Positions 1 through 44,268 of a stretch of DNA of 44,268 nt are shown in pieces (positions within the stretch are counted from its first letter, which is position 1; every line of letters begins with the position of its first letter). The stretch is from positions 8,499 to 52,766 of IMG/VR virus record IMGVR_UViG_3300030102_006899. One strand, 5' to 3'. Under the pieces are notes generated by a model. The model was not told the origin of the DNA and did no database searches. It worked only from the letters and a program-made list of their open reading frames with translations. Origin of the DNA: a virus. The position numbers and the translations under genes were made by a program.

Positions 1-268
1 TAGGCTGATCGTAAGAATTTTGTTCCCAGAGTATATTTATCTTGTCTTTAACTTTCTTTGTTAAGTAATCAAACCACTCATAAACCTCATCAGGTTCATT
101 ACCTGTATCAGCAAATATAGCGTAATCTACAGGTTTTATTTCTTGATTGTAGATTTTCATTAACAGAGTTGATGATTGAACTCCTGCACCTAAGGAAAGT
201 ATTCTTAAATCTGGATCAGTGTCAATAATTTTTTCATGTCCCAATCTCATTTCTTTAAGATAGCTCAT
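1..268 (-). CDS. PAPS reductase-like / N-type ATP pyrophosphatase, partial (cut by window edge)
   Basis: I translated the minus strand from the ATG at 268 and obtained an open frame running off the left edge (about 89 residues). It carries LSLGAGVQSSTLL about 23 residues in, which is the PP-loop of the PAPS-reductase/adenine nucleotide alpha-hydrolase superfamily, followed by DYAIFADTGNEPDEVYEW, the usual next strand and helix. Such enzymes bind ATP or PAPS; phage versions are usually annotated PAPS reductase, but their substrate is rarely known and DndC-like roles in DNA sulfur modification are also possible. The start is preceded by AGAAGAGGAATT, a good ribosome site, and overlaps the upstream 43-aa gene by ATGA. 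It is last in the minus-strand operon seen here. The family is fairly sure; the reaction is not. Confidence 0.78.
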   Translation of the reverse strand, partial: MSYLKEMRLGHEKIIDTDPDLRILSLGAGVQSSTLLMKIYNQEIKPVDYAIFADTGNEPDEVYEWFDYLTKKVKDKINILWEQNSYDQP

Positions 269-396
269 AATTCCTCTTCTAAATCGTCCCAACCATAGAC
301 TTCACAAAATATTTCATGTTTATTCTTATAAAAAAGAACATGATCTTCATACTTAATAAGTTTAGTGGATTCTTCTCCTGTAATGTTTTTCCACAT
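265..396 (-). CDS. small hypothetical protein, 43 aa
   Basis: A 43-residue frame beginning MWKNITGEESTKLIKYED and ending in an acidic tail (WDDLEEEL). The start overlaps the stop of the upstream gene (TAATG) and its own stop overlaps the next start (ATGA), so it sits exactly in the coupled operon. GGAG lies about seven bases upstream of the ATG. There is no recognisable domain, signal peptide or membrane segment. The pattern lysine- and glutamate-rich N-terminus, then VLFYKNKHEIFCEVYGW, suggests a tiny alpha/beta fold. Function unknown. Confidence 0.6.
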   Translation of the reverse strand: MWKNITGEESTKLIKYEDHVLFYKNKHEIFCEVYGWDDLEEEL

Positions 397-569
397 TAGT
401 CATCTCCAGGAAAGTTAGGATTACCTCTATACTCTTCATATACTTTTCTTTCATATAAATCTTCCATTGATAGATATAATTTTTTAGCAACAATATAACC
501 TTTAGTGATTAACCACCTGTAAGGTGCAGTGAAGATTCTATCTTCCCAATATAAAAATTTATCTTTCAT
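396..569 (-). CDS. small hypothetical protein, 57 aa
   Basis: Begins MKDKFLYWEDRIFTAPYR and ends NPNFPGDD. A longer form from a GTG at 587 would add six residues, but the ATG at 569 forms an ATGA overlap with the stop of the upstream 43-aa gene and follows a purine-rich AGAAGAAGA, so I prefer it. It is aromatic-rich and basic with no membrane segment. It is coupled by TAATG to the next gene. Function unknown; the regular coupling within the minus-strand cluster is the main evidence that it is expressed. Confidence 0.6.
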   Translation of the reverse strand: MKDKFLYWEDRIFTAPYRWLITKGYIVAKKLYLSMEDLYERKVYEEYRGNPNFPGDD

Positions 570-697
570 TCTTCTTCTGTAAACCACTCTTTAGGAAAAC
601 CTTCTTTTCTTTTTTGCCTTTCCCATTTAGATAGTTCAATCCAATATTTAACTCTTTCAAGTAAATTATCTATGGCTGTGATAAACCGAAACCACAT
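566..697 (-). CDS. small hypothetical protein, 43 aa, helical and basic
   Basis: An open frame from ATG at 697 to TGA at 566-568, beginning MWFRFITAIDNLLERVKYW and ending KEGFPKEWFTEEE. It lies in a different frame from the C-terminus of the upstream 120-aa gene, overlapping it by 28 bases, and its stop overlaps the ATG of the downstream gene as ATGA. GAGGAG occurs upstream, though farther than usual. It is probably one amphipathic helix followed by a charged tail. Function unknown. Without this gene the 566-670 interval would be empty in an otherwise gap-free operon. Confidence 0.5.
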   Translation of the reverse strand: MWFRFITAIDNLLERVKYWIELSKWERQKRKEGFPKEWFTEEE

Positions 698-1032
698 GTC
701 CCATCAATCTCCTCATCACTTGTGCAATCTTCAGGCACAATGTTTAAGTTGTTTAACTCTGCTTGAGTGTATCGTATTATCTGCCAATCTTCCAGAGTAT
801 CAATATCTAAGTTGATTTGTTCTTCAGTTGTGTACCAAGTTATGTTACCATCAGCATCCATACTTTTAATATATCCTTTAACATCGTGATCATCGCATCT
901 ATTACCATCACACCAAAAGTTATATTCAACATTAGGTTGAGATAAATCAGGTCCATGGAAAATTGGTAAAGGTCCTCCGAGCTGTGGTAAGAAGCCACCA
1001 CCCATAAGCATTACTATCATTAACTTAATCAT
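670..1032 (-). CDS. hypothetical protein, possibly exported, 120 aa
   Basis: Starts MIKLMIVMLMGGGFLPQLG: one lysine followed by a hydrophobic stretch that could be a short signal peptide or membrane anchor. The remainder is acidic with four cysteines (FWCDGNRCDD, EDCTSDE, DGTCGFG), the kind of spacing seen in small disulfide-bonded exported proteins. The start has GGAG upstream and overlaps the preceding stop as TAATG. I do not recognise the family. The combination of export-like N-terminus and cysteines suggests action outside the cytoplasm, for example at the host envelope, but this is inference. Confidence 0.6.
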   Translation of the reverse strand: MIKLMIVMLMGGGFLPQLGGPLPIFHGPDLSQPNVEYNFWCDGNRCDDHDVKGYIKSMDADGNITWYTTEEQINLDIDTLEDWQIIRYTQAELNNLNIVPEDCTSDEEIDGTCGFGLSQP

Positions 1033-1145
1033 TATTCTTCTTCTCCTTCATCTACAACTTCTACTTCAATAGGAATATGTAGTGGAGGATTGACAAATTC
1101 AAGATCAATATACTCTCCATGCCTTGTTATTACTTTTATTATCAT
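1032..1145 (-). CDS. small acidic hypothetical protein, 37 aa
   Basis: A short frame, MIIKVITRHGEYIDLEFVN to VVDEGEEE, that fills the gap between the methyltransferase gene and the 120-aa gene. An AAGGA site lies just upstream of the ATG, and the stop overlaps the next start as TAATG. It is predicted to be a small beta-rich protein with an acidic tail. Function unknown. Confidence 0.55.
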   Translation of the reverse strand: MIIKVITRHGEYIDLEFVNPPLHIPIEVEVVDEGEEE

Positions 1146-1146
1146 T

Positions 1147-2763
1147 TTATTCCTTTATCATATATCTACTATCAAATACAATAGTACCAAATTTTAAACT
1201 ATTTGCAATACATATACCAACAAATTCAGCACAGGCAGGAACAACTGCATTCCCAAGTGCTTTTATTTTATTTACACGATCAGGTTCATTTTCTACTGTT
1301 CTGGGTACAGTTTCCCATGGTTCTATAAGATATTCGTCTTGATAAATCTTAGGATCTTCAGCTAATTGATTTTTAGGATTAATTCCTTGTGCTATTCTTT
1401 TTGTACTAGGTCTGCTACTAGATGCTATAGGTGTATGCCATTTTTGTTGTTTCCACTCAATATTTGTTACCTCTGTCATTTCTTTGTCATATTTTATTTC
1501 TGATAAAAATGGTTTTATTTTATTCCAATCTTCAATAGATGGATAACTAAATCCAGAGCTATCATACCTAAACCAATGTTCTATTGTAGATTTTTTTATG
1601 TCTGTAGAATCATTAAGTAACTTAACAGAAGTTACGCTTCTTAAGTAATCAACAAATTCTTTTTGTGGAGGCAGTAAATCTCTTTTAACCATTACATGAT
1701 TTTTATACTCTTCAAAAAGTTCAGGATTTTTTAATATCTGATCTATAGCTATTTGATCAGCTAAGGCTATTTGAACTTTTTCTCCTGAAGCTCTATGAGT
1801 TTTTCCTTGCATCAGTTTAGTTGCATGCTTCATAGCATCTTCTTTGGAATCAGCTAATGTTGGAGTTCTCCAAGTGTGATCCGAGTTGTAAGACCAATAA
1901 TTTGGTAGTCCTAATCTTCCTGCCAATCCTGGGGAAAGCCCATAAGAAGAGACACCCATTGACTGTTCAAGCGTTTCCCAATAAGTTCTGGGTTTCTTTC
2001 CCCCATGTCCTGTTCCAGAGTCGATCCATGCTTCCCTGCTTTCACTGAGGGAGCTTGTTTGTTTATTGGTTTCGAGGCTTGACTTGCTCTCGGAGTTGAG
2101 TAAAGTTTCCTGTTCTCTCTGAGATTCCCTGTACTTTTTCTCTTGCTCTTCTTGGATTTGTCTCCACGATATAGAGCGTTCTCCAAAGCTTCCCCTTCTC
2201 TCGGTTTCAAGTAATCCATAGTGTTCGGAGTTTCCCACGATGAAGATTCTTTCTCTAAGGTGCGAGGCATTAACCGAGGCTGCTGATACAATTTGCCATT
2301 CAACACTATACCCCCTATCGGAAAGGAAAGAAATAACTCTTGCGAATGCTCCTCCTTTTCTGCCTTCGTCATCTTTTGCTGTAAGGAGTCCTCTGACATT
2401 TTCTGCCACAACCCATTTTGGTCTAAGTACGCTAATGGCTCTCTCGAATTGATACCATAACATTCCTCGTTCATCTTCTTCACTCATTCCTTTCCTATTA
2501 CCTGCGTAACTAAAACTTTGACAAGGAAAACCTCCTATCAAAACATCAACAGGTTCTAATTTACTAAAATCTACTTCTGCAATATCTTTATTTATTACAG
2601 TTGAATTAGGGAATCTTTTTTCTAATACACTACAACAGTATTCATCGACTTCAACTTGCCATATTGTTTTTGCATTAAAATCTGATAGACCTCTTTCTAT
2701 ACCTAGATCTAAGCCACCAATACCTGAAAAAAGACTACCTATTTTTATTTTTCTTCTCCCCAT
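1147..2763 (-). CDS. dcm: DNA cytosine-5 methyltransferase (Dcm type)
   Basis: A 538-residue C5-MTase. Motif I is GSLFSGIGGLDLG (9-21). Motif IV, GGFPCQSFS (77-85), holds the catalytic Cys81. Motif VI is AENVRG (120-125), motif VIII RERIFIVG (170-177), and motif X KALGNAVVP near residue 509. It would methylate C5 of cytosine from SAM, probably to protect phage DNA from restriction or for regulation. Oddly, about 230 residues separate YGLSPGLAGRL (about 280) from motif X, including several W-x-TP segments, far more than a compact Dcm carries; this may be an enlarged target-recognition domain. Residues 94-284 are also read in a second frame (see the 1911-2483 entry), and there the GC content is about 45 percent against about 27 percent in the downstream part of the gene. 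The ATG lacks a good ribosome site and overlaps a 33-aa gene, so translation may be coupled. Confidence 0.93.
   Translation of the reverse strand: MGRRKIKIGSLFSGIGGLDLGIERGLSDFNAKTIWQVEVDEYCCSVLEKRFPNSTVINKDIAEVDFSKLEPVDVLIGGFPCQSFSYAGNRKGMSEEDERGMLWYQFERAISVLRPKWVVAENVRGLLTAKDDEGRKGGAFARVISFLSDRGYSVEWQIVSAASVNASHLRERIFIVGNSEHYGLLETERRGSFGERSISWRQIQEEQEKKYRESQREQETLLNSESKSSLETNKQTSSLSESREAWIDSGTGHGGKKPRTYWETLEQSMGVSSYGLSPGLAGRLGLPNYWSYNSDHTWRTPTLADSKEDAMKHATKLMQGKTHRASGEKVQIALADQIAIDQILKNPELFEEYKNHVMVKRDLLPPQKEFVDYLRSVTSVKLLNDSTDIKKSTIEHWFRYDSSGFSYPSIEDWNKIKPFLSEIKYDKEMTEVTNIEWKQQKWHTPIASSSRPSTKRIAQGINPKNQLAEDPKIYQDEYLIEPWETVPRTVENEPDRVNKIKALGNAVVPACAEFVGICIANSLKFGTIVFDSRYMIKE
1911..2483 (-). 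CDS. overprinted ORF inside dcm: methyltransferase-associated TP-repeat protein
   Basis: A 190-residue frame lying wholly inside dcm on the same strand, shifted by one base. It does not look like random sequence. It reads CYGINSREPLAYLD, then SFPIGGIVLNGKLYQQPRL, SSSWETPNTMDYLKP, KLYSTPRASQASKP and finally LNSQWVSLLMGFPQDW. This order (S-R-E-x-L-A-Y-L-D, a F-P-x-x-G segment with N-G-K-L-Y, repeated x-TP-x-A-x-x, then LN-x-x-W-V-x-x-LMGFP-x-x-W) is that of a protein often encoded beside phage C5 methyltransferases and resembling their target-recognition region. The start is GTG at 2483, with AAAGGA just upstream, or ATG at 2474. Local GC is raised throughout. It could be a real overlapping gene, a relic of a frameshift, or part of a fused product. 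Whether it is translated is unproven. Confidence 0.6.
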   Translation of the reverse strand: MKKMNEECYGINSREPLAYLDQNGLWQKMSEDSLQQKMTKAEKEEHSQELFLSFPIGGIVLNGKLYQQPRLMPRTLEKESSSWETPNTMDYLKPREGEALENALYRGDKSKKSKRKSTGNLRENRKLYSTPRASQASKPINKQAPSVKAGKHGSTLEQDMGERNPELIGKRLNSQWVSLLMGFPQDWQED

Positions 2764-2836
2764 ATACAGGTAGGCTGTGATTCCAATTTATTTCATGAGT
2801 CCATTCATGTAACTCTTTTCTAAATCTTCTTTTCAT
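2735..2836 (-). CDS. small basic protein, 33 aa
   Basis: MKRRFRKELHEWTHEINWN to GEKKNKNR. A strong AAGGAGAG site lies three bases before the ATG. The frame overlaps the start of dcm by 29 bases and sits where dcm lacks its own ribosome site, so it may act as a coupled leader peptide as well as, or instead of, having its own function. It is highly basic and could bind nucleic acid. No family is recognised. Confidence 0.5.
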   Translation of the reverse strand: MKRRFRKELHEWTHEINWNHSLPVYGEKKNKNR

Positions 2837-2969
2837 TACTCTCCTTCAACTGTTGTTCATCATTAGATAAATCTAAACAATCATCACAAATTATTAAAAC
2901 ATCTTTTTTTTGTAATGGTTCTTTACATAGTCTACATAATTGGACTGTTAGTATTGCTCTCTTTTCCAT
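2820..2969 (-). CDS. zinc-ribbon microprotein, 49 aa
   Basis: Begins MEKRAILTVQLCRLCKEPL and contains CRLC and CDDC fourteen residues apart, a minimal zinc ribbon, followed by an acidic and lysine-rich tail. I chose the ATG at 2969, not the longer frame from 3005, because GGGAGAGAAG precedes it directly and because it then overlaps the end of the upstream gene by the short span usual here. Zinc ribbons of this size in phages often bind nucleic acid or a host protein. Specific role unknown. Confidence 0.6.
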   Translation of the reverse strand: MEKRAILTVQLCRLCKEPLQKKDVLIICDDCLDLSNDEQQLKESNEKKI

Positions 2970-3484
2970 CTTCTCTCCCAATCTTTTGCATCTTCCCAAC
3001 ACCACTTACTACTATTCCAATCTCTCCACTGAGTTCTACCATAAATATCTTCAGCTAAAATACTTGCAAACATAATGTTGTAATAAGGAGTAAATTGTAC
3101 TTTTGTTTGTTCAAATCCATGGCTTGATTTAGAAGTGGGACCTTCGTATGGTCGCCCATGACGAAGGATTACCCACTCGTTCCACCTAGGCAGATCATAT
3201 TCCTCAGCAACCCAATTCCAGGTCCAAGGTACGAATTGCATAACGCCTGAATCGGAATTGTCATCACGATATGCAGTATCTTTTCCCCTACTTTCGCACC
3301 ACCCAATTCTTACAGCAGTATCTATGTTTTCAAAATCAAAAAATTCTAAATAAAGGTCTGAATATTTTCTCATAGAAGAAGGTATTTCTCTTCTACATTC
3401 TAAAGATTGTTGAACAAATTGTGTTTCACTGCCTATTAGGGGTGTAGAAAAACTTGCTAAGAATAGCATACATTCAGCTATCAT
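2948..3484 (-). CDS. exported lysozyme-like lytic transglycosylase
   Basis: 178 residues. The N-terminus MIAECMLFLASFSTPLIG is a probable signal peptide. The core reads IGWCESRGKDT (60-70) and SGVMQFVPWTW (79-89), matching the SLT/lysozyme-like fold: the E of ES, here Glu64, is the expected catalytic acid, and S-G-x-M-Q-F forms the second substrate strand. Such enzymes cut the MurNAc-GlcNAc bond of peptidoglycan. The C-terminus is tryptophan-rich and basic (WERRWKREQY). An AAGGAG site precedes the ATG. It lies far from the lysis module at 42574-43776 and on the opposite strand, so it might help entry, superinfection exclusion or a different lysis step. A resuscitation-promoting-factor-like role is an alternative. 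Confidence 0.75.
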   Translation of the reverse strand: MIAECMLFLASFSTPLIGSETQFVQQSLECRREIPSSMRKYSDLYLEFFDFENIDTAVRIGWCESRGKDTAYRDDNSDSGVMQFVPWTWNWVAEEYDLPRWNEWVILRHGRPYEGPTSKSSHGFEQTKVQFTPYYNIMFASILAEDIYGRTQWRDWNSSKWCWEDAKDWERRWKREQY

Positions 3485-3505
3485 ATTCTCCTTTGTTTGT
3501 GATAT

Positions 3506-3736
3506 TTAGTCTACAATAAGCATTTCTGCGTCATTTAAGCATAAAGCTTTGGACTTTCCTGCTGTTGATCCTACATGAGAGTAGGAGGTTTTAGTTCCAA
3601 CTGCTTTTACTTTATACACTTCTGCTTCGTGAGAGCTTAAGTAAGGATTCCACCTTACATGTATCATATACTCTCCTTTGTGGATTATCTCATCCTCAAA
3701 AGCAGGTGCTGTATCGACATAAGGTACTTCTACCAA
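3506..3736 (-). CDS. hypothetical protein, 76 aa
   Basis: First gene of the minus-strand operon. The start is TTG at 3736, chosen because AAGGAG lies about six bases upstream and the next ATG (residue 24) has no such site. It contains EYMIHVRWNPYLSSHEAEVYKV and HVGSTAGKSKAL, suggesting a small beta-sheet protein. No membrane segment or cysteine pair beyond one Cys. Function unknown; as the first gene after the divergent promoter it is probably made early. Confidence 0.6.
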   Translation of the reverse strand: MVEVPYVDTAPAFEDEIIHKGEYMIHVRWNPYLSSHEAEVYKVKAVGTKTSYSHVGSTAGKSKALCLNDAEMLIVD

Positions 3737-3763
3737 AATATCTCCTTTTCTATCTGATAGTTA

Positions 3764-3793
3764 ATTATAAACATAAAGTTTGCATTTGTGCAA
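3764..3793 (-). promoter_or_regulatory. sigma-70-type promoter for the minus-strand operon
   Basis: On the minus strand the sequence reads TTGCAC, 18 bases, TATAAT: -35 at 3788-3793, perfect -10 at 3764-3769. The transcript would start near 3757, a short distance before the ribosome site of the 3506-3736 gene. Confidence 0.7.
3780..3793. promoter_or_regulatory. palindrome between divergent promoters (candidate operator)
   Basis: TTGCA, TTTG, TGCAA is a perfect inverted repeat with a four-base centre. Its right arm is most of the minus-strand -35 box, and it also overlaps the probable plus-strand -35 (TTGTGC, 3786-3791). A protein bound here would block both promoters. The HTH protein encoded just to the right is an obvious candidate, but nothing in the sequence proves binding. 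Confidence 0.45.
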
Positions 3794-3816
3794 GAATCTG
3801 ATAAACTTTTTATATA
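3786..3816 (+). promoter_or_regulatory. probable promoter for the HTH/zinc-finger gene
   Basis: TTGTGC (3786-3791) is followed after 17-19 bases by TTTATA/TATATA (3809-3816). The boxes are weaker than those on the opposite strand. A start near 3822 would leave almost no leader before the AAGGAG ribosome site at 3823-3828. Confidence 0.4.
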
Positions 3817-3833
3817 GTATTGAAGGAGAACAT

Positions 3834-4655
3834 TTGGACAACAAAAAAAGATTTACACCTCTAAAATTAACAAAAGAAGAAATTATCGAATTAATTCTAA
3901 GTGATCCAAGTAAAACAAACATTGAATGGGGTAATGAATGGGGTGTTTCTAGGGAAAGAGTTAGGCAGTTAAGAGTTAGATTTGGTATTCCTAGTGTAAA
4001 AGCCTTTAATCATGATGTTTTTAACGAAGCATTAAAAAGAATTGAAAATGGTTATGGCAATTTAAATGCTTCTTTATTTAAAGATATGCCAAATTTTGGT
4101 TTAAGAACTTTAAAGAATTGGATGGTAAATGATCAAAACATTAGAAGAGCAGTAGAAAGTGCTAATCAAAAAGCTTACAATAATAAATATCATCCACTTC
4201 AAAAAATGTGTAGTCAATGTGAAATTGTTTTACCTATAGATAAATTTTATAGTTCAAAAACAGGAAGAGACAAAAAAATGCACAAATGTATTGATTGTGA
4301 TATTAAAACAGTTAAATACTACTACGATAAAAGATCTGTTACTGAACCTACTGTAGATAAAAAGCAATGTGCAATTTACAAAGATCTTGGAGAACTTCCT
4401 GCAGAATTTTTTCATAAATCAAGAAAGACTGCAACAGGATTGCAATATACCTGTAAACAATATGGTAAGGCTTACTCAAAGTATAAAAATATGTTTTTAA
4501 AAGCAAGTGCTATTGAAAACCCTTCACAAAAAATGTCAGAGTTAAAATTTTTAGGAGATTGGAAACTAAAAGCTTACAATGAGGGAAAACAAAACTTAAT
4601 AAAAGATTTACAAATTTACAATGCAAAAGTGGAAGGTCAGAAAATCTTCGGTTAG
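3834..4655 (+). CDS. HTH and zinc-finger DNA-binding protein
   Basis: 273 residues from TTG 3834; AAGGAG lies five bases upstream, while the longer frame from TTG 3780 would run through the promoter. Residues about 28-55 (NEWGVSRERVRQLRVRFG) resemble an HTH of the sigma region 4 type. A zinc finger follows, CSQC (126-129) and CIDC (152-155) with KFYSSKTGRDKK between, a pattern common in phage HNH-associated and DNA-binding proteins. A second copy of the same unit follows at about 179-210, but each CxxC has become CxxY. No HNH catalytic residues are seen. The C-terminus is lysine-rich and helical. Likely a regulator or a small-terminase-like DNA-binding protein; lying alone between the divergent promoters and a terminator-like structure, a regulator is favoured. 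Confidence 0.6.
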   Translation: MDNKKRFTPLKLTKEEIIELILSDPSKTNIEWGNEWGVSRERVRQLRVRFGIPSVKAFNHDVFNEALKRIENGYGNLNASLFKDMPNFGLRTLKNWMVNDQNIRRAVESANQKAYNNKYHPLQKMCSQCEIVLPIDKFYSSKTGRDKKMHKCIDCDIKTVKYYYDKRSVTEPTVDKKQCAIYKDLGELPAEFFHKSRKTATGLQYTCKQYGKAYSKYKNMFLKASAIENPSQKMSELKFLGDWKLKAYNEGKQNLIKDLQIYNAKVEGQKIFG

Positions 4656-4678
4656 TATTAGATATACTATCTGATTTG

Positions 4679-4741
4679 AAAATAGTCGGTGGGGAAAACT
4701 TTCACGCAAGTGAAGAGTAATCAGGCTCCATCGACTGTTTT
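4679..4741 (+). ncRNA. structured RNA element or complex terminator
   Basis: Bases 4679-4694 pair with 4726-4741 over 16 pairs. Several are G-U wobbles, which pair only in the plus-strand RNA. Inside, 4700-4705 and 4710-4715 form a second helix closed by a GCAA tetraloop (GNRA class). Between the helices is an asymmetric internal loop (AAAAC opposite a purine-rich ten- to twelve-base strand). The 3' arm ends in TTTT and runs into CTTTT, so it may terminate the upstream gene. A nested GNRA hairpin is more than a simple terminator needs, so a small regulatory RNA is also possible. I do not recognise a known riboswitch or ribozyme consensus. Confidence 0.55.
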
Positions 4742-4762
4742 CTTTTATCTCACAATTCTCAA

Positions 4763-4771
4763 TGTTATAAT
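4763..4771 (+). promoter_or_regulatory. extended -10 promoter, possibly leaderless
   Basis: TGtTATAAT is a perfect extended -10 element. The last base of the -10 is 4771 and the next ATG begins at 4778, so initiation at the usual distance would start on or near the A of the start codon. There is no ribosome site before that ATG. It is the probable promoter of the tail gene operon. Confidence 0.55.
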
Positions 4772-4777
4772 TGAAAT

Positions 4778-5125
4778 ATGCCGAAACTTACTACTGCATT
4801 ATTAAATCAATCTATAGATATTGAAAGACTTTCAGGTACAGATTCTATTGATGATAGAGGGAATATAAGCACATCTTTTTCATCTAGTTCAAGTTCTGTA
4901 CAAGCTAGGATTCTTGAATCAAAAGACAATACAGAAGTTCTTGAAGGCAATCTAGAAGTTAATAATGTCAAACTTCGTGTCATTGTTCCTGCAGACACAG
5001 ATGTAACAACTAGAGATAGACTTTCTTTTGACTCCAGGAAGTGGAACATTATTGGTATTAAAAATAAAAGAGATAGATTTGGAAACATATTTTATAAACA
5101 ATTAGTTTGTGAAAGTGGTTACTAA
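4778..5125 (+). CDS. head-tail joining (head closure) protein
   Basis: 115 residues. It begins MPKLTTALLNQSIDIERLSG and continues with a glycine/serine turn, VQARILESK, VKLRVIVPADTDVTTRDRLSF and WNIIGIKNKRDRFGNIFYKQL. This is the beta-barrel pattern of the SPP1 gp16 / phage head-tail joining family, which stoppers the portal after DNA packaging. Its position first in the tail operon and the overlap (TAATG) with the HK97-gp10-like gene agree. Connector, portal and capsid genes, normally just upstream, are absent; instead the regulator gene lies to the left, so the head genes must be elsewhere in the genome. Confidence 0.75.
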   Translation: MPKLTTALLNQSIDIERLSGTDSIDDRGNISTSFSSSSSSVQARILESKDNTEVLEGNLEVNNVKLRVIVPADTDVTTRDRLSFDSRKWNIIGIKNKRDRFGNIFYKQLVCESGY

Positions 5126-6267
5126 TGGCAAAACCTAAAGTAAAAGTAGAACAAGGATTAAAAGGTAGATCTTTAAGATCTTTCAGACTTGTTAAAGATG
5201 TTAAAAATAGATCTATGAACAGGTATCAAGTTAGACCTAGAGAACCTGGTCTTGAAATGCCTAAAACTCTAAATGAAGTAAGAAACTTTATTTATACATT
5301 TTCTGTAATGATTGAAGATGCCAACACTGTTATACCTGCAAAATTTTTAAAAGATCTAAATAGATACAATCTTAAGTTAGGTAGATTTTTGGGAGATACT
5401 AATGCTATTGGTAATACAGTTATGAGAAGTATTAGAGGTCATGAGTCTGCAGGTGTTGGTAAAAGAGCATTACGAAGAGTTGGAGGTAAGGCCTCAGGTG
5501 CAGTTATAGGATTAATACCTTCAGGACAAAATGTTGCTACTGAAGCCATATTCAGAGGTATAAGATCTCCATTAGGTGCAAACTTAACAAGATGGCAATC
5601 AAAGTTTATAAATAACTTCAACACCCCTTCTGCATCAAGTGCTCTAGCTGCGAATTTTACTAAATTGGCAAAAAGAGGAGAACTTTCAGCAGAAACAATT
5701 ATTGAATATATTGCAAAAAAAATGAAAGAAAACACACCCCAAGATACCAATGCTTTATATAACAGTATAAAAGTAAGAAAGGGAAGAGTACCAGGTAGGC
5801 AATTAGTTTCTATTGGTAATATAAAACCAATGCCAGATCCCAATGTTCCATATCCTCACATCATTGAGTTTGGTATAAATAAAGGATTCAATAAAGGTGT
5901 AGATCCTAGAATACTTACAATGTTTCCTACACCTAGAAGATTTAATTACCTTAGAAATGTTACAGGTGCTAGACCTGAAGGAGATACTTATTTTGGTGGT
6001 TTCTATAATAATGACAACAGAGGTCCATACGAAAGAAGTAACAATATGCCTAGAAAAGGTGGCAACTATAGAAAAGGTGCAATGATGAGAACTGCTTTAT
6101 TTAAAATTGTACAAGACTCTGTTAAGTATGGAACATTCAGTGTCGCTAGACCTTCAAATAAAAGAAATCCATTCAAACACTATGTATGGGACACTGCTGA
6201 TGGTGGAGATTGGAGTTGGATAATCAAGGGTAGATATTCAATGAAAGACAACCCTGTACCTTTCTAA
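5125..6267 (+). CDS. HK97 gp10-like tail completion protein with long extensions
   Basis: 380 residues, whereas typical HK97 gp10-type proteins have 100-150. The conserved part is near residues 185-270: AETIIEYIAKKMKENTPQDTNALYNSI, then PYPHIIEFG, matching the family's helix, the xPxDTGxLxxSI motif (here P-Q-D-T-N-A-L) and the YxxxxExG motif. The N-terminal about 180 residues are basic and helical, and the C-terminal about 100 are Arg/Asn/Gly-rich with a tryptophan-rich end. These proteins sit at the head-tail interface or neck. It is coupled to both neighbours by TAATG. The extensions may substitute for missing connector proteins. Confidence 0.7.
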   Translation: MAKPKVKVEQGLKGRSLRSFRLVKDVKNRSMNRYQVRPREPGLEMPKTLNEVRNFIYTFSVMIEDANTVIPAKFLKDLNRYNLKLGRFLGDTNAIGNTVMRSIRGHESAGVGKRALRRVGGKASGAVIGLIPSGQNVATEAIFRGIRSPLGANLTRWQSKFINNFNTPSASSALAANFTKLAKRGELSAETIIEYIAKKMKENTPQDTNALYNSIKVRKGRVPGRQLVSIGNIKPMPDPNVPYPHIIEFGINKGFNKGVDPRILTMFPTPRRFNYLRNVTGARPEGDTYFGGFYNNDNRGPYERSNNMPRKGGNYRKGAMMRTALFKIVQDSVKYGTFSVARPSNKRNPFKHYVWDTADGGDWSWIIKGRYSMKDNPVPF

Positions 6268-6719
6268 TGGCTATAGCAAAACCTGATTCCGAAATACTTT
6301 TTAGATCTTGGGCTCAAGATCAGTCAATTATTACTGATGTAGTAAGTACAAGAATTGCTACAAGATTACCTTCAAATGCAACTTTGCCATTTGCAGTATT
6401 TAATATTATGGCTGAAGTCCCAGAAAACTTAAATGGTGCTCCAATATTTATAGCAAGCTTTTCTATAGATTGTTTTGCAGGTAAGTATGGATCAGATGGC
6501 AATAAAGGAAGTGCTGATTTTGCAAAAGCATACGAATTAGGAAACGCTATTGTAAGATGTGCTTTTGATTTTGCTCCTAAAAAATATTCAATTACAGGGA
6601 CTGATGGTGTTATATATGGTTTCGATCCTATAGAAGGTCCATACAGGTTGGATGATACAGAGTCTGATTTGGCTCGCTATAATGTAACTATAGGAATGAT
6701 TTATGGAGCAGCAGAATGA
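6267..6719 (+). CDS. tail terminator-like protein
   Basis: 150 residues: SEILFRSWAQDQSIITDVVS, RIATRLPSNATLPFAVFNIM, FSIDCFAG, then AYELGNAIVRCAFDF and YGFDPIEGPYRLDDTESDLARYNVTIGMIYG. The alternation of helix, strand carrying LPFxVF, strand, helix and a final strand matches tail-terminator proteins of the lambda gpU / HK97 gp10-downstream group, which cap the finished tail tube. Position between the gp10-like protein and the tail tube gene supports it. A coding overlap ATGA joins it to the next gene. Confidence 0.65.
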   Translation: MAIAKPDSEILFRSWAQDQSIITDVVSTRIATRLPSNATLPFAVFNIMAEVPENLNGAPIFIASFSIDCFAGKYGSDGNKGSADFAKAYELGNAIVRCAFDFAPKKYSITGTDGVIYGFDPIEGPYRLDDTESDLARYNVTIGMIYGAAE

Positions 6720-7000
6720 AGAAAATTAAGTTGAACCCTTATATCAGAGATTTTGACGCTATAAGAGATGAAAAGCTTGATCTTATCATAGGAAAAGATT
6801 GGGTAGAAGTAAAAGAACCTGATTGGAAGAGAATGAAAGAAGCTCAGACCAAACAGGGGGATGTTTTAATTCCTACTTTTATAGAAGAAAAAGAAGGTAT
6901 GGGAGAAATTAAAAACCTTGTGGCAGAGAAAATCGAAGCAAGTGAAGAGATGGAAGAGCTTGAACTTGAGGATACCGACATAGTAAAAGAAGAGGAATGA
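6716..7000 (+). CDS. hypothetical tail-region protein, 94 aa
   Basis: Starts MKKIKLNPYIRDFDAIRDEK and is helical and highly charged. The last about 30 residues are almost all Glu/Asp/Ile/Leu/Val, giving an acidic tail. No domain is recognised. In this position siphoviruses often carry small neck or tail-assembly proteins; it might also be a chaperone for the tube protein that follows. It is co-translated with the terminator gene through an ATGA overlap. Confidence 0.6.
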   Translation: MKKIKLNPYIRDFDAIRDEKLDLIIGKDWVEVKEPDWKRMKEAQTKQGDVLIPTFIEEKEGMGEIKNLVAEKIEASEEMEELELEDTDIVKEEE

Positions 7001-7034
7001 CAAGTTCCTCATAAGTTATAGGTAGGTATAAGTA

Positions 7035-7640
7035 ATGGCACAAAGTATTACAGAAGTAATCTTGGGAACAGGTAACTTGTTTGTGGCTAATGAGAGTGAT
7101 TTAAATGGTTCAAGTCCTAATGCGACTTTCCCAACCACTCCTGCAGACACACCAAGTGCATCTTATTGGGATAACATTGGTTATTCAGAAGGTGGTTTTT
7201 CCCTAGAATACGATAAGACATTTGAAGATGTTATGGTTGCAGAAGAGATTGATCCAATTAAGACAATCAAAACTGCACAAGAAGTAAGAATCACAGGAGA
7301 GCTTGCACAGGCTTCTTTAAGAAACTTAAAGTTCGCAATGGCAGGTGGTACAACTACTGCAGATACACCATCAGCAGGTTATACAGAATTAGTTCCTCCA
7401 ACAACAGACAGTTTTGAAGAAAAAGGTCTATTGTTAAGAGTTAATGCTCCTGGTAATGATGAAGCTGGAACTGCTAAATTGAGAGACATCCAAGTCCCTC
7501 GTGCAGTTAATATTGGAGCTTTCTCAATGGTTCATGCAAAGGCACCTCAGAAGGTAACAATCACTATTGAATATAAAGTGTTGAAACCAAACTCTGATGC
7601 ACCTTTCAGCAATATATTTAAAGTTATAGATACTGTTTAA
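7035..7640 (+). CDS. major tail tube protein
   Basis: 201 residues starting MAQSITEVILGTGNLFVANE, followed by WDNIGYSEGGFSLEYDKTFEDVMVAEEIDPIKT, then VRITGELAQASLRNLKFAMAG and KVTITIEYKVL. The pattern of a short N-terminal arm, a glycine-rich strand, the E-x-x-V-x-x-x-x-x-PI-x-x loop and alternating strands is that of the gpV/MTP beta-sandwich tube proteins that stack as hexamers. It sits between the terminator and tail chaperones, as expected. A short untranslated gap (34 bases) with AGGTAGGT precedes it; strong independent translation would suit the most abundant tail protein. Confidence 0.75.
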   Translation: MAQSITEVILGTGNLFVANESDLNGSSPNATFPTTPADTPSASYWDNIGYSEGGFSLEYDKTFEDVMVAEEIDPIKTIKTAQEVRITGELAQASLRNLKFAMAGGTTTADTPSAGYTELVPPTTDSFEEKGLLLRVNAPGNDEAGTAKLRDIQVPRAVNIGAFSMVHAKAPQKVTITIEYKVLKPNSDAPFSNIFKVIDTV

Positions 7641-7666
7641 TCAGTATTTAGAAAGATAGGAGAGTT

Positions 7667-8014
7667 ATGTCCGAATTTAAGGATTTCGATAAAGCTTATG
7701 AAGAGCTTATAGAAAAGAAACTAGAATTTAAGGTAGCTGGTCAGAAATATAGCATTCCTGGTCAGTTACCTGCTAGTGTGGTTCTTGGTCAACTTGCAAT
7801 CTTAAATGATGCAGGAGAACCTGATCCAAGTCAAGTAGGTAAATTCTTAGAAGAGCTTTTAGGAGCTGATGTTCTAGAAGATATGATCGCTAGAAAAGTT
7901 TCTTGGAAGCAATTGGAAGAGTTATTAAATTGGCTATTGGTTGAATATGCTGTAATTCCTAACCCAGATGAGGTTGTGGAAGAAGCAGATGAGGATCCTG
8001 ATAGCCCAAAATAA
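7667..8014 (+). CDS. tail assembly chaperone, short form (gpG-like)
   Basis: 115 residues, starting MSEFKDFDKAYEELIEKK with AGGAGAG upstream. It has a central strand-rich part (EFKVAGQKYSIPGQLPASVV) then helices and an acidic C-terminus ending in PDSPK. Between tube and tape-measure genes this is the position of lambda gpG, which coats the tape measure during tail assembly. The stop codon TAA follows directly after a CCCAAAA slippery heptamer whose codons CCA and AAA are in phase, so a minority of ribosomes should continue into the longer form. Confidence 0.75.
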   Translation: MSEFKDFDKAYEELIEKKLEFKVAGQKYSIPGQLPASVVLGQLAILNDAGEPDPSQVGKFLEELLGADVLEDMIARKVSWKQLEELLNWLLVEYAVIPNPDEVVEEADEDPDSPK

Positions 8015-8292
8015 GTATCTCTATTGATGATGTCTTAGAAAGGTTTTCATCAGTAGAGGCAGACTTTCATCGCTTCTATAAAATAGATCCAATGTCCATA
8101 TCTTGGAGAAAATTCAAAGTTTTACTCTTTTCTTTGGTATCCCAAGAATCTTCTTTCTATGCTCCTTACCATCAAGAGATGTATGAAGAGATGAAAAGAA
8201 AAAATGACAGAGAATCAGATTTTACAAAAAACAAGCAAAAAACAAGAGTATCTCTTGATGTCGCAATGAATGAGTTAGGTATGGAAAGTTAG
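7667..8292 (+). CDS. tail assembly chaperone, long form by -1 frameshift (gpGT-like)
   Basis: Joining 7667-8011 to 8011-8292 gives 208 residues. After the slip the frame reads KISIDDVLERFSSVEADFH, reaches the ATG at 8092 and continues MSISWRKFKVLLFSLVSQES to the stop before the tape measure. The downstream part has no ribosome site and open sequence before its ATG, as expected if it is reached only by frameshifting. In lambda, gpG and gpGT are made in about 30:1 ratio and recruit tube protein to the tape measure. A weak hairpin (TGATGA 8025-8030 with TCATCA 8047-8052) lies downstream of the slip site. Confidence 0.8.
8005..8011 (+). promoter_or_regulatory. -1 programmed frameshift site CCCAAAA
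   Basis: A canonical X-XXY-YYZ heptamer (C CCA AAA) in the correct phase, immediately followed by the zero-frame TAA stop at 8012-8014. The stop just after the site, the open -1 frame and the gene position all agree. Confidence 0.85.
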
Positions 8293-8294
8293 AT

Positions 8295-11200
8295 ATGGTT
8301 GATTACGCTTTAACAAGTAGTTTAGATACAGATACCTCGAAAGCTCAGTCTAAAATTTCGACCTTTTTAGGTCAAACACAACAAAAATTTACTAAGATGC
8401 TTTCTTCTGTATCTGCAGGTCTGCAGGTTGCATCTGTAGCTACATTCGCAGGATTAGTTCTTGCTATGGTTGGTGGTACAGCCGCAGCAGTCAAGTTTGA
8501 AAACGAGTTTGCAAATGTAAAGAAGACAATGAACGATGTCAAAGATCCTCAAGTCTTCAAAGCAATCGAAAAAGATCTTTTAAACCTAGCACAACAAATT
8601 CCTGTTATGGCAGGAGAGCTTGCAGGCATAGCAGCAGTTGGTGGTCAGTTAGGTGTAGGTGCACAAGATATAGCTAGATTTACAGAGGTTGTAGCAAAAT
8701 TAGGAACAGCTACAAACATGACTGCAGAACAAGCAGCAACATCTATGGCTAGATTTCTTAATGTAACAAATGAATCTACAGATCAAATAGGTAAATACGC
8801 TGCGGTTCTTGTTGAATTAGGTAACAGTACAGCAGCAACTGAGGGCGAGATAATTATGCTTGCTCAAAACTTTGGTGCTACAGGTACATTAGCAGGATTA
8901 TCAACAGAAGAAATTCTTGCATTCTCAGCAGCAATGAGAGAAACAGGTCAGCAATCTCAAGCAGGTGCTACAGCATTAACAAAATTATTTAGAGGTTTAT
9001 CAGACGCAGCAAAGATTGGTGGACAGGAAATGGCTGTTTTTGCAGAAACAGCAGGAATGGATGTTCATGAATTTAGGAGATTGATTGAAACTGATATTGG
9101 CGAAGCAGCAACAATATTTCTTGGTGGGATCAACGATATGGGTGCATCAGGTCAATCTACAACTGCAATATTAGATGAACTAGGTTTAGGTACTGAAAGA
9201 GTTTCAAGAGCTATATTATCTCTAGCTAACAACGAAGAAGGTCTTGCTGATGCTAGAGCTAGAGCAATTAAACAAGCAGTTACACAGAATGCTTTAAATG
9301 ATGAAGCAGCACAAAAATTTGAGACTGCTGCTATGCAAATACAACAAATCAAAGCTGCTTTAAATGCAGCTGCCATTACATTAGGTCAAACATTTTTACC
9401 TGTTTTTAAAGTATTCTTGGAGTTCATATTAGGTGTAGTTGCTGCTTTACAAGGGTTAGCAGAACTATTTAACGAGTTTCCTGCATTATTCGTAGCTCTA
9501 ACTGTAGGTACAGGATCTGTCGCTTTAGCAATGAAAACTGCAGCTAGTGAAGTTACTACATTTAGTGCAGCAATAGGAAATGCAGCTAAAGCAGTTACCA
9601 AATTTTCAATAATTGCAACTGTTGTTGTAGGTGCTTTTGTAATGATGGGTAAAGCCTATAAGAAATTTAAAGAAGACATTGCAGACACAGAAACTATTAT
9701 GGACGCTACTACTGACATACTAGATAAGATAAGAATAGATTTAACAAATGGTTTCAAAGCTGATCCAATTCAAAAAGAAGATTGGGCAGATTTCTTACAA
9801 AACTTACCTGAAGCAACAAGAGATGCTGTAGAGTTTGGTGTCAAACAAGGATTTTTAGGTGCTGATGTATTTGACGCTTTAGTAAGTGGTGCTAAAGATT
9901 TGCCTCCAGAATTTACACAATTGTTTGCAGATGTTATTGATCTTGATGAAGGATTTTTTGGTAGAGGAGATCTAGATGTAGTAGAAGTACAAAAAATGTT
10001 GAAAATGATTGAAGATAGTGGCAACAGTTCATTAGATCCACTTAAGGCAACTTTACAAGAATATTTAAGTTTGATTACCAAAAGCGATAAAGCATCCAGA
10101 GAACAAAGAGACACACTTATGGAAGTGTTAAAAGTTCAATTTGGAATTGTAGATGGTGTCCAAGAAGAACTTGCTGTTAGAAATAAAGAGATAAGTAAAG
10201 AACTTAACGATCACTTTGGAATATTAGTTAAAACAGATAAAAGAATTAGAGACATGATGTCTACCGAAGAAGGTAGATTAAAACTTGCTAGAGATCTTGC
10301 TAAACAAGGTTTACAACCATTTGTTGACTTATTAGGAGATGCAAATGAAGAAGCAGACGCATTGGCAGAAAACTTTGAACAAGTTGAAAGCAATATTGAT
10401 GTTCTAGTACGAATGGCTAATGACTTCAGATCTAAAGTTGATAACTTATTTGCTCCACTACAAGAACAATTTGAAATGCAACAAAATGAAATGGATCTTG
10501 TAAAAGCTCATGAAACTCATGCCAAACTACACGAAGAACAGCAAGATTTAACACAAGAAGATTTAGATTTACAAAAAGAATTAGCTGATTTAGGCGATGC
10601 TGATTTAAGAACTCACGAAGAGAAACTAGAAATGCAAGAGCTTGAAAACGAAGCTGTTGAAATAGAAAAACGACTTCGTGAAGATATGGCACTAAGTGCT
10701 AATGACCAACTTCGTAAAGAAAAACTTAAAAAAGAATTAGCTAGAGTCAATGCAGCAGCTGCCCAAGGTTCTTTAGAGTTTGCAGATCTTGAGAAGAAAG
10801 CTATTGAAGAACAGATTGCAGAAATAGATGCAAAAGCTCTAACTCAAAAAGATGCAGATGATAAGAGAGCTGAAGCATCCAAAATAGCTCAAAGTGCTGA
10901 AGAGCGTAGACTTGAAAGAATTAATGAGGTTGAAGAACGAAGAATTGAAATTGGCGAAAGACTAAAAGAAATACCAAGAGACATTAAAGAAGCTCACTTT
11001 GATATTCATAAACTACAAAGAGATTTAGTTAACAATCAACTTGATTTAATAGAAGCTCAAGCTAAATACAACACAATGAAAGAAGATGAGCTAAGAATGA
11101 CTGCTGAGTTACTAGGTATGAATATGACTCAGATAGATGGTCTTATGACACTTATGAACCACAACAGAGTTGAGTCAAGTATATTTGGTCAAGGTTACAT

Positions 11201-11606
11201 AGATCAATTAATTGGTAACCTACCTCAACTGATGTCTTTACTTGGTTATGGCACAGGTAATTCTGCAACAGGTCCACAAGCAGCAGATCTAATTAGAGAT
11301 TGGAATTACTCTGGTGGTAGTTTTGCAAATATGAAACCAACCTACAGACACGCAGGTGGATCTTTTATGCCAGGAAAAAATTATGTTGTTGGCGAATATG
11401 GACCTGAAACATTGAAAGCTTTCCCTGGTGGTGGAGGAATGATTACACCTATGGATGGTGGTTCTCGTGGTGGTACTGTAAATAATGTTACACTTAATGT
11501 AACAGGACTTCCATCAGATCCTATCGCTGCTAGAAGAACTGCTCAGTTAATTCAAAAAGAACTCAACAAGCTCAAAGGCGATGGTAGAAGTGGAATTGTT
11601 AGATAA
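8295..11606 (+). CDS. tail tape measure protein, TP901 family
   Basis: 1103 residues. Residues about 60-340 are the TP901 core (ENEFANVKKTMNDVKDP, TEEILAFSAAMRETGQQ, GLSDAAKIGGQEM). Hydrophobic segments follow at about 367-420 (FLEFILGVVAALQGL, ALFVALTVGTGSVAL) and about 436-450 (FSIIATVVVGAFVMMG), which may insert in the host membrane on DNA release. A Glu/Lys/Gln coiled coil spans about 720-930. The C-terminus is Gly-rich (GPETLKAFPGGGGM) and ends basic. At roughly 1.5 angstroms per residue it implies a tail near 165 nm. No peptidase or lysozyme domain is visible. The start follows the chaperone stop by two bases. Confidence 0.92.
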   Translation: MVDYALTSSLDTDTSKAQSKISTFLGQTQQKFTKMLSSVSAGLQVASVATFAGLVLAMVGGTAAAVKFENEFANVKKTMNDVKDPQVFKAIEKDLLNLAQQIPVMAGELAGIAAVGGQLGVGAQDIARFTEVVAKLGTATNMTAEQAATSMARFLNVTNESTDQIGKYAAVLVELGNSTAATEGEIIMLAQNFGATGTLAGLSTEEILAFSAAMRETGQQSQAGATALTKLFRGLSDAAKIGGQEMAVFAETAGMDVHEFRRLIETDIGEAATIFLGGINDMGASGQSTTAILDELGLGTERVSRAILSLANNEEGLADARARAIKQAVTQNALNDEAAQKFETAAMQIQQIKAALNAAAITLGQTFLPVFKVFLEFILGVVAALQGLAELFNEFPALFVALTVGTGSVALAMKTAASEVTTFSAAIGNAAKAVTKFSIIATVVVGAFVMMGKAYKKFKEDIADTETIMDATTDILDKIRIDLTNGFKADPIQKEDWADFLQNLPEATRDAVEFGVKQGFLGADVFDALVSGAKDLPPEFTQLFADVIDLDEGFFGRGDLDVVEVQKMLKMIEDSGNSSLDPLKATLQEYLSLITKSDKASREQRDTLMEVLKVQFGIVDGVQEELAVRNKEISKELNDHFGILVKTDKRIRDMMSTEEGRLKLARDLAKQGLQPFVDLLGDANEEADALAENFEQVESNIDVLVRMANDFRSKVDNLFAPLQEQFEMQQNEMDLVKAHETHAKLHEEQQDLTQEDLDLQKELADLGDADLRTHEEKLEMQELENEAVEIEKRLREDMALSANDQLRKEKLKKELARVNAAAAQGSLEFADLEKKAIEEQIAEIDAKALTQKDADDKRAEASKIAQSAEERRLERINEVEERRIEIGERLKEIPRDIKEAHFDIHKLQRDLVNNQLDLIEAQAKYNTMKEDELRMTAELLGMNMTQIDGLMTLMNHNRVESSIFGQGYIDQLIGNLPQLMSLLGYGTGNSATGPQAADLIRDWNYSGGSFANMKPTYRHAGGSFMPGKNYVVGEYGPETLKAFPGGGGMITPMDGGSRGGTVNNVTLNVTGLPSDPIAARRTAQLIQKELNKLKGDGRSGIVR

Positions 11607-11694
11607 TAAATCAGGTAAAGATTTGGAACCTTGTGTAAACTGTGGAGATTATTTTTTTAAAATAAATTATGAAGAATGTAGGAGATGTAGGTAG
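11581..11694 (+). CDS. zinc-ribbon microprotein, 37 aa
   Basis: The frame begins at ATG 11581 inside the last codons of the tape measure gene and ends at TAG 11692-11694. It reads MVEVELLDNKSGKDLEPC, then CVNC and CRRC spaced eleven residues apart. This is a small zinc ribbon. AAAGG precedes the start. The stop overlaps the GTG of the next gene. Function unknown; it resembles the minus-strand zinc microprotein at 2820-2969 only in its metal pattern. Confidence 0.6.
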   Translation: MVEVELLDNKSGKDLEPCVNCGDYFFKINYEECRRCR

Positions 11695-11852
11695 TGGCAG
11701 CAAATAAAGAAGCAACAAGCATGAGACAACTTAAAAGGCAAATGCTTAAAAGAATGAAAAATGGAGAAAATATAAACTTTATGTTGGCTCCTTATTCGAG
11801 AGATGTACAAGTAGAAATAGTTACTTGGATCAAAAGGAAATTAGATGGCTAA
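11694..11852 (+). CDS. small basic helical protein, 52 aa
   Basis: GTG start at 11694 with AGGAGATGTAGG upstream, reading MAANKEATSMRQLKRQMLK to VTWIKRKLDG. It is mostly helical and basic, without cysteines or membrane segment. The stop lies eight bases into the next gene, a coupling overlap. It sits between tape measure and distal tail protein, where small tail-assembly proteins occur. Function unknown. Confidence 0.6.
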   Translation: MAANKEATSMRQLKRQMLKRMKNGENINFMLAPYSRDVQVEIVTWIKRKLDG

Positions 11853-13116
11853 TACAATGACAATAGGTAGAATCACTTTTACCTCCCCAAACACAATTCA
11901 AGAAAGTTCTATTCAAACAGGGCAGAGAAACTCTTTGGATAGAAGTTTTAGTTTTTCAGGAATATTGTGTGGCACAGGCACAGGTCAAGCATATATAGAT
12001 AGTTCTAAAAAATTAAGGGACGAGTTAATCTCTATGGGAAACTCGGACTTATTGTTACCTATAACTTATGAAGGGGATACAACCATGGCAGGATTTGGAA
12101 AAGTTACTTCTATGGATGTATCTCCTGTAAAACTAGCAACAGGATATTTTTCTTATAACATAGGTTTTGAGATGAAAGGTCGAGCATCTGAAATGATGTT
12201 TGAATCTAATATGTCAGGTGCCTTACTTACTAATTCACATTCTTTAACAACATCAAGCACAACTTATGCTCCTTGGCACGCAGTACCTGTTAATACTTTT
12301 AATTACAAAAATGACGCTAGACCTGTTGGAGTAACAAGAGCAACATCAGAAGGTAATTTATCATTTTTCTATGACGAAGATTTAAGAACTTACGCATCAA
12401 ATTGGATTGTAGATCCTGCAGACTTTTATAAAGGTGCGGCAAAAATTACAATAGACAGTACAGTCAAAGCAGGTTACTTAACTAGAAACTTACCTACAGG
12501 GGTAGAAATTTCAAATGGTATATTAAAAATTACTTCTGGTAGCACTACCGACCAATCTAGATTTACTGTTGAGTTTTATGACAATGGTACTTATGGAAGT
12601 TCAAGAGAGTTAGCTATTTCATCAGGTAGCTCCGAAACAGAATGGAATGTTTGGCAAACTGTACAAATACTTAGAAATGAACCACAAGAATGTGTAGTTA
12701 GATTTACTTCCTATTCAGATGATACATTTGGAGATGGTAGGTTGACTGTAGATATTTCTCTTAAGAGAGGTGCTCATCACGCTTCTATTGTAATATCTGA
12801 AGGTGGTACTTCTAATAGAACTGCAGATACTAGAAAAAATTTAAAACTTATAACAGCAAATACTGTTGCTGATAGTACAGGTTATATGTTAGAAAGCAGT
12901 ACAGATAGCGATGGTCAAAAGTTTCTTCTTGGAAGTCCACAGGGATATACAGCAGATACATCTAATAGACTTATACATTTAGCTACTTCACAATTTAAAA
13001 CATTTGTTGGTTATGTGTACAACGCTTCATCTCCAGAAAATCATGACACTGCTGATGCTGTAAGAGATCAATACTTAGAAGGATTATTTGAAAATATTAG
13101 ATTAGTGAGGGCATAG
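11845..13116 (+). CDS. distal tail protein-like (Dit) / minor tail protein
   Basis: 423 residues starting MANTMTIGRITFTSPNTIQE. The first about 110 residues are beta-rich (RSFSFSGILCGTGTGQAYID, LLLPITYEGDTTMAGFGKVTSMDV) with the hydrophobic pattern of the Dit N-terminal ring domain. A long beta-rich C-terminal part with few charged helices follows (residues about 115-423), possibly a carbohydrate-binding or galectin-like arm. Directly after the tape measure and before the tip protein is the standard Dit position. The family call rests mostly on position and fold pattern. Confidence 0.6.
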   Translation: MANTMTIGRITFTSPNTIQESSIQTGQRNSLDRSFSFSGILCGTGTGQAYIDSSKKLRDELISMGNSDLLLPITYEGDTTMAGFGKVTSMDVSPVKLATGYFSYNIGFEMKGRASEMMFESNMSGALLTNSHSLTTSSTTYAPWHAVPVNTFNYKNDARPVGVTRATSEGNLSFFYDEDLRTYASNWIVDPADFYKGAAKITIDSTVKAGYLTRNLPTGVEISNGILKITSGSTTDQSRFTVEFYDNGTYGSSRELAISSGSSETEWNVWQTVQILRNEPQECVVRFTSYSDDTFGDGRLTVDISLKRGAHHASIVISEGGTSNRTADTRKNLKLITANTVADSTGYMLESSTDSDGQKFLLGSPQGYTADTSNRLIHLATSQFKTFVGYVYNASSPENHDTADAVRDQYLEGLFENIRLVRA

Positions 13117-16100
13117 TGGCAGTAACAGAGAGGTTAATGGGACAAGGTAACTTCAGCGTTACTTTCTCACAAGAATTTACACCTACCGAAATAATTGAAT
13201 CAATAAAAGAATGGGGACACATTGTCATTACCCCTAATGAAGTTGATGTAAGTACTCTATCTGATAGCGATATTTTATCTACAGCTAGATATACAGGTAT
13301 TGTTTTAAACAGAGCATTAGAAGAAGGTGTTGTTTCAATTAATGGATCAGGTTTACAACTTTATCTTGGAGATGGTCAATCTAAGGGTATGGTTATTGCT
13401 GAAAGCAAAAACATTGGTAAAGTTCGTGTTTATACAAATACAACTCTTGCAGAAAGCTTATTCAACTCAACTGTAAGTTCAGGTAAGCCATTTGGTATTA
13501 TGCGTAACGAAGCAGGCAGTACACAAGCTATTACTCAAGGTACTATATACGAACCATCTGGAACTTATATAGGTCAACATTTTGTTCAAACTGCACTAGG
13601 TGCTTTGAAAGAAGTTACAGAATATTTAAATGTAGAATATCGAATTAACCCAAATGCAACAATAGATGCAGGACCTAAAGCAAATTTATTTAATGGTGTA
13701 AATACAGATCCTTCAACCATAGTTGTAAAGACAGGTTATGGAGAAGATCCTAATTTTGATGGTGTTGTTCCTCAAGGATTGAGAACAGAGTTTGATGCTG
13801 CTGATTGGGTAAATAGAGTAGATTTTATAGGAGAAGTAGGATTTTTTGACACAGCAACAGATGTAGCTGGAGAAGCTAACCTTTCTAGTAATCCATATAA
13901 AGACCTGCATGGAAATGATTTAACAAGAGTTGCATTAGTTCAAGAACCAGAAGTACCTACTGATCAACTTAATTCAAGAGCACAGCTTATGCTTACTGAA
14001 TTGTCTCGTGTTAAAAAGGTTCTTAACTTAGATCTAGAACAATATGAAGTTTCTGGAGATATGAAGCCAGGAGATTTTATATTTGCTTTTGATCCTGATA
14101 TAGGGTTTGTTGATACAAGTACAGATGCTACTGCAGAAAGTAGAGACTTGTATGAAGTAACCTTTAGAGGTCAAGTTATTACTCCTGTAAAAGTTCGTGT
14201 CGTAGGTTTAACTTTTCCAATAGCAAATGGTATGGGTGTTTATTTTAGAGATAAAGATGGAAACTATACAGACTTAACTCAATATGTACAGTTTGAAGGA
14301 GGAGCAGCACAAGTAGAGCTTGGAGATGTTATTAGGTTTGTTGGGGACGATATGAGATTTGACGAGTTTTCTCTTAACGAAAAAACTGCAGGTGTGTTCT
14401 CAATACCAGATCTTCCAAGCACTCCTACATTACAATCAGGAACATATCTAAACGCTACAGGAGATAGTATTGGATTTATTAGAGTTGGTTTGTCAAAACC
14501 TACAAACGAAGATGGTTCTCAAATAACAGATGGTTCTCACTATAGAGTTAGATATAAAAAAACAACTGATAACCAATACTCTTATGTGAACTTTCCTTTT
14601 ACAGGTGCTAGTACTGAAAGTTTATTAATACAAGACTTAACAGTTGGTTCTACTTACGATGTTGGTGTTGCTGTTGTAGATAAATCTGGTTTTAAGAAAA
14701 TGTCAGCTTATGATGGAACAGGAGAAGATTTATATACAAACTCCTCAAGTGTAAATGCAAACTATGCTACTAACGCAAGAATTGAAATTGAAAAAGATGG
14801 ACAAGCACCTACTAAACCTAAGACTGCAACTATTGCAGCAGGTCCATTGCGTGTCCAGGTAACACATTACTTAGGAAAAGATGGAACAGATGGTAATGGT
14901 AATCCTTTTGGTAACTTTACTCTTGAAGGAGATGTAGATCACTTAGATATACATGCTGTTGATCAAAGTGGTAATTCTCAAAACTTTACAGTTACTACTG
15001 CTAACAAAATAGGGGAAGTAAGAGTTACTTCAGGTAACTTACTTCAACAAATACCTGTTATAGCAACTATAGAAGTAGAAGATTCAGTAGATAAATATTT
15101 TAGAATTGTTGCTGTAGATAAATCAGGTAACTCTTCAGATCCTTCAGATGGACAATCTGCAGGTGGTAACTTAATTGCAGAAGCAAATATTACTGATGCA
15201 ACTATTACTACTGCAAAAATCGGAGACGCTCAAATAACAACTGCAAAGATTGGGGATGCACAGATTACATCAGCTAAAGTAAATGATTTATCAGCAGATA
15301 AATTAACTTCAGGAAGTATTATCGGTGGAGAAATAATTGTTGGATCAGGTAGTAATACTTCAGGCTTTATAAAATCACAAAACTATTCTTCAGGTTCTGC
15401 AGGTTGGCAGATAAGTCCTGATGGTAGTGCAGAGTTTCAAAATGCAACTATCAGAGGTACATTAAATGCAGCAGATATAACTGCAGGTACTTTAAATGTA
15501 AATAGACTTCCAACAATTACGACTACAGAAATAAACTTTACTGCAAGTGATATAGATGGAACTGATCCAGACACAATACTTGCAACAATAAATGCTTCTA
15601 GTGAAGGCATTACTATTGACGCAAATAAATTAACACTTACAGGAACTTTACAAGTTGGAGATGATATAACCTCTGGCTCTGTAGGTGGTATCTCAATATC
15701 TAGTACTGAATTACAATCATCAAACTATTCTGCAGGTTCTACAGGTTTCCGAATAGAATCAGATGGAGATGCTTTTTTTAACAGCGTTACTGTAAATAAT
15801 CCAATCATTACATTAAACAGTGCATCTAGTAATAATGAATCAAATGTATCAAGTTCTGTTTTAGGTATAGGTGGAGCAAGAATATATGAAAACTCAAATG
15901 ATTTATATTTGAGAGGTACATCAATTGTATTACAAGATTCTAATGGTGGTTCTGAAGCCAACCCTTCAGTAACATTTTCTACATCATTTGATAACCCTGG
16001 ATTTTATGCAGAAAATGATTTCAGTAACACACAAGCAAAACTCTATTGGTCAAGTGGTTCAAACAACATAATTCACTCTGAAAGTGATTATGACACTCTA

Positions 16101-17036
16101 TACATTGATGCTGCCAATATAGCAATTGGTACTGATACAGGTACTGCAAACGAATTTATAGGTAAAAATAGTTCTGGTCAACTTGGTTGGCATACAGTAA
16201 GCTCTGCTTCTCATAGTCATACAGAATCAGATATATCTAATATAGGTGCTCACAATCATAGCATAGGAGAAATAAGTGGTCATGGTTCACATTTATCTTT
16301 AGGAGCTAGTGGAGGAATAAATGGTAGTTCTGGAAACGCTGCAAGATTTGACCATTCTCACTCTGGTGTAGGAAGCCACTCACACACAGCAAATGATGTT
16401 ACAGGTACAATATCTATAACAAGTGTATCTAATGGTGGTTTTGTTAACTCTTTATCTTATAACAACTCAAATAAAACTCTTACTGTAGGTGGTAGCGATA
16501 CTAGAGCAGCACAAATTACTACTAGAACACATCTACCTCAATTAGGCAATAGTTATAACTTAGGAGGTTTTGGACAAGCGTGGGCAACTGTTTATAGAGC
16601 TAGCGAAAGTACAGGTTCTGATGAAAGACTTAAAAATTCAATAGAAGATATAGATAAAGGTTTAGATTTTATAAACAATTTACAACCAAGAAAATACAAA
16701 TGGAACAATGATTCATTAGGATTTTTCTGTGATGTTTGTGATGTAAATTTAGAAGATATAAATGATAGCTGTGATACAGAAGATTGTGAAGGAACATCTA
16801 TAGAAAAATTTACAATGGAAGCTGAAAGAGATAAGTGGCAATATGGTTTTATCGCACAAGAATTGTTAACAAATCTTGATAGCAATACAGGTTATGGTCT
16901 TGCAAACTATGATTCTGAATATGATAATTATTATTATTCTCCAACTAATTTAGTTGCTGTTTTAACTAAAGCAGTACAAGAACTCTCGGCACAAAATGAA
17001 GCACTAAAATTAAGAGTAGAGGCGTTAGAAGGATAA
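13116..17036 (+). CDS. tail tip / central fibre protein with C-terminal S74 chaperone
   Basis: 1306 residues, GTG start. The N-terminal about 420 residues are the probable baseplate-attachment (Tal-like) part. A fibronectin-III-like domain lies at about 432-540 (RVRYKKTTDNQYSY, STYDVGVAVVDKSG). Repeats ITTAKIGDAQ follow near 695-725, then a beta-helical shaft. Residues about 1030-1095 are His-rich with HSH, HNH and GSHSH motifs. The C-terminus is an intramolecular chaperone of the Peptidase S74 type: GSDERLKNSIEDIDKGLDF (Ser1168, Lys1173) and YGFIAQELL, then a coiled coil (ELSAQNEALKLRVEALEG). These domains trimerise fibres and usually cut themselves off before the catalytic Ser. Inserted between the two S74 motifs is a segment with six cysteines (FFCDVCDVNLE, SCDTEDC). 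Confidence 0.85.
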   Translation: MAVTERLMGQGNFSVTFSQEFTPTEIIESIKEWGHIVITPNEVDVSTLSDSDILSTARYTGIVLNRALEEGVVSINGSGLQLYLGDGQSKGMVIAESKNIGKVRVYTNTTLAESLFNSTVSSGKPFGIMRNEAGSTQAITQGTIYEPSGTYIGQHFVQTALGALKEVTEYLNVEYRINPNATIDAGPKANLFNGVNTDPSTIVVKTGYGEDPNFDGVVPQGLRTEFDAADWVNRVDFIGEVGFFDTATDVAGEANLSSNPYKDLHGNDLTRVALVQEPEVPTDQLNSRAQLMLTELSRVKKVLNLDLEQYEVSGDMKPGDFIFAFDPDIGFVDTSTDATAESRDLYEVTFRGQVITPVKVRVVGLTFPIANGMGVYFRDKDGNYTDLTQYVQFEGGAAQVELGDVIRFVGDDMRFDEFSLNEKTAGVFSIPDLPSTPTLQSGTYLNATGDSIGFIRVGLSKPTNEDGSQITDGSHYRVRYKKTTDNQYSYVNFPFTGASTESLLIQDLTVGSTYDVGVAVVDKSGFKKMSAYDGTGEDLYTNSSSVNANYATNARIEIEKDGQAPTKPKTATIAAGPLRVQVTHYLGKDGTDGNGNPFGNFTLEGDVDHLDIHAVDQSGNSQNFTVTTANKIGEVRVTSGNLLQQIPVIATIEVEDSVDKYFRIVAVDKSGNSSDPSDGQSAGGNLIAEANITDATITTAKIGDAQITTAKIGDAQITSAKVNDLSADKLTSGSIIGGEIIVGSGSNTSGFIKSQNYSSGSAGWQISPDGSAEFQNATIRGTLNAADITAGTLNVNRLPTITTTEINFTASDIDGTDPDTILATINASSEGITIDANKLTLTGTLQVGDDITSGSVGGISISSTELQSSNYSAGSTGFRIESDGDAFFNSVTVNNPIITLNSASSNNESNVSSSVLGIGGARIYENSNDLYLRGTSIVLQDSNGGSEANPSVTFSTSFDNPGFYAENDFSNTQAKLYWSSGSNNIIHSESDYDTLYIDAANIAIGTDTGTANEFIGKNSSGQLGWHTVSSASHSHTESDISNIGAHNHSIGEISGHGSHLSLGASGGINGSSGNAARFDHSHSGVGSHSHTANDVTGTISITSVSNGGFVNSLSYNNSNKTLTVGGSDTRAAQITTRTHLPQLGNSYNLGGFGQAWATVYRASESTGSDERLKNSIEDIDKGLDFINNLQPRKYKWNNDSLGFFCDVCDVNLEDINDSCDTEDCEGTSIEKFTMEAERDKWQYGFIAQELLTNLDSNTGYGLANYDSEYDNYYYSPTNLVAVLTKAVQELSAQNEALKLRVEALEG

Positions 17037-17037
17037 C

Positions 17038-18276
17038 ATGGCTGATTTAATTAACGAAGGCAACTCCAAAATTGAGGTAGTAGATAATGCTGCCGATTCC
17101 TTAGCCAAAATAATTGCAGAGATTAATGGCGTAGAAAGAATAAATCAATCTGCAACTCTTTTAACTTTTAAAAATCCTAACGATCAGTTAGAAACAGGTA
17201 ATGCTACAGACGACCAAAATGGTGCTGCTAGCTCTTTTAATGGTTTCGCTGTTGCCGATGGTGTAATTCAGGTTCAATCAGGCGATGGCTCTACAATCCC
17301 ACAATCAAATCTTTATATTGATGGAAAATCTATTATCTCTGATAAAACCTTTGCTATTGGTACTACAGGACAAAAAGAACTTCACTTTGGTACAAATGGA
17401 ACTCAGTGGGTAAAGATCACAGAAAGTGGTTACTTAGATTTCCAAAAGATGACCATAAATGGATCACAAGGAACTGCAGGACAATACATAAGAAACGCAG
17501 GAAATGGAACTATTGAGTGGGCAACTATTGATAGTAATAATGCTTTTGGAACTGTTACTGTTGGTGGTACAAGTTTGGACGCAGGTAGTGTTGGAGATAC
17601 ATTTACTATCGCAGGTGGAGATAATATTACTCTTACACCTGATAGCAGTACAAATACTTTAACTATTGCTGCTACACAGCCAAATATATTTTCAACAATA
17701 GCTGTTAGTGGTCAAGATAACATAACTATTGATCAGGCTTCAGATACTTTAAATTTTGCAGGTGGTTCAGGAATATCTATTACCACAGACGCTTCTACTG
17801 ATACTATAACAATTACCAATACAGGAACAGGTGGAACAACAGAAGATGTATTTAAAAACATTGCTGTTTCAGGACAATCTACTGTTTCTGCTGATAGTTC
17901 TACTGATACACTTACTTTTGTTGCAGGAAGTGGTATGGCTATTACTACTGACGACAGTACAGACAGTATTACATTTACAGCAGATCAATCAAGATTACTT
18001 TCTCCACTTGGGTACTTATCATATACAGATACAGATGGTTCAAGTACAGAAGTTCCACTAAAGAATTATTTTATAAATAAAACATTTAGTGGTGGTGTTA
18101 ATGGTGGAGGCACATCTGTAGGTATGGCAACGAGGGCTATTCGTATGCTAGAATCAGATGGTAGCACTTATAATTTTATTATTATGCCTGCAAATAGTTC
18201 TGGGGATAGTTTGGTCTTTACTTTCACACAATCTGATGGAACTCAATTAACTAAAGATATAACAATGGCAGCGTAG
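17038..18276 (+). CDS. beta-repeat tail fibre protein
   Basis: 412 residues. Between about 180 and 320 are three related beta units of about 45-50 residues with the core pattern ITIDQASDTLNFAGGSGISI followed by TTDASTDTITI. The C-terminus (LSYTDTDGSSTEVPLK, RAIRMLESDGSTYNF) looks globular and may be the receptor-facing or trimerising part. It follows the S74 protein by one base and precedes a much longer protein with the same style, so the three may be segments of one fibre. No chaperone domain of its own is seen. The receptor cannot be guessed. Confidence 0.65.
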   Translation: MADLINEGNSKIEVVDNAADSLAKIIAEINGVERINQSATLLTFKNPNDQLETGNATDDQNGAASSFNGFAVADGVIQVQSGDGSTIPQSNLYIDGKSIISDKTFAIGTTGQKELHFGTNGTQWVKITESGYLDFQKMTINGSQGTAGQYIRNAGNGTIEWATIDSNNAFGTVTVGGTSLDAGSVGDTFTIAGGDNITLTPDSSTNTLTIAATQPNIFSTIAVSGQDNITIDQASDTLNFAGGSGISITTDASTDTITITNTGTGGTTEDVFKNIAVSGQSTVSADSSTDTLTFVAGSGMAITTDDSTDSITFTADQSRLLSPLGYLSYTDTDGSSTEVPLKNYFINKTFSGGVNGGGTSVGMATRAIRMLESDGSTYNFIIMPANSSGDSLVFTFTQSDGTQLTKDITMAA

Positions 18277-18281
18277 GAAAA

Positions 18282-21200
18282 ATGGCAGCAAAAAATCCAA
18301 TTAGAGGCGATTACTCAGGTTCCGATTTAATCGGATTTGCAGAGTTCCAAGCCTCAGACTTTATAGCAATAGCAGATGGTGGTACAGGTGCAATAACTGC
18401 AGCAGGTGCCAGAACTGCTTTAGGATTAGCAATTGGTTCTGATATACAGGCCTTTGATGCACAACTAACTGATATATCAAATCTAACTCCAAGCGATGGT
18501 AGTTTTATTGTTGGAGATGGATCTAACTTTGTTGTAGAATCAGGAAACACTGCAAGATCTTCTTTAGGACTATCTACATCTGATAGCCCACAATTCAATG
18601 GATTAACACTTACTACTCTATCTTTAGATAGCGTAACCTTATCAGCAATTATCACTGAATCTGAAGGATTAGCAGGATCTGATAATGATACATCTTTACC
18701 AACAACTGCAGCAGTTATTGATTATGTTGCAGGTCAAATACAAAATGAAGAAAGTATTGAAGACTTTGTTGGTGGAATGCTCACAGGTAATACAGAAACA
18801 TTAATAACTGTTACCTATGAGGATTCTGATGGAACAATGGATTTCGTTGTTGACAATGATCTAGCAAATTATTCAAACACTAACTCAGGCTTTGCAACAA
18901 AAACAGGATCAGAAACTCTTACTAACAAAACGATAGATGTAGATAACAACACTGTTTCTAATATAGAAGTTGATAATCTTAAATCAGGTGTCTTAGATAC
19001 AGACCTTTCAAGTGTAAGTTCTTCAGATGATACAATCCCATCAGCAAAAGCTGTTAAAACTTATGTTGATGCAATAGATGTAGATGATGATCTAACTGTT
19101 AGTGATGGTTCTACTAACTCTACAGTAAACCTTGATAGTGATACATTAACAATTCAAGGAACTGCAAACGAAGTAGAGATAAACAATTCTTCTAATACTT
19201 TTACTGTTGGATTACCAAATGATGTTACAGTAGGAAACAACTTAACTGTTACAGGTAACCTAACAGTATCAGGTTCTACAACAACAGTATCTACTGAAAC
19301 ATTAACAGTTGATGACAATATAATTGTTTTAAATAACAATGTAACAGGTTCCCCTACCGAAAATGGTGGTATCGAGATTGAAAGAGGAACTTCTACTAAC
19401 AAAACACTTATCTGGAATGAAACTGATGATAAGTGGACAATTGGATCAGAAACTTTCGTTGCAGGAACTGTAGAGGCTAACCTAACAGGAAATGTAACAG
19501 GTACAGTATCAAGTATAAGCAATCACGATACTGATAGCTTGAGTGAGGGTTCTAGTAATTTATACTATACAACTGCAAGGTTTGATTCTGCTTTTTCAGG
19601 TAAATCCACAAGTGATCTTACAGAGGGAACTAATCTTTATTATACAGATGCAAGAGTTTCTACTTACTTAACAGGTGGAACAGGTATTACAGAATCTTCT
19701 GGAACACTAAGTATAGACTTTTCAGAATTTGATACTGATAATGTTTCTGAGGGAAGTTCTAATCTTTACTACACAGATACAAGAAGTAGAGGTGCAGTAT
19801 CTATAGCTTCAGGTTCAGGATTAACTTACAACTCAAGCACAGGAGAGTTTGGTACTTCTGCAATAGCTAATACACAATTAGCTAACAGCTCAATAACAAT
19901 AAACTCTAATGCTGTAAGCCTTGGTGGTAGTGTCAGCTTAGACACTGACGATATTACTGAAGGTACTTCTAACCTTTATTACACTAATTCAAGATTTGAC
20001 ACAAGACTTGCGACAAAAGATACAGATGCCTTATCAGAAGGTAGCTCAAACCTTTACTATACAGATGCAAGAGTCGAAAGCTATTTAAGTGGTGGTACAG
20101 GTATTGATTTCTCATCAGGTGCAATATCTATAGATTCAACTGTACTTACAGAATCATCAACCGATACTTTAACTAATAAAACAATAAGTTTTGAAGATAA
20201 CACAGCAATTATTTCTTATGCTGTTACTGTCTCTAACGCATCAGGAAGTAATAAATATTTCTTAGATGGCGAAGCCTCTGCAAGTGTAAAACTAATACCT
20301 GGCGTTACATATAGATTTGACCAATCAGATAACTCTAACTCTGGACATCCACTTTTACTATCTGAAAGTTTAGATGGAACTACTTACACAACAGGTGTTA
20401 CTACAAATGGAACTGCAGGACAATCAGGTGCTTATACTCAAATAGTTGTAGATGGTGCTACAGCAGACAGATTATTTTATAAATGTCAACATCATTCAAA
20501 TATGGGTGGTGGTGTTCTTGATGTACAAGGTAGTGCAATTGTTGAATTTGCTGTAACAGTAGCAAATGTCAGTGGTAATAAATATCACTTAGATGGAGAA
20601 ACTGCAGCAAGTATTCAACTTGCTCCAGGTATGGTTTATAGATTTGATCAATCTGATAGCTCTAACTCAGGTCATCCATTTAGATTATCTACTACCCAAG
20701 ATGGAACCCATGGTGGTGGTTCTGCTTATACAACAAATGTAACTACTTCAGGTAATCCAGGTTCTGCAGGAGCTTATACACAAATTGTTGTTAACGCAGC
20801 AACAGCAGATACTTTATATTATTACTGTACTGCACACTCAGGAATGGGTGGAGCTTCAGTTGTATCAGTCGCAGGTTCAAGCCTATCTGCTAGTGATACA
20901 GATGATTTATCAGAAGGATCCACAAATCTTTACTTTACTAATGCTAGAGCTAGAAGTGCTATTTCAGTTACAGACAGTGGTGGAGATGGATCATTATCCT
21001 ATAACTCTTCAACAGGAGTAATAACTTACACAGGACCTTCTGCCTCAGAAGTAAGAGCACACATATCTGTAACAGATAGTGGTGGAGATGGTTCCTTAGC
21101 ATATAACTCAGGAACAGGTGTCATTACTTATACAGGACCTAGTGCTTCTGAAACTAGAGCACATTTTTCAGCAGGAACAGGTGTTACTTTATCTTCAGGT

Positions 21201-24173
21201 CAAATAAGTATTGGTCAGGCAGTAGCAACAACTGATGATGTTACATTCAATGATTTAACTGTTTCAGGAGATTTAACTGTATCAGGAACAACAACAACTG
21301 TTAATACAGAAACAATAGCATTAGCTGATAATGTAATTCTTATTAATTCAAACGCTACAGGTTCTGCATCAGAAAATGGTGGTATAGAAATAGAGCGTGG
21401 AGATGACAGCAACAAGACTTTAATTTGGAACGAAACAGACGATAAATGGACTGTCGGTTCTGAGACATTTGTGGCAGGGACTTTTGAAGGAGCCTTGACA
21501 GGAAATGTTACAGGAAACCTAACAGGCAATGTAACAGGTACTGTTTCTAGTATTGCTAATCACGATACAGACAGCCTAAGTGAAGGCTCCTCCAACCTAT
21601 ATTTCACTAATGAAAGAGTAGATGATAGAGTAAATGCACTACTAACTGCAGGATCTAATGTATCTCTTACTTATGATGATGCTGCTAACACTTTAACAAT
21701 TGCATCTACTGATACAAATACACAACTTACACAGGAACAAGTAGAAGATTATGTAGCAGGATTGATTACAGCAGGTACAGATATATCTGTTACCTACGAT
21801 GACGCTGCAGGAACCTTAACTATCGCTAACACAGCATCATTAAGCAATGAAGAAGTTCAAGATATAGTTGGTGGACAGATTGTAACAAATGGTTCTCATA
21901 CAGGTATTTCTTTTGCTTACGATGATGCAAACGATGGTGCTATAGATGCAACTGTATCTTTATCTGGATTTAGCACAAGCGACTTATCAGAAGGAACAAA
22001 CCTTTACTATACAAATGCTAGATTTGACACAAGACTTGGAACTAAGACAACTGATAACCTTACAGAAGGTTCAACTAATCTTTACTTTACAAACACTAGA
22101 GCTGACGCAAGAATCGCAGCTGCAAAACTAGAAGATCTAAATGATGTTGGAATATCAACTCCTGGTTCTTCAGATGATGGTAAAGTTGTTGCATGGGATA
22201 ACTCAGCAGGTAGTTACGCATTATTCTCAGTATCAGGATTAGCAGGTTCAGGAGAATCTAACACAGCTTCTAATATTGGTACTGCAGGTGTTGGTGTATT
22301 CGATGGTAAAGTCGGAGAAGACTTACAGTTCAAAAAACTAAATGCAGGTTCTGCCAAGATAACAATTACAGATGATACTTCTAACAATGAAATAGATATT
22401 GATTTAGGTTCTGTAGCTGTAGGAGATTTAAGCGATGTAACTACTTCAGGAGTATCAAATGGTCAAGCATTAGTTTATAGCTCAAGCAACTCAAGATTTG
22501 AACCAGGAGATGTTACTGCAACATTTAGTGGATTAACAGATACAACTATTACATCTCCATCTAATGGACAGTTAATAAAATATAATGGTTCTGCTTTTGT
22601 TAACTTTACTGCTGATACAGATGATATTGGCGAAGGTTCTACAAATCTTTACTATACAAATGCAAGGTTTGATACACAGTTAGGTACAAAAACAACTGAT
22701 AACTTAACAGAGGGTTCTTCAAATCTTTACTTTACAAATGCTAGAAGTCGTTCTGCTATATCTGTTGCTTCTGGATCAGGATTAGCTTATAACTCTTCTA
22801 CAGGAGAAATAGATACAAGTGCTATTCCTAACACACAATTAGCTAATAGTTCTATAACAGTTACAGATGGTTCAAACTCTACTGCTACTGCATTAGGTGG
22901 AACTATTACATTCTCAGGAACTTCTAATGAAGTAGAGGTTGCTGAGAGTTCAGGAACAATAACTATAGGGCTACCAAGCGATACAACTATAGGAAATGAT
23001 TTAACAGTTACAAATGATTTAGGTGTAAGTGGTAATGCAACAATTACAGGAAACTTAACTGTTTCAGGAACTACAACTACTGTCAACACAGAGACAATCA
23101 ACTTAGCTGATAATGTCATTGTACTCAATTCAAATGCAACAGGATCTGCTTCAGAGAATGGTGGTATTGAAATTGAGAGAGGCGATGACGCTAATAAGAC
23201 ACTTATCTGGAACGAAAGTACAGATAAATGGACAGTTGGATCAGAAACTTTTGTTGCAGGCACATTTGAAGGAAATGCTACAGGATTAACAACTTCTGCT
23301 GTTACAGGATTAACTGCAGACAGCTCTCCTGCTGATGACGACTTAATACTTGTTTACGATACAAGTGCAACAGCTTATAAGAAAGTTACTAAGTCAAACC
23401 TTACAGGAGGTGGAGGTGGAGGTGCCTTAACAGGAAGCCTTCCTTATGTACTATCCGATAGTAGTTCTGATCCTATAGATTTCTTAAATATTGGTGCAAC
23501 AGGTACTGATATTGATGTAACACTTACAGATGGAACTGTTGATCCTATACAAATTACTTCTTCTAGTGCTAGTGCTACAAGTTTTACTGATGCTGATACA
23601 GATACAAAGATATTAGTAGAAGCTAGCACCGATATTGATGACATCAGAATGTTTACAGCAGGAACAGAAAGAATAAGAATAGAATCTGATGGTGTTGTAG
23701 ATATTAAATCTGCAAAACTAAAAATCAATGGTGGTGCAGGTACAAATGGTCAAGTTCTAACTACAGGTGGCGATGGAACTATAAGTTGGGCTGATGCAGG
23801 TGGTACTACTGCTGTAAATGATTTGTCTGACGCAAGTACTTCAGGAGTAGCAACAGGGGATAGCTTAGTTTACAATGGTTCAAACTTTGTACCTCAAAGA
23901 CCTACAAACATAGAAGACGCTGATGGAGATACAAGAGTTCATGTAGAAGAAAGCTCTGACGAAGATAAAGTAAGAATCGATACAGGTGGCACTGAAAGAA
24001 TGATTATAGATAATAATGCCACAATGTCAGCAGGTGGTGGTTTCTTCATACATAGAACAACACTTGCTTCAGGGGAAAGTTTTACAATAAGTGCTAATAC
24101 AGGAACAGTTGCTGCAGGACCTTTAGATATAGAAGGAACAGTAGATGTTGCAGGAACATTGGTGGTTGTCTAA
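18282..24173 (+). CDS. giant repetitive tail fibre with two cupredoxin-like domains
   Basis: 1963 residues. It has eleven copies of an about 17-residue unit SEGSSNLYYTNARFDT (first at about 419, last at about 1474) and three copies of a longer unit (about 312-400, 990-1070, 1585-1665) centred on ENGGIEIERG, TLIWNETDDKW and SETFVAGTFEG. Two adjacent cupredoxin-like domains (about 645-752 and 753-865) each end in a C-x2-H-x2-M-GG copper-loop pattern: the first has His689, Cys735, His738, Met741; the second His798, Cys849, His852, Met855. The C-terminus (MFTAGTERIRIESDGVVDI) is the usual end of marine phage fibres. It is likely a trimeric side or central fibre. The first about 60 residues would attach it to the virion. 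The copper call rests on motif spacing. Confidence 0.8.
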   Translation: MAAKNPIRGDYSGSDLIGFAEFQASDFIAIADGGTGAITAAGARTALGLAIGSDIQAFDAQLTDISNLTPSDGSFIVGDGSNFVVESGNTARSSLGLSTSDSPQFNGLTLTTLSLDSVTLSAIITESEGLAGSDNDTSLPTTAAVIDYVAGQIQNEESIEDFVGGMLTGNTETLITVTYEDSDGTMDFVVDNDLANYSNTNSGFATKTGSETLTNKTIDVDNNTVSNIEVDNLKSGVLDTDLSSVSSSDDTIPSAKAVKTYVDAIDVDDDLTVSDGSTNSTVNLDSDTLTIQGTANEVEINNSSNTFTVGLPNDVTVGNNLTVTGNLTVSGSTTTVSTETLTVDDNIIVLNNNVTGSPTENGGIEIERGTSTNKTLIWNETDDKWTIGSETFVAGTVEANLTGNVTGTVSSISNHDTDSLSEGSSNLYYTTARFDSAFSGKSTSDLTEGTNLYYTDARVSTYLTGGTGITESSGTLSIDFSEFDTDNVSEGSSNLYYTDTRSRGAVSIASGSGLTYNSSTGEFGTSAIANTQLANSSITINSNAVSLGGSVSLDTDDITEGTSNLYYTNSRFDTRLATKDTDALSEGSSNLYYTDARVESYLSGGTGIDFSSGAISIDSTVLTESSTDTLTNKTISFEDNTAIISYAVTVSNASGSNKYFLDGEASASVKLIPGVTYRFDQSDNSNSGHPLLLSESLDGTTYTTGVTTNGTAGQSGAYTQIVVDGATADRLFYKCQHHSNMGGGVLDVQGSAIVEFAVTVANVSGNKYHLDGETAASIQLAPGMVYRFDQSDSSNSGHPFRLSTTQDGTHGGGSAYTTNVTTSGNPGSAGAYTQIVVNAATADTLYYYCTAHSGMGGASVVSVAGSSLSASDTDDLSEGSTNLYFTNARARSAISVTDSGGDGSLSYNSSTGVITYTGPSASEVRAHISVTDSGGDGSLAYNSGTGVITYTGPSASETRAHFSAGTGVTLSSGQISIGQAVATTDDVTFNDLTVSGDLTVSGTTTTVNTETIALADNVILINSNATGSASENGGIEIERGDDSNKTLIWNETDDKWTVGSETFVAGTFEGALTGNVTGNLTGNVTGTVSSIANHDTDSLSEGSSNLYFTNERVDDRVNALLTAGSNVSLTYDDAANTLTIASTDTNTQLTQEQVEDYVAGLITAGTDISVTYDDAAGTLTIANTASLSNEEVQDIVGGQIVTNGSHTGISFAYDDANDGAIDATVSLSGFSTSDLSEGTNLYYTNARFDTRLGTKTTDNLTEGSTNLYFTNTRADARIAAAKLEDLNDVGISTPGSSDDGKVVAWDNSAGSYALFSVSGLAGSGESNTASNIGTAGVGVFDGKVGEDLQFKKLNAGSAKITITDDTSNNEIDIDLGSVAVGDLSDVTTSGVSNGQALVYSSSNSRFEPGDVTATFSGLTDTTITSPSNGQLIKYNGSAFVNFTADTDDIGEGSTNLYYTNARFDTQLGTKTTDNLTEGSSNLYFTNARSRSAISVASGSGLAYNSSTGEIDTSAIPNTQLANSSITVTDGSNSTATALGGTITFSGTSNEVEVAESSGTITIGLPSDTTIGNDLTVTNDLGVSGNATITGNLTVSGTTTTVNTETINLADNVIVLNSNATGSASENGGIEIERGDDANKTLIWNESTDKWTVGSETFVAGTFEGNATGLTTSAVTGLTADSSPADDDLILVYDTSATAYKKVTKSNLTGGGGGGALTGSLPYVLSDSSSDPIDFLNIGATGTDIDVTLTDGTVDPIQITSSSASATSFTDADTDTKILVEASTDIDDIRMFTAGTERIRIESDGVVDIKSAKLKINGGAGTNGQVLTTGGDGTISWADAGGTTAVNDLSDASTSGVATGDSLVYNGSNFVPQRPTNIEDADGDTRVHVEESSDEDKVRIDTGGTERMIIDNNATMSAGGGFFIHRTTLASGESFTISANTGTVAAGPLDIEGTVDVAGTLVVV
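19215..23275 (+). repeat. three copies of an about 80-residue fibre module
   Basis: Copies lie near 19215-19480, 21250-21490 and 23035-23275. They share LTVSGTTTTVNTET, NATGSASENGGIEIERG, NKTLIWNE and TVGSETFVAGTFEG. The second and third are nearly identical in protein but differ at many third codon positions, so they are not recent DNA duplications. Smaller SEGSSNLYYT units lie between and around them. Such repeats can recombine and change fibre length. Confidence 0.75.
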
Positions 24174-24253
24174 TGATCTATTCACACGCAAATTTTCACA
24201 TACATAGAGCTACTCACGACAACGAGTGGGTGGAATGGGAGGAAGAAGAATGA
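24173..24253 (+). CDS. micro-ORF, 26 aa
   Basis: MIYSHANFHIHRATHDNEWV to EWEEEE. The ATG overlaps the fibre stop (TAATG) and the stop overlaps the next ATG (ATGA), so translation would pass straight through. It is His-rich at the N-terminus and acidic at the C-terminus. It may exist mainly to couple its neighbours. Function unknown. Confidence 0.45.
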   Translation: MIYSHANFHIHRATHDNEWVEWEEEE

Positions 24254-24450
24254 TAGAAATACTTTTTGGTGGGTTATTAGGATTCGCCATTGGTTGGAGT
24301 GGAATGTGGACTTACAAGAGCTACAAGCTTATGCAAGAGCCTATTGAACTAGATTATAATATGATAGAGAAGTCTTTAACAGACTTTACAAATAGTCCTT
24401 TTGATCCAGAAAACTATTTTAACCAGGGGAAGGCTGAAGGAACAAGTTAA
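24250..24450 (+). CDS. single-pass membrane protein, 66 aa
   Basis: Starts MIEILFGGLLGFAIGWSGMW, one hydrophobic helix of about 18 residues, followed by TYKSYKLMQEPIELDYNMIE, an acidic soluble tail. I preferred the ATG at 24250 to the GTG at 24226 because it forms an ATGA overlap with the preceding micro-ORF and follows GGAGGAAGAAGA. The topology would be short N-terminus out, tail in. It could be a lysis accessory, superinfection exclusion or spanin-like protein, but no known family is recognised and its site inside the fibre block is unusual. Confidence 0.6.
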   Translation: MIEILFGGLLGFAIGWSGMWTYKSYKLMQEPIELDYNMIEKSLTDFTNSPFDPENYFNQGKAEGTS

Positions 24451-25031
24451 TGTCAGAACTTAATGTAGATACAATAAACGAACAAACATCTGCTAATGGT
24501 GTAACCATAGATGGTGTTCTAATTAAAGATAGTGCCATTGCTAGTTCTTCTATTACAGGTTTAACAGATGGTGTTAATTTTTCTTGTCAACAATTTAGAT
24601 TAACTACAAGTCAAACTACTACAGGTAGTGGTGTAGACATAACATCAGGTTGGGAAGTGCCAGACAATACATTGCAAGCAAACTTTGGCAGTAATGTATC
24701 AGAATCTTCTGGTATATTTACATTTAGTAAAACAGGTTTTTATAAAGTAGAGGCAATAGTAAAAGGGCAAGGGGGAACTGCTGGCTCTGCACATCATATA
24801 TTATACATCGTTACCACAAATGATAATTTCAGCACTGAAGCACCTATAGCACGAGCTATAACTCAAGAAGGTGGTAATGGAGACACTGCATATACAGCAG
24901 TAGTACTAGATATAACAGATCTAACAAATCATAAGGTCAAATTTCAATATTACAATGGCAGTGGCTCGATAGAAGGAGACACAGACCAAAATAGAACTTT
25001 TGTAACATTCACAAGACTAGGAGATACATAA
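24450..25031 (+). CDS. C1q-like receptor-binding structural protein
   Basis: 193 residues. The N-terminal SELNVDTINEQTSANGVTID is an attachment module common to marine phage fibre proteins and shared with the next gene. The C-terminal about 130 residues (FRLTTSQTTTGSG, GIFTFSKTGFYKVEAIVKGQ, TVFVTFTRLGDT-like end) have the beta pattern of a C1q/TNF jelly roll, which trimerises and often binds receptors. Likely an exchangeable tip adhesin. Coupled to neighbours by TAATG overlaps. Confidence 0.6.
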   Translation: MSELNVDTINEQTSANGVTIDGVLIKDSAIASSSITGLTDGVNFSCQQFRLTTSQTTTGSGVDITSGWEVPDNTLQANFGSNVSESSGIFTFSKTGFYKVEAIVKGQGGTAGSAHHILYIVTTNDNFSTEAPIARAITQEGGNGDTAYTAVVLDITDLTNHKVKFQYYNGSGSIEGDTDQNRTFVTFTRLGDT

Positions 25032-26125
25032 TGGCTAGTGAAATAAAAGTAGATACTATATCAGAGAATACTTCATCTAATGGTATTGCTATTAGCAATA
25101 ATTTAAATCTCAAGTCTTATACAACTACACAAATTAATGCACTAACAGGTATGACTGAAGGTGCTACAGTGTACAACTCTACAGATGGAACTATTTATGT
25201 TTACAATGGTACAAGTTGGAATGGTATGTCTGGAAGTACTTATACCATCGATGTTGATTGGTTAGTTATTGCAGGAGGAGGCTCTGGTGGACACCAACAT
25301 GGAGGTGGAGGAGGAGCAGGAGGTTATCGCTCTTCTTATAATAATGAAACTTCAGGTGGTGGAAATGGTGCTGAAGCACAATTTACTTTAGTTCCAGGTA
25401 CTTCATATACAGTAACTATAGGTGCTGGAGGTGCAAGTACAACAGGTCCAGGACCTTCCGAATTTGCTAGTAATGCTAATGAAGGGAATGATTCTGTATT
25501 TCATAGCGTAACCTGTGTTGGAGGTGGCTCTGGAGGACAGTGGAACTCTCATGTAGGAACTGCAGGAGGCTCTGGTGGAGGAGGTGCTTCACACAATGCT
25601 GTAGGAGGTGCTGGAACTGCTAATCAAGGTTATGCAGGAGGTAGAGGCTCTAATGTTTCTAATCACTTCGCAGGAGGTGGAGGAGGAGCAGGTGCTGTTG
25701 GTGTAGATGGAGCTCAAAGCAAAGCAGGAAATGGTGGAGTAGGTGTTTCTTCTACAATCACAGGTATTAGTGTAACTAGAGCTGCAGGTGGGGGTGGAGG
25801 TGTTTACGACAATAGTAGTAACGCTTCTCACTTAGGTTCTGGTGGCACAGGTGGTGGAGGAGATGGTGCAATAAATAGCTCTGGTCAATCTGTATATATA
25901 CAAGCTACTGATGCAACTGCTAATACAGGTAGTGGTGGTGGAGGCTCTGCTACACATACAGGACACGATAATGGAGCAGGTGGAAGTGGTATTGTAATAC
26001 TTCGTTATCCTGATTCTTTTACTATATCTGCAAGTGCAGGTTTGACCTCTAGTACAGCAGCAGGCTCAGGTAATACAAAAATAACTTCCTTTACAGCAGG
26101 AACAGGGACAATAACATTTAGTTAG
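25031..26125 (+). CDS. glycine-rich tail adhesin
   Basis: 364 residues. The attachment module ASEIKVDTISENTSSNGIAI is followed by a short linker unit (SYTTTQINALTGMTEGATVY, YVYNGTSWNGM) that recurs in the genes at 26545 and 30598. The core has LVIAGGGSGG, GGGGGAGGYRSS and many further Gly-Gly-Gly runs, like the polyglycine-sandwich adhesin domain seen in T-even gp38-type and many marine phage proteins. The C-terminus (GGSGIVILRYP) is the conserved end of that domain. Probably a host-range determinant at the fibre tip. Confidence 0.7.
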   Translation: MASEIKVDTISENTSSNGIAISNNLNLKSYTTTQINALTGMTEGATVYNSTDGTIYVYNGTSWNGMSGSTYTIDVDWLVIAGGGSGGHQHGGGGGAGGYRSSYNNETSGGGNGAEAQFTLVPGTSYTVTIGAGGASTTGPGPSEFASNANEGNDSVFHSVTCVGGGSGGQWNSHVGTAGGSGGGGASHNAVGGAGTANQGYAGGRGSNVSNHFAGGGGGAGAVGVDGAQSKAGNGGVGVSSTITGISVTRAAGGGGGVYDNSSNASHLGSGGTGGGGDGAINSSGQSVYIQATDATANTGSGGGGSATHTGHDNGAGGSGIVILRYPDSFTISASAGLTSSTAAGSGNTKITSFTAGTGTITFS

Positions 26126-26133
26126 GAAATAAT

Positions 26134-26541
26134 ATGGCTCATTACGCATTTTTAGATAGCAACTCAATAGTTACCAATGTAATAGTTGGAAAAGATGAAA
26201 CAGAATCTACACCTGAAGGTTTTGATAGTTGGGAAGAGTTTTATGCAAATGAAGTAGGGCAAAATTGTAAAAGAACTTCATACAACACAAGAGGAAACAC
26301 CCACAAACTTGATGGTACACCTTTTAGAGGTAATTATGCAGGTAAAGGTTTTATATACGATGATGTTAATGATGTATTTATTGAACCACAGCCTTATGCA
26401 AGTTGGTCATTAAATGAATCAACTTGGTTATGGGAAGCACCTATTGATTATCCAGATGATGGTAAAGGTTACTATTGGAACGAGAATGCACATTTAAGAG
26501 ATATTACAGCAGGTTGGGAACTGCTAACAGTACAGGAGTAA
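26134..26541 (+). CDS. conserved marine-phage structural protein, 135 aa
   Basis: MAHYAFLDSNSIVTNVIVGK, then a mid-section with CKRTSYNTRGNTHKLDGTPF, RGNYAGKGFIYDD and a tryptophan-rich end (ASWSLNESTWLWEAPIDYPD). I recognise this as a family found in many marine phage structural blocks, usually annotated hypothetical. The pattern suggests a small beta domain, perhaps a base or spacer protein of fibres. A shortened paralogue lies at 28129-28386. Confidence 0.6.
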   Translation: MAHYAFLDSNSIVTNVIVGKDETESTPEGFDSWEEFYANEVGQNCKRTSYNTRGNTHKLDGTPFRGNYAGKGFIYDDVNDVFIEPQPYASWSLNESTWLWEAPIDYPDDGKGYYWNENAHLRDITAGWELLTVQE

Positions 26542-26544
26542 ATT

Positions 26545-26790
26545 ATGTCAATATTAAAAGTAAATGAAATAAGACCAAGAACTACAGGAGCTAGTGTAGA
26601 TTTTACTGTACCTGTAGGTCTAAAAGCTTATACAACAACTGAAAGAGATGCTTTGTCATCTTTAACTGCAGGGGAAGTGATCTACAACTCAACGACCTCC
26701 AAATTGGAAGTGTATAATGGTAGTAGTTGGGATGCAATGGCATCAGGCTCTGCAGGAGCTAGCCTCGGATTAGTAGTAGCCCTTAGTTAG
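26545..26790 (+). CDS. small fibre-tip attachment protein, 81 aa
   Basis: SILKVNEIRPRTTGASVDFT, then KAYTTTERDALSSLTAGEVI and YNSTTSKLEVYNGSSWDAM: this is an attachment module plus the YNGxSWD unit, with no C-terminal domain. It ends in a short hydrophobic stretch (ASLGLVVALS). It may be the attachment part of an adhesin that has lost its head or is made as a two-chain complex with a neighbour. Sequence resembles parts of the 25031 and 30598 genes. Confidence 0.6.
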   Translation: MSILKVNEIRPRTTGASVDFTVPVGLKAYTTTERDALSSLTAGEVIYNSTTSKLEVYNGSSWDAMASGSAGASLGLVVALS

Positions 26791-26798
26791 GAGAATCA

Positions 26799-27131
26799 AT
26801 GGCAGAAACATTTAAAAATGCGTATCAAGATATTACATCTTCTGCTGCGACTATATACACATGCCCTGCTTCAACTACAGCAATAGTTTTAACTCTTAGG
26901 ATCACAAATATCGATGGTACAAATGACGATACAATCACTGCTGATCTTATTGATAGCGATACAACAACCAACGCAAGAATAGCTTATACAATTACTGTTC
27001 CTGCTGATTCTACATTAGAACTTGCAGGTACTTCTAAATTAGTTCTCGAAGCAGGGGATTATATTCAACTACAAGGTGGAGCAGCTTCAGGAGATTTAGA
27101 AGCATTTGCTAGTATTCTTGAGATAACCTAG
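26799..27131 (+). CDS. small beta-sandwich structural protein, 110 aa
   Basis: MAETFKNAYQDITSSAATIYT and a run of alternating strands (AIVLTLRITNIDGTND, ARIAYTITVPADSTLEL, LVLEAGDYIQLQGGA). It is a compact beta-sandwich of the type found as head-decoration or fibre proteins. The gene at 31062-31391 shows the same architecture (IIIKQLLLANYTATDRTAQI), suggesting an old pair. Coat, collar or fibre role cannot be separated from sequence alone. Confidence 0.5.
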   Translation: MAETFKNAYQDITSSAATIYTCPASTTAIVLTLRITNIDGTNDDTITADLIDSDTTTNARIAYTITVPADSTLELAGTSKLVLEAGDYIQLQGGAASGDLEAFASILEIT

Positions 27132-27140
27132 GAGCTCTAA

Positions 27141-28127
27141 ATGGCTCGTAGAAGACTTCCTCGTGTATTCGGATATAGAGGAAAACCCCCACAAACTCGT
27201 GAAGGTAGTGAATTAAACACAACATCAGAAGAAACCTTATCAGGTAAATTTACTTCAGAAGAAGACTATGGACTTAAGATAGCTAATGTCTATGGATTTC
27301 AAGCTCCTACAGCTACAGGTGGAACAACATATACAGTTACATTAAGTGATGTTACTTATAAAATACATCAATTTTTATCTTCAGGAACTTTTTCGGTTAC
27401 AGACACAGGAACTGTTACTTTATTTGATTACATCATTGTTGCAGGAGCAGGTGGTGGAGGAGGAGTAATTGGTGGTGGAGGTGGTGCAGGAGGTACAACC
27501 TTATATACTACAGAATCATTTTCTACAGGTTCTTTTTCAATAGTTGTAGGTGCAGGAGGTTCAGGAGGTACAGGTTGGAACACAGGAACTCAAAGAGGAT
27601 TTAAAGGTGGTACAACTTCTGCTTTTGGTAATTCTGTTACAGGAGGTGGAGGAGGTTGTCCTCATGGTGGTGGTGATAGTAATACATCACAAAGAAGTGG
27701 AGGTTCTGGTGGAGGAGGAACAAGCATTGGACCTGGAACAGGTATTGCAGGACAAGGTAACAATGGTGGTTCAGGAGATGGAAACAAAGGTGGGGGTGGT
27801 GGAGGAAAAGGCTCTGCAGGAAACCCTAGTGGTAAAAATGGTGGTACAGGTTATGATTTATCTGCTTATTTTGGCTCTTCTGTAGGTAATGGAGGTTATG
27901 TAGCTTCTGGTGGTGGTGGAGGAACTCGTTCTGGACATGGAAGTGGTGGTAGTGCTTCTGCAGGAGGAGGAAAAGCAGGTACTAACTCTACATCTACTGC
28001 TTCAAGTGGTACAGCTAACACAGGTGGTGGTGGAGGTGGTGGAGGATACCACACAGGTTCTGGTTCACGAATTGGTGGCAATGGTGGAAGTGGAATAGTA
28101 TTAATTAGATACCAATGGACAGGATAA
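27141..28127 (+). CDS. glycine-rich tail adhesin
   Basis: 328 residues. It starts MARRRLPRVFGYRGKPPQTR, a basic N-terminus different from the 25031 adhesin but related to that of 28376 (RFGFRGGKAKSSQ). The core has long Gly runs (IVAGAGGGGGVIGGGGGAGG, GGGGGGGGYHTGSGSRIGG) and the ending GGSGIVLIRYQW. It is the second of three adhesins of this class, all in one block. Low-complexity sequence means reading-frame errors would be hard to see; none is apparent. Confidence 0.7.
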   Translation: MARRRLPRVFGYRGKPPQTREGSELNTTSEETLSGKFTSEEDYGLKIANVYGFQAPTATGGTTYTVTLSDVTYKIHQFLSSGTFSVTDTGTVTLFDYIIVAGAGGGGGVIGGGGGAGGTTLYTTESFSTGSFSIVVGAGGSGGTGWNTGTQRGFKGGTTSAFGNSVTGGGGGCPHGGGDSNTSQRSGGSGGGGTSIGPGTGIAGQGNNGGSGDGNKGGGGGGKGSAGNPSGKNGGTGYDLSAYFGSSVGNGGYVASGGGGGTRSGHGSGGSASAGGGKAGTNSTSTASSGTANTGGGGGGGGYHTGSGSRIGGNGGSGIVLIRYQWTG

Positions 28128-28128
28128 T

Positions 28129-28386
28129 ATGGCTCACTTTGCACAGTTAGATGAAAACAACATTGTAATAGAAGTTGTTGTTGTTCCTAACGAAGAAGAA
28201 CATAGAGGAGAAGATTTTTTACACGAATTAGGTTTAGAAGGTCGTTGGATACAAACTTCTTATAACGCAAATTTTAGAGGTTTATATGCAGGGATCGGAG
28301 ATTACTATAACGAAAGTATTGATATGTTTGAAAGACCAGGACATTACCACCATCCTGATACAGAGGATGAGATAAATGCCAATTAG
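28129..28386 (+). CDS. paralogue of the 26134 structural protein, shortened (85 aa)
   Basis: MAHFAQLDENNIVIEVVVVP matches the start of the 26134 protein (MAHYAFLDSNSIVTNVIVGK) and also retains TSYNANFRGLYAGIGDYYNE, aligned with TSYNTRG and RGNYAGKGFIYDD there. The C-terminal tryptophan-rich half is missing, replaced by a His/acidic tail (PGHYHHPDTEDE). It overlaps the next gene by 11 bases. Presumably a structural accessory for the adjacent adhesin. Confidence 0.6.
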   Translation: MAHFAQLDENNIVIEVVVVPNEEEHRGEDFLHELGLEGRWIQTSYNANFRGLYAGIGDYYNESIDMFERPGHYHHPDTEDEINAN

Positions 28387-29512
28387 ATTCGGATTTCGTG
28401 GTGGTAAAGCTAAGTCTTCACAAACTATAAGTAAGGAAGTACATTTAAATGCTTCTGGTGCTTACGATCATGAAGAAGCCTACATGTTAGCTCAAGATGG
28501 TTTGTGGGGTGTTGCTCCACTTGATGGTAGTGGAGGGACAGTATCTTATGTAACTAGAGATGGAAAGCCTTATGTAAAACATGCCTTCTCTTATACAGGC
28601 TCTGATCAAACATTTACTATAAATTCTTTTGGTACTTCAGGTAAAGCTATTGTTAAAGTTTGGGGTGCTGCAGGGGGTGGTGGTACATCTTATTATAGTA
28701 ACTATGGAGGACCTGGAGGATTTGGTTATGGGACAGTACATTTTGGAGGAGTTTCAGGTGCAGGAGGATATAGTGCAACTTCTACTACTTTAAAAGTTAT
28801 GGTTGGTGCAGGTGGTGGTAGAAACACTGTAGGAGAAAGAACTATTTATGGTCATGTTGGAACACATGGCACAGGATATAAAGGTGGTTGGGGAACTAAT
28901 GCAGGTAATGGTGGAGGATTAACAGGATTATTCGATTCAACAATAACTCACTCAAATTCAATAATTATTGCAGGTGGAGGAGGAGGAAGTGGGCAAGTTA
29001 GTTCAGGTGGAACAATACAAGGTGCAGGAGGTCCTGGTGGTGGTGTAAATCAAAATGGTTCTCAAGGATATGATAACTATGATGGTCAACAAGCTTTTGG
29101 TAGAGGTGGAACTACAACAGCAGGAGGAAATTCAGGATTAGCATATTACAGACATACAAATGGTGCAGGTCCTAGTGCTATTCATACAGGTGGAGGTGCT
29201 TTGATTGGAGGACATGGACATACTACAAACTCATGGACAGAAGGTGGTGGTGGAGGTTCAGGATATTATGGTGGAGGTTCTGGAGCACACGCAGGAAATG
29301 GTGGAGTATGGTCTGCTGCAGGTGGAGGCTCTGGATACGCAAGTTCAAGAGTTTCTGATATTACTGCATATACAGGTAGTTATCAATCACAAAATACAAA
29401 CACAACCTCAGACACAGATTGGGTTTCAGGAGTAAGCACACCTAATGCAGGAAATAGTGGTGGTAATGGTTTGTTAGTAATTCTTTATCCTAGATATGAG
29501 GCTTTGACATGA
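28376..29512 (+). CDS. glycine-rich tail adhesin
   Basis: 378 residues. N-terminus MPIRFGFRGGKAKSSQTISK resembles the 27141 protein; YVKHAFSYTGSDQTFTINSF then leads into the Gly-rich core (WGAAGGGGTSYYSNYGGPGG, AGGGGGSGQVSSGG, GGGGGSGYYGGGSGAHAGNG). The end GGNGLLVILYPRYEAL matches the ending of the other two adhesins. It carries more Tyr and His than the others. Probably a receptor-binding tip; three versions in one genome suggest alternative host surfaces or a mixed tip. Confidence 0.7.
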   Translation: MPIRFGFRGGKAKSSQTISKEVHLNASGAYDHEEAYMLAQDGLWGVAPLDGSGGTVSYVTRDGKPYVKHAFSYTGSDQTFTINSFGTSGKAIVKVWGAAGGGGTSYYSNYGGPGGFGYGTVHFGGVSGAGGYSATSTTLKVMVGAGGGRNTVGERTIYGHVGTHGTGYKGGWGTNAGNGGGLTGLFDSTITHSNSIIIAGGGGGSGQVSSGGTIQGAGGPGGGVNQNGSQGYDNYDGQQAFGRGGTTTAGGNSGLAYYRHTNGAGPSAIHTGGGALIGGHGHTTNSWTEGGGGGSGYYGGGSGAHAGNGGVWSAAGGGSGYASSRVSDITAYTGSYQSQNTNTTSDTDWVSGVSTPNAGNSGGNGLLVILYPRYEALT

Positions 29513-29748
29513 GTGATTTAACATACGCAATAATTAACAAAGAAGATATTTTAGGTATTGATTGGTTTACTGTATACGAAACTAACCCTTCTACTTTAAG
29601 ATACAGTTTGGATGGAAGTAAAACATTTGTAAAGTTTAGAGGAGATTTACCACATTCCATACAATTAATACATAAAGGTTTATATACACATGAAGGAATA
29701 CTTGAACTTATGAAAACAGATGAATGGATAAGTGATGTAAGTGAGTAA
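29509..29748 (+). CDS. hypothetical protein, 79 aa
   Basis: MSDLTYAIINKEDILGIDWF, TVYETNPSTLRYSLDGSKTF, VKFRGDLP and LYTHEGILELMKTDEWI. A small alpha/beta protein with a C-terminal helix, coupled by ATGA to the preceding adhesin gene and overlapping the next by eight bases. I know similar proteins only as unnamed members of marine phage fibre blocks. It may be an adhesin chaperone (small proteins after tip adhesins often are), but this is inference. Confidence 0.55.
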   Translation: MSDLTYAIINKEDILGIDWFTVYETNPSTLRYSLDGSKTFVKFRGDLPHSIQLIHKGLYTHEGILELMKTDEWISDVSE

Positions 29749-30532
29749 TACTAAATATGGTTATATCGGTGGCGTTGAGCCTGAGCAAGGTGGAAATAAT
29801 AATAAAGGGGTGTTTTCTACTTCAGAAGTTCAAGATTTAGTTTTAGATCAAAAGTATGGAATAGCACAGATAACAAGAGGTTTAGTTTTTAATTATGACG
29901 CAAAGCTAAATGGGATGAGTGGTTCTTCTGTTATAGATAGCTCAGGAAATAGTTTGAACGCAACTGCATATAATGGATTATCTGTTTCAACAAGTTCTTC
30001 AGTAGATTATGGTGGAGCATTTGTTTTTGATAGCTCTAATGATTATATGCAAAGAAGTTATAACTCAACCTATATGAGTGGTTGGACATCAAATCAAACA
30101 ATAAGTTTGTGGTTTAGGTCAAGTGATTTAAGTGGTAGAAGAAACTTGTGGAATCAATCCTATGGTGGTTTAGGAACTATGACACATGAACCAGGCGATA
30201 CTATCAATTATTACTATGGAACTAATGGTAGTGATGGTAGTCCTTACTATTACTTAAATTCAGGTGGTATACAATCAAATGGAAATGTTGTAAATGTTTG
30301 TATGACAAGAGATACCACTAACTTAAAATGGTATAAAAATGGATCACAAGTAGCAACTACAACCACAGGTAGAAGTGCAAGTAATGGTGGACAAGCAGTA
30401 AAAATAGGTCATGGATATACAGGAGATTATTGGGGTGGAAGAATGTATATTATTAAATCACACAGTGTAGCTCTTACAGCGTCAGAAGTTTCTACTGAAT
30501 GGAACTTTTTTAAGTCAAGGTTCGGATTGTAA
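29741..30532 (+). CDS. LamG / concanavalin A-like lectin-domain protein
   Basis: 263 residues from a GTG at 29741. Residues about 45-255 form a laminin-G-like jelly roll: GLVFNYDAKLNGMSGSSVID, FVFDSSNDYMQRSYNS, ISLWFRSSDLS, LKWYKNGSQVATTTT and VKIGHGYTGDYWGGRMYIIK. The order DSSGN, WF-x-x, W-x-x-NG and the final MYIIKSHSVALT-A-x-E match the LamG_3 family, commonly a sugar-binding domain on phage tails. Last gene before an internal promoter. Confidence 0.75.
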   Translation: MSNTKYGYIGGVEPEQGGNNNKGVFSTSEVQDLVLDQKYGIAQITRGLVFNYDAKLNGMSGSSVIDSSGNSLNATAYNGLSVSTSSSVDYGGAFVFDSSNDYMQRSYNSTYMSGWTSNQTISLWFRSSDLSGRRNLWNQSYGGLGTMTHEPGDTINYYYGTNGSDGSPYYYLNSGGIQSNGNVVNVCMTRDTTNLKWYKNGSQVATTTTGRSASNGGQAVKIGHGYTGDYWGGRMYIIKSHSVALTASEVSTEWNFFKSRFGL

Positions 30533-30557
30533 CACTATGCAAACCCATAAATCAGTC

Positions 30558-30566
30558 TGTTATAAT
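30558..30566 (+). promoter_or_regulatory. internal promoter, extended -10
   Basis: TGtTATAAT lies in the 65-base gap after the LamG gene. No clear -35 is present, as expected for an extended -10 promoter. The leader then reads GATATATATATCGAGGG before the ATG at 30598, with GAGGG as ribosome site. It would give the second half of the structural block separate expression. Confidence 0.65.
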
Positions 30567-30597
30567 GAGAAAAGATATATATATCGAGGGATAATTC

Positions 30598-31053
30598 ATG
30601 GCTAATAGAAAACACTTAATTAGAGTTGTTACGACTGCAGGAGATACAACAGGTTTCTCTGAGTTCGTTGCAGGCTCTACAGATGGTGGACCTTTAATAC
30701 CAAGCTTTACAACTACACAGAGAAATGCAATATCCTCAGCCACAACAGGCGAAGTGATCTTCAATTCCTCGACCTCAAAGCTCCAGGTATACAATGGTTC
30801 AAGTTGGGATTCTTTAGAAGCAGGAGATGTTACAGGTGTTACTACTGACGCATTATCAGGTTTATCTGGTGGTGTTGGATCAGGAGTAGCAGACTTAAAT
30901 GTCGATATAACAAGACTTGCAGATGGTACTTCTGTAGATGTAGACGAAGATAATGATCTAGTTATGGTCTATGACAACTCAGATACCACACTTAAAAAAA
31001 TGAACCCTGTCCAACTCAACACTACTGAAGCGTTGCAGTGGATGGGATTATAG
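30598..31053 (+). CDS. small fibre-associated protein, 151 aa
   Basis: Begins MANRKHLIRVVTTAGDTTGF. Residues about 40-75 (SFTTTQRNAISSATTGEVIF, FNSSTSKLQVYNGSSWD) repeat the unit seen in the 25031 and 26545 proteins. The second half is Asp/Val-rich (DLNVDITRLADGTSVDVDED) and ends DTTLKKMNPVQLNTT, the connector end seen also in long fibres. It is likely a fibre subunit with attachment module and linker. Confidence 0.55.
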   Translation: MANRKHLIRVVTTAGDTTGFSEFVAGSTDGGPLIPSFTTTQRNAISSATTGEVIFNSSTSKLQVYNGSSWDSLEAGDVTGVTTDALSGLSGGVGSGVADLNVDITRLADGTSVDVDEDNDLVMVYDNSDTTLKKMNPVQLNTTEALQWMGL

Positions 31054-31061
31054 GAGAATAA

Positions 31062-31391
31062 ATGGCAGTATATACAGCAGCCGAACTTAATGCTAGTGAG
31101 ACACTTGGTACTACTGAAGCTGAAATATTCACAAACAGTAATAAAATAATTATCAAGCAACTCTTACTTGCAAACTACACAGCTACTGATAGAACAGCAC
31201 AGATCAAAATTGTACCTAATGGTGGTACAACAGGAGACGAACATATTGTTTTCGGAGATATAACTGTGCAAGCTAATACAACACAAGTTATTGACTTAGC
31301 TACAGTTGTTGCAGCTAATGCTTCTATCAGAGGTAAAGCTAGTGCTGCAAGTTCAATCAATGTACATATTTCTGGCGTAGAGGTTAGCTAA
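31062..31391 (+). CDS. small beta-sandwich structural protein, 109 aa
   Basis: MAVYTAAELNASETLGTTEA, IIIKQLLLANYTATDRTAQI, IVFGDITVQANTTQVIDLAT and SINVHISGVEVS. A single beta-sandwich with the same order of strands as the 26799 protein. It sits just ahead of the two related proteins at 31391 and 33027 and is coupled by TAATG. Possibly a spike or fibre base component. No specific family is recognised. Confidence 0.5.
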   Translation: MAVYTAAELNASETLGTTEAEIFTNSNKIIIKQLLLANYTATDRTAQIKIVPNGGTTGDEHIVFGDITVQANTTQVIDLATVVAANASIRGKASAASSINVHISGVEVS

Positions 31392-33025
31392 TGCCTGAGA
31401 TTCAGATACCTGAACCAATCTTTCTTGAAAGACTTGGAGGGGACGAGATATATGGTTTTGGGCAAGATGGCGATGTTACTATTGCATCTAACACTTCTCT
31501 TACAAGAGATATGTATTACAACAATCTTACAATCAATGCCAACTGTGATTTAGATACTAATGGTTATAAAATTTTCGTAAAAGGTACTCTTACATTTGCT
31601 GATGCTACTTCTCGTATTGGTAGGTTCTCTAGTAAAACAACTGCAGGAACTTTAAAAGGTGGTTCTGCAGCAGGTACTACTGCAACAGACACACTTGGTG
31701 GAGAAGCAGGGGATAGCACTTTCAAAGTAGTTTCTTATGATAATTCAAACTCAGTTTTTGAAATAGATGGAACAGATCAGGCAGCAATAACTATGTATCA
31801 TGGTTTTACTTATGAGCTTAATCAATCTCACTATACAAATAAATATGATTGGAATAACAATGGAACTTTGACTGAATACACAATAAGGATTTCAGAAACT
31901 TCAGATGGTACTCATGGTGGTGGTTCAGAATACACAACAGGAGTAACAGTTTCAGGAACACCTGGAACAGATGGTAAAACAGTTATAGCTGTAACTGATA
32001 GCACACCAAGTACTTTGTATTATTACGCAGAAGAAGCCTCAGGCAGAGGTGGACAAATTAATGTATCTGCTGCACCAACTCCTACTAATCAATTTTTTTC
32101 AGGTACTAACGAATTTTTTAATTTAACAACTGCTATTACAGGATCCAAATTTGATCAAGCTACAGGAACCTTTAAAGCTGTAGGTGGTGGTTCTGGTGGT
32201 TCCGATGGTACAGAGATACACGCAGCACAAGATGGTTTGCCTGGCAGAGATACAAATTGGGCTAATAGAAATACTGTTGGTGCAAGTGGAGGTAAAGGAA
32301 CTTCAGGAAATGCTGCTACACCTGGCACAGGAGCTGCAGGTGGTGGAGTGGTTGTAGTTATAGCGAAAACAGTTTCAGGTAATGGAACTATTAGAGCAGA
32401 TGGAGATGATGGATCTGCTGCTACACAAGGTACTTCAGGTACACCTGCTCCTGACGCACAAACTCCTGGCAACAATTATTCCTATGGGTATTCATATCCA
32501 GGTAACAATTATTCTTATGGATATTCTTACCCAGGTAACTCAGGTTCTAATCCTACTAACTATGGTTCTAATCCTTCCTTTACTCATTATCACTACAATC
32601 ATTATCATCCTGGCAACAACCCCTCTCCACCAATAAATAACTATGTCATTCCTGGAAGTGGTGGTTTTTCGCATCAGCATTATCATTTACATCCAGGTAA
32701 TAACTATTCTTATCCAGGAAATAACTTTTCTAATCCAACTAACTATGGTGCAAACTATGGTTCTAATAACACTAACTATGGATCTAACTCTGGTTCTAAC
32801 CCTACTAATTATCATCCAGGGGGAGCTGGAGGAGCTGCAGGTAAGGCCAAAGGTGGCTTCAATGCAGGTGGTGGAACTGTTATACTTGTAACAGGAACCA
32901 AACCACTACCAGGTTCCTTAACATTAGCTGCTGCTGCAGGTACTTCAGGTGCAGGGACAGCTACAGCAGGAACTGTAGTTACAGTATTTAATATCGCAGC
33001 AACAGATACAGATCCAGGAGCGTAA
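31391..33025 (+). CDS. structural protein with degenerate cupredoxin-like domain and Tyr/His-rich repeats
   Basis: 544 residues. Residues about 18-75 (GDVTIASNTSLTRDMYYNNL, TINANCDLDTNGYKIFVKGT) form a module shared with the next gene. Residues about 116-226 align with the cupredoxin-like domains of the 18282 fibre (TYELNQSHYTNKYD, SDGTHGGGSEYTTGVTVSG, STLYYYAEEASGRGG), but the C-x2-H-x2-M copper loop has become A-x2-A-x2-R. Residues about 360-480 are a Pro/Gly/Asn/Tyr/Ser and His-rich region. The core around it (GGGVVVVIAKTVSG, GGTVILVTG) is a beta scaffold of a type seen in marine phages. Probably a virion surface protein. Confidence 0.65.
   Translation: MPEIQIPEPIFLERLGGDEIYGFGQDGDVTIASNTSLTRDMYYNNLTINANCDLDTNGYKIFVKGTLTFADATSRIGRFSSKTTAGTLKGGSAAGTTATDTLGGEAGDSTFKVVSYDNSNSVFEIDGTDQAAITMYHGFTYELNQSHYTNKYDWNNNGTLTEYTIRISETSDGTHGGGSEYTTGVTVSGTPGTDGKTVIAVTDSTPSTLYYYAEEASGRGGQINVSAAPTPTNQFFSGTNEFFNLTTAITGSKFDQATGTFKAVGGGSGGSDGTEIHAAQDGLPGRDTNWANRNTVGASGGKGTSGNAATPGTGAAGGGVVVVIAKTVSGNGTIRADGDDGSAATQGTSGTPAPDAQTPGNNYSYGYSYPGNNYSYGYSYPGNSGSNPTNYGSNPSFTHYHYNHYHPGNNPSPPINNYVIPGSGGFSHQHYHLHPGNNYSYPGNNFSNPTNYGANYGSNNTNYGSNSGSNPTNYHPGGAGGAAGKAKGGFNAGGGTVILVTGTKPLPGSLTLAAAAGTSGAGTATAGTVVTVFNIAATDTDPGA
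32461..32830 (+). repeat. tandem PGNNYSY/SYGYSYPGN and TNYGSN coding repeats
   Basis: Two direct units of about 33 bases near 32461-32530 encode PGNNYSYGYSY, followed by shorter NPTNYGSN copies. The stretch also holds HYHYNHYHPGN and HQHYHLHPGN. The region codes almost only Tyr, Asn, Gly, Pro, Ser and His. Confidence 0.7.
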
Positions 33026-33026
33026 T

Positions 33027-33686
33027 ATGGCAATAGTAGAAGTAGGAAAAGTACCTACAGATTTTGAAAGTTTTGATGTAATACCTGACAGTATTTATGG
33101 ATCAGGAAACGATGGTAATGTAACTATCTCAGCAAATACTACACTTACTAGAGATATGCACTATAACAATTTAACTATTAATGATGATGTTCATCTTAAT
33201 ACTGCAGGATACAGAGTATTTGTGAGAAACTCTCTTATGCTATCCTCTACTTCTTCAGAACAAGCTACTTGTTCTTTAGGTAGAAAAGGTGCAGCTAGTA
33301 CATCAGGAACTCTTAAAGGTGGTGTTACAGGAAATGCTACTGACAGTGTAGGTGGTGCAGGAAATGGTACATCAGCAACTGCTCCGACAGAAACAATTAA
33401 TTATTTTAACCACCCTGATTTAGCTATCCAAGGATACATAGTTCATGGTGGAGACACTACACCTGCTCCTATTTATGGTGGTTCAGGAGATACAACAAAC
33501 GCAGGTGGTGGAATAGTAGTTTTATGTGCAAGAAATATTAGTGGTTATGGAACTGTTTATGCAACAGGAGAAAGCACTACAGGTGGGGGAGCAATATTCT
33601 TAGTTAGCCAAGATATACCATTAACAGGTTTAGCAACTGATGTTACAGGGTATAACGATGGTAATGTCAAAACCTATAAGGTATAG
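33027..33686 (+). CDS. shortened paralogue of the 31391 protein, 219 aa
   Basis: Residues about 28-75 (GNVTISANTTLTRDMHYNNL, TINDDVHLNTAGYRVFVRNS) match the N-terminal module of the 31391 protein, then SGTLKGGVTGNATDSVGGAG matches its linker. It lacks the cupredoxin-like and Tyr/His-rich parts and goes directly to the scaffold (GGGIVVLCARNISGYGTVYA, GGGAIFLVSQDIP). It is therefore an internally reduced copy of the same architecture. One base separates it from its paralogue. Confidence 0.65.
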   Translation: MAIVEVGKVPTDFESFDVIPDSIYGSGNDGNVTISANTTLTRDMHYNNLTINDDVHLNTAGYRVFVRNSLMLSSTSSEQATCSLGRKGAASTSGTLKGGVTGNATDSVGGAGNGTSATAPTETINYFNHPDLAIQGYIVHGGDTTPAPIYGGSGDTTNAGGGIVVLCARNISGYGTVYATGESTTGGGAIFLVSQDIPLTGLATDVTGYNDGNVKTYKV

Positions 33687-33688
33687 CA

Positions 33689-34582
33689 ATGGCTACTGTA
33701 AGAATCTACTACAGTAGAGAAGACCAAGATTATGCAAATCACGAACTTTATGTATTCCCTGGGATTATAAAACCTGAAGGAGAACTTTTATTTCCTTCTG
33801 AAGAATTACAAGAAGAATACCCTATAGATTATCCAAGAAAAAAATATCAGTTTACAACCGAAGGTAATTTAGGTTATGTAGATGTAGAAACTAATAATGC
33901 TAATAGTTTTGGGTTTTCAGTAAAAAGAAAAGATTTATATCTTCAGTATGGTGGAGAACTATCAGATACAAACTCTGATGGAGAAATACCTTATGCAGAT
34001 TATTACAACTTAATCATGGGTTATGTTTATAACGCAGACACAAAGTTTTATTCTTCTGTTTATATAAAAGAAAATAGTGAATTTTGCTATGTAGACGATA
34101 GTTATACAGACATCGCAGTAATGTTTGGGGAAATGGTACCAAGAGAATCTGTTGATTACGATACTCACGATGAGTGGGATCCTATATATAAAGATATAAG
34201 GTTATGGGCGACAGTAGATAGTTATACAACAATAACTTTACCTGACGAAGATCAATTTAAATACAGTTATAAACCACATAACCAATATTCCTCACAACTT
34301 AATATGTTATACTTAAATGGTAAAACCTTTACAGTAGGAGAAAACAATATGGACTTATCAATAAGTGCTGACGCTTTAAATGCTGAAAAAGCTGACGCTA
34401 TACAATCGTTAGAAAAAGCTGTTGCAAATAGTCTATACAAACTTGGCGAAGATATAGACGCTTTTGACGAAGCTGCTTTCTTGGCTGATGTTGATGGCTA
34501 TAAAGCTACAAAAGAGCAATCTCTTGATGGGACAATAGATTATCTCAAAGTTTGTTTAGACGCTAGAGCTTTATTAGTATAA
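33689..34582 (+). CDS. hypothetical structural-block protein, 297 aa
   Basis: MATVRIYYSREDQDYANHEL and then a tyrosine- and acidic-rich body (PEGELLFPSEELQEEYPIDY, YIKENSEFCYVDDSYTDIAV). The C-terminal quarter (LSISADALNAEKADAIQSLE, KLGEDIDAFDEAAFLADVDG) is helical. It ends the run of fibre-type proteins. I do not recognise a family. Because it contains few low-complexity stretches it is unlike the adhesins, and it may belong functionally with the following modification genes or be a fibre base. Confidence 0.55.
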   Translation: MATVRIYYSREDQDYANHELYVFPGIIKPEGELLFPSEELQEEYPIDYPRKKYQFTTEGNLGYVDVETNNANSFGFSVKRKDLYLQYGGELSDTNSDGEIPYADYYNLIMGYVYNADTKFYSSVYIKENSEFCYVDDSYTDIAVMFGEMVPRESVDYDTHDEWDPIYKDIRLWATVDSYTTITLPDEDQFKYSYKPHNQYSSQLNMLYLNGKTFTVGENNMDLSISADALNAEKADAIQSLEKAVANSLYKLGEDIDAFDEAAFLADVDGYKATKEQSLDGTIDYLKVCLDARALLV

Positions 34583-34598
34583 ATTAGCAGGAGGGCTA

Positions 34599-35093
34599 AT
34601 GCGTAAAATCTATTATGTCCCTGAAGGACAAGATATACTCGATTATCAAGATATTTGGTTAAACCACACTCAAGAAGTACATAATAATTTATCTGAAAAT
34701 ATTAAAGAATATGTTAAAGATAAAGATGTTGCTCAATGGGTATTAATACCTGAATATACTTATCCTGAAGTTCCAAAATTAATAAACAATCAAGAATTTT
34801 ATGAGTATCTATTTATAGATGATTTTGCAGTATTAGAAGACAATCCACAGTATGTTATGGAAGCTTGGAAGTTAAATTTAGATAATCCTAAAGAAGAACC
34901 AATATTGTATGAAACTTATAATATGCAATGGGAAAAAGTACTGTATAAATTCTTTACTGATCACATACAACTACCTACAGGTTGGTATAAACTAAAATTT
35001 ATAAAAGATGGAGATTTAGTAGATTCTATGGATATTTCTGTTTATGAAAAACATGAAGATGATACAACTATATATCATAAAAGAGGTAGATGA
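34599..35093 (+). CDS. hypothetical protein, 164 aa
   Basis: MRKIYYVPEGQDILDYQDIW with AGGAGGG as a very strong ribosome site. Aromatic-rich (QWVLIPEYTYPEVPKLI, PTGWYKLKFIKDGDLVD). It opens the cassette that includes the oxygenases and is coupled to the first by an ATGA overlap, so its product is probably needed in similar amount. No conserved metal-ligand pattern is seen. Function unknown. Confidence 0.55.
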   Translation: MRKIYYVPEGQDILDYQDIWLNHTQEVHNNLSENIKEYVKDKDVAQWVLIPEYTYPEVPKLINNQEFYEYLFIDDFAVLEDNPQYVMEAWKLNLDNPKEEPILYETYNMQWEKVLYKFFTDHIQLPTGWYKLKFIKDGDLVDSMDISVYEKHEDDTTIYHKRGR

Positions 35094-35797
35094 TGTGGAA
35101 AGTAGGAGAGCCTAAAGAAGTAGTACCAGGTGTTGTAGCGTGGGAAAAAGTTATTGATGTTCCTGATGGAATAATAGATTCTATGAACGAAGAGGTAGAT
35201 ATTTGGAAACAAAAAGTATCTGATGCAGGAAATAAGCCAGGTAACTATTACACAGTAACAAACGACAATGGACCTGTTAGGTTTGATCCTGAAAATGATT
35301 TTCACAGACAAGAAAACAAAAACTATCTAAAGCAAGTACAAGACAACACTTTAAATAAAGTTGCACAATATTTTGAATTGTTTCCTGATGTCAAAGAAGA
35401 AATAGGTTGGTTTGAAACTTATCAATACATAACTTACAAACCACCAAAACACATGAAGTATCACAGTGATAATCACGCTACTAGAAATCCTGCAACAGGA
35501 ATGATGTATGTTACACCATATTTAAGAAGAATTACTTGCCTTACCTATTTAAATGATGATTTTGATGGTGGAGCTTTAGATTTTAGATATTGGAGTGAAA
35601 GAGGATACTTACCTTACAAACCACCTGCAGGTTCTTTAGTAATTATGCCAAGTGGTTTTATGTGGTCTCATGCTACAACGCCATTATTAAATGGTAGAAA
35701 ATCTGCGTTTTTAGTTGCTGTATCTTCTGGCACAGATTACGACAAGTTTTTAGAAACATTAGATATTGAACAAACAGCTCAAAGGGAGTTTATGTAA
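35090..35797 (+). CDS. 2-oxoglutarate/Fe(II)-dependent oxygenase (prolyl hydroxylase-like)
   Basis: 235 residues. The iron triad is visible: H-S-D at 125-127 (MKYHSDNHA) and a distal histidine at 194 (MWSHATTPLLNGRKSAFLV), with Arg203 as probable 2-oxoglutarate ligand. LTYLNDDFDGGALDF and PPAGSLVIMPSG are the typical strand segments of the double-stranded beta helix of P4H-like enzymes. Such enzymes use O2 and 2-oxoglutarate to hydroxylate protein side chains or other substrates. It directly precedes a second oxygenase, coupled by TAATG. Substrate unknown. Confidence 0.85.
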   Translation: MMWKVGEPKEVVPGVVAWEKVIDVPDGIIDSMNEEVDIWKQKVSDAGNKPGNYYTVTNDNGPVRFDPENDFHRQENKNYLKQVQDNTLNKVAQYFELFPDVKEEIGWFETYQYITYKPPKHMKYHSDNHATRNPATGMMYVTPYLRRITCLTYLNDDFDGGALDFRYWSERGYLPYKPPAGSLVIMPSGFMWSHATTPLLNGRKSAFLVAVSSGTDYDKFLETLDIEQTAQREFM

Positions 35798-36507
35798 TGA
35801 TAGAAACAGTGATGGGATGTGTAGAGATAACTAATAATTGGTTAACTGATGAACAAGCACAACACATAATAAAAACAATAGGAGATGCAGATAGAGAACC
35901 TAATTGTCATGCAAAATATAAAAAAGCAGACATAGGAAAGAACGAAGATGGTGGTACTTATAGGTCTAATTACTTAATGCCTATTACTTCTAATGCACAT
36001 GTAGATGACAGTTCTCCTGAATACCGAACAGCTTTAAAAGAAGGAACAGTCAATCACATAGAAAATTTAAGAAAAATACATGATTTGATTGGCGAAAAAA
36101 TGAAAGCTAGTGTTATGGATTATATTGAAAGGTACGAGTTTTCTATAGGTTTTGATGAAGGTTATACAATATTAAAGTATCAAAGTGGTCAAGAGTACAA
36201 AGCTCACTGTGATTATGCACCACATATACCTAGATATTTATCTGCGTTGATACTTTTAAATCCTACAGAGTATGAAGGTGGAGGTACATACTTCACACAT
36301 TTCGATGTAAATGTAAAACCTGAAACTCCATCATTAGTTCTTTTTCCAAGTAATTATGCTTACACTCATACAGCTTTACCTGTCATTAGTGGAACTAAAT
36401 ATGCAATAGTAACATGGTTAGGTCATCAAATAGACTTTGATGGTATACCACCTATGTGGTTACCTAATGGAGAAAATAAATATTTTAACAGAGCAGAGTT
36501 TGGATAA
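35797..36507 (+). CDS. 2-oxoglutarate/Fe(II)-dependent oxygenase
   Basis: 236 residues. H-C-D at 137-139 (YKAHCDYAP), distal His191 (YAYTHTALPVISGTKYAIV) and Lys201 in the 2-oxoglutarate position. YLSALILLNPTEYEGGGTYF and PSLVLFPSN are the paired strands of the fold. It differs from the preceding enzyme in most of its length, so the two are not a recent duplication and may act on different substrates or positions. A Lys instead of Arg at the 2-oxoglutarate site is known in the superfamily. Confidence 0.85.
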   Translation: MIETVMGCVEITNNWLTDEQAQHIIKTIGDADREPNCHAKYKKADIGKNEDGGTYRSNYLMPITSNAHVDDSSPEYRTALKEGTVNHIENLRKIHDLIGEKMKASVMDYIERYEFSIGFDEGYTILKYQSGQEYKAHCDYAPHIPRYLSALILLNPTEYEGGGTYFTHFDVNVKPETPSLVLFPSNYAYTHTALPVISGTKYAIVTWLGHQIDFDGIPPMWLPNGENKYFNRAEFG

Positions 36508-37079
36508 TGGAAGCAATAATATTAACAGATTTGTTTAAAGGGACGCAAAAAGATGAAGTGTCTGCATACTATGATCTAGAACATCCTTCTAATGATCCAA
36601 ACAATTGGGAACAAAAAAGAAATGGTATTTGGGAAAAAACAAATTGCAATGTTGCAAAAATGATGCATTATTGGATGACAGACAGGGTTAGAGAAGTTGT
36701 TGACGACAAAAGATTATTGCCATCTTATTTTTGTATACAGTTTGCAGATAATGTTGTAGCTACACCTTCTGATGTTCACATACACGACAATTCTTTACCA
36801 CAAGACTATGTTGTTGAATATAATCATTACACACAAAATCGTTGGGAAACACAAGTCAATGGAGAGTTCTATAATATAGCTAACGAAACAGCTTTGCTTT
36901 ACAGTGGTAGCCAAGAGCACATGGCAATGAGTTATAATGGTGGTATAGCATTAAGAATTAAGTTCTACTTTTCTTATCCTGATAATTATTTTTATATTAT
37001 TGGAGAACATCAACAAAGTGGGAAAATAACTGTTCCTTCAAAAAGAGATGTAAATGAACTTAAGAAAGATTGGTTTTAA
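36507..37079 (+). CDS. hypothetical protein, 190 aa, histidine-bearing, cassette member
   Basis: MEAIILTDLFKGTQKDEVSA; later SYFCIQFADNVVATPSDVHI, HDNSLPQDYVVEYNHY and QEHMAMSYNGGIALRIKFYF. The body has a beta-rich pattern with a HIHD cluster and later histidines, as in cupins or divergent 2-oxoglutarate oxygenases, but a clean HxD motif is missing. It might be a third, diverged oxygenase-type fold, active or not, or a partner protein. Coupled by TAATG to the oxygenase upstream. Confidence 0.5.
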   Translation: MEAIILTDLFKGTQKDEVSAYYDLEHPSNDPNNWEQKRNGIWEKTNCNVAKMMHYWMTDRVREVVDDKRLLPSYFCIQFADNVVATPSDVHIHDNSLPQDYVVEYNHYTQNRWETQVNGEFYNIANETALLYSGSQEHMAMSYNGGIALRIKFYFSYPDNYFYIIGEHQQSGKITVPSKRDVNELKKDWF

Positions 37080-37081
37080 TT

Positions 37082-37783
37082 ATGGACATAACTTTAGCAA
37101 CAGGCGTAATAATAGATTATGATGAAACAGATTTAAAAGAGCATAAAAAATTATCAAACTATGCTTTTTACTCTCCCTCTGTCGAATATTATTTAAAAAA
37201 TGAAAAAGATAATTTAAGTAAAGTAATTATTGTTGGTGCAGGAGTAGGTATTTATAGTAAATACTTAGATAGTGAAAATGTAGAAACAATAAATATCGAA
37301 CCTGTTTTATCAAGATTTAATAAGCTAGAAGCAAACCTAGATAATGCAACTAATCACAACAAAGCGTGTTCTGACGCAAGTGGTACAGGAACTATGTATT
37401 ACTTTGATGACGCAAAATCAGGAGCAAAGCTAGACATAGATTTTGGAGATAACTCTGAGAGTGTTGATATTATAACTGTTGACAGCTTAAACATTACTGA
37501 CGCTGATTTACTTGTTATAGACGCTAATGGTAAAGAATATGAAGTCTTGCAAGGTTCAGCAGCTAGCATAACACCTTCAAACAAAGTTATAGTGAAATGG
37601 AACACAGATATTTGTGAGAGCAAAGACGAGTTAGCTTTGTATCTACAAAACTCTTCAAAAACCTGTTCAATACTCCATTGGGAGTCATCTGATAATTCTG
37701 TTGTGAAGAAACGATTAGGAACAGCTCAATATCCTTGGGATTTACTTTCTATTGTTATAGATGCAGATATTTTGATGGAGTAA
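37082..37783 (+). CDS. FkbM-like SAM-dependent methyltransferase
   Basis: 233 residues from ATG 37082; a TTG four codons upstream would start inside the preceding gene and is less likely. SKVIIVGAGVGIYSKYL is the SAM-binding loop, ETINIEPVLSRFNKLEANL the second strand, and DIITVDSLNITDADLLVID, ANGKEYEVLQGSAASI matches the conserved V-D-x-L plus D-x-x-G-x-E-x-x-V-L-x-G-A signature of the FkbM family. FkbM enzymes methylate hydroxyl groups, often on sugars or polyketides. A hydroxyl installed by the neighbouring oxygenases would be a natural substrate; that link is inference. Confidence 0.75.
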   Translation: MDITLATGVIIDYDETDLKEHKKLSNYAFYSPSVEYYLKNEKDNLSKVIIVGAGVGIYSKYLDSENVETINIEPVLSRFNKLEANLDNATNHNKACSDASGTGTMYYFDDAKSGAKLDIDFGDNSESVDIITVDSLNITDADLLVIDANGKEYEVLQGSAASITPSNKVIVKWNTDICESKDELALYLQNSSKTCSILHWESSDNSVVKKRLGTAQYPWDLLSIVIDADILME

Positions 37784-37784
37784 T

Positions 37785-38621
37785 ATGTCAAAATGGTGGG
37801 AAGCAAAAAAATACAAAAGGATACTAGAAGTAAAAGAACATTCTGTTAAGTATCCTGAAATACAATTTCTTACAAGTCATCAAGAGTATATTGATTTATG
37901 TCCTGTAAAGCCTGCTTCTCAATTTAAAGAACCTACTTGGTATAGAAACTTACAGCGTGAGTGGACAGAAATGCGTAATGGTGTTGATAGTAAGTACCAT
38001 GATGAAAATTGGGACACAGTTCCTTACAGAGAAAACAGCATGAAGAAATGTCCAACAGTAGCAGACTATATGAATTTAGGATACATAATACCTTTGTGGG
38101 TAGATTTAAAAATAGATCATAGACCTTCAACAGGATTTAATTGGTATAACAAACACGCTTATGATGACACTATAGAAGCAATAACTTCTCATGATCCAAA
38201 ATCAATAGGCTCAATGCCTATACCTGAAAATAGTTGGTTTACTGCACTTAAGTTTGGAAATCCTTGGGATATAATTACTCCTCCAGGTTGGTCTGTAATT
38301 ATTACTCAACCTTGGTATCACAGAAATTTAGAAATAGAAATATTGCCTAGCATTATAGAAACTGATAGTTATCATCAGATGAATATACCTTTTCTATACC
38401 ATGGGATAGGAGAAAAAACATTCAGACAAGGTATGCCTTTAATACAAGTTATTCCTATAAAAAGAGAAGAGATACCTGATTATAAAGTTTCAACTAGAGA
38501 CAAAGAAGATCAAATCTATTACAATAAAAGTAGAGCTGCTGAAAGAACAAAGTTTCATGGGTGGTATAGGTGGCTAACTAAAATGAATAAAAAAAGATGG
38601 AAAGAAGAGGGTATATTATGA
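37785..38621 (+). CDS. hypothetical protein, paralogue of 39409 gene, 278 aa
   Basis: It holds KKCPTVADYMNLGYIIPLWV, ITPPGWSVIITQPWYHRNLE, ILPSIIETDSYHQMNIPF and RQGMPLIQVIPIKREE. Each is matched in the 39409-40152 protein. These are strongly conserved positions rich in Pro, Trp and His, suggesting an enzyme or a binding protein rather than a structural repeat. Similar proteins occur near oxygenases in marine phages as unnamed families (possibly Pfam DUF6065, recalled but not checked). GGAG precedes the start. The C-terminus is basic. Confidence 0.65.
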   Translation: MSKWWEAKKYKRILEVKEHSVKYPEIQFLTSHQEYIDLCPVKPASQFKEPTWYRNLQREWTEMRNGVDSKYHDENWDTVPYRENSMKKCPTVADYMNLGYIIPLWVDLKIDHRPSTGFNWYNKHAYDDTIEAITSHDPKSIGSMPIPENSWFTALKFGNPWDIITPPGWSVIITQPWYHRNLEIEILPSIIETDSYHQMNIPFLYHGIGEKTFRQGMPLIQVIPIKREEIPDYKVSTRDKEDQIYYNKSRAAERTKFHGWYRWLTKMNKKRWKEEGIL

Positions 38622-39424
38622 AATGTCCAATGCCTAATCAATCTAAAATATGGTCTCAACCTCTAAACTTAACAAGAAGAACTGCACCTACAGTGGGATT
38701 TACTGTCCCTAAAAGAATTAATTCACAGGGACAAGAAAGTGAAAATAGCTTACCTGATGTAGGTTTTAGAACACCAAGTAAGTTTCTTAAAGCTCCTAAT
38801 GGATGTGTATCAACTTTATATATGCGAGAGAGATTATATGAAGTTAAGTTTCCTTGGAGTAATGTTCAAATACATTTAGAAAAAAATCAATTTGCTGATC
38901 AGGTAGATAGATATGGTGGAATGTCTGCAAGAGCTCATTATGGTGGTGCAGTAAAACATTATGGTCCATTTACAGATTTTATACTTGAAGAAAAAGATGC
39001 ATGGGCTAGTCCAGACATACCTGTCTGCCAAATATCTTTGCCTTTTATATTATTTACAGATGATCCTGAAGTCTGGGTTGATGTTGTACCAAGTGATAGA
39101 AACCCTAAATACAATCTTCCAATAGCAACTGTAGGTGGCTTTATGCCTATACATGCATGGACAAGAGGATTGTCATGGGCATTTGAATGGTTAGATACAA
39201 GTGTCAATAGAATAGATTTAAGCCATGACTACACAATGTTTAATTTACTATTTTCTAAACCTGTCAAGTTAGAGTATGTGGAGTGGACAGAAGATATGAG
39301 TAAGCAGTGGCATCAAATAGTAAATGTATCTAAAAACAGAAGAGAAACAAATCAGCTCTATCCAACAGCATTAGAAAGAAGGCAAAAAAGATTGCTACCA
39401 AGGAAAAAATGGTTCGGAAGATAA
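38618..39424 (+). CDS. hypothetical protein between the paralogues, 268 aa
   Basis: I chose the ATG at 38618, MKCPMPNQSKIWSQPLNLTR: it overlaps the previous stop as TTATGA and has GAGGG upstream. It includes YMRERLYEVKFPWSNVQIHL, SLPFILFTDDPEVWVDVVPS and AWTRGLSWAFEWLDTSVNRI. It is Trp- and Pro-rich like its neighbours but shares no clear motif order with them. Could be a partner of both paralogues. Function unknown. Confidence 0.55.
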   Translation: MKCPMPNQSKIWSQPLNLTRRTAPTVGFTVPKRINSQGQESENSLPDVGFRTPSKFLKAPNGCVSTLYMRERLYEVKFPWSNVQIHLEKNQFADQVDRYGGMSARAHYGGAVKHYGPFTDFILEEKDAWASPDIPVCQISLPFILFTDDPEVWVDVVPSDRNPKYNLPIATVGGFMPIHAWTRGLSWAFEWLDTSVNRIDLSHDYTMFNLLFSKPVKLEYVEWTEDMSKQWHQIVNVSKNRRETNQLYPTALERRQKRLLPRKKWFGR

Positions 39425-40152
39425 AAACAAAAAATATTGAGTTTATAACTACAGTCCCACCTTTAGTAGATATAGCTCCACCTGTTCCTGCAGGTCAAAT
39501 GATTCCTCATTGGTTTAATATGCTTAGTAATGATATACCAGACTATCAAGGTCCATTTCCTAGAGTTGGAGATTGGATCAAGGAGTTTACAGGACATACT
39601 ATTAAGAAATGCCCTGCTGTTATAGATTATCTTACTGAAGGATACATTATTCCTTTATGGTGCGACTTGTTAATACAAAAACATGGAGAAGAATTGCATT
39701 GGGAAAATCATAAACAAGACTATGGTCAAATAGAATTTCATAACTACGAACAAGCACAAACATATCCTTTTGAAGAGGGAGATCATAGACATCCATTAAA
39801 ATTTATTAGTCCTTGGTTTTTTAAAACACCACCTGGTTGGTCAACAATGTTTATACCACCACTATTAGAAAGAAATGAACATTTTACTTTGATACCAGGT
39901 ATTGTTGAAACAGATAGCTTTCATCAGATAAATTTTCCAGGTATTTGGCATACGCAAGGAGATACCATACTTAAAAGAGGAATGCCATTCTTACATGTGA
40001 TACCATTTAAGAGAGAGAAAAAACCTAAATTACTTGTAAGAAAATCTACAACTGAAGATATGGATATGATCAGAGATGAACAAACATCTTTAAGATCTAA
40101 ATTTACAGGTGGATATAGGGAAATAACTAGAAGATTTAGAAAGTCTTTATGA
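39409..40152 (+). CDS. hypothetical protein, paralogue of 37785 gene, 247 aa
   Basis: KKCPAVIDYLTEGYIIPLWC, FKTPPGWSTMFIPPLLERNE, LIPGIVETDSFHQINFPGIW and KRGMPFLHVIPFKREK repeat the signature of the 37785 protein in the same order. It lacks the first about 30 residues of that protein and has a different C-terminus. AAGGA precedes the ATG, which lies inside the end of the previous gene (16-base overlap). Its stop overlaps the ferredoxin start by ATGA, tying its expression to that of an electron carrier. Confidence 0.65.
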   Translation: MVRKIKTKNIEFITTVPPLVDIAPPVPAGQMIPHWFNMLSNDIPDYQGPFPRVGDWIKEFTGHTIKKCPAVIDYLTEGYIIPLWCDLLIQKHGEELHWENHKQDYGQIEFHNYEQAQTYPFEEGDHRHPLKFISPWFFKTPPGWSTMFIPPLLERNEHFTLIPGIVETDSFHQINFPGIWHTQGDTILKRGMPFLHVIPFKREKKPKLLVRKSTTEDMDMIRDEQTSLRSKFTGGYREITRRFRKSL

Positions 40153-40412
40153 AAGTATGGATAGATCAAGATTTGTGTACAGGAGATGGCTTATGCCAAG
40201 AAATCGCTCCTGATGTTTTTATTGGTTTAAATGATGGTCTATTTTATGTTCAAGAAGTAGTAGGTCAGTTTGGAGAACTAAAAATATTTAGTGAATCTCA
40301 TGGTAATGACCAAGGTGCTCAAGGTATGGCTAGAGTACCAAAAGGACAAGAAGAAATGGTTATTGAGGCTGCAGAAGAGTGTCCAGGCGAGTGCATATTC
40401 ATAGAGTTATAA
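40149..40412 (+). CDS. single-cluster ferredoxin of actinobacterial type
   Basis: 87 residues: VWIDQDLCTGDGLCQEIAPD, a middle with DGLFYVQEV and GMARVPKGQEE, and AAEECPGECIFIEL. Cys10 and Cys16 (C-x5-C) with Cys78 of the CPGEC motif are the ligands expected for a [3Fe-4S] or related single cluster; Cys82 is an extra cysteine. WIDQDLCTGDG and the CPGEC-I ending are typical of small ferredoxins of Actinobacteria, among them the one encoded beside the Pup-proteasome genes. These carry single electrons to oxygenases and reductases. It closes the modification cassette, so it could reduce one of its enzymes; most 2-oxoglutarate oxygenases do not need a ferredoxin, so the client may be one of the unknown proteins or a host enzyme. 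Confidence 0.88.
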   Translation: MKVWIDQDLCTGDGLCQEIAPDVFIGLNDGLFYVQEVVGQFGELKIFSESHGNDQGAQGMARVPKGQEEMVIEAAEECPGECIFIEL

Positions 40413-40418
40413 TGGAGT

Positions 40419-40541
40419 ATGGTAAATTTATACGATTTAGAGTACGAGCTACTTAAAAGAAGTAAAGTTACTGATAGGGCACCAAAATCTCAGGTTGATA
40501 AGCCAACAGGCAATACTTATAGCAACTCAAAAAAAATATAA
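40419..40541 (+). CDS. small hypothetical protein, 40 aa
   Basis: MVNLYDLEYELLKRSKVTDR to GNTYSNSKKI. GGAG stands directly before the ATG, seven bases after the ferredoxin stop. A short helix followed by a polar tail. No family known. It ends before an 80-base intergenic region with a promoter. Confidence 0.5.
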   Translation: MVNLYDLEYELLKRSKVTDRAPKSQVDKPTGNTYSNSKKI

Positions 40542-40581
40542 TAATTCTTAATATCTAAATACCTGTATGCACGATATAGTG

Positions 40582-40590
40582 TGCTATAAT
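40582..40590 (+). promoter_or_regulatory. extended -10 promoter
   Basis: TGcTATAAT in the gap between 40541 and 40622. A start near 40597 gives a 25-base leader ending in AAGGAGAG before the ATG. No convincing -35 box. The form matches the promoters at 4763 and 30558, so the three may use the same sigma factor. Confidence 0.65.
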
Positions 40591-40621
40591 TTACCTTGTA
40601 AACGACCTAAGGAGAGAACTT

Positions 40622-40873
40622 ATGGCTGAAGAGAAGGAATCTAAAGATCAATCCAAGTCTGTACCACAAGATCAAGTACAGAACCTAGTTGATCAATACA
40701 ATCAATTAGTTGCTGAAAAAAATCAACTTTTAGGCATAGTAAACGAAATGAAGATGCAAGTAGCTAATCATTCTGTTGAGATTGCTAGTAGAGATACAGA
40801 AATTAAAAGATTAAATGGTTTAATTCAACAATTAGTTGGTGGTAATCAGCAAGTCAAAACTGAAGAAGAATAA
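40622..40873 (+). CDS. coiled-coil protein, 83 aa
   Basis: MAEEKESKDQSKSVPQDQVQ, then a heptad-rich helix (NLVDQYNQLVAEKNQLLGIV, IASRDTEIKRLNGLIQQLV) and a polar end. The strongest ribosome site of the window (AAGGAGAG) precedes it. Probably dimeric or trimeric. Role unknown; possible scaffolding or small regulatory protein. First gene of the operon with the HTH and Mre11-like genes. Confidence 0.65.
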   Translation: MAEEKESKDQSKSVPQDQVQNLVDQYNQLVAEKNQLLGIVNEMKMQVANHSVEIASRDTEIKRLNGLIQQLVGGNQQVKTEEE

Positions 40874-41061
40874 TGCCAAAATATATGGTTAGTTTTGAGG
40901 CAACTCAAGATTTTATATTTTCTGATGAATCTAAAGATTCTGCTTTAGAAAAAATAAAAGTTATAAAAAGTTTTATGGATGAATCTGTAAAAGATTTACT
41001 CCTACAACATGAGATACAACTACACGAAGATATACAAGTATATATTACAGAGGAGGAATGA
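40873..41061 (+). CDS. small hypothetical protein, 62 aa
   Basis: MPKYMVSFEATQDFIFSDES, KIKVIKSFMDESVKDLLLQH, DIQVYITEEE: a beta-alpha-beta pattern of a small alpha/beta protein. Coupled by TAATG to the coiled-coil gene and by ATGATG overlap to the HTH gene. Function unknown. Confidence 0.6.
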   Translation: MPKYMVSFEATQDFIFSDESKDSALEKIKVIKSFMDESVKDLLLQHEIQLHEDIQVYITEEE

Positions 41062-41321
41062 TGAGTTCTCAACAGGGCAAAAAAAGTTTTTTAAACACAC
41101 TAAATGAAGTAAGAGACGCAACAAATAATGTTTCAAGATCTAAAGTAGATGTTATCTTAAAAGAACTAGAGCATTTTGATCAAGAAATGCATGATGATCT
41201 AGTAATGGCTTTAAAAGATAGTAGTTATTCAGCATCCAATATAGCCAAAACTTTAAAATCATTTAATTACAATATTTCAGACTCTTCAGTTAAAAGATGG
41301 AGGGCAATAAATAATGGGTAA
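41058..41321 (+). CDS. small HTH protein of actinobacteriophage type
   Basis: 87 residues. KSFLNTLNEVRDATNNVSRS, VDVILKELEHFDQEMHDDLV, MALKDSSYSASNIAKTLKSF and SDSSVKRWRAINNG. The order of a leading helix, a linker, the D-x-x-L-x-x-AL segment, then S-x-x-I-A-K-x-L-x-x-x-x-x-x-I-S-x-x-S-V-x-R-x-R is that of small HTH proteins of actinobacteriophages that precede an Mre11-like phosphoesterase gene. Probably DNA-binding. The start is ATG 41058 or 41061; both lie in the overlapping ATGATG. Confidence 0.65.
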   Translation: MMSSQQGKKSFLNTLNEVRDATNNVSRSKVDVILKELEHFDQEMHDDLVMALKDSSYSASNIAKTLKSFNYNISDSSVKRWRAINNG

Positions 41322-42528
41322 ATTTAACGAAGAGTTAGATGGTTTACTTAAGAAACAACAAGATATTGAAACAGCCAAAGTTGAAAAAAAGAAAAATTTA
41401 GAAACAGGCGTTGAATGGGATGAAAAAAAAGGCAAAGGGCAAGCCAAGATAAAATCAAAAGATAAACCATCCAAAAAAATATGGGATGCACATCTTAAAG
41501 AATGGGGTTTTGATCCTAACGAATTTGAAGTATTGAATAATACAGTTCAGTACAGAGGTTGGGACACGAATATGGGAAATGGTCAAGTAGAGCGTATGCA
41601 CTACTACAAAGCCGATATTGTTAAAATTGGTCAAAATCCTTACTATGATCCAACTGAATTAATAAAAGAAATTAAAAAAAAGAAGCCTCGTAAAAATACA
41701 GAAAAAGGAACACAAGCATTTTTAGTCGCACTATCAGATTGGCAACTTGGAAAAGAAGATGGAGATGGTGTAGAAGGTGTAACTAAAAGAGTACTTGAGG
41801 GAATTGAACAAACTAAAAATAGAGTTAAAGAACTTCGCAAGCAAGGAGTTACATTTAACAAATGTGTAGTGGCATGTTTAGGGGATCTTGTAGAAGGGTG
41901 TGATGGCTTCTACTCGATGCAAACTTTTTCAGTCCAAATAAATCAACGAGATCAACTTATGCTAGGTACAAATTTATTAGTAAAGTTTATTGAAGAATTA
42001 TCTCCATTATTTTCAGAGATACAAGTTATTTCTGTCGGTGGTAATCATGGAGAAAATAGAAAAAATGGTAAAGCATATACAGATTTTGCAGATAACTTTG
42101 ATTTAGTTATAGCAGACAATGCAGCGAGAGTTTTTTCTGCTAACAAAAAATCATTTGGTCATATAAAATTTTTAACACCTGAAAGCGATCTTTCTGTAAC
42201 AGTAGATGTAAATGGAACAATAATTACTTTTGCTCATGGTCATCAGTTTAGAACAGGTGCAGGTGGTGCCTCAATGAAAGCACATAGATGGTTGGAAAAA
42301 CAAGCAAAAGCTAAACTACCTGCAGGTCAATGTGATATTTTATTATCTGCACACTTTCATCACGAATCTATTTTGTCAGAGGGTGGCATAACTCATATAC
42401 AAACTCCTGCATTAGATGGAGGATCTTTATGGGTAGAAAATACTTTAGGTTTAACTTCTAATCCAGGAATAACAACTTTTACTGTAGATAACACAGGGTT
42501 TAACAATTATCAAGTTTTAAAAAGTTAA
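41314..42528 (+). CDS. Mre11/SbcD-like metallophosphoesterase
   Basis: 404 residues. Metal-site motifs: LSDWQLGKE (about 138), GDLVEG (about 189), GGNHGENR (about 242), HGHQF (about 307) and SAHFHH (about 344), i.e. the D-x-x, GD-x-x-E, GNH-[ED], H and G-H-x-H set of calcineurin-like phosphoesterases with two metals. The N-terminal GVEWDEKKGKGQAKI and the following GFDPNEFEVLNNTVQYRGW are features of the actinobacteriophage Mre11-like family. Probably a nuclease in phage DNA processing or recombination. It overlaps the HTH gene by eight bases. Confidence 0.82.
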   Translation: MGKFNEELDGLLKKQQDIETAKVEKKKNLETGVEWDEKKGKGQAKIKSKDKPSKKIWDAHLKEWGFDPNEFEVLNNTVQYRGWDTNMGNGQVERMHYYKADIVKIGQNPYYDPTELIKEIKKKKPRKNTEKGTQAFLVALSDWQLGKEDGDGVEGVTKRVLEGIEQTKNRVKELRKQGVTFNKCVVACLGDLVEGCDGFYSMQTFSVQINQRDQLMLGTNLLVKFIEELSPLFSEIQVISVGGNHGENRKNGKAYTDFADNFDLVIADNAARVFSANKKSFGHIKFLTPESDLSVTVDVNGTIITFAHGHQFRTGAGGASMKAHRWLEKQAKAKLPAGQCDILLSAHFHHESILSEGGITHIQTPALDGGSLWVENTLGLTSNPGITTFTVDNTGFNNYQVLKS

Positions 42529-42553
42529 TAATATACACTTCCCATACAGAAAA

Positions 42554-42559
42554 TATAAT
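42554..42559 (+). promoter_or_regulatory. promoter -10 for the lysis module
   Basis: A perfect TATAAT in the 45-base gap between the phosphoesterase stop and the ATG at 42574. The expected start near 42566 leaves only about eight bases before the ATG, and no ribosome site exists there, so the mRNA would be leaderless or nearly so. No -35 box is clear. Confidence 0.5.
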
Positions 42560-42560
42560 G

Positions 42561-42572
42561 CTAGACTTCTAG
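42561..42572. repeat. inverted repeat at the predicted start of the lysis transcript
   Basis: CTAGA, CT, TCTAG: five-base arms around a two-base centre, covering the expected transcription start and ending one base before the ATG. It may be an operator that delays lysis. It is short, so chance is possible. Confidence 0.3.
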
Positions 42573-42573
42573 T

Positions 42574-43329
42574 ATGAAACTTGAAGTATTGAGAATAAGT
42601 TCTCAAACAGACTCTACAAGTGGTATTTTATTCGATGTAACAGATGGAAAACGCAAATTTCTTTGCTATACCATTGAAGACGAATATAGGGCAATTAAGC
42701 AAAAACATGAAACGAGAATCCCTGAGGGAGAATATAAGTTAACCCTTCGTAGCGAAGGAGGCTTTCACTCTCGTTATACCTCCAAATATGGTGCTGATTG
42801 GCACCGAGGTATGATCTATGTCAATAATGTTCCAAATTTTGAGTATATTTTATGGCACACAGGGAATACAGACGAAAGCACATCTGGCTGTTTAATTTTG
42901 GGAGACTCCCAAACAAGCAATTTAGTACAAAGTAATGGCTTTGTCGGATCGTCAGTTAATGCGTATAAAAAGGTATATCCGATTGTGAGAGATGCTATTT
43001 TGTCTGGAGAAGAAGTTACTGTTGAATATATAGATTACGACTATATAGAAGGAAAAACTGTTGTAGAGCCTGAAGAAGAAAAATCTTATATATGGGATTT
43101 TTCAGGTGTTCCTGAATTTCATGGACCATTTATGGTCAAAAGTCCAATGATTAAACACGATGATGTTAAATTATGGCAAAAGAAAGTTGGGATCACAGCA
43201 GATGGATGGTTTGGCAATGGGACAAAGGGCGAAGTTATGAAAGTGCAAAATAAGTTAGATATTGAACCAACAGGTATTTTAGATCTTAATACTTGGAAGT
43301 TTACATTTGCAGAAAAAAAAGAACGCTAG
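42574..43329 (+). CDS. endolysin: DUF5675-like catalytic domain plus peptidoglycan-binding domain
   Basis: 251 residues. Residues 1-150: RIPEGEYKLTLR, YGADWHRGMIYVNNVPNFEY and ILWHTGNTDESTSGCLILGD, the His95 and Cys106 pattern of the DUF5675/YkuD-like fold, so a peptidoglycan-active enzyme is likely. Residues about 185-248 (MIKHDDVKLWQKKVGITADG, WFGNGTKGEVMKVQNKLDIE) are a peptidoglycan-binding domain. The frame ends in AEKKER just after a run of eight A residues, and the next frame (43307) continues with a second domain of the same kind. No signal peptide, so it relies on the downstream holin. Confidence 0.78.
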   Translation: MKLEVLRISSQTDSTSGILFDVTDGKRKFLCYTIEDEYRAIKQKHETRIPEGEYKLTLRSEGGFHSRYTSKYGADWHRGMIYVNNVPNFEYILWHTGNTDESTSGCLILGDSQTSNLVQSNGFVGSSVNAYKKVYPIVRDAILSGEEVTVEYIDYDYIEGKTVVEPEEEKSYIWDFSGVPEFHGPFMVKSPMIKHDDVKLWQKKVGITADGWFGNGTKGEVMKVQNKLDIEPTGILDLNTWKFTFAEKKER

Positions 43330-43555
43330 ACAAATAACACCATTTGCAGGTAGAGAGTTTATATACACATATCCAAATTTACGAGGCGATGATATTGCTG
43401 CATGGCAAGATCAAGCAGGAGGTTTGATTGTGGATGGCTATTATAAAAAAGAAGACTCCGAAAGATGCAAACAGATACAAGCTCATAACAATCTTGAAAT
43501 AAATGGGATTGTTGGAGAAGATACCTGGTATGTAACTTTTGGGAGAGAGGAATAA
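43307..43555 (+). CDS. detached peptidoglycan-binding domain, 82 aa
   Basis: From TTG at 43307 (MQKKKNARQ, inside the end of the endolysin gene) or as the continuation of the endolysin after a frameshift. Core: FIYTYPNLRGDDIAAWQDQA, GLIVDGYYKKEDSERCKQIQ and AHNNLEINGIVGEDTWYVTF, which align position by position with the peptidoglycan-binding domain of the endolysin (KSPMIKHDDVKLWQ, ADGWFGNGT, VQNKLDIEPTGIL). GGAAG lies about eight bases before the TTG, so separate translation is possible. It would anchor the enzyme to the cell wall. Coupled by TAATG to the holin gene. Confidence 0.65.
   Translation: MQKKKNARQITPFAGREFIYTYPNLRGDDIAAWQDQAGGLIVDGYYKKEDSERCKQIQAHNNLEINGIVGEDTWYVTFGREE
43313..43320 (+). 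other. A8 homopolymer at the endolysin domain junction
   Basis: Eight A residues at the point where the endolysin frame ends and the frame of the second peptidoglycan-binding domain begins. Loss of one A (or a +1 shift) would fuse both into one protein with two such domains. It may be a slippage site, an evolutionary frameshift or an assembly error. Confidence 0.6.
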
Positions 43556-43776
43556 TGTACATTATGCCAGATTATATGAGAACTGCTTTAATTAGAGCAG
43601 GTCGTACTTTTGCCCAGACATTCGTTGCAGTGTTAGTGGCTAATCAAGCAGGAATGTTTGAAGCAGATACAATTATGGCTGCAGTTATAGCAGGAGCTTC
43701 TGCTGCTGTATCGGCAATTCAAAATGCGTTAGAAGACGCACCATTCCCATTTATGTCAAAAATCCCTAAAGGATAA
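43555..43776 (+). CDS. holin-like membrane protein, 73 aa
   Basis: MYIMPDYMRTALIRAGRTFA, then QTFVAVLVANQAGMF and TIMAAVIAGASAAVSAIQNA: two hydrophobic helices with a short loop, then a polar C-terminus ending FPFMSKIPKG. Size, topology and position right after the endolysin indicate a holin that opens the membrane to time lysis. GGAGAGAGGAATA precedes the ATG. The C-terminal tail is not strongly basic, unlike many holins. Confidence 0.75.
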   Translation: MYIMPDYMRTALIRAGRTFAQTFVAVLVANQAGMFEADTIMAAVIAGASAAVSAIQNALEDAPFPFMSKIPKG

Positions 43777-43792
43777 GTAGATTTAAATAGGC

Positions 43793-43798
43793 TATAAT
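43793..43798 (+). promoter_or_regulatory. possible -10 just before the terminator
   Basis: TATAAT preceded by GGC, not TG, with no clear -35. A start about seven bases downstream would fall inside the 5' arm of the terminator, so this is either fortuitous or makes a very short or attenuated transcript leading to the gene at 43841. Confidence 0.3.
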
Positions 43799-43802
43799 TA
43801 AG

Positions 43803-43836
43803 AAAGTGGGTAGGCAAATTGCTTGCCCACTTTTTT
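43803..43836 (+). terminator. rho-independent terminator after the lysis module
   Basis: AAAGTGGGTAGGC pairs with GCTTGCCCACTTT around the loop AAATT (13 pairs, two G-U), followed directly by six T residues. It ends the operon containing the tail and lysis genes. The next ATG begins five bases beyond the T run. Confidence 0.88.
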
Positions 43837-43840
43837 ATTT

Positions 43841-44268
43841 ATGCTAAAAAAACTCAATACTTTTCTTCGCTTGTTAGTGGTAGGTCTTCTGATCTATCCA
43901 TTTCCTATTGCCTTTGCTACTGAAGTAACAGTAAATGAAGGATTTAGCGACCAAGATTGGGATGGCTACTTTACTATTACAAGAGAAAATGGTAATTCAC
44001 ATAATAGTGTTTATACAGAAAGTAGTAACTATGGAACGCAGGGACAATTTTTAAGTTTATGTCATCAAATAGGTAGTAGTTGTACACACGAATATACTTT
44101 TGAATTTTCTAGCGATATAGATGTATATGAAGTAGGTTTTGAAGTAGGTGCAGTAAATAACTCATACTCTGTTACTTTCCATTATTCAGATAATACAACA
44201 GAAACAGAAAACAAATCTGCACAAGCTTTTGGTAATGGTGGCTCTACTATGTTTGATACTTTTTATAA
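43841..44268 (+). CDS. exported beta-rich protein, partial (cut by window edge)
   Basis: 142 residues visible. MLKKLNTFLRLLVVGLLIYP and FPIAFA form a typical signal peptide, with cleavage likely after AFA. The mature part is Ser/Thr/Asn/Tyr-rich (TVNEGFSDQDWDGYFTITRE, FEFSSDIDVYEVGFEVGAVN) with one cysteine pair (LCHQIGSSC), the style of secreted beta-sandwich proteins. There is no ribosome site; the start is only five bases from the terminator's T run. Function unknown; could be a surface or exclusion protein. The frame is open to the right edge. Confidence 0.55.
   Translation, partial: MLKKLNTFLRLLVVGLLIYPFPIAFATEVTVNEGFSDQDWDGYFTITRENGNSHNSVYTESSNYGTQGQFLSLCHQIGSSCTHEYTFEFSSDIDVYEVGFEVGAVNNSYSVTFHYSDNTTETENKSAQAFGNGGSTMFDTFY

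Follow-up and report, generated by a model that had tools for sequence, protein, structure and literature searches.

The multispecific phage C5-methyltransferases SPR, phi3T and SPbeta carry several recognition modules in one chain and in one reading frame. In the two-chain enzyme M.EcoHK31I, a different frame of the alpha gene reportedly encodes the beta chain. The larger chain of this enzyme contains motifs I–VIII and X, the smaller chain contributes motif IX and the predicted target recognition domain has been placed in the larger chain (PMC3404938). In M.AquI the smaller chain carries motifs IX and X, and split C5-methyltransferases assembled from fragments are active (PMC3404938).

The locus described here lies in a window of 44,268 nt, the whole stretch of DNA that was analysed, corresponding to positions 8,499–52,766 of the viral record IMGVR_UViG_3300030102_006899; coordinates are window positions unless another record is named. 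Sequence comparison indicates that the locus very probably encodes one cytosine-5 DNA methyltransferase in the form of two interlocked polypeptides, alpha and beta. It is best read as a putative obligate two-subunit enzyme of the M.EcoHK31I type, with motifs I–VIII and X in alpha and motif IX in beta, a likeness drawn from the published motif description. The difference from M.EcoHK31I is that here beta also bears modules and that homologous modules occur in either chain. Given the reported precedent of a beta chain in another frame of the alpha gene, the locus does not constitute a new category. As far as the open-access literature searched shows, what is new in two-chain C5-methyltransferases is the breadth of the family, the measured selection on two frames, a form of 380 codons and the presence of modules in either frame.

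Other systems are similar in part. M.AquI and the mycobacteriophage pairs of LoneWolf, Firecracker and Euratis are likewise split between motifs VIII and IX, and the beta chains of the mycobacteriophage pairs belong to phrog_1008 (9e-73 for the second chain of LoneWolf). However, their second chain holds both IX and X, whereas here X lies in alpha, which sets the locus apart from the M.AquI type. Furthermore, the chains of the mycobacteriophage pairs overlap over a short distance (101 nt in LoneWolf, 209 nt in Firecracker), whereas here beta is wholly within alpha. Single-chain C5-methyltransferases (PF00145; M.HaeIII, M.HhaI) share motifs I–VIII and X and their order along the DNA, but in the window motif IX and the target recognition region fall outside the alpha frame. 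As in SPR, phi3T and SPbeta, several interchangeable target-recognition-like modules are inserted between motifs VIII and X; here, in contrast, the modules are distributed over two frames and their recognition role is putative.

The locus and its two reading frames

All features of the locus lie on the minus strand. Alpha is an open reading frame of 538 amino acids (1147–2763) which matches PF00145 (2.9e-51, confined to residues 7–235), TIGR00675 (8.7e-51) and M.HaeIII (2e-16). Its motifs I–VIII (FSGIGG, GFPCQSFSYAG, AENV, HLRERIFIVG) occupy 2233–2742 and include the catalytic PCQ and ENV of C5 cytosine DNA methyltransferases. They are followed by a spacer across the DNA of beta, by extra modules and by motif X (ALGNAVVPACAEF; ALGNAVVP) at 1222–1260. 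One of these modules, m2 (KHATKLMQGK ... KSTIEHWFR ... KIKPFL; 1429–1872), is homologous to part of the beta chain of another locus, L039. Motif IX is missing from alpha: IX and X are not found together in one chain, as X is in alpha and a IX-like segment in beta only.

The sequence-only reading had placed a second protein at 1911–2483, in another frame of the methyltransferase gene, and had noted a GTG with AAAGGA close upstream as a possible start and a raised GC content in the overlap. An open reading frame of 190 amino acids is found exactly there, at +1 with respect to alpha, on the same strand and wholly inside the alpha frame. Its GTG start stands 4 nt downstream of the Shine–Dalgarno-like sequence GGAAAGGA (2488–2495), which is embedded within alpha codons; comparable sites (GGAAAGGA, AAAAGGAG, AGAAAGGAG) precede the beta start in the relatives compared. 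GC content reaches 45–46% over 1921–2400 versus 28% over 1441–1680. The overlap consists of two parts: in R1 (2233–2483) alpha motifs VI–VIII lie over the N-terminal half of beta and both frames are constrained, and in R2 (1911–2232) beta is constrained and the alpha frame is a stop-free passenger spacer. The motif-IX-like segment of beta (LNSQWVSLLMGFPQDW) is located at 1923–1970.

The surroundings contain further open reading frames. An edge fragment at 2–292 on the minus strand, the strand of the nearby methyltransferase, resembles phage phosphoadenosine phosphosulfate reductase (phrog_424, 3.7e-12). At 2948–3484, also on the minus strand, a frame of 178 amino acids looks lysozyme- or transglycosylase-like by eye and has no PHROG match. 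On the plus strand, a zinc-finger-like product (3780–4655) shows weak similarity to endonuclease VII (2.3e-8) and to a Lar-like restriction alleviation family (8.4e-8), and two adjoining frames are present at 35090–36507, the first matching 2OG-Fe(II) oxygenases (phrog_61, 3.2e-19) and the second similar by eye.

Coding and selection in both frames

Of 3000 synonymous recodings that preserved the alpha protein, 0 kept the +1 frame open across 191 codons. In the reverse test, which preserved beta beyond motif VIII, an open alpha frame survived in 0–18 of 3000 recodings, varying with the sequence and the codon model. An open nested frame by chance is excluded. A scan of IMG/VR identified 62 viral contigs or loci encoding relatives; where the region is complete, a beta frame of ∼139–380 amino acids lies inside the alpha frame. 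Both frames are open in the relatives.

Substitutions were analysed in two clades, one of 13 distinct close relatives (counting the window) and a second of nine sequences. Among the 13 relatives, differences outside the overlap mostly affect the third position of alpha codons (59% before it and 52% after it). Across R1, the stretch of motifs VI–VIII, the total rate is lower and third-position divergence is 0.090, as against 0.37–0.39 outside the overlap. In R2, past motif VIII, the pattern changes frame: 73% of the differences coincide with the first position of alpha codons, equivalent to the third position of beta codons, and the residue difference is 0.31 for the alpha frame versus 0.069 for the beta frame. 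The second clade displays the same frame-specific pattern. Between the beta ribosome site and the beta stop, synonymous change in alpha is approximately four-fold lower. In blocks of 12 codons, this suppression sets in at the block of the beta ribosome site and start and ceases at the beta stop in three clades whose beta chains measure 190, about 187 and 374–380 amino acids. It is confirmed that the nested beta frame is real and that alpha and beta are both under selection. Synonymous-site constraint in homologues was a check proposed by the sequence-only reading, and it finds both frames constrained within the limits of beta. The true nested coding of two conserved families that the same reading had put forward is borne out by the homologues, by the two-frame constraint and by recurrence in unrelated genomes.

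The position at which constraint begins also bears on programmed +1 frameshifting, which would fuse motifs I–VIII of alpha to the recognition and IX part of beta, so that beta would not be a separate chain. The invariable +1 placement of beta and the collinearity of the functional parts along the DNA agree with such a fusion. However, constraint sets in where beta has its ribosome site and start, some 84 codons ahead of the end of motif VIII, rather than at a shift site beyond that motif, and both the start and the Shine–Dalgarno-like site are conserved. In addition, two shifts would be needed, because a single one loses motif X. Frameshifting is an improbable account of the locus.

Identity and distribution of the beta chain

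Beta belongs to PHROG 1008, matching phrog_1008, 'DNA methyltransferase', at 2.8e-11; alongside the PF00145 match of alpha, this bears out the proposal that both frames contain recognisable protein sequence. No model naming beta was found in Pfam or NCBIfam, and a search of solved structures gave no match. The C-terminal end, LNPxWVExLMGFPxGW, occupies the place of motif IX. The mycobacteriophage Filuzino has this segment in a single chain, immediately in front of motif X; the second chain of LoneWolf, Firecracker and Euratis contains it together with X. Profile comparison connects the beta end to the mycobacteriophage segment (probability 91%, E 1.6e-7) and that segment to canonical motif IX–X (91%, E 1.2e-7). 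Compared directly, the beta end and canonical motif IX match weakly (probability 5%), and the assignment therefore needs the bridge provided by the fused enzymes. Across 21 representatives the IX-like segment is found in beta only (21/21) and matches to the motif X pattern in alpha only (20/21).

A control that started from alpha examined the same relationship from the opposite side. Searching 299 Pseudomonadota genomes with alpha yielded matches in 98, and the best 30 loci were inspected. All ten alphas without an in-frame motif IX are accompanied by beta at +1 (two of these are cut by the contig end), whereas beta accompanies none of the 18 with a canonical in-frame IX (three of them recognised by eye), in which the +1 frame of the tail contains 5–12 stops. 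The other two loci are a truncated one and L135, which has an in-frame IX and a beta match limited to a shadow over motifs VI–VIII. Split and single-chain forms thus alternate.

This alternation weighs against the view that beta is a distinct DNA-binding partner or regulator, encoded at the same locus but dispensable for catalysis. In line with that idea, beta alone yields no confident predicted fold (AlphaFold with 34 relatives: pLDDT 55, pTM 0.23). However, beta occurs exactly where alpha lacks motif IX, and in fused relatives the segment at its end belongs to the single chain, which makes an independent partner decidedly improbable. The sequence-only reading had regarded the second protein as one normally adjacent to dcm genes; it would instead be the complementary half of the same enzyme, carrying the IX-like end that alpha lacks.

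A non-coding shadow, that is, a conserved alpha giving rise to a conserved-looking +1 translation, does occur over motifs VI–VIII: partial matches to the beta HMM in L135, with its in-frame IX, and in the fused L066 are shadows of alpha. For this reason the N-terminal half of beta alone was excluded as homology evidence, and the C-terminal half constitutes the stronger evidence. The resemblance that had been noted earlier holds for the C-terminal half; in the N-terminal half it is in part such a shadow. As an explanation of the whole frame, a shadow has very little probability: the suppression of synonymous change in alpha is confined to the limits of beta, and the +1 frame of canonical relatives is full of stops. 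For the C-terminal half it is refuted, as conservation beyond motif VIII is seen in the beta frame and not in the alpha frame.

Among phages, the +1 nesting occurs in those of Microcystis, Synechococcus, Vibrio, Pseudomonas, Bacteroides, Mycobacterium, Paenibacillus and Paracoccus; isolates with this layout include Vibrio phage 1.003.O and Synechococcus phage S-H1. It extends to plasmids of Leptospira, Bacteroides, Acinetobacter, Methylorubrum and Shinella, to an E. coli prophage and to six bacterial assemblies (Rhodobacteraceae, Bacillota, Gemmatimonadaceae). Among sampled genomes, the beta profile matches 4 of 399 Bacillota and 25 of 399 Pseudomonadota. Of 135 beta-HMM-positive frames, a set that includes near-duplicates and a few shadow matches, 118 are nested at +1, nine overlap partly at +1 and none is at +2; one is fused, four are separate (broken or frameshifted copies) and three have no alpha in the sequence piece. 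An assembly error or a collapsed or rearranged gene pair, the alternative raised by the sequence-only reading, has a negligible probability and is ruled out, since dozens of independent contigs, as well as finished records of phages, plasmids and bacteria, share this layout.

Two E. coli prophages offer variations. PCP07014 (L091, 2492–3253) holds a broken copy in which a stop interrupts each of the two frames at nearly the same position, and PT62 (L092, 1–520) contains the end of a second C5-methyltransferase whose +1 frame likewise gives a beta-like end (LNPAHSRWLMGLPRAWD).

Both chains are listed in none of 14 annotated nested records, two of which list beta alone, as 'hypothetical protein'. 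Standard annotation thus hides half of the enzyme, and the remainder can be called an incomplete methyltransferase. In phage records of Vibrio (L071, 1345–2043) and Pseudomonas (L073, 1282–2010), beta alone is annotated, as 'hypothetical protein', and the methyltransferase alpha is missed. No description of a widespread nested C5-methyltransferase family was found in an open-access literature library, a scope that makes this weak evidence.

The proposed two-chain enzyme and its modules

On the preferred reading of a two-chain methyltransferase, the DNA retains the canonical order of motifs I–VIII, target recognition region, IX and X, with the recognition and IX segment probably read in +1. Alpha would be translated in frame 0 from end to end, giving the cofactor-binding and catalytic part with motifs I–VIII, an unconserved hydrophilic spacer and then motif X. 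Beta would be initiated internally, from its own ribosome site inside alpha; it overlaps motifs VI–VIII, is predicted to provide target-recognition modules and motif IX, and stops before X. The two chains would then assemble into one C5-methyltransferase, which may methylate phage DNA, probably as a protection against restriction. The simplest origin would be a shift of the recognition–IX segment into +1, across which the alpha frame remained open.

Segments starting W-x-TP are present in both alpha and beta. We infer that these TP modules may be target recognition units, and they could perhaps confer several specificities. Residues 298–445 of the window alpha are 55% identical to residues 123–272 of the L039 beta over 150 amino acids (E 4e-55), and the similarity extends to the DNA across 362 nt. 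In the window clade this module, m2, is encoded in alpha and follows the beta stop; in a sister clade with long beta chains it is encoded in beta, within alpha. Over 120 codons its GC content rises from about 32% when alpha-coded in the window clade to 44% when beta-coded in the sister clade. Where m2 is coded once, GC content is 28–34% and the +2 frame has 11–20 stops. Where it is coded in beta, GC content is 43–47% and the third frame has 9–15 stops, and in all 19 loci the alpha frame has none, which shows that selection for a readable alpha frame persists across the beta DNA, presumably in order to reach motif X. Module m3 is encoded in alpha in L016 and in beta in L034, L039 and L062. The beta chain of an Oscillospiraceae assembly (L088, 3001–3771) contains a module resembling m1 of marine phages (ATPNTMDHLPQR...NLRE), which suggests that modules may travel between distant hosts.

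To our knowledge, it is rare for a long same-strand overlap to yield two conserved products whose functions can both be inferred; here the overlap extends up to 380 codons and is seen repeatedly across several phyla. The chances appear evenly balanced that the nested two-chain C5-methyltransferases represent an ancient and widespread case of dual coding, for the most part unannotated, in which modules move between frames, the enzyme is combinatorial and possibly multispecific, and the passenger frame is selected to be free of stops. The DNA of one module is read in a single frame in one clade and in two frames in the sister clade, a natural experiment that bears on what dual coding costs. Should the modules prove to be recognition units, their swaps would change the sites that phages protect from restriction.
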